The notes under the pieces: generated by a model
Seen by the model: only the letters and a program-made list of their open reading frames with translations
Told to the model about the DNA's origin: nothing
The model's database searches: none
Position numbers and translations under genes: made by a program
Source: a virus
Virus record (IMG/VR): IMGVR_UViG_3300037071_000983
Location: 1 to 23,536 of that record
DNA: 23,536 nt
Direction: 5' to 3' (one strand)
Shown: piece after piece, positions 1 to 23,536 of the stretch
How the letters are laid out: each line of letters starts with the position of its first letter
Position numbering within the stretch: the stretch's first letter is position 1

Positions 1-46
1 GGGAAAGGCGTCGCGGAAAGTCAAACCGGATAAACGCCGGGAAAAC

Positions 47-83
47 GGACTTCGGTCCTAAGTTGGCCGTGTACGCGGTCCTA
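47..83 (+). other. Small stable hairpin and short direct repeat upstream of small terminase
   Basis: Positions 47-58 read GGAC-TTCG-GTCC, a 4-bp stem closed by the very stable cUUCGg tetraloop. The octamer CGGTCCTA occurs at 53-60 and again at 76-83, 23 bases apart. No T-tract follows, so this is not a standard terminator. In many phages the DNA just before the small terminase gene carries the packaging recognition site or a promoter, so a packaging or regulatory role is possible, but nothing here proves it. The rest of 1-96 shows no gene. Confidence 0.25.
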
Positions 84-96
84 GAGGTGGGAATAA

Positions 97-513
97 ATGG
101 GTGTTCGCGGGCGTTCGGCGGCGGCGGCATTGTCGATTGTTCACGCCGACGTGCTGTCGGCGGTGCCGCGGCCGAAGCCGCCGGCCGAGTTGACGGACGA
201 GCAAGGCGACGAATGGCGCCGGATCGTCAACCGGCTGCCGGCGGACTGGTTTCCGGTCGAGACGCAACCGCTGCTGGCGCAACTCTGCCGGCATATCGTC
301 CGGGCTCGCCGGCTGGCGCAACTGCTCGACGCGGCCGAGCGGGCGGCCGAGTTCGACGCGAAAGAGTACGGCGACTTGGCGAAGCTCGAGGAGTCGCAAT
401 CGCGGACGATTGCCACGCTGGCGACGAAGATGCGGCTGTCTCAACAAACGACGTATGACGAGTCGACAAGAAAAGGCAAGGTCGCCGCAACTAATCTTTG
501 GGATTCGGTCTAG
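97..513 (+). CDS. terS: Phage terminase small subunit, P27-like
   Basis: Small terminase (138 residues), the DNA-recognition part of the packaging motor that hands phage DNA to the large subunit. The sequence shows a basic, alanine-rich N-terminus, a PKPPAELTDEQGDEWRRIV segment, a helical middle (about residues 50-105, ending around LAKLEESQSRTIATLATKMRL) and a C-terminal SQQTTYDESTRKGK tail, the pattern of the P27 small-terminase family. The ATG at 97 is preceded by GAGGTGGG at 84-91, a good ribosome binding site. It is the first gene of the packaging module. The stop at 511-513 is followed by a candidate promoter and a low-GC gene. The family call is by motif and position; the exact subfamily is uncertain. 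Confidence 0.85.
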   Translation: MGVRGRSAAAALSIVHADVLSAVPRPKPPAELTDEQGDEWRRIVNRLPADWFPVETQPLLAQLCRHIVRARRLAQLLDAAERAAEFDAKEYGDLAKLEESQSRTIATLATKMRLSQQTTYDESTRKGKVAATNLWDSV

Positions 514-527
514 TATAGTGCTATGAT
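498..527 (+). promoter_or_regulatory. Candidate sigma70-type promoter before the PLD-like gene
   Basis: TTGGGA at 498-503 and TATGAT at 522-527 are separated by 18 bases, a fair match to -35 and -10 elements. The start codon they would serve is at 552, with GAGGGTG at 541-547 as ribosome binding site. A promoter inside a late operon directly before a gene of different base composition fits an independently expressed accessory gene. The -35 box overlaps the end of the small terminase gene. AT-rich DNA can match -10 boxes by chance. Confidence 0.4.
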
Positions 528-551
528 GCGCCGTTAACGCGAGGGTGTTCG

Positions 552-1223
552 ATGGCGCGCGAGTTGAATAAACTGCCTTCGTCCGCGGTCGAGGCGCTTG
601 TCTTCCGGCGAAAGGGCTTACGGCGCTCCCTGCGTAAGGATGGTCACGCGGGCGTCGAGAAGATGATCGGTTCGCTTGCGGATGGCGATGAAATCTCCGG
701 CGTAACGAATGGGCAGTTCCATCTAATCGATATTTTGCAATATGTTATTAAACAAACCGGCCCGGCCGATATAGTTATCGCGACCTGGACCATGGGCATG
801 TATGACGCGGAAGAGTCTTACAGGTTTGTTACTGATAAACTTGTGAGGTCAATCCGCTGGATCGTCGATCCGTTCTTTTTTGCGCGGCATCCTGAATTGA
901 GTTCGGTTCTCGTCAAGGCGTTCGGCGTCGAGGCGTTTCGGGCGGTCAATTCGCATGCGAAGTTTTTTACGGCGCGGAGTGACCGCCTGGCGGTAACGTG
1001 CCGCTCGTCAATGAACCTGAATCGGAACGATCGGCTCGAAAGCTACGACATTTCGGCGGACTCTGCGCTAACGGCATTCTTCGAGAAGTTGACGGATGAC
1101 ATCTTTGCAAAGTGCGACGCGAGGAACGTGCGGCGGAACAGTTTTCAGGATTTGTTAAGTGAATCCAGCGTCAAAAATCCCAAGCGGGCGAATCCCTTCG
1201 GATTTGCCGCTGAAGCGGGGTAG
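552..1223 (+). CDS. Phospholipase D-like (HKD) nuclease-family protein, accessory gene
   Basis: A 223-residue protein between the two terminase subunits. Residues 135-163 contain H135-x-K137, D144, SSMNLN (152-157) and E163. This resembles half of a phospholipase D active site (HxKx4Dx6GSxN), although the spacing to the Asp is six residues instead of four and Ser replaces Gly. Small PLD-like proteins are often nucleases that work as dimers; that activity is inferred. An upstream alternating hydrophobic segment (about 52-80, ADIVIATWTMG) fits the PLD core fold. GC is clearly lower than in neighbours: 37% in the 60 bases from 721, against 70% in a sample from 1681, with TTA, ATA and TTT codons that are rare elsewhere here. 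It has its own possible promoter. Its last 65 bases overlap the start of the large terminase. Function could be anti-host, superinfection exclusion or DNA processing. Confidence 0.6.
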   Translation: MARELNKLPSSAVEALVFRRKGLRRSLRKDGHAGVEKMIGSLADGDEISGVTNGQFHLIDILQYVIKQTGPADIVIATWTMGMYDAEESYRFVTDKLVRSIRWIVDPFFFARHPELSSVLVKAFGVEAFRAVNSHAKFFTARSDRLAVTCRSSMNLNRNDRLESYDISADSALTAFFEKLTDDIFAKCDARNVRRNSFQDLLSESSVKNPKRANPFGFAAEAG

Positions 1224-2751
1224 GGGTCGGCCGCGGCTGACCTCGACGATAAACATTGCCTGGATTGAAACGCATTGCCGAATTCCGGAAGGTAAAGACG
1301 TCGGCAAGCCGGTCCGGCTTCGGCCTTGGCAAAAGGCGGAAATCAAACGGATTTATGACAATCCGGCCGGAACGCGGCGGGCGATTCTGAGCTTTGGCCG
1401 CAAGAATGCCAAGACGACGTTCTCGGCGTTCCTGCTCTTGCTGCATTTATGCGGTCCGGAATCGCGGCCGAATTCGCAATTGAACTCGGCGGCGCAAAGC
1501 CGCGACCAAGCGGCAATCCTGTTCGCGCTGGCGGCGAAGATAGTCCGGCTGTCGGCCACCTTGGCGCCGGCGGTGACGATCCGCGACACCGTGAAGGAAC
1601 TCTTCTGTCCGGCGCGCGGGACGCTCTATAAGGCGCTGTCGGCCGAAGCCTCTACGGCGTTCGGGTTGAGTCCCGTGTTCCTGGTGCATGACGAGCTCGG
1701 GCAGGTGCGCGGTCCGCGGTCGGCGCTATATGAGGCGCTGGAAACCGCGGTTGGCGCGCATGACGATCCGTTGTCGATCGTGATCTCTACGCAGGCGCCG
1801 ACGGCGGCCGATCTCTTGTCGGTGCTGATCGACGATGCGCAAGCCGGCAACGATCCGCGGACGGTGTTGAGCCTCTATACGGCGCCGCTCGACGCGGATC
1901 CGTTCGCCGACGCGACGATCAAACTGGCGAACCCGGCGTTCGGCGACTTTCTGAACGCGGTTGAGGTTCGGGCAATGGCCGAAGACGCGCGGCGCATGCC
2001 GTCGCGCGAAGCCGAATTCCGGAACCTGGTCTTGAATCAGCGGGTCGAGGCGAGCTCGCCGTTCGTGCCGCGGGCGCTCTGGATGTTGAACGGGGCTGAG
2101 GTCGCCGAGAGTTTCGCCGGCCGGCGGGTGTATGGCGGCCTCGATCTGTCGGAAGTGAACGACCTGACGGCGCTGGTCTTGATCGCCGAGCTCGAAGGGC
2201 GCTGGCATGTCAAGCCGACGTTCTGGCTACCGGCCGACGGCTTGCGCGAGCGGTCGCAACGCGACCGGGTGCCTTACGACCTATGGGCGCGGCAGGGCTT
2301 TCTCGAGGCGACACCGGGCAAGTCGATTGATTACGAATATGTCGCGGCGCGTCTGCGGCGGCTGGTCGATGAGCTCGACGTTGGGCAAATTGCCTTCGAT
2401 CGCTACAATTTCAAACATCTGCGCGGCTGGTTGCTGCGCGCCGGCTTCACCGAAGACGAGGTCGAGCGGTATTTCGTCGAGTTCGGGCAGGGCTTTATTA
2501 GCATGGCGCCGGCGCTCAATTGCCTCGAGGCGGACTTGCTGAATGAACGGCTCGCGCATGGCAATCATCCGGTGCTGCTGATGTGCGCGGCGAACGCGGT
2601 GGTCGACAAGGATGCGGCCGGCAATCGGAAATTGACGAAGGCGAAATCGGCCGGCCGGATCGACGGGATGGTTGCGCTAGCGATGGCGCGGTCGGTGGCG
2701 GCGACGCATGAGGCGGAACCGGTCGCCGACGTGCTGGCGATGATCGCCTAA
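1159..2751 (+). CDS. terL: Phage terminase large subunit (ATPase and nuclease)
   Basis: Large terminase (530 residues), the packaging ATPase and DNA-cutting nuclease at the portal vertex. The N-terminal motif CRIPEGKDVGKPVRLRPWQ (residues 40-58) is typical. Walker A is a deviant GRKNAKTT (80-87), Walker B is VFLVHDEL (173-180, D178/E179) and the coupling motif is VISTQAP (208-214). The C-terminal nuclease shows D329 in GGLDLS, D414 in AFDRYN and D502 in GRIDGM as likely metal ligands. This is the HK97-type terminase family. The start is GTG at 1159, chosen because AGGA at 1147-1150 lies 8 bases upstream and no ATG is available nearby. The start lies inside the preceding PLD-like gene, a 65-base overlap in another frame. 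Length and motifs appear complete. Confidence 0.93.
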   Translation: MNPASKIPSGRIPSDLPLKRGRGRPRLTSTINIAWIETHCRIPEGKDVGKPVRLRPWQKAEIKRIYDNPAGTRRAILSFGRKNAKTTFSAFLLLLHLCGPESRPNSQLNSAAQSRDQAAILFALAAKIVRLSATLAPAVTIRDTVKELFCPARGTLYKALSAEASTAFGLSPVFLVHDELGQVRGPRSALYEALETAVGAHDDPLSIVISTQAPTAADLLSVLIDDAQAGNDPRTVLSLYTAPLDADPFADATIKLANPAFGDFLNAVEVRAMAEDARRMPSREAEFRNLVLNQRVEASSPFVPRALWMLNGAEVAESFAGRRVYGGLDLSEVNDLTALVLIAELEGRWHVKPTFWLPADGLRERSQRDRVPYDLWARQGFLEATPGKSIDYEYVAARLRRLVDELDVGQIAFDRYNFKHLRGWLLRAGFTEDEVERYFVEFGQGFISMAPALNCLEADLLNERLAHGNHPVLLMCAANAVVDKDAAGNRKLTKAKSAGRIDGMVALAMARSVAATHEAEPVADVLAMIA

Positions 2752-2763
2752 AGGAAACCGACT

Positions 2764-4644
2764 ATGAACACGGTGCGGAAAACCGCGGCGACGGTCGCCG
2801 GCGGCGGCGAGTTCGTGCTTTCGGACGAAACCCGCGATCGCTACGGCGACATCGTCGAGGCGGCCGGCTGGGAGCTGCGAGCCTTCAAGCGCAATCCGAT
2901 TGCGCTGTTCGGACACGACTCGTCGTTTCCGATCGGAATCTGGCGGAATGTCCGGGTCGAGGGGAAGCGGCTGCTCGGCCGGCTCGAGTTCGCGGCGGCC
3001 GGGACGTCGGCGCGGATTGACGAGCTGCGCTCGCTGGTCGAGCAAGGCGTTCTCAAGGCGGTGTCGGTCGGCTTTCGGGTGCTGGCGGAACCGGTGCCGA
3101 TCGAGCCGCGCGGGCTGCGCTTCACTAAGCATGAGCTGCTCGAAACTTCGCTGGTCGCGGTGCCGGCCAATCCGGCGGCGCTGTCGGCGGCGAAGGCGCT
3201 CGGAATTTCGGACGATACGCTGCGATTAGCCTTCGGCGAGCACGCCGTTTCGAGGTCGATCGCCGGCAACGCTGACACCGGCGGGCACGCCGAAACCCTT
3301 CCTGGACGGAAAACCAAGATGACAAAACTTGCTGATCGGGTCGCCGCTGCGGCGACTGAGCTGAACGAAGCGCGGGACGCACTCGCCGAATATGTGAAGG
3401 AAGACGCGGTCGACGACGTCGTGATCGACGAACTGTCGGCGACGGTCGAGCTGCGCGAGCGGGCGCTGAGCTCGTTGAAGAAAGCCGAGAAGGCGTTGGC
3501 GGCGTCGACGATGCCGGTCGGCGACCGCGGGCCGGAAATCACGGCGCCGGCGATCCGGCGACCGCTCGGCCAAGTCCAGCGCGAGCCTAAGCCGGCCGAT
3601 CTGTTCATGCGCGCGGCGCTCTGTCACGTCGTCGGGCAGGTGACGAGCAAAGATCCGTTGAAGGTGCTGGACGAACGCTACGGCGACCATGAGGCGACGC
3701 AAGTCGTGGTCCGCGCGGCGATCGCCGGCGCGGCGACGACGGTCGCCGGTTGGGCGGCCGAGCTCGTTGAACAGGCAACGGTCGATTGGTTGGAAACGCT
3801 GCGCGCGGCGTCGATCTTTCCGCAACTGGCGGCGCTCGGCCAAAGCCTGACCTTCGGGCCGGGTCGCGGCTCGTTGAAGATTCCGTCGAGGGCCTCGACG
3901 CCGTCGATCTCGGGCTCGTTCGTCGCCGAAGGGGCGCCGATTCCGGTGCGTCGCATCGGCCTTACGTCGATTCCGCTGCTGCCGCACAAGCTGGCGGTGA
4001 TTTCGGTCTTCACGCGGGAAATGGCGCGCTATAGCAATCCGCAAATTGAGGGCATCCTACGGCGCGAGATTGTCGCCGACACCGCGTTGACGATCGACAC
4101 GCTGTTGCAGGATGCGACCGCCGGATCGGCGACGCGGCCGGCTGGTCTGCGCTTCGGCCTTTCGACGCTGACGCCGTCGGCGGCCGGCGGCTATGCGGCG
4201 ATCCTCGCCGACGTCAATACGATCCTGGCGCCGTTCGATGCCGCGAACGCCTCGACGCGGATTGCGCTGTTGATGAACCCGGCACAGGCGCGGCTGCTGG
4301 CGATGACACCGGGGCCGGATGGCACGTTCGGATGGGCGACGCAGTTCCTGTCTAACATCTCGGTGATCTCGTCGACGACGGTGACGGCCGGCGACCTGAT
4401 CGCCGTCGGCGTCGATGACTTCGTCGCCGTCGTCGGGGCGCCGGAATTCGATGCATCCGAGCAAACCGTGCTTCATATGGAAGACACGACACCGCTGCCG
4501 ATCGGCGGCGCCGCGGTCGCCAATCCGTCGCAAAGTATGTTCCAGACGGCAAGCGTCGCGCTGCGCATGCTGAATGAAACGACCTGGGCGATGCGCCGGG
4601 CCGGCATGGTGCAGTGGATCGACAACGTCGATTGGGCGCCGTGA
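2764..4644 (+). CDS. Prohead protease, scaffold and HK97 major capsid protein fused in one ORF
   Basis: A 626-residue fusion. Residues 1-145 are an HK97 prohead protease with the expected catalytic residues: H51 in LFGHD, S101 in AVSVGF and E127 in LLETSLVAVPANP. Residues about 186-255 are a charged, probably coiled-coil segment like the HK97 capsid delta/scaffold domain. Residues about 280-626 are an HK97-fold major capsid protein, with an N-arm/E-loop region near TFGPGRGSLKIPS and a VAEGAPIP motif. Most relatives encode protease and capsid as two genes. An in-frame ATG at 3319 (residue 186) sits exactly at the junction and could give a separate scaffold-capsid product, but its ribosome binding site is weak (CGGAA). 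The main ATG follows AAAGGA 13 bases after the terminase gene. The protein forms the head shell and is presumably self-cleaved during maturation. Confidence 0.92.
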   Translation: MNTVRKTAATVAGGGEFVLSDETRDRYGDIVEAAGWELRAFKRNPIALFGHDSSFPIGIWRNVRVEGKRLLGRLEFAAAGTSARIDELRSLVEQGVLKAVSVGFRVLAEPVPIEPRGLRFTKHELLETSLVAVPANPAALSAAKALGISDDTLRLAFGEHAVSRSIAGNADTGGHAETLPGRKTKMTKLADRVAAAATELNEARDALAEYVKEDAVDDVVIDELSATVELRERALSSLKKAEKALAASTMPVGDRGPEITAPAIRRPLGQVQREPKPADLFMRAALCHVVGQVTSKDPLKVLDERYGDHEATQVVVRAAIAGAATTVAGWAAELVEQATVDWLETLRAASIFPQLAALGQSLTFGPGRGSLKIPSRASTPSISGSFVAEGAPIPVRRIGLTSIPLLPHKLAVISVFTREMARYSNPQIEGILRREIVADTALTIDTLLQDATAGSATRPAGLRFGLSTLTPSAAGGYAAILADVNTILAPFDAANASTRIALLMNPAQARLLAMTPGPDGTFGWATQFLSNISVISSTTVTAGDLIAVGVDDFVAVVGAPEFDASEQTVLHMEDTTPLPIGGAAVANPSQSMFQTASVALRMLNETTWAMRRAGMVQWIDNVDWAP

Positions 4645-4658
4645 GCGTTTAGAGCTCG

Positions 4659-4683
4659 GCCGGCGGCGATCGTCGCCGCCGGC
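4659..4683 (+). other. Perfect 11-bp hairpin after the capsid gene
   Basis: GCCGGCGGCGA (4659-4669) is the exact reverse complement of 4673-4683, with a TCG loop. It lies in the 67-base gap after the capsid stop. No T-tract follows (the next bases are GCAAGGTCAACC), so it is not a classical terminator. A hairpin behind a capsid gene could protect the 3' end of a processed transcript or partly reduce read-through, so that capsid is made in excess. That role is inferred. Confidence 0.5.
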
Positions 4684-4711
4684 GCAAGGTCAACCGAAAG
4701 GATCGTGAACG

Positions 4712-5035
4712 ATGGCCGAAACCAAAGCGGTCTCGACAACCGAGCCGCCGAAGGCGAGCACGCGGACTGAAGGCGAAACGGCGCCGACCGGGACGCCGTT
4801 GGTGACGCCGACGCAAGCCGAGTGCGACATGATTGTGACGAGCGGCATGGGCGCCGATCCGGGTTCGCCACCGCCGGAAGGCAGCATCGACTACCAAGTG
4901 TATCAGGCGCGCAAGAAAGCCTTCGACGAAGCCAAGGCGGCGCGCGAGAAAGCCGACAAGGAACGGATCGAACGCGACAAGAAACGGCGCGAAATGCGGG
5001 CCGGCGCGTCGGCGCTGCCGTATCTGACGCGCTGA
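4712..5035 (+). CDS. Small charged protein of unknown function in head module
   Basis: A 107-residue protein I do not recognise. The N-terminal half is disordered in character, rich in Thr, Pro and Glu. The middle has TQAECDMIVTSGMGADPG, followed by a highly charged, probably helical segment (about residues 64-96, with ARKKAFDEAKAAREKADKE) and a short C-terminus. The ATG at 4712 is preceded by GAAAGGATC. It lies between capsid and portal genes and ends 6 bases before the portal start. Possible roles are a head decoration or head-assembly factor, judged only from position. No signal peptide or membrane segment is visible. Confidence 0.7.
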   Translation: MAETKAVSTTEPPKASTRTEGETAPTGTPLVTPTQAECDMIVTSGMGADPGSPPPEGSIDYQVYQARKKAFDEAKAAREKADKERIERDKKRREMRAGASALPYLTR

Positions 5036-5041
5036 CGGTCG

Positions 5042-6460
5042 ATGCTCGGCCTCGGCGCGCTGACGAGTTGGTTGCGGCCTTCGGCGGTGAAAGCCGCCGA
5101 AGGCCAATATCGGCCGGGGCCGTATGCGCTTTCCGACGGCTGGCTGTCGGCGGCGGCCGGGCAGTCCTGGAACTGGTGGCAGCAGGGCTATTCGCTGAAT
5201 CCCTATGGGTCCGGCTCGGCGATGGTCGAGGCGTGCGTCTCGGCCTATGCGCAGACCGTGGCGATGTGTCCCGGCGACCATTGGCAATCCGAGCTCGACG
5301 GCGGTCGGACGCGGGTCGCCGGCTCGGCGCTATCGCGCATCCTGCGGCATCCGAACGATTACGAGTCGATCTCGGATTTCTTCTTGAACCTGACGCGGCG
5401 GCTTTACACCGCCGGCGAGGCGTTCGCGGTCGGCATCCGCAACGGCCGCGAAGAAATCGCCGAGCTGCATCTGATGCGCAAGGGCGCGGCGCGGATCGCC
5501 GAAGACGGCTCGATCTTCTATTCCCTTGACGGAAATGAAATCCTTGAAAAGCGGTTCGACTTCACGCTGCCGGTGCCGGCGCGGGACGTGCTGCATGTGC
5601 GCTTGCAAACGCCGCGGCATCCGCTGAAGGGCGAGTCGCCGATCCTGTCGACGGTGCTCGACCAGGCTCTCGGCGGCGCCGTGCTGAATCAACAGATCAA
5701 CTATTATCTTAATCAGGCGCGGCCGAGCTATATTCTCGAAACCGCCGAGAAGCTGACGCCTGAGCAAGTCAAGACACTGCGCGAGTTATGGGATATACAA
5801 ACCAAGGGCGCCGGGGCCGGCGGCACGCCGATCCTGACCTGGGGCCTGTCGGCCAAACCACAAACCGGCAACGCCGAAGACGGGCAACTCGCCGACATCT
5901 TGAAGCTGAGCGACCAGAATATTGCGCTGGCCTTCCGCATGCCGTTGCAAGTGCTCGGCCTCGGCGGGGCGCCGTTCTCGTCAACCGAAGCGCTTATGTC
6001 GGCCTGGAAGGCGACCGGCCTCGGCTTCGCGCTGAATCACATCGAGGAGAGTTTCGGGCTCTTGTTCGGGCTGCGCGGCTATCCGGACGAATATCTCGAG
6101 CTCGACACCGAAGCCTTGTTGCGGTCGGCGTTCAAGGAACGGATCGAGGGCCTGGTGCGCGGCGTCCAGGGCGGCGTTTTCGCCCCGAACGAAGCGCGGC
6201 GGCGTGAAAACTTGGCGGCGGCGCCGTTCGGTGACGAGCCGCGGGTGCAAGAACAAGTCGTGCCGCTGAGCTTCGGGGCAAGGAAGGAACCTAATCCGAC
6301 ACCGGCGGCGCCGGCGGCACCGGCCGGCAAGCCGGCCGACGACGGCGAGGGCGACGGCGATGCGAATGGCGGCGACGATGCGGGCGACGGGCCTGATCCG
6401 GGCAAGCTGTTCGCCGACATCATGCGGCACGCCGAGCATGCGCGACTCCATGTGGTCTGA
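5042..6460 (+). CDS. Phage portal protein, HK97 family
   Basis: Portal protein (472 residues), which forms the dodecameric channel at one capsid vertex through which DNA enters and leaves. Recognisable portal features are LNPYGSGSAMVEACVSAYAQTVA (about 50-72), LSRILRHPNDYESISDFF, YTAGEAFAV, the LRAxRGxxxxSP-like element PLKGESPILSTVLD, and a clip/stem region with FRMPLQVLGLG. After about residue 415 the C-terminus becomes low-complexity (Pro/Ala then Gly/Asp/Glu), ending in a short helix. The ATG at 5042 has no clear ribosome binding site, so coupling to the preceding gene, which stops 6 bases before, is likely. In canonical HK97-like phages the portal precedes the protease and capsid; here it follows them. 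Confidence 0.9.
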   Translation: MLGLGALTSWLRPSAVKAAEGQYRPGPYALSDGWLSAAAGQSWNWWQQGYSLNPYGSGSAMVEACVSAYAQTVAMCPGDHWQSELDGGRTRVAGSALSRILRHPNDYESISDFFLNLTRRLYTAGEAFAVGIRNGREEIAELHLMRKGAARIAEDGSIFYSLDGNEILEKRFDFTLPVPARDVLHVRLQTPRHPLKGESPILSTVLDQALGGAVLNQQINYYLNQARPSYILETAEKLTPEQVKTLRELWDIQTKGAGAGGTPILTWGLSAKPQTGNAEDGQLADILKLSDQNIALAFRMPLQVLGLGGAPFSSTEALMSAWKATGLGFALNHIEESFGLLFGLRGYPDEYLELDTEALLRSAFKERIEGLVRGVQGGVFAPNEARRRENLAAAPFGDEPRVQEQVVPLSFGARKEPNPTPAAPAAPAGKPADDGEGDGDANGGDDAGDGPDPGKLFADIMRHAEHARLHVV

Positions 6461-7247
6461 GGCGCTGGCGCGGGCGCTCGGCGCGGTGGTCGCCGAGCAT
6501 CGGCGCGAGTGGGCGCGCGAGCTCGCCGAAGCGCGGGCGTCGGTCGCTGAGCTCGTGGCGCGCTGCGCGACGCTCGAAGCGGACGTGCATGCGCGCTGCA
6601 AACATGCCGGGGCGGTGGCGATCGAAGCCGCGGTCGCCGGCTTGCGGCAACCGCGCGACGGCGTCGACGGGGTGACGCTCGAGGCGCTCGAGCCGCTGGT
6701 CGAGGCGATCGTCGGCGAGAAGTTCGCCGATCTGCCGGCGGCACCGCCGGGGCGCGACGGGGCGCCGGGTCTGCTGCCGATCGTCAAGGAGTGGTCGGAC
6801 CGGGTGCATTATGCCGGCGAGGTCGTGACGTTCTTCGGCGCGACCTGGCAAGCGATGCGCGACACCGGCCGAACGCCGCTCGACGTCGACGACTGGATTT
6901 GCATCGCCGCGGCCGGGTGCAACGGCGCCGACGGCGGCACGCCTAACCCGCGCGGCCTCTGGTCGGCCGGTGAACCGTATCGGCGGCTGGACGTCGTCAT
7001 GGTCAACGGCTCGTCGTTTGTGGCCGCGATCGACGATCCGGGGCCGTGTCCCGGCGACGGCTGGCGGCTGCTGGCGGCGCGCGGCCGATCCGGCAAGCCT
7101 GGCGAACCGGGGCGCGCGGCGACGGCGTCGCCGATTGCCGTGGTCGGCCTGGCGGTCGACGGCGAGGGGCTGTTGACGCTCATCAACGGCGACGGCTCGA
7201 CGGTGACGTGCGACCTGTTTCCGGTGCTCGACAAGGTGCGCCGATGA
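6438..7247 (+). CDS. Putative virion protein with two chitin-binding-like (CBM5/12-type) modules
   Basis: A 269-residue protein starting inside the portal gene; ATG 6438 was chosen, 6450 is equally possible, and the reading frame is open further upstream. Residues 1-95 are helical and probably coiled-coil. Residues 100-112 hold a short Gly-Pro-rich GRDGAPG link. Residues about 119-157 (WSDRVHYAGEVVTFFGATW through DDWICIA) and about 174-214 (LWSAGEPYRRLDVVMVNGS through DGWRLL) are two copies of the W..Y..GDxVxxxGxxWxA pattern of carbohydrate-binding modules like those of bacterial chitinases. A GRSGKPGEPG stretch (216-225) is collagen-like. The stop overlaps the next start (ATGA). A surface-displayed head fibre or decoration protein that binds polysaccharide is a reasonable inference. 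I see no enzymatic domain. Confidence 0.7.
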   Translation: MRDSMWSEALARALGAVVAEHRREWARELAEARASVAELVARCATLEADVHARCKHAGAVAIEAAVAGLRQPRDGVDGVTLEALEPLVEAIVGEKFADLPAAPPGRDGAPGLLPIVKEWSDRVHYAGEVVTFFGATWQAMRDTGRTPLDVDDWICIAAAGCNGADGGTPNPRGLWSAGEPYRRLDVVMVNGSSFVAAIDDPGPCPGDGWRLLAARGRSGKPGEPGRAATASPIAVVGLAVDGEGLLTLINGDGSTVTCDLFPVLDKVRR

Positions 7248-7816
7248 GTGTCGAGGTAATCACACCGCCGGCGACGGTGCCGGTGACGCTCGAGCAGGCG
7301 CGGCACCATTGCCGGATCGATTTCGGCGACGATGACGTCTACCTTGTGGCGCTGGTCGAGGCGGCGACGCTGCTCGCCGAGAAATGGCTCGGCCGCTCGC
7401 TGATCTCGCAAACCCTGGAAATGACGCTGGACGGCTTTCCGGCGTGTCCGGTGCCGCTGCGGCGACCGCCGATCGAAACCATGGGCTCGGTCAAATATGA
7501 CGATCCGGCCTTCGGCGAGGTCACGCTGGATAATTCGGCCTATCGGCTGGTCGACCGGCCGGACGCAAAGCTGACGCTGGCCTATGGGGTCACGGCCTGG
7601 CCTCTGAGCGCGAGCGGCGACGCGGTGCGCATTCGCTACACCGCCGGTTATGGCGCGAGCGGCGACGCGGTGCCGGCGGCGATCCGGCAAGCGATCCTTT
7701 TGTTCGTCGGCCATTGGTTTGCAAACCGCGAAACCGTGCTGGTCGGCCAAGTGCCGGCCGAGCTGCCGATTGCCGCCGAAAGCCTGCTCTCGGCCTATCG
7801 CGTGCCGGTGCTCTAG
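7244..7816 (+). CDS. Head-tail connector protein, phiE125 gp8 / gp6-like
   Basis: A 190-residue head-tail connector, part of the ring beneath the portal. The N-terminal LEQARHHCRIDFGDDDVYLVALVEAATLLAEKWLG (about 17-50) is the helical signature of gp6/gp8-like connectors. A beta-rich middle with RRPPIETMGSVKYDD follows, and RIRYTAGYGASGDAVPAAIRQAILLFVGHWFANRE (about 127-163) is the typical C-terminal helix motif of this family. The ATG at 7244 overlaps the previous stop by 4 bases (ATGA). The frame is open well upstream, but the family N-terminus starts here. It is followed by a small gene and then by head-closure proteins, matching usual connector order. Confidence 0.88.
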   Translation: MSVEVITPPATVPVTLEQARHHCRIDFGDDDVYLVALVEAATLLAEKWLGRSLISQTLEMTLDGFPACPVPLRRPPIETMGSVKYDDPAFGEVTLDNSAYRLVDRPDAKLTLAYGVTAWPLSASGDAVRIRYTAGYGASGDAVPAAIRQAILLFVGHWFANRETVLVGQVPAELPIAAESLLSAYRVPVL

Positions 7817-7833
7817 CTCGAAGGGGACAAACG

Positions 7834-8034
7834 ATGCCGACGGTGAGATTCTCGAAGCGGTTTCGCTGGACGGAACGCAACGGCCAATCCGACCGCGACT
7901 ATGCGGCCGGCGAGACTTACAAGGGCGTCCGGCGGGCGATTGCCGACGCGGCGGTGAAAGCCGGTGCCGGCGAGGTCGTCGGCGAAGCCGACGCACCGGC
8001 CGAAGCCGAAGCCGCCGAGCAACCGGCGGCCTGA
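7834..8034 (+). CDS. Small phage protein of unknown function (66 residues)
   Basis: A 66-residue protein with an N-terminal beta-strand-like MPTVRFSKRFRW segment, a middle DYAAGETYKGVRRAIADAAVKAGAGE and a Glu/Ala-rich acidic tail. AAGGGGAC at 7820-7827 is a good ribosome binding site for the ATG at 7834. Similar tiny proteins starting with a V-R-F/W pattern are common between connector genes in alphaproteobacterial phages, but I know of no defined function. It ends 3 bases before the next gene's GTG. It is too short to classify further. Confidence 0.7.
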   Translation: MPTVRFSKRFRWTERNGQSDRDYAAGETYKGVRRAIADAAVKAGAGEVVGEADAPAEAEAAEQPAA

Positions 8035-8037
8035 ACC

Positions 8038-8397
8038 GTGGCGGCGCCGGCTGGTCTGCGGCGAACCCGCGTTTCGTTCGCAAAGCGGGTCGAGGCGCCG
8101 AGCTCGGCGACCGATTTCGGCTCGCCGATGGGCGATTGGCAAACGCAGTTCACCGTCCAGGCCGGGGTGCGGCCGCTGGTCGGTTCGGAACCGGCGATCC
8201 AATCGCGGCTCGAGGGCCGGCAACCGGTGGTCGTCACCGTCGCCGCGGCGGCCAAGGTCTGGACGATTACCGAAGCCTGGCGGGCTGAGATCCCGCACGG
8301 CTGCGAGTGCCGGCTGTACGACATCAAGGCGGTTACACCGCACGCCGACCGGACGGCGGTCGACTTCCTGTGCGTCTATGGCGGCGCCGTTGGCTAG
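8038..8397 (+). CDS. Head-closure / head-tail adaptor protein
   Basis: A 119-residue head-tail adaptor (SPP1 gp16 / HK97 gp9-like head-tail joining family), which plugs the connector channel. Recognisable parts are the start RRTRVSFAKRVEAPS (family: V.F......D..G), GDWQTQFTVQAGVRPLVGSE and the end CRLYDIKAVTPHADRTAVDFLC. The start is GTG at 8038, directly after the previous stop at 8032-8034. The C-terminal codons overlap the next gene, whose ATG is at 8378. Length is normal for the family. Confidence 0.8.
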   Translation: MAAPAGLRRTRVSFAKRVEAPSSATDFGSPMGDWQTQFTVQAGVRPLVGSEPAIQSRLEGRQPVVVTVAAAAKVWTITEAWRAEIPHGCECRLYDIKAVTPHADRTAVDFLCVYGGAVG

Positions 8398-8863
8398 CAT
8401 TTCCGGCCGCTCCGAGCTGCAACGCAAGCTCAAGCTGATTCCTGAGGCGATCAAGCCGCCGATCAAGGCGGCGATCGCCGCCGGTGCCGACGAAGTGTCG
8501 TCGATGCAAAGGCGGCTGGTGGTCGAGCGGTCCGGCGACTTGCGCGAGTCGATCGTCTGGCGCTGGGGCACCGAAGCGCGGGTCGCTTATTCGACGCTGA
8601 GCTCGGCCAAGCGCGGCACCGGCGATCCGTCAATGGCGGCGATCCTGTCGGCCGGCAATGCGAACGTCCGTTATGCGCATCTGGTCGAGCACGGCACGGC
8701 GCCGCATCCGATCGGCGGCTTTTTCAAGGGGCAAGGGTTGACACATCCGGGCACGGCGCCGCGGCCGTTCTTCTTTCCGCCGTATCGGGCGAAACGGCGG
8801 GCGGTGAAAACCCGGATCACGCGGGCGATGACGAAGGCATTGCGCGAGGTCGCGCGGCGATGA
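8378..8863 (+). CDS. HK97 gp10-like tail-completion protein
   Basis: A 161-residue HK97 gp10 family protein, involved in joining tail and head. It carries the characteristic VRYAHLVEHGTAPHPI motif (about residues 92-107) and a TAPRPFFFPPYRAKR motif near 125-140, followed by a basic helix. N-terminal residues include SELQRKLKLIPEAIKPPIKAA, typical of the family's first helix. ATG 8378 was selected; it overlaps the adaptor gene by 20 bases, although a TTG at 8390 would also work. It ends in an ATGA overlap with the next gene. The domain is complete. Confidence 0.85.
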   Translation: MAAPLASISGRSELQRKLKLIPEAIKPPIKAAIAAGADEVSSMQRRLVVERSGDLRESIVWRWGTEARVAYSTLSSAKRGTGDPSMAAILSAGNANVRYAHLVEHGTAPHPIGGFFKGQGLTHPGTAPRPFFFPPYRAKRRAVKTRITRAMTKALREVARR

Positions 8864-9285
8864 ACGCCGAGCCGCTGCTGCCGCTGCAAGCGGCGCTGGT
8901 CGCCAAGCTGAAGGGCACACCGGCGATCGCGGCGCTGGTCGGCGGCCGGGTGTTCGACCGCTTTCCGCTAAAGCCAGACTATCCGGCGATTGCCGTCGGC
9001 ACCGCCGATCAATCGGTCGCGGTCGAGGAAGCCGAAGACTGCACCGAAGGCTCGGAAAACTTCATTCAAGTGCAAGTGTTCTCGCGCGACGAAGCGCTGC
9101 CGGGCATGCAAACCGTGAAGCAAATTGCCGGCGAAATCCGTTTCGCGCTGCGCGACTGGCGGCCGGCGGTCGCCGGGCACCGGATCGACGGCACCGAGTA
9201 TCGGACGGTCGACTATTTCCGCGACGACGGGCTGACGTCGCGGGCGGTGATGACGTTCGCGGTCATGAGTCAAGCCGACGACTGA
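8860..9285 (+). CDS. Tail completion protein, DUF3168 family
   Basis: A 141-residue protein of the DUF3168 family (tail terminator, gp17/gpU-like), which caps the tail tube where it meets the head. Diagnostic parts are LPLQAALVAKLKGTPAIAALVGGRVFDRFP (about 6-36), PAIAVGTADQSV and the C-terminal YRTVDYFRDDGLTSRAVMTFAV. The ATG at 8860 overlaps the previous stop (ATGA). The stop at 9283-9285 is followed by a 62-base gap with a terminator-like hairpin, so this gene may end one transcription unit. Confidence 0.87.
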   Translation: MNAEPLLPLQAALVAKLKGTPAIAALVGGRVFDRFPLKPDYPAIAVGTADQSVAVEEAEDCTEGSENFIQVQVFSRDEALPGMQTVKQIAGEIRFALRDWRPAVAGHRIDGTEYRTVDYFRDDGLTSRAVMTFAVMSQADD

Positions 9286-9308
9286 GCATTGGCAGGAAAG
9301 CAGCGCGG

Positions 9309-9333
9309 GCCGTCCGGCAGGGCGGCTTTTTTT
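9309..9333 (+). terminator. Rho-independent terminator or attenuator before the major tail gene
   Basis: A 7-bp stem, GCCGTCC (9309-9315) with GGGCGGC (9320-9326) and one T-G wobble, has loop GGCA and is directly followed by seven T residues (9327-9333). This is the classical intrinsic terminator layout. It lies 15 bases upstream of the major tail gene start, whose ribosome binding site (GGGGAG, 9335-9340) follows at once. It may end the head transcript, or act as a partial attenuator. I see no strong promoter between it and 9348. Confidence 0.7.
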
Positions 9334-9347
9334 ATGGGGAGTCCGTC

Positions 9348-9791
9348 ATGGCGGCGATGCTGAAAACGCAAAAGCTGATTGTGCTTCTTTTGATCTCTGA
9401 GGGGCCGAACGTCTTCGAGGCGCCGTGTAGTTTCAACACGACGCGCGAGGTCACATTCGAGGCGGGCGTGGTCGAAACGCCGTCGGTCGATTGCGACGAT
9501 CCCGATGCGCCGGCCTGGATCGCACGCGCGATTGATACCTTCTCGAGCACGATCTCGGGCGCCGGCACGCTGCACACCGGCGACTTAGAAACCTGGCAAG
9601 GCTGGTTTTCGTCCGGGCTGCCGAAGCTGGTCCGGGTCAAGCTCGACGTGCCGGCGAACGAAGGCGGCGGCGACTGGCAAGGCGAGTATGTGCTGTCGAG
9701 CATGGGCCTGGCGAAAGAGGGGCGCGGCTATGCAACCTTCTCGGCCGAGATGCAATCGAACGGGCCGGTCGTCTGGACGGATGCGAGCTAG
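9348..9791 (+). CDS. Major tail (tube) protein
   Basis: A 147-residue protein in the position of the tail tube subunit: after the tail completion gene and before the chaperones and tape measure. It has a beta-rich pattern with FNTTREVTFEAGVVETPSVD (about 26-45), a helix-like PDAPAWIARAIDTFSSTISGAGTLHTGD and GEYVLSSMGLAKEGRGYATFSAEMQSNG, as in TP901-1/GTA-type major tail proteins. The ATG at 9348 follows GGGGAG. It is preceded by a terminator-like hairpin, unusual for a gene that must be expressed highly. The stop TAG directly abuts the next ATG. The structural assignment is by size, position and pattern. Confidence 0.8.
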   Translation: MAAMLKTQKLIVLLLISEGPNVFEAPCSFNTTREVTFEAGVVETPSVDCDDPDAPAWIARAIDTFSSTISGAGTLHTGDLETWQGWFSSGLPKLVRVKLDVPANEGGGDWQGEYVLSSMGLAKEGRGYATFSAEMQSNGPVVWTDAS

Positions 9792-10331
9792 ATGCTGGTT
9801 ACGGCGGTGACGTTCCAATGGGCGGACGGAATGCACACGTTCGACCTGAAACTCGGCCAACTGCGCGAGCTCGAGGAAAAGTGCAAAGCCGGCTTTCCGG
9901 TGGTGCTCGAGCGGCTGCTATCGAAGACGTTTCACGCCGACGACATCAAGGAAGTCTTGCGGCTCGGCCTGATCGGCGGCGGCATGCCGGCTTCTAAAGC
10001 CTGGCTGTTGGTGACGCGCTATTATGACGATAAACCGAAGTTCGCACATCTAAACGCCGCGGTGGCGGTGCTGGCGGCGAGCTGTCACGGCATCGAGGAC
10101 TCGCTGGAAGACAAGCCAAACCCTCGGCGGGCGAAGTCGAAAGCGGCCGGCTCGACTTCGCCGCGATCTATGGTTCCGGCGCGATCATCGGGCTCTCGCC
10201 GCGACAAGTCGACCAGTGTTCACTCGGCGAGTGGCTCGCCGTCGTCAAAGCCTGGAATATCGCCAACGGCGCCGAACCGGAAGCTAAGCCGCCGTCCTTC
10301 GACGAACATCGCGACCGACTTGCAAGGCTGA
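9792..10331 (+). CDS. Tail assembly chaperone, zero-frame (G-like) product
   Basis: The zero-frame ORF gives 179 residues. Residues 1-111 look like a folded GTA-TIM-type tail chaperone (VTFQWADGMHTFDLKLGQLRELEEKC, then AFPVVLERLL-like and MPASKAWLLVTRYYDDKP). From residue 112 onwards the zero-frame sequence turns into a Ser/Arg/Pro/Lys-rich string with no fold-like pattern, while the -1 frame carries a proper chaperone domain. This fits a programmed -1 frameshift, as in lambda G/GT, at the heptamer at 10118-10124. The shifted product has 181 residues. Chaperones of this kind bind the tape measure protein during tail assembly and are absent from the mature virion. The ATG directly abuts the preceding TAG, implying translational coupling. 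Confidence 0.85.
   Translation: MLVTAVTFQWADGMHTFDLKLGQLRELEEKCKAGFPVVLERLLSKTFHADDIKEVLRLGLIGGGMPASKAWLLVTRYYDDKPKFAHLNAAVAVLAASCHGIEDSLEDKPNPRRAKSKAAGSTSPRSMVPARSSGSRRDKSTSVHSASGSPSSKPGISPTAPNRKLSRRPSTNIATDLQG
10118..10162 (+). promoter_or_regulatory. Programmed -1 ribosomal frameshift signal
   Basis: The heptamer A_AAC_CCT (10118-10124) is a canonical X_XXY_YYZ slippery site in the correct zero-frame phase (AAC at 10119, CCT at 10122). After a 5-base spacer (10125-10129) comes GGCGAAGTCGA (10130-10140), an exact reverse complement of 10152-10162, giving an 11-bp stem with an 11-base loop. Slippery site, spacer and stem match known -1 frameshift elements of phage tail chaperone genes. Confidence 0.88.
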
Positions 10332-10336
10332 TGTGA
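10124..10336 (+). CDS. T domain of the tail chaperone, read by -1 frameshift (GT product)
   Basis: A 70-codon -1 frame segment that continues the chaperone after slippage at CCT (10122-10124). It reads SAGEVESGRLDFAAIYGSGA, then IIGLSPRQVDQCSLGEWLAV, then a VKAWNIANG motif and a Pro/charged C-terminus, ending with TGA at 10334. The LSPxQ...SLGEW pattern resembles the alphaproteobacterial phage tail assembly chaperone family (phage_TAC-like, the protein next to the GTA-TIM-like gene). This frame is open from 10034 but has no start codon of its own, so it can be translated only by a frameshift. In other alphaproteobacterial clusters the two domains are separate genes. A sequencing indel is the alternative, but the slippery site and stem argue against that. 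Confidence 0.82.
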   Translation, partial: SAGEVESGRLDFAAIYGSGAIIGLSPRQVDQCSLGEWLAVVKAWNIANGAEPEAKPPSFDEHRDRLARLM

Positions 10337-10340
10337 AACC

Positions 10341-12185
10341 ATGCCGGCGACCGATCTCGAGACGCTGGTCGTTTCCTTCGAGGCGACGACGTCCAAGTTC
10401 GACAAGTCGGTCCAGAAGCTGAATCGCGACTTTGCGCGTCAGATGGGCACGCTGGAAAAGCGGGCCAAGCAGTCGCAAACCTCGATCAATTCGAGCCTGG
10501 CGAAGATTGGCAAAGGGGTGACGGGGTTCGCCAAGGGCACCGCCGGCGGTGCGCTCGCCGGTCTGGTCGCCGGCTTCTCGGTCGAGGGCGTCACCAAGGC
10601 GGTGGCGGCGCTGGCGGAAATCGGTGACGTCGCCGACCGGGTCGGGATGACAACCGACGCGATCCAGGAATTGCGCTACGCGGTCGAGCAAACCGGCGGC
10701 ACGGCGGCGGACGCCGACACGGCGATTCAGTTCTTCGCCAAGCAATGGGGCACGGCCGGGAGCGCGGTGCGCAAGGCATTCGAGAATGCCGGCGTCGCAA
10801 TGAAGGATTCGGAAGGCAACGTGTTGTCGGTCGCCGAAGCCTTCGAGAAGTTCCTGGACATCATCAAGAATGCCGGCAGCGCGCAGAATCAGCTCGCGCT
10901 GTCGGCGGCCGGGTTCTCGAAGGGCGCCGGCGGTCAAATGGTGCTGCTCGCCAAGGGCGGCGCGGCGGCCTTCCATGAGTTCGGCGACGCGGCGCATCGG
11001 GCCGGACTAATCACGAAATCCGAAGTGATTGCGCCGATGCGCGAGCTCGACGACAAGATCACGGAATTGCGGGCGTCGATCGAAAGGCTGGGAACCGAGC
11101 TGATCGCCAACTTTGCCGGGCCGGCGCTGAAATCGGCGATGGAGTCGTTTCTCGGTTATCTGAAGCTGATCGCCTATTGGGCGGATTTGCTCGATGAGGC
11201 GGTCAAGACGCTAAATTTCCAGCCGATCCTCGATGCTTTCACACCGGGCACGCTGCAAAACGTCCGGACGCGGCTGGCGATCGGCGGATCGCCGATCTCG
11301 CCGACGCGGACGGCGCAAGATATTCCGGCGGGTATGACGGCCGGCGCGGTCAAGAAAGGCGCGGCCGGCGGCGGGCCGGGGCCGGTCGATCTCGGCGGTG
11401 CGTCGAAAACCGAAACCGCTTATCAGCGCGAAACCGAAGCGATCCAGGACAAGATCGCCGCCATGCAAACCGAGCGGGCGACGCTCGGCCTGGCGGCTGG
11501 ACCGACGGCCGAATTTCAAGCGCGGCAAGAACTGATCGCCGCGGCGACCGAGAAGGGCGCGACGCTGACGGCGCTGCAAACCGCCGAAATCAACAAACTT
11601 GCGCAAGCCGCCGGCATCGCTGCGACGGCGCTCGAAAGCGCGAAAGCCAAGCTGGACGCGATGAACGAAGCGCAAAAGGCGTTCGCCTCGGAAATGAGCG
11701 GCGCCTTCGAGGGCCTGATCGTCGACGGCAAGACGCTGAATGAAACCTTCGCCGACATCCTCGACAACCTGGCGAGGATGTTGATTCAGGCGGCGATCGC
11801 CGGCACCGGTCCCCTAGCGGGTCTGCTCGGCACCGCGGCGGCGCCGGGCACCGGCGGCGCCGGCGGCCTCGCCGGCATCCTCGCCGGGGCGATGGCGGGC
11901 GGCGGCTCGATCTCGCGCGGCCGCGCCTATCTGGTCGGCGAGAAGGGGCCGGAGATCATCGTTCCCAAGGTCGCCGGGCAAGTCATTTCAAACGACAAGC
12001 TGCGCGCGGCCGGCGGCGCCGGCGGCGGCGTGGTGCTGAATATGCCGGTCAACATTTCGGCGCCGGGCGCCGATCCGGCGCAGTTGATGCGCGTCGCCGC
12101 CGAGCTCAGTGCGCTGCGCGCCGACGTGCCGCGGCAAGTTCGGGCCGGGTTCGCGACGATCCAGGGCCGGCGGCAGCGGGTGTAG
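10341..12185 (+). CDS. Tail tape measure protein
   Basis: A 614-residue tape measure protein, which sets tail length and is carried in the tail tube for DNA ejection. The N-terminus (DLETLVVSFEATTSKFDKSVQKLNRDF) is typical. It is followed by Ala/Gly-rich helical stretches that could insert in membranes (FAKGTAGGALAGLVAGFSVEG, about 55-78; GGAGGLAGILAGAMAGGGS, about 505-525). The C-terminus has the conserved GRAYLVGEKGPEIIVPKVAGQVI motif (about 530-553). Coiled-coil regions with AEIGDVADRVGMTTDAIQEL lie between. The length would correspond to a tail of roughly 90 nm at about 1.5 Å per residue, which is an inference. The ATG at 10341 is 4 bases after the frameshift product's stop, fitting the usual chaperone to tape measure order. 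Confidence 0.92.
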   Translation: MPATDLETLVVSFEATTSKFDKSVQKLNRDFARQMGTLEKRAKQSQTSINSSLAKIGKGVTGFAKGTAGGALAGLVAGFSVEGVTKAVAALAEIGDVADRVGMTTDAIQELRYAVEQTGGTAADADTAIQFFAKQWGTAGSAVRKAFENAGVAMKDSEGNVLSVAEAFEKFLDIIKNAGSAQNQLALSAAGFSKGAGGQMVLLAKGGAAAFHEFGDAAHRAGLITKSEVIAPMRELDDKITELRASIERLGTELIANFAGPALKSAMESFLGYLKLIAYWADLLDEAVKTLNFQPILDAFTPGTLQNVRTRLAIGGSPISPTRTAQDIPAGMTAGAVKKGAAGGGPGPVDLGGASKTETAYQRETEAIQDKIAAMQTERATLGLAAGPTAEFQARQELIAAATEKGATLTALQTAEINKLAQAAGIAATALESAKAKLDAMNEAQKAFASEMSGAFEGLIVDGKTLNETFADILDNLARMLIQAAIAGTGPLAGLLGTAAAPGTGGAGGLAGILAGAMAGGGSISRGRAYLVGEKGPEIIVPKVAGQVISNDKLRAAGGAGGGVVLNMPVNISAPGADPAQLMRVAAELSALRADVPRQVRAGFATIQGRRQRV

Positions 12186-12186
12186 G

Positions 12187-12831
12187 ATGGCAATCTCGTT
12201 TCCGCTCGACCTGATCCTCGAGGGCGAAGGCTGGCGCTGCACGCGGTTTGCGATCGGCAATGCGCAAAACATCGGCCAATCTGGCGGCGGGACGATGCCG
12301 GTGGTCGAGGTCGGAAACGATCTCTGGATGGCGTCTTATGAAATCGGGCCGTTGAAGCCGACGGCCTACGATCGGATGATGGCGCGGGTGCAAGCCTTGC
12401 GCGGCTCGATGTTTTCCTTTTTGGGGTGGGACTGCACGCGCTGCCGGCCGATCGCCTATCCGGCCGGGGTGGCGCTGCCGGCCGACGTTCAAGGGCGGCT
12501 GACGGCGGTCAGCCAAGGCCATATCCTGACGGTCGACCAGGTGACGGCCGGGTTCGCGATCTCGGCCGGCGACTATCTGCGGGCGACGATGAACGGCAAC
12601 CGGTATCTTTTTCAGGCGGTCGAGAATGTGACGGCGAACGGCTCCGGCGTGCTGAACACGTTCGACGTCCGGCCTTACGTGCCGGCGAATTGGGTGCTCA
12701 ATTCGGCGGTGATCTTTAACAAGCCGCAATGCCTGATGCGGATCGTTTCCGGCACGCTGCAAGGCGTGCGCGGGCCGTCCGGGTTCGGGTCGATTAACTT
12801 CGACGCGATCCAGGTGCTTTCCGAAACATGA
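12187..12831 (+). CDS. Tail tip / distal tail protein (unnamed family)
   Basis: A 214-residue, beta-rich protein immediately downstream of the tape measure gene, the usual place for a distal-tail (Dit-like) protein. Distinct features are ISFPLDLILEGEGWRCTRFAIG at the start, DLWMASYEIGPLKPTAYDRM, SFLGWDCTRCRPIAYPAG (with two Cys four apart), and a second half with NTFDVRPYVPANW. I do not recognise a named family for it. The ATG at 12187 starts 1 base after the tape measure stop; the frame is open upstream, but that reading would overlap the tape measure gene. The stop overlaps the next ATG (ATGA). Role inferred: it closes the lower end of the tail tube and connects to the tip hub. Confidence 0.65.
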   Translation: MAISFPLDLILEGEGWRCTRFAIGNAQNIGQSGGGTMPVVEVGNDLWMASYEIGPLKPTAYDRMMARVQALRGSMFSFLGWDCTRCRPIAYPAGVALPADVQGRLTAVSQGHILTVDQVTAGFAISAGDYLRATMNGNRYLFQAVENVTANGSGVLNTFDVRPYVPANWVLNSAVIFNKPQCLMRIVSGTLQGVRGPSGFGSINFDAIQVLSET

Positions 12832-13472
12832 TTACGCTGACGGGCGGACAAATTGCGCTGTTGACGGCCGGGGCGCTGGTGCGGCGGCTGTTCCTGACGA
12901 TCGACACCACCGACGCGAGCGGCGGCGGTGCGGCGACGGTGCGATTTTGGGACGGTCTCGGGTCGATCGTCGTTTCCGGCGACACGTTTTCGCCGCTCGG
13001 CGGCATGCCGGAAATGAGCAAGGTTTCGCAAGTGCTCGACGGCTCGATTCCGGGTGTGATGTTTACGGTGTCGGGCGTGCCGGGGACGCCGCTTGCTGAC
13101 CTGGTTAATGACGAGTCGCGGCGCTGGCATCAACGGCCGTGCGTGATCTGGCTCGGCCTGTTCGATCCGGCGACGGCGGCGCTCGAGGGCGGGCTGATCG
13201 CCTTACAGCGCGGCTTTCTCGACAAGGCGACCTTTCTCGAGGACGAAGTCGGCGGCGCGTCGAGTCTGCAAATCGCCATCGAGAGCTCGGCGCGCGAGAT
13301 GACGCGAAGCAATCCGGCGGTGCGCTCGCATCTGGATCAACTCGACCGGTTTCCGAACGATTTCGGCTTTGAGTTCGTCGGCCGGGACTTTCCGCTCGAG
13401 TGGGGCGTGCTGCAAAAGCACGGCCGGCATCCGGAACGGCGGCACGGCAAGGGCAAAAGGGGCGGGCGTTGA
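12828..13472 (+). CDS. Tail tip protein, DUF2163-like
   Basis: A 214-residue protein with a beta-rich N-terminus (MITLTGGQIALLTAGALVRRLF) and a C-terminal RSNPAVRSHLDQLDRFPNDFGFEFV segment. That segment resembles the R...D....FPGD..FRYV ending of DUF2163-like tail proteins of alphaproteobacterial phages and gene transfer agents. The last residues (KHGRHPERRHGKGKRGGR) are strongly basic. It lies between the distal tail gene and the tail hub, consistent with a baseplate or tip component that recruits the hub. The ATG at 12828 overlaps the previous stop by 4 bases, and its stop is overlapped by the next gene's TTG. Confidence 0.7.
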   Translation: MITLTGGQIALLTAGALVRRLFLTIDTTDASGGGAATVRFWDGLGSIVVSGDTFSPLGGMPEMSKVSQVLDGSIPGVMFTVSGVPGTPLADLVNDESRRWHQRPCVIWLGLFDPATAALEGGLIALQRGFLDKATFLEDEVGGASSLQIAIESSAREMTRSNPAVRSHLDQLDRFPNDFGFEFVGRDFPLEWGVLQKHGRHPERRHGKGKRGGR

Positions 13473-13948
13473 AGCTGACACCGCGGCTCGCAACGCTCGC
13501 CGATCTTCCGCGGATGGTCGAAATGGGCGCCGCGTTCGTCGGCTCGGTCGAGGCGGCGGTGCCGTTCGATGCCGACGGCTTCGCGGCGCGGCTGGCGGAA
13601 TTCATGGCGCATCCGAACGCGCTGATCCTTTTGCTCGACGATGGCACCGAAGCGGTCGGCGGCCTCGGCGCGTTCTGTGCGCCGCATTTCCTGTTCCTGC
13701 GGCCGATGATGGCGACCGAGCTGTTTTGGTGGGTCGAACCGGATTATCGCGGCGGCACGGCGGCCTTGCGGCTGCTGGACTATTACGAGCAATGGGCGGC
13801 GGCGAAGGGCTGCGGCGTGGTGACGTTCTCGATGTTCGCCGGCGACGAGAAGCTGCGCCGGCTGCTGGATCGGCGCGGCTTCCGGCATTGCGAGTGCGCC
13901 TTCGCAAAGGACGTGGTCGCGGTCGAACGCGACGCGGCGGCGGCCTGA
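13469..13948 (+). CDS. GNAT-family N-acetyltransferase in the tail operon
   Basis: A 159-residue GNAT acetyltransferase transferring acetyl from acetyl-CoA to an unknown amine. Features include LTPRLATLADLPRMVEMG (helix 1), an ELFWWVEPDYRGG segment (84-96) forming the beta-strand and acetyl-CoA loop (R/Q-x-x-G-x-G/A type, YRGGTA), then LDYYEQWAAAKGCG and a final LLDRRGFRHCECAF. The family has a conserved beta-bulge and helix; all parts appear intact. The start is TTG at 13469, overlapping the previous stop (TTGA), with AAAAGGGG at 13455-13462 as ribosome binding site. The gene follows a tail-tip gene and precedes the hub gene by 3 bases. It could modify a tail component, a host protein or a surface molecule; the substrate is not deducible. 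Confidence 0.85.
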   Translation: MKLTPRLATLADLPRMVEMGAAFVGSVEAAVPFDADGFAARLAEFMAHPNALILLLDDGTEAVGGLGAFCAPHFLFLRPMMATELFWWVEPDYRGGTAALRLLDYYEQWAAAKGCGVVTFSMFAGDEKLRRLLDRRGFRHCECAFAKDVVAVERDAAAA

Positions 13949-13951
13949 ACC

Positions 13952-16900
13952 GTGCCGATCATAACGACGATTACGGTCGCGCTGGTTTCGGTCGGCATCG
14001 GCGCCGCGACGGCGGCGGTGCTGGCGCCGATTATCGTCTCGACGGTGGCCTCGGTCGGCCTGTCGCTGCTCGCCGACGCGCTGCGGCCGGAAGACGCGGT
14101 CGCCAAGGCGGGCGCCGGCGCGACCGGGCTTGAAAAGGAAACCTCGGCGTCGACGATCTTCCCGCGGGCCTGGCTTGTCGGCCGGGTGCTGACGGCGGGT
14201 AGTCACGTTTATAGCCAAGTGTCGGACGTCAAGGCGGACGGCTCGCTGCATTCCGGGCAACCGCAGAATCGCTATTACGACACGGTGATCTGTCTCGCCG
14301 ACCATGAGGTTTCCGGCCTGGCGGCGCTGTCGGTCGACGATGAGTTTCGGACGGGCTTCGACACCGCGACACCGGGCAAGATGGGCTCGGTTGTGCCGGG
14401 CTTCGAGCGCGACGGCGACGCGCGGGCCTGGATCAAGTTCTTTGTTGGCACCGAGTCGCAAATGGTCGATGAGCGGCTTGACGAGGCGTCGCGGGTGCGC
14501 GGCGATTCGTCGGTCGTCTGGACAAATGCGCATCGGCTGCGCGGCTGCGCTTATGCGCGGTCGACTTACCAGTTCGATGAAAAGCGTACCAAGGACTGGC
14601 CGACGTCGGCCTATGTCGTCAACGGCGCTAAGCTGTACGATCTGCGCAAGGATTCGACTAACGGCGGCTCCGGCGCGCATCGCTATAACAATCCGGCGAC
14701 CTGGGAATTCTCGCGCAATCCGGCGGTAATGCTCGGGCATTTCATGCGCGGTTTCCGGTTTCCCGGCAATCGTTACTTGGTCGGCTTGCAGGGCGTCACC
14801 GTCGACATGCTCGACCAGCAGAGTTTTCGGCAAGCGGCGGCGGACTGTGCCGATAACGTCAACCTGAAAGCCGGCGGCACCGAGTCGCGCTATCTCGCCG
14901 GCTTCGAGTTTCCGATCGAGCTGGCGAACGCCGACATCGCCGAAACGCTTCTGTCGACGATGGCGGGCCGGCTGAGCTGGACCGGCGCGCGCTGGCGGCT
15001 GTTCGCCGGCGTCGCGCAAGCGCCGGTCGTCACCATAACCGACGCCGACATTCTGATTTCCGAGCCGCGCGAGTTCGATCCGAAAGCCGGGCTTGCCGAG
15101 CTCGTTAACCGGGTGACGGCGACCTATACCGATCCCAATGAGGACTGGTCGGTGGTCGCCGCACATCCGCGTTCGTCGAGTGCCGACCAACTCGCCGACG
15201 GTTCGCGGCAATTGACGCTCGAGCTGTCGCTGGACGCGGTGCCGTCCGGCACGCAAGCGCAACGGATTATGGAAATCGGCCGGCGGCAGTCGCGCGAGCA
15301 AAAGCGGCACCGGCTGGCGCTGCTGCCGAAGTTCTTACCGCTCGAGGCGGGCGACTGGATCGCCTGGACGTCGGCGCGTTGGGGCTACGTGGCGAAAACC
15401 TTCCGCGTCGACGGCGTCGAGCTCGATCACGACCTGACGGTTTATGTTCACCTGGCGGAATGCTCGGCGTCGATCTTCGATTGGGTGCCGGCGACCGACC
15501 AGCTCGACAAGGTGGTTCGCGATCTGGCGCCGGGTGGCGATCCTGACGATGACGTCGGTTTGGCGCTGACGCTGTCGGCCTGGATCGACGAAGCCGGAAC
15601 CCGGAAGGCGCAAGCCGGCATCGCGGCGACGTGGGTTGATCTGGAAAACCGGCGCGTCGAGATGGTCGAGCTCGAATATAAGCGCAACGGCGGGTCGCGG
15701 ACTTACTCGGAACGGGTCGACGTCGACAAGCTGGACTGGAACACGACCAAGGGCATCCGTTGGGACACGACTTATCGGGTTCGCGGTCGGCCGCGATTTC
15801 GTGACGGGTCTTGGGGCGCCTGGACGTCGGCGACGCTGGACGGGGCGCCGACGATCACGACACCGGACATTCCAGTCGACGAGCCTGAGCTCGTCACCGG
15901 CGACAATACGGTTTTTAATCCGAGTTTCGAGCGGTTCCAATCGGCGGCCGAGAACGACACCGAAGCGGCCGGCTGGACGCAAGGCGGCGACACCGGCTTC
16001 CTGCGCACGTCCGGCAATGCCGAACACGGCGCATGGGCGATGCGGCATAGCGGCGCCGGCACGGTGTTTATTGAACCGACGGTGGCGCAACGGACGCAAA
16101 CCCGCGTCGGGCAACGGTTCTCGGCGACCGTCCAGATGAAGATTACCGCCGGCGCGACCTTTACCAATGCCGGCTTGCGGATCGTCTTCCGCGATGTTTC
16201 CGGGTCGATCCTGCAACTGAACTCGGACTCGGTGTCGAGCCTGACGGGCTCCTACGTTCAATTGACGGTGTTGCAGGCGATGGCGCCGGCGGGCACGTTC
16301 ACCGTCAATGTGCGGCTGTTCGTCGACGGGCAATCGGCGTCCGGCTCGGTCTGGTGGGATTCGGTTTCGCTGCGGCGCAACTCGAAAACCCGCGATCTCG
16401 AGGACAAGGCGGTCGCGACCGCCAAGCTGGATGATTTCGCCGTCGATCGCGGGCAGATGAAAGCCGACATCAATCTGCCGGTGCTGGCGAAAGTCGAGGA
16501 CGCGGTCGGCGGGCTGTTCCAGCTTTACGATCCGCACAAGGTGATAAACGCCGACTCGTTGAAACGGCTCTGGTCGCGGCAAGTGCGGCTCTCGAACGAT
16601 GACACCGAGTCGGACACGCTGAACACGCTATTGGTCGGCAATCTGAACGCGCGGCGGCTGAAGCGGGCGAAGGTGCGGATCGACGACGAGTCGGGCGCGG
16701 TAATCACGCTTGACTCGTTCTTCGATAGCGTCGGCCGCGGCGACGGCGTTCGGATGAAGCCGGCATCCATCGGCTATACGCCGATGGCCGACCGATCGAC
16801 GGTAAACATGGACGGCGACCATGCCGGCGGAAGTGTTGACGTCGTTAATACGACGTTTAACCTTCTTTATGAAATCACGCTAGACGTTCGGCGCGGAACG

Positions 16901-17230
16901 TCTGTGCTGATCGAAGCCGGAACATATGCGCGACTGCAAACCGGTCTTTCCGACAAGCGGGCGTTTCTCGATCTCGACTTGTGGCGCGGCGAGTATGGTG
17001 TCGGCGAGCGTTTGCGCGGTATGGATTTTATGGAAGTTTCTACCTATCCGAAGTATTACTCTCTGCCGTATGTCGACAATAATCCGCTTTCTGGCGGCGA
17101 TCATGAGACGGTCGGCTCGGTGAACTATCGGCTTTATGCGCGCAAGACGCCGTCGGCATCGCACGACGGGGATGTTCGCACGCAAGGCCGGTTCATTTCG
17201 GCAATCAATTTCCGGCAAGTGCCGGGTTAG
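13952..17230 (+). CDS. Tail hub / host-specificity (J-like) protein with a carbohydrate-binding-like domain
   Basis: A 1092-residue central tail protein. Residues about 5-45 are hydrophobic (ITVALVSVGIGAATAAVLAP). The hub domain covers about 60-540, with RAWLVGRVLTAGSHVYSQ, a DIAETLLSTMAGRLSWTG segment and DRVDV-like turns. It is followed by fibronectin-like regions (WDTTYRVRGRPRFRDGSWG) and a jelly-roll module (about 652-805) that begins NPSFERFQSAAEN and ends near VWWDSVSLRRN, like a CBM4/9-type sugar-binding domain. The last third (about 850-1092) differs: 60-base samples at 16801 and 17041 have about 52% and 48% GC, well below the rest. This suggests an exchanged receptor-binding part. 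The start is GTG at 13952. Role: adsorption, tail opening and probably receptor or polysaccharide binding, as for the lambda J protein. Confidence 0.88.
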   Translation: MPIITTITVALVSVGIGAATAAVLAPIIVSTVASVGLSLLADALRPEDAVAKAGAGATGLEKETSASTIFPRAWLVGRVLTAGSHVYSQVSDVKADGSLHSGQPQNRYYDTVICLADHEVSGLAALSVDDEFRTGFDTATPGKMGSVVPGFERDGDARAWIKFFVGTESQMVDERLDEASRVRGDSSVVWTNAHRLRGCAYARSTYQFDEKRTKDWPTSAYVVNGAKLYDLRKDSTNGGSGAHRYNNPATWEFSRNPAVMLGHFMRGFRFPGNRYLVGLQGVTVDMLDQQSFRQAAADCADNVNLKAGGTESRYLAGFEFPIELANADIAETLLSTMAGRLSWTGARWRLFAGVAQAPVVTITDADILISEPREFDPKAGLAELVNRVTATYTDPNEDWSVVAAHPRSSSADQLADGSRQLTLELSLDAVPSGTQAQRIMEIGRRQSREQKRHRLALLPKFLPLEAGDWIAWTSARWGYVAKTFRVDGVELDHDLTVYVHLAECSASIFDWVPATDQLDKVVRDLAPGGDPDDDVGLALTLSAWIDEAGTRKAQAGIAATWVDLENRRVEMVELEYKRNGGSRTYSERVDVDKLDWNTTKGIRWDTTYRVRGRPRFRDGSWGAWTSATLDGAPTITTPDIPVDEPELVTGDNTVFNPSFERFQSAAENDTEAAGWTQGGDTGFLRTSGNAEHGAWAMRHSGAGTVFIEPTVAQRTQTRVGQRFSATVQMKITAGATFTNAGLRIVFRDVSGSILQLNSDSVSSLTGSYVQLTVLQAMAPAGTFTVNVRLFVDGQSASGSVWWDSVSLRRNSKTRDLEDKAVATAKLDDFAVDRGQMKADINLPVLAKVEDAVGGLFQLYDPHKVINADSLKRLWSRQVRLSNDDTESDTLNTLLVGNLNARRLKRAKVRIDDESGAVITLDSFFDSVGRGDGVRMKPASIGYTPMADRSTVNMDGDHAGGSVDVVNTTFNLLYEITLDVRRGTSVLIEAGTYARLQTGLSDKRAFLDLDLWRGEYGVGERLRGMDFMEVSTYPKYYSLPYVDNNPLSGGDHETVGSVNYRLYARKTPSASHDGDVRTQGRFISAINFRQVPG

Positions 17231-17254
17231 CGTTCAACAGGGAAGGAAACGGGC

Positions 17255-17638
17255 ATGTCACAGGCTACCAACTATGCCGAGCTCAAGCTGCTCGATCATC
17301 TGCTCGGGACCGCGGCCTATACCATGCCGACGGTTTACCTCGGCCTGTTCACGGCGACGCCGTCGGACACCGGCGGCGGCACCGAAGTCTCGGGCAATGC
17401 CTATACGCGGATGGCCTCGCCGTTCGCGGCGGCCGCGGCGGGCAGCGCGGCGAATTCCGGCACGATCACATTTCCGACCGCGACCGGCTCCTGGGGTACG
17501 ATCACGCATTTCGCGCTGTTCGACGCGGCGACGGTCGGCAACATGCTGGTCTATGGGGCGTTGACGTCGCCGCGGACGATCGCCACGACCGATACGCTGA
17601 TCGTCAATGCTGGCGCGCTCGTGATCTCGCTCGACTGA
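17255..17638 (+). CDS. Tail fibre-associated protein of a common phage family
   Basis: A 127-residue protein with SQATNYAELKLLDHLLGTAAYTMPTVYLGLFTATPSDTGGG at the start and GTITFPTATGSWGTITHFALFDAATVGNMLVYGALTSP later. Many phages carry proteins with this layout (...YVGL.T..P...G........ FP.ATG.WG.VTHF.LFDA..GGN.L.YG.L) near their tail fibre genes. I recognise the family by its pattern but cannot assign an experimentally shown role; attachment of a fibre to the hub or fibre trimer capping is a guess. AAGGAAA at 17243-17249 is the ribosome binding site. It is the first gene after the tail hub. Confidence 0.72.
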   Translation: MSQATNYAELKLLDHLLGTAAYTMPTVYLGLFTATPSDTGGGTEVSGNAYTRMASPFAAAAAGSAANSGTITFPTATGSWGTITHFALFDAATVGNMLVYGALTSPRTIATTDTLIVNAGALVISLD

Positions 17639-17648
17639 GGCGGCGACA

Positions 17649-18017
17649 ATGGCGAACGGCAACGGCTGCGCGACCGGTGTCGAGCTGTTCCGGCGCGGCA
17701 CCGACATCAAGCTGCCGTTTCTGGTCACGGCCGACAATACCATTGTTGACATAACCGACGGCGTGGTGACGGCGATCATCGAACCGATGGGCATGTCGGA
17801 AATTCTGCTCGAGGTCGGGCTCGGCATTCAAATTGTCGACGAGTCGCCGCCGGTGGCGCTGCCGGGTAACGATCAAGCGCCGCACGGCTTCATTCTGGTC
17901 GACGCGGCGACGACGGCGACGCTGCCGCTCGGGCAGTTGACGGAGCTGACGATCCTTTACACCACACCTGAGAACATCAAGACTTACGCCCCGACGATCT
18001 GGCTTCGGGGCGAATAG
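17649..18017 (+). CDS. Putative tail/appendage protein with a beta-sandwich-like pattern
   Basis: A 122-residue protein I do not recognise with confidence. It starts with ANGNGCATGVELFRRGTDIKLPF and has a long alternating beta-type middle (IVDITDGVVTAIIEPMGMSEILLEV, LGIQIVDE). The 'RRGTDIxLxFxVTA.....DITDG' start is reminiscent of small beta-sandwich adaptor domains such as the BppU N-terminal module, but the resemblance is weak. The TAG stop is directly followed by the GTG of the large repeat protein (18018), so the two are probably coupled and may be partners, with this one acting as an anchor for the fibre. GAGGCGG before the ATG is an acceptable ribosome binding site. Confidence 0.6.
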   Translation: MANGNGCATGVELFRRGTDIKLPFLVTADNTIVDITDGVVTAIIEPMGMSEILLEVGLGIQIVDESPPVALPGNDQAPHGFILVDAATTATLPLGQLTELTILYTTPENIKTYAPTIWLRGE

Positions 18018-20894
18018 GTGACGGCGCCGCTGGTCGGGCCTTGGCAGGTTCTCGGCCGGCGGTTTCCGCGGGAAGTTCCGATCGCGCGCGAGCTCGAAGA
18101 GGTCGAGCTCGTCGACGTGCGACCGCTGCGGCGCTTCGAGCTCGTGCCGGAACGGCCTTTGCGGATTTTCAACCTGGTCGGCATCGATGCGCCGTCCTTG
18201 CCGGAAATCACGATCTCGGGCACGGCGTCGATCGTTCTCGGCGGCAGTTTGCAGGCGCGGGCGATCCTGCGGCCGCTGGCGACCGGTTCGCTGGTCGTCA
18301 CCGGCACGGCGGCGGCGTCGGCTCGGCGGCCGATGCTCGGCGCGGCGGCTCTGGTCGTCACCGGCGGCCTTGCCGCTCGCCGGCGGGCATCGGCGACCGG
18401 ATCGGCTAACCTGGCGCTGACGGCGACCGCTGCCGCGGCGTTGGGTCAAAAGGCGGCCGGCACGGCGTCGATCGTCGTCGGCGTCTATGCGTCGACGGTC
18501 AAGCGGCTGCGGATGAGCGGTGCGGGCTCGATCGCCGTCACCGGCACGGCGGCGGCGTCGGCTCGGCGGCATGCGGCCGGCGCGGCCTCGCTGGTCTTGA
18601 CGGCACCGCCGGCGACCTTCGGCGCCGTCGCGATGTCCGGCACGGTGTCGATCACGATCTCGGGCACGGGCTCGGCGCGGGCATCGCGGCGGCTACAGGC
18701 GGCGGCTTCGCTGGTCGTCACCGGCACCGCCGATCCGCGCAAGCGCATGCGGGCGGCCGGCTCGGCGGCGCTCGTGGTGACGGCGACGGCGACCGCCGAG
18801 CTCGGCGCCAAGCATACGTTCGAGGCTTCGGCCGCTCTCGTGCTGAGCTCGTCGGCCACGGCACGGGCACGGCTGCGGGTGGCAGGCGCCGCGGCGTTGA
18901 CGTTGTCCACTGGCGGCAACGCGCGGCGCCGGCTGTCCATGTCGGCCTCGGCGTCGATCGTCGTCACCGGCACCGGCACGGCGAAGCAAACCGTTTCGAT
19001 CGCCGGCACGACACTGGTCGCGGTGATCTTTGCGACCTTGTCGGCCGACGTCGAGGCGGCGTTTACGATGTCCGGCGCGGCTTCGCTGCATGTCACCGGC
19101 GCGCTAGCGGCGTCGGGGCAATTGCATGCGGCGGCGACCGCGAACCTGGTTGTCACCGGCACGGCCGATCCGCGTCGCCGGCAAACGCTGGTCGGCACGG
19201 CGTCGATCGTCGTCACCGGCTCGATGGTCGCCGGCGCCGGGCAGACTTCGGCGTCCGGCACGGCGTCGATCGTTCTCTCGGCGAGCTGCGCGGCGACGGG
19301 CTTCCTGCACGCCGACGCGGCGGCGAACCTGGTTGTCACCGGCACCGTGGCGGCTTCGGCGCGGCTGCGGCCGACCGGGTCCAGCGCGATCGTCTTGACG
19401 GCTGCGGCCGATCCGCGGCGGCGGGCCTATCTCGCCGGCACGGCGGCGATCGTCTTGACGGCGGCGGCGGCGGCGGCGGCGCGGCTGCGGGTCGCCGGCT
19501 CGGCTTCGCTGGTCGTTGGCGGCACACTGTCGACGGCGGCGCCGGCGGTCGGCGGCACGGCGTCGATCGTCGTCACCGGCACGTTCAACCCGCGCAAGCG
19601 GCTGGCGGCGACGGCTGCCGCGGCGATCGTCGTCACGGCTGCGGCCGACGCGCGGCGCAAAGCCTATTTGACGGCGGCGGCCTCGCTGGTCGTCACCGGC
19701 ACCGCCGATCCGCGGCTCGTGCGGCGGCTGCAAGCGACGGCCTCGATCGTCCTGACGGGCACGGCGACCGGATCGGCTCGGCGGCGCGGCGCCGGCGCGG
19801 CGGCCCTCGTCCTGACCTCGGCGGCCGACGCGCGGCGCCGGGCCTATCTCGCCGGCTCGAGCTCGATTGTCGTCACCGGCACCGGCACGGCGCGGGCGGT
19901 GATGCGGCCGACGGCGGCGGCAAACCTCGTTTTGACGGCGCCGGCGGTCGATGCGCGCAAGCGGCTGGCGGCGACCGGCGCGGCGGCGATCGTCGTCACG
20001 GCGTCGGCCGATGCGCGCAAGCGGTTCTTCATGGCGGGCACGGCCTCGCTCGCCGTCACCGTCACCGGCACGGCGCGGCAAGTTTACCGGATGTCCGGCA
20101 CGGCCTCGATCGTCGTCACGGGCACCGCCGATCCGCGTCGCCGGCAGTACGGCGCCGGCACGTCGGCGCTCGCCGTCACGACGGTCGGCGACGCGCGGCG
20201 GTTGCAGTATGGCGCCGGCACGGCCTCGATCGCCGTGACTACGGCTTGCAACGCGACGATTGTCCCGGCTGAGAGCTTCGCGACGATTTCGCTGGTCGGC
20301 ACGGCAATCTCGAATTCGCAGACGATTTCGCTGCCGGCGCATACGACCGACGACGTCGCTTATTGGGCGGTGATGTCGACCGTTAACAATACGACCGGCA
20401 CGGCGCCGGCGAATTGGGTCAAGGTCGGTGAGGACATCCAAGGCAATCGGTATATGCAACTGTACCGGCGCGTCCTGACGGGCTCGGGCACGTCGGCCGG
20501 CAATTTCACCGGCACGGCGCCGGAGCGTGGCGTTTGTTGGGTGCTTCGGAACGTCGACACCGCCGATCCGGAAGGGGCGGTCAACTTCGACTCGGCCGGC
20601 TCGTCGGCGACGTTCACGATGCCGGCGCTGACGCTCGAGCGCACCGGCGGCTCGTCCTGGGTGCTATCCGTCGGGCTGACGCGAACCGGCATTGCCTCGA
20701 CGATCATCGACACGTCGACGCCGTCGGGGATGACGCGGCGCAACGGCGGCTCGATCGGCTCGAATGGCTCTTACGGTTTTTGGGACACGAATGCCGGCGT
20801 CACAAGCTGGTCGTCGCCGCCGGCGATTGCCGACACCGGCAACGCCGCGGCGATGACGGCGCTGAGCTTTGAAGTGCGGGCGAAGCCGCTCTAA
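18018..20894 (+). CDS. Long repeat protein, candidate beta-solenoid tail fibre
   Basis: A 958-residue protein, GTG start at 18018. Residues 1-61 are an N-terminal segment rich in Arg/Glu and Val. Residues about 62-750 consist of roughly 34 degenerate repeats of about 20 residues (60 bases), consensus x-x-G-T-A-S-I-V-V-T-G-T-A-D-P-R-R-R-x-x. Each has a hydrophobic strand (SIVVTG), a polar turn and often Arg-rich ends. This is the pattern of a stacked beta-solenoid or a long triple-beta stalk, though a disordered or other fold is possible. Residues about 752-958 form a different C-terminal domain (DDVAYWAVMSTVNNTTGTAPANWVKVGEDIQ, and RVLTGSGTSAGNFTGTAPERGVCWVLRN), resembling beta-sandwich domains at the ends of phage virion proteins. 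By position and size it is probably a receptor-binding fibre or tail stalk; no enzymatic motif is visible. Confidence 0.85.
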   Translation: MTAPLVGPWQVLGRRFPREVPIARELEEVELVDVRPLRRFELVPERPLRIFNLVGIDAPSLPEITISGTASIVLGGSLQARAILRPLATGSLVVTGTAAASARRPMLGAAALVVTGGLAARRRASATGSANLALTATAAAALGQKAAGTASIVVGVYASTVKRLRMSGAGSIAVTGTAAASARRHAAGAASLVLTAPPATFGAVAMSGTVSITISGTGSARASRRLQAAASLVVTGTADPRKRMRAAGSAALVVTATATAELGAKHTFEASAALVLSSSATARARLRVAGAAALTLSTGGNARRRLSMSASASIVVTGTGTAKQTVSIAGTTLVAVIFATLSADVEAAFTMSGAASLHVTGALAASGQLHAAATANLVVTGTADPRRRQTLVGTASIVVTGSMVAGAGQTSASGTASIVLSASCAATGFLHADAAANLVVTGTVAASARLRPTGSSAIVLTAAADPRRRAYLAGTAAIVLTAAAAAAARLRVAGSASLVVGGTLSTAAPAVGGTASIVVTGTFNPRKRLAATAAAAIVVTAAADARRKAYLTAAASLVVTGTADPRLVRRLQATASIVLTGTATGSARRRGAGAAALVLTSAADARRRAYLAGSSSIVVTGTGTARAVMRPTAAANLVLTAPAVDARKRLAATGAAAIVVTASADARKRFFMAGTASLAVTVTGTARQVYRMSGTASIVVTGTADPRRRQYGAGTSALAVTTVGDARRLQYGAGTASIAVTTACNATIVPAESFATISLVGTAISNSQTISLPAHTTDDVAYWAVMSTVNNTTGTAPANWVKVGEDIQGNRYMQLYRRVLTGSGTSAGNFTGTAPERGVCWVLRNVDTADPEGAVNFDSAGSSATFTMPALTLERTGGSSWVLSVGLTRTGIASTIIDTSTPSGMTRRNGGSIGSNGSYGFWDTNAGVTSWSSPPAIADTGNAAAMTALSFEVRAKPL
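18201..20276 (+). repeat. About 34 in-frame 60-base repeats inside the fibre gene
   Basis: Tandem degenerate repeats of 60 bases in phase with the reading frame. A recurrent core is GGCACGGCGTCGATCGTCG / TCACCGGCACGGC. The longest exact copy I found is 35 bases, at 18296-18330 and 18536-18570, exactly 240 bases (four units) apart. Neighbouring units differ by many substitutions, so the array expanded long ago but still has short near-identical blocks that allow copy-number change. It is coding, without spacers. Confidence 0.85.
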
Positions 20895-20910
20895 AGGAAA
20901 GGATCGACCG

Positions 20911-21099
20911 ATGGGACTCCTTTTCGCGCTGCTGATTCACATAATCGTTTTGTCGGTGATCCTGTATCTGGTCTTCCAATACCTGATCCCGATGCTGCCG
21001 GACGCGGTGCTGCAACGGATCGTGACGATTCTCGTGGTGCTGATCGCGATCCTGAGCTTTCTTCGCTATCTGCCGGCCGGCTATCTGCCGGCATGGTGA
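20911..21099 (+). CDS. Small two-helix membrane protein, holin candidate
   Basis: A 62-residue protein dominated by two hydrophobic segments: about residues 3-24 (LLFALLIHIIVLSVILYLVF) and about 36-56 (QRIVTILVVLIAILSFLRYL), joined by a short PMLPDAVL loop. Small size, two transmembrane helices and position just before a lysozyme match class II-like holins, which make lesions in the inner membrane for endolysin release. The pattern also resembles small two-helix membrane proteins common in alphaproteobacterial phages whose role is unproven. AAAGGAAAGGA (20893-20903) is a strong ribosome binding site for the ATG at 20911. A second hydrophobic protein lies after the lysozyme; either could be the holin. 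Confidence 0.7.
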   Translation: MGLLFALLIHIIVLSVILYLVFQYLIPMLPDAVLQRIVTILVVLIAILSFLRYLPAGYLPAW

Positions 21100-21147
21100 C
21101 GAGTGCGGCGCGGCGCTTCCGCGCGACAAACCCGAAAGGCTGAACGG

Positions 21148-21354
21148 ATGAGCGATCCGACCGTCGATCCGCACGGCGACAACGGCGACAAGGACAAGAA
21201 AGACAAGGGCGCCGATTGGCGGCCGGGTGAGAAGGAACTAGTGCAGCGGCAAACCGATGCGCTCGAGGCGATGGCCGACGCGCTGGCGCGGATCGACGAG
21301 AAGCTGCCGACGGCGCCGGATGAACCGGACGCGGCGCCGAAGCCGGCCGGCTGA
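21148..21354 (+). CDS. Small acidic/charged protein of unknown function
   Basis: A 68-residue protein, highly charged at its N-terminus (GDNGDKDKKDKGADW), followed by a helix (KELVQRQTDALEAMADALARIDEKL) and a Pro-rich end. The sequence has no membrane segment or signal peptide. GAAAGGC at 21134-21140 can serve the ATG at 21148; a longer reading from GTG 21103 exists but would add a Ser/Arg/Ala-rich stretch. It sits in the lysis module between the holin-like gene and the lysozyme. The helix could form an oligomeric coiled coil. I know no family for it. Confidence 0.6.
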   Translation: MSDPTVDPHGDNGDKDKKDKGADWRPGEKELVQRQTDALEAMADALARIDEKLPTAPDEPDAAPKPAG

Positions 21355-21369
21355 GATGAGGAGTCGCCG

Positions 21370-21894
21370 ATGCCTAAATGGACCATGAGCGACCAGGGGC
21401 TTGCCGAGCTCAAGGTCGAGGAAGGCGAGCGGCTGACGGCCTATAAAGACACCGTCGGCGTCTGGACGATCGGCGTCGGTCACACCGGCCGGATGACACC
21501 GCCGGCGGTGGTCGCCGGCATGAAGATTACGGCCGAGCAGTCGACCGAGTATCTGCGCGGCGACCTGAAACCGGTCGTCGACGCGGTCAACAAGCTGGTC
21601 AAGGTGCCGATCACGCAAAGCATGTTCGACGCGCTTTGCTCGTTCGCGTTCAATGTCGGAACCGGCGGCCTCGGCGGCTCGACGCTGCTGAAGAAACTGA
21701 ATGCCGGCGACTATGGCAAGGCGGGCTCGTTCGCCAAGAACAAGGCGGCGCCGGGCGGATGGGATGTGAAGTCGGCCGGCACCGGCGCGGCCGGGCAGTT
21801 CCTGGCCTGGCGCAAGCAAAAGGAGCTCACGGGCCGGCGCATCCGTGAGCAGGCGCAATTTTTGCGCGACGGTCTGCCGGGTAAGCCGGCGTGA
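21370..21894 (+). CDS. T4-type lysozyme endolysin (glycoside hydrolase family 24)
   Basis: A 174-residue muramidase that cleaves the beta-1,4 bond between N-acetylmuramic acid and N-acetylglucosamine in peptidoglycan at the end of infection. The catalytic triad follows the T4 spacing: E18 (VEEGERLT), D27 (YKDTVGV) and T33 (WTIGVGHT), the E-x8-D-x5-T pattern. Further family motifs are QSMFDALCSFAFNVG (about 78-94) and STLLKKLNAGDY (about 100-111). A GWDVKSAGTGAAGQFLAWRKQKELTGRRIRE segment matches the C-terminal lobe ending in LxxRRxxE. There is no signal peptide or SAR helix, so a holin is needed for export. GAGGA near 21357-21362 precedes the ATG at 21370. Confidence 0.93.
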   Translation: MPKWTMSDQGLAELKVEEGERLTAYKDTVGVWTIGVGHTGRMTPPAVVAGMKITAEQSTEYLRGDLKPVVDAVNKLVKVPITQSMFDALCSFAFNVGTGGLGGSTLLKKLNAGDYGKAGSFAKNKAAPGGWDVKSAGTGAAGQFLAWRKQKELTGRRIREQAQFLRDGLPGKPA

Positions 21895-21903
21895 AGGGTG
21901 CGG

Positions 21904-22113
21904 ATGACGGCGCGCGACATTGTCGCGATTATCCTGTCGGTCTCGATCCTGCTGCATCCGCTGATTACGGTGGTGATGCGGGCGGTGTTCGATGCCGGGG
22001 TTTCGGGGCCGGCGGCCGAAGCCTTGCAGGCGATTGTCGTCGCCACGCTGGCGGTGGTCGCCGGCTATCTCGCCGGGCCGGATCGGCGGCCGCCTGGCGC
22101 AAACGGTCGGTGA
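21904..22113 (+). CDS. Small membrane protein, second holin-like candidate
   Basis: A 69-residue protein with hydrophobic segments at about residues 5-25 (DIVAIILSVSILLHPLITVV) and 41-58 (LQAIVVATLAVVAGYLAG) and a short Arg/Pro/Gly-rich tail (DRRPPGANGR). The ATG at 21904 has AAGGG at 21894-21898 in front; GTG at 21898 is an alternative. It starts right after the lysozyme stop (21892-21894). A two-helix holin, antiholin or spanin-like protein are the options. No lipobox is visible, so a classical o-spanin is unlikely. It is the last plus-strand gene and ends 36 bases before the convergent recombination gene. Confidence 0.65.
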   Translation: MTARDIVAIILSVSILLHPLITVVMRAVFDAGVSGPAAEALQAIVVATLAVVAGYLAGPDRRPPGANGR

Positions 22114-22149
22114 CACCGGGCGGCAAGTTCCATCCGAACGGGTGCCGGG

Positions 22150-23526
22150 TCATGGCGCGGCCTTTCGTTCGATGAGCGCGGCGACTTTGTTCGTGAGGCG
22201 GCGCTTCAATTCGTTGGCGGTGTCGACGCTGAGTCCGATCGTCTTCCGCATTTCGCGTTGCGGCGTCGAGTTCCAGAATCGCGTGATCTGTTCGGCATCT
22301 TCGGCGGTTTCGATCATCATCTCGAGCCGCTCGATATATTCCTCTGGCGAGGGCATCGGCGGCGGCTTTGGCGCCGGCGGCTGCACGGTTTCCGGCGCCT
22401 CGTCCGGGCGATAGGTTCCGGCGCGGCTTGGCACCGGATTGTCGGGGCCGTGAGTGATCGCCCGTGCCGGGGTTGCGATCGGCTCGTCGAGCCGCGCGTT
22501 CTCGAAATGCCGATCGCGCGCCTCGACGGCGGCGGCGATCTTTGCCGGCGTCTCCGGCGACAAGGCGCGCGGCTCGGTTCGCGTATCTTGCCAAGCCTGC
22601 TCGACCTGATGCCGTTCGGCCTCGGTTAGCCGGCGCGGCGCGGCATCCTGGACGATCTCGCCGGTTTCCTGGTCGATGAGCTCGCCGGGCTCGATGCCGG
22701 CCGACGGGTCTTCGGTGTCGGCGAATGACGTTGCTTGCGGCGGCGTTCGGGCGCCGCGCGGAATCGTCGGGCCGTCGTCGAGTCCGGTGTTGTCCGGCCG
22801 ATGGTCCGGCGCGGCCGTCTGGACTAGGGCGTCGAGGCGGGCGGTCACGGTCTGCGGCCGGCGTTTGGCGATCGCCGGCGGCTTCGGCCGCGGCTGGTCG
22901 TCACCGTCGTCGCGTTCGTTGTCGTCGTCGGCGAGAAAGAGGCGGTCGAGGTCGGTCGACATCGGCAAGACTTTGCTATGCCGGCGGGCGACCGTCTTTC
23001 GGGCCATTTCTTCGTAGTCGGTTGTCCAGGGGCCGGAGTCCTTTGCGCGCGAGCGGCCGCGGACTTCTTCGACTTGGGCACGGTTCATAACTTCGTAAGA
23101 CTTGGCACCGCCTTTGAGGGTGGCGATCGAATAGACGCCGCGGATCGGGCCGGGGTCGTCAAAATTCGGCGCGTGCCGGATGAACGGCGAGTCGCCGAGC
23201 TCGAACTCGAACTGGTCGTTCATGCGCACGACCTGGACCGTCCAATCTTCGAGCTCTCCGGAATTTCTGACCTTCTTCCTTAAGCCGGCGATCATCGGCA
23301 TATATTGGGCGATCTTGCCGCGGCGCTTGTCGTTATAGAGGACGAGCGCGGCCTCGCGGCCGTCCGGCAAAAGTCCGTCGGTCGCGCAACGGATGATCGC
23401 GTTCCAAAGCGACCGGCGATCGCAAAAGAGCAAATCGGGGTTGGTCTGGACGGCGGTCTGTGCGATCCGCTCGAAACGGTCTGGGTCGATCTGTTTCGGC
23501 AAGGCGGCGATGATTTGCGGCTTCAT
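22150..23526 (-). CDS. recT: RecT-family single-strand annealing protein with long C-terminal extension
   Basis: A minus-strand gene, at least 458 residues. Residues 1-195 are a RecT core: PQIIAALPKQIDPDRFERIAQ at the start, then DRRSLWNAIIRCATDGLLPDGREA (37-60), AQYMPMIAGLRKKVRNSG (73-90), and YEEMARKTVARRHSKVLP near 171-188. RecT binds and anneals single-stranded DNA, usually with a RecE/exonuclease partner, which would lie beyond the window. Residues about 196-458 are a Pro/Asp/Glu/Ala-rich, mostly disordered-looking extension with a helical end (SPEEYIERLEMMIETAEDAEQI). E. coli RecT has only 269 residues. The visible ATG at 23524-23526 lacks a ribosome binding site, and the family usually has about 15-20 residues before MKPQI, so the gene may begin beyond the window edge and be partial here. 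It converges with the lysis genes, marking a new transcription unit. Confidence 0.88.
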   Translation of the reverse strand: MKPQIIAALPKQIDPDRFERIAQTAVQTNPDLLFCDRRSLWNAIIRCATDGLLPDGREAALVLYNDKRRGKIAQYMPMIAGLRKKVRNSGELEDWTVQVVRMNDQFEFELGDSPFIRHAPNFDDPGPIRGVYSIATLKGGAKSYEVMNRAQVEEVRGRSRAKDSGPWTTDYEEMARKTVARRHSKVLPMSTDLDRLFLADDDNERDDGDDQPRPKPPAIAKRRPQTVTARLDALVQTAAPDHRPDNTGLDDGPTIPRGARTPPQATSFADTEDPSAGIEPGELIDQETGEIVQDAAPRRLTEAERHQVEQAWQDTRTEPRALSPETPAKIAAAVEARDRHFENARLDEPIATPARAITHGPDNPVPSRAGTYRPDEAPETVQPPAPKPPPMPSPEEYIERLEMMIETAEDAEQITRFWNSTPQREMRKTIGLSVDTANELKRRLTNKVAALIERKAAP

Positions 23527-23536
23527 GGCGCCGATC

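Follow-up and report, generated by a model that had tools for sequence, protein, structure and literature searches.

We found that the gene at positions 9792-10336 on the plus strand of the window (the whole 23,536-nucleotide stretch of viral DNA analyzed here) is very probably a G/GT-type tail chaperone gene with a −1 programmed frameshift at the heptamer A_AAC_CCT. From the sequence, it is highly probable that −1 frameshifting yields a G-T fusion protein, and quite probable that the shift takes place at A_AAC_CCT. A −1 frameshift joining a chaperone domain to a T domain devoid of a start codon had been proposed by a sequence-only reading of this DNA, and this proposal is supported by the phase of the heptamer, by the stem that follows it and by the frame of T in 185 of 195 loci, window included.

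The chaperone gene and its predicted slip cassette

The zero-frame product, G, is a protein of 179 aa encoded at 9792-10331 (+) and assigned to phrog_8985. Its residues 6-96 match PF11836 (Phage_TAC_11, GTA-gp10) with 72.5 bits, above the curated cut-off of 27.8. The N-terminal domain is therefore PF11836 rather than the "GTA-TIM" of the sequence-only reading, which we take to be a different protein. The structure model of the first 111 residues of G is confident (pLDDT 92.5), and some of its fold neighbours among viral models carry the annotation of tail assembly chaperone; a Foldseek comparison of the same model with the PDB gave no significant match. The gene lies between a major tail (tube) protein gene at 9348-9791 (+; PF06199 Phage_tail_2, phrog_13196 major tail protein) and a tape measure protein gene at 10341-12185 (+; phrog_10574 tail length tape measure protein, E 4.5e-39).

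The heptamer AAACCCT at 10118-10124 (+), with the first base of its AAC codon at 10119, reads as A_AAC_CCT in the frame of the ORF 9792-10331. It is followed by a 5-nt spacer (10125-10129, +) and by a hairpin (10130-10162, +), whose arms GGCGAAGTCGA (10130-10140) and TCGACTTCGCC (10152-10162) form a perfect 11-bp stem around an 11-nt loop (10141-10151), with a folding energy of −20.7 kcal/mol. The phase, the spacer and the stem had all been claimed beforehand, and each was confirmed. In G/GT-type genes a stimulatory structure downstream of the heptamer is common but not universal. The 3' arm of the hairpin doubles as the coding sequence for the conserved LDFA of T. Inspection by eye for a Shine-Dalgarno-like stimulator gave a GAGGA at 10095-10099, slightly outside the 6-17 nt range of PMC4066793. 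Also by eye, the loop sequence GCGGC (10143-10147) could pair with a GCCGC at about 10196-10200 as a possible pseudoknot, a pairing that could easily arise by chance because the DNA is so GC-rich.

The open stretch of the −1 frame spans 10034-10336, and the T domain would be read in it from the TCG at 10124 to 10336 (+) after the shift. As had been claimed, T has no start codon of its own: the only ATG, GTG or TTG in this frame is the ATG at 10331, immediately ahead of the stop. The predicted post-shift reading is ...EDKPNP/SAGEVESGRLDFAAIYG..., ending at 10336, for a total of 181 aa. T matches phrog_18467 (E 3e-7), a 50-position family annotated as being of "unknown function" which is also matched by all 60 of the 60 aligned T domains, and it matches an HMM of relatives with E 8e-27, the window being included in the building of that HMM. 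The T model is a small helical domain (pLDDT 87.7). Neither a Pfam search with T nor a Foldseek comparison of its model with viral models gave a significant match.

Most ribosomes would thus be predicted to keep the zero frame and to produce the 179-aa G, and a minority would slip one base back at A_AAC_CCT, assisted by the hairpin 5 nt downstream, to produce the 181-aa G-T fusion. Both the slippage and its efficiency are predictions, the latter drawn from lambda only. Likewise by analogy with lambda, the one source for the roles suggested here, the role of G would be to coat the tape measure protein and that of the T portion of the fusion to recruit tail tube subunits.

Chance is a poor explanation for the combination of heptamer and stem, as judged by tests of both that were post hoc. 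In-phase X_XXY_YYZ heptamers occur twice per about 5,940 codons in the genes of the window, a rate taken over 16 gene intervals, two of which have lengths not divisible by 3 and so include a small part in an unchecked frame. This rate gives a P of about 0.007 for one such heptamer in the 21-codon slot in which relatives have their sites. At 67 of 200,000 random positions, a perfect stem of at least 11 bp started 4-10 nt downstream. Of the 5,130 XXXYYYZ heptamers counted over both strands of an earlier set of the loci, only 2 had such a stem, that of the window being one of the two. The 61-nt cassette region had a z of −2.3 against shuffles; by folding energy alone, it is only moderately stable for GC-rich DNA, in the top 6-7% of the window.

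Several other features were recorded elsewhere in the window. A single ORF at 2764-4644 carries both a prohead protease (PF04586) and a major capsid protein (PF05065), and just past the stop of this capsid gene a perfect 11-bp stem with a 3-nt loop (4659-4683) forms a possible terminator or processing site. A GNAT acetyltransferase (PF00583) is encoded within the tail gene module at 13400-13948. A 958-aa ORF at 18018-20894, made of repeated ASIVVTGTADPRRR-like units and with 60-bp repeats in its DNA, had no match in PHROG and is perhaps a fibre protein.

Frame of T and putative slip sites in relatives

Relatives were collected from 9 phage records, 80 IMG/VR contigs and 80 genome contigs. Among the 140 non-redundant loci that had been chosen by G and in which T could be placed relative to G, T was in the −1 frame in 131, in the same frame in 8 and in the +1 frame in 1. 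To offset the bias of choosing by G, loci chosen by T were added, and in the resulting 195 non-redundant loci (window included) T was in the −1 frame in 185, in frame in 8 and in +1 in 2. Searching IMG/VR with the window's own fused protein or with the exact sequence of its stem returned no relative, and a megablast of the whole window against phages returned no match.

The loci with G and T in one frame include the phage RHph_X2_26 (L003), the L061 group and Methylobacterium prophages. The in-frame G-T fusions of Methylobacterium (L144, L151, L152, L153 and L161) and of RHph_X2_26 show no clear slip site. Ten consecutive A stand at the usual slip position in L061 and its copies L063, L066 and L068, with T in frame 0, and in L038, with T in +1; transcriptional slippage or a homopolymer error is possible there. 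T is also in +1 in L218. Finally, a PF11836-like gene without T was seen in L133, L134, L140, L141, L145-L147, L150, L154, L157, L158, L160, L163-L165 and L168, where the gene order differs and the next ORF looks, by eye, like a prohead protease.

An in-phase slippery site, either a canonical heptamer or N_GGG_GAR, was found in the overlap of 128 of the 131 −1 loci. These motifs were strongly biased in phase: in the same overlaps, 47 copies of GGGAAAN were in slippage phase against 4 that were not, and all 81 copies of GGGGGAR were in phase. G_GGG_GAR constitutes a second, non-XXXYYYZ class of slip site in 70 of the 131 loci, about half of the family; in L125, L128 and L007, for example, GGG GAG stands immediately ahead of the stop. 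In the 127 usable loci, the distance from the GLxGGG pattern to the first site is 46-66 codons (median 50), and in the window A_AAC_CCT lies 53 codons past the pattern. In much of the family, 45-nt windows show a dip in mean folding energy immediately past the site, most for GGGAAA, less for GGGGGA and least for AAAAAA sites, the dip being weak for A_AAA_AAR. In a second pass, 25 −1 loci were scored as having no site, 21 of these being failures of the GLxGGG pattern that were not re-scored. L013, L014, L021 and L114 carry none of the second-pass motifs, L014 having C_GGG_GAA.

Taken together, the −1 frame of T, the in-phase slippery sites and the naturally occurring in-frame G-T fusions of relatives suggest a G/GT-type −1 frameshift between the tube and tape measure genes. 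An alignment of homologues had been put forward as a check of the cassette: position, phase and the occurrence of some structure downstream turned out to be conserved, but the exact heptamer and stem did not.

Since nearly all relatives appear to frameshift, the trick is an established one and the window displays it with an unusual slip sequence. The idea that this cassette represents a new fusion of the two domains by recoding thus had to be abandoned, the −1 overlap being the norm of the family. Taken singly, the cassette is an ordinary case apart from its odd heptamer; what is new is the rare heptamer together with the family-wide description. Public records mostly annotate the pair as a "tail tube protein" and a truncated hypothetical ORF. 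We offer instead a family-wide reading, in which the T domain (phrog_18467) of PF11836 chaperones from alphaproteobacterial phages would be reached by a −1 shift at G_GGA_AAR, A_AAA_AAR or G_GGG_GAR. Such a reading would correct many annotations and explain the orphan family phrog_18467. It would also set phages apart from GTAs in a way relevant to the origin of the latter.

The unusual heptamer and alternative readings

A_AAC_CCT as the sole site was found in no other locus sampled. A second in-phase AAACCC, in L191, has a G_GGA_AAA just downstream and was taken as incidental. The heptamers listed as efficient in E. coli, A_AAC_CCT not being among them, are V_VV.A_AA.R, H_HH.U_UU.Y, U_UU.A_AA.G, C_CCC_CCC and A_AA.G_GG.G, and A_AA.C_CC.A is one of three motifs that stayed below threshold despite a strong stimulator (PMC4066793). 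The value for A_AA.C_CC.U is given in a figure only, and C_CC.U alone is among the six best tetramers (PMC4066793). The strong hairpin of the window may compensate for a weak heptamer.

The zero frame of the window is also unusual, as it remains open for 207 nt beyond the slip site, among the longest in the family. As a consequence, unshifted G would carry a tail of 68 residues, encoded by the last 68 codons of its ORF, and this tail would be dual-coded because almost the whole of T overlaps the open zero frame. The tail shows no sign of conservation.

The weakness of the heptamer by E. coli rules (PMC4066793), as well as its absence as a common site in relatives, would fit a −1 shift that is real but occurs elsewhere in the overlap, from 10034 on, with A_AAC_CCT being incidental. 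We consider this improbable, for the overlap of the window contains no other in-phase X_XXY_YYZ or G_GGG_GAR site, and A_AAC_CCT stands at the homologous position and is followed by the one such stem. We regard as very improbable a sequencing or assembly indel hiding a simple in-frame fusion: the window is a contig from an uncultured virus for which no near-identical record was found, and in-frame fusions do exist (8 of the 195 loci), yet the −1 arrangement is the family norm, and an indel would not put an in-phase heptamer and a stem at the homologous position.

A similarly slim chance is left to T being made as a separate protein by re-initiation, coupling or a non-standard start, in the manner of the two-gene layout of GTAs. 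In GTA clusters the second gene indeed starts on its own, at a codon that overlaps the gp10 stop or lies near it, and T is annotated as a gene apart in some phage records. However, the T frame of the window offers no start before its terminal ATG, and the zero-frame stop lies only 5 nt before the end of T, so that coupling to the zero frame cannot work. Moreover, of the 131 relatives only L123 and L124 had an ATG in the T frame close to where the zero frame stops, and the phase bias of the slippery motifs in relatives likewise argues against it. A G/GT-type −1 frameshift at A_AAC_CCT hence remains our preferred reading.

Comparison with GTAs and known frameshifting systems

In four GTA clusters from Rhodobacterales genomes (L171 and L174-L176), gp10 adjoins a PF09550 gene that has a start of its own, and a search near the gp10 end gave no slippery motif. 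Thus the statement that two separate genes are the usual layout fits these GTAs, but not the phages and prophages with the domain pair, in which T was in −1 in 131 of 140 and then 185 of 195 loci. The window does not share the two-gene layout, in which each gene has its own start, since its T has none. T was also considered as a PF09550 (Phage_TAC_6) domain but is not assigned to it: it has no Pfam match and a profile comparison with the GTA sequences gave only a weak resemblance, with a probability of 8%. A loose pattern is common to phage T and GTA TAC_6, and its interpretation as homology is unsupported by this profile comparison. We tentatively propose, at somewhat below even chances, a fuller scenario in which A_AAC_CCT would be the sole working slip site and reliant on the perfect hairpin, G would bear its dual-coded 68-residue tail, and the GTA clusters would represent lineages in which two coupled genes have taken the place of an ancestral frameshift.

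A partial literature search by the name PF11836 returned no account of frameshifting in these chaperones, which is weak evidence of absence. Low-level −1 frameshifting is classical in G/GT genes (PMC5009743). The window resembles lambda G/GT in that the chaperone gene immediately precedes the tape measure gene, T is start-less and in −1, and the heptamer is in phase (PMC5009743), but differs in its sequence families (PF11836 and phrog_18467), in its heptamer A_AAC_CCT and in its zero frame staying open 207 nt past the site. As in the window, the RcGTA-type gp10 and second chaperone (PF11836 and PF09550; PMC11409702) combine a PF11836 chaperone with a small second chaperone domain after it; unlike in the window, these are two genes with their own starts and no slippery motif was found, and RcGTA TAC_6 is not recognizably of the same family as phage T.

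Among phages of the same bacterial class, the Alphaproteobacteria, tail chaperone frameshifts are described for phiCbK and its relatives, at AAAAAAC in phiCbK and at GGGAAAC in Colossus (PMC3556154), as well as for the majority of one set of Rhodobacter capsulatus phages (PMC8601537). These phages are likened to the window by the recoding event and its place in the genome alone, and they differ from it by slipping at A_AAA_AAC or G_GGA_AAC. Finally, GGGGGAA is a slip site of chaperone genes in actinobacteriophages (PRFect, PMC10274946). It is not the motif of the window itself and belongs to phages of other hosts, but it is the same motif as the G_GGG_GAR found in about half of the window's relatives.
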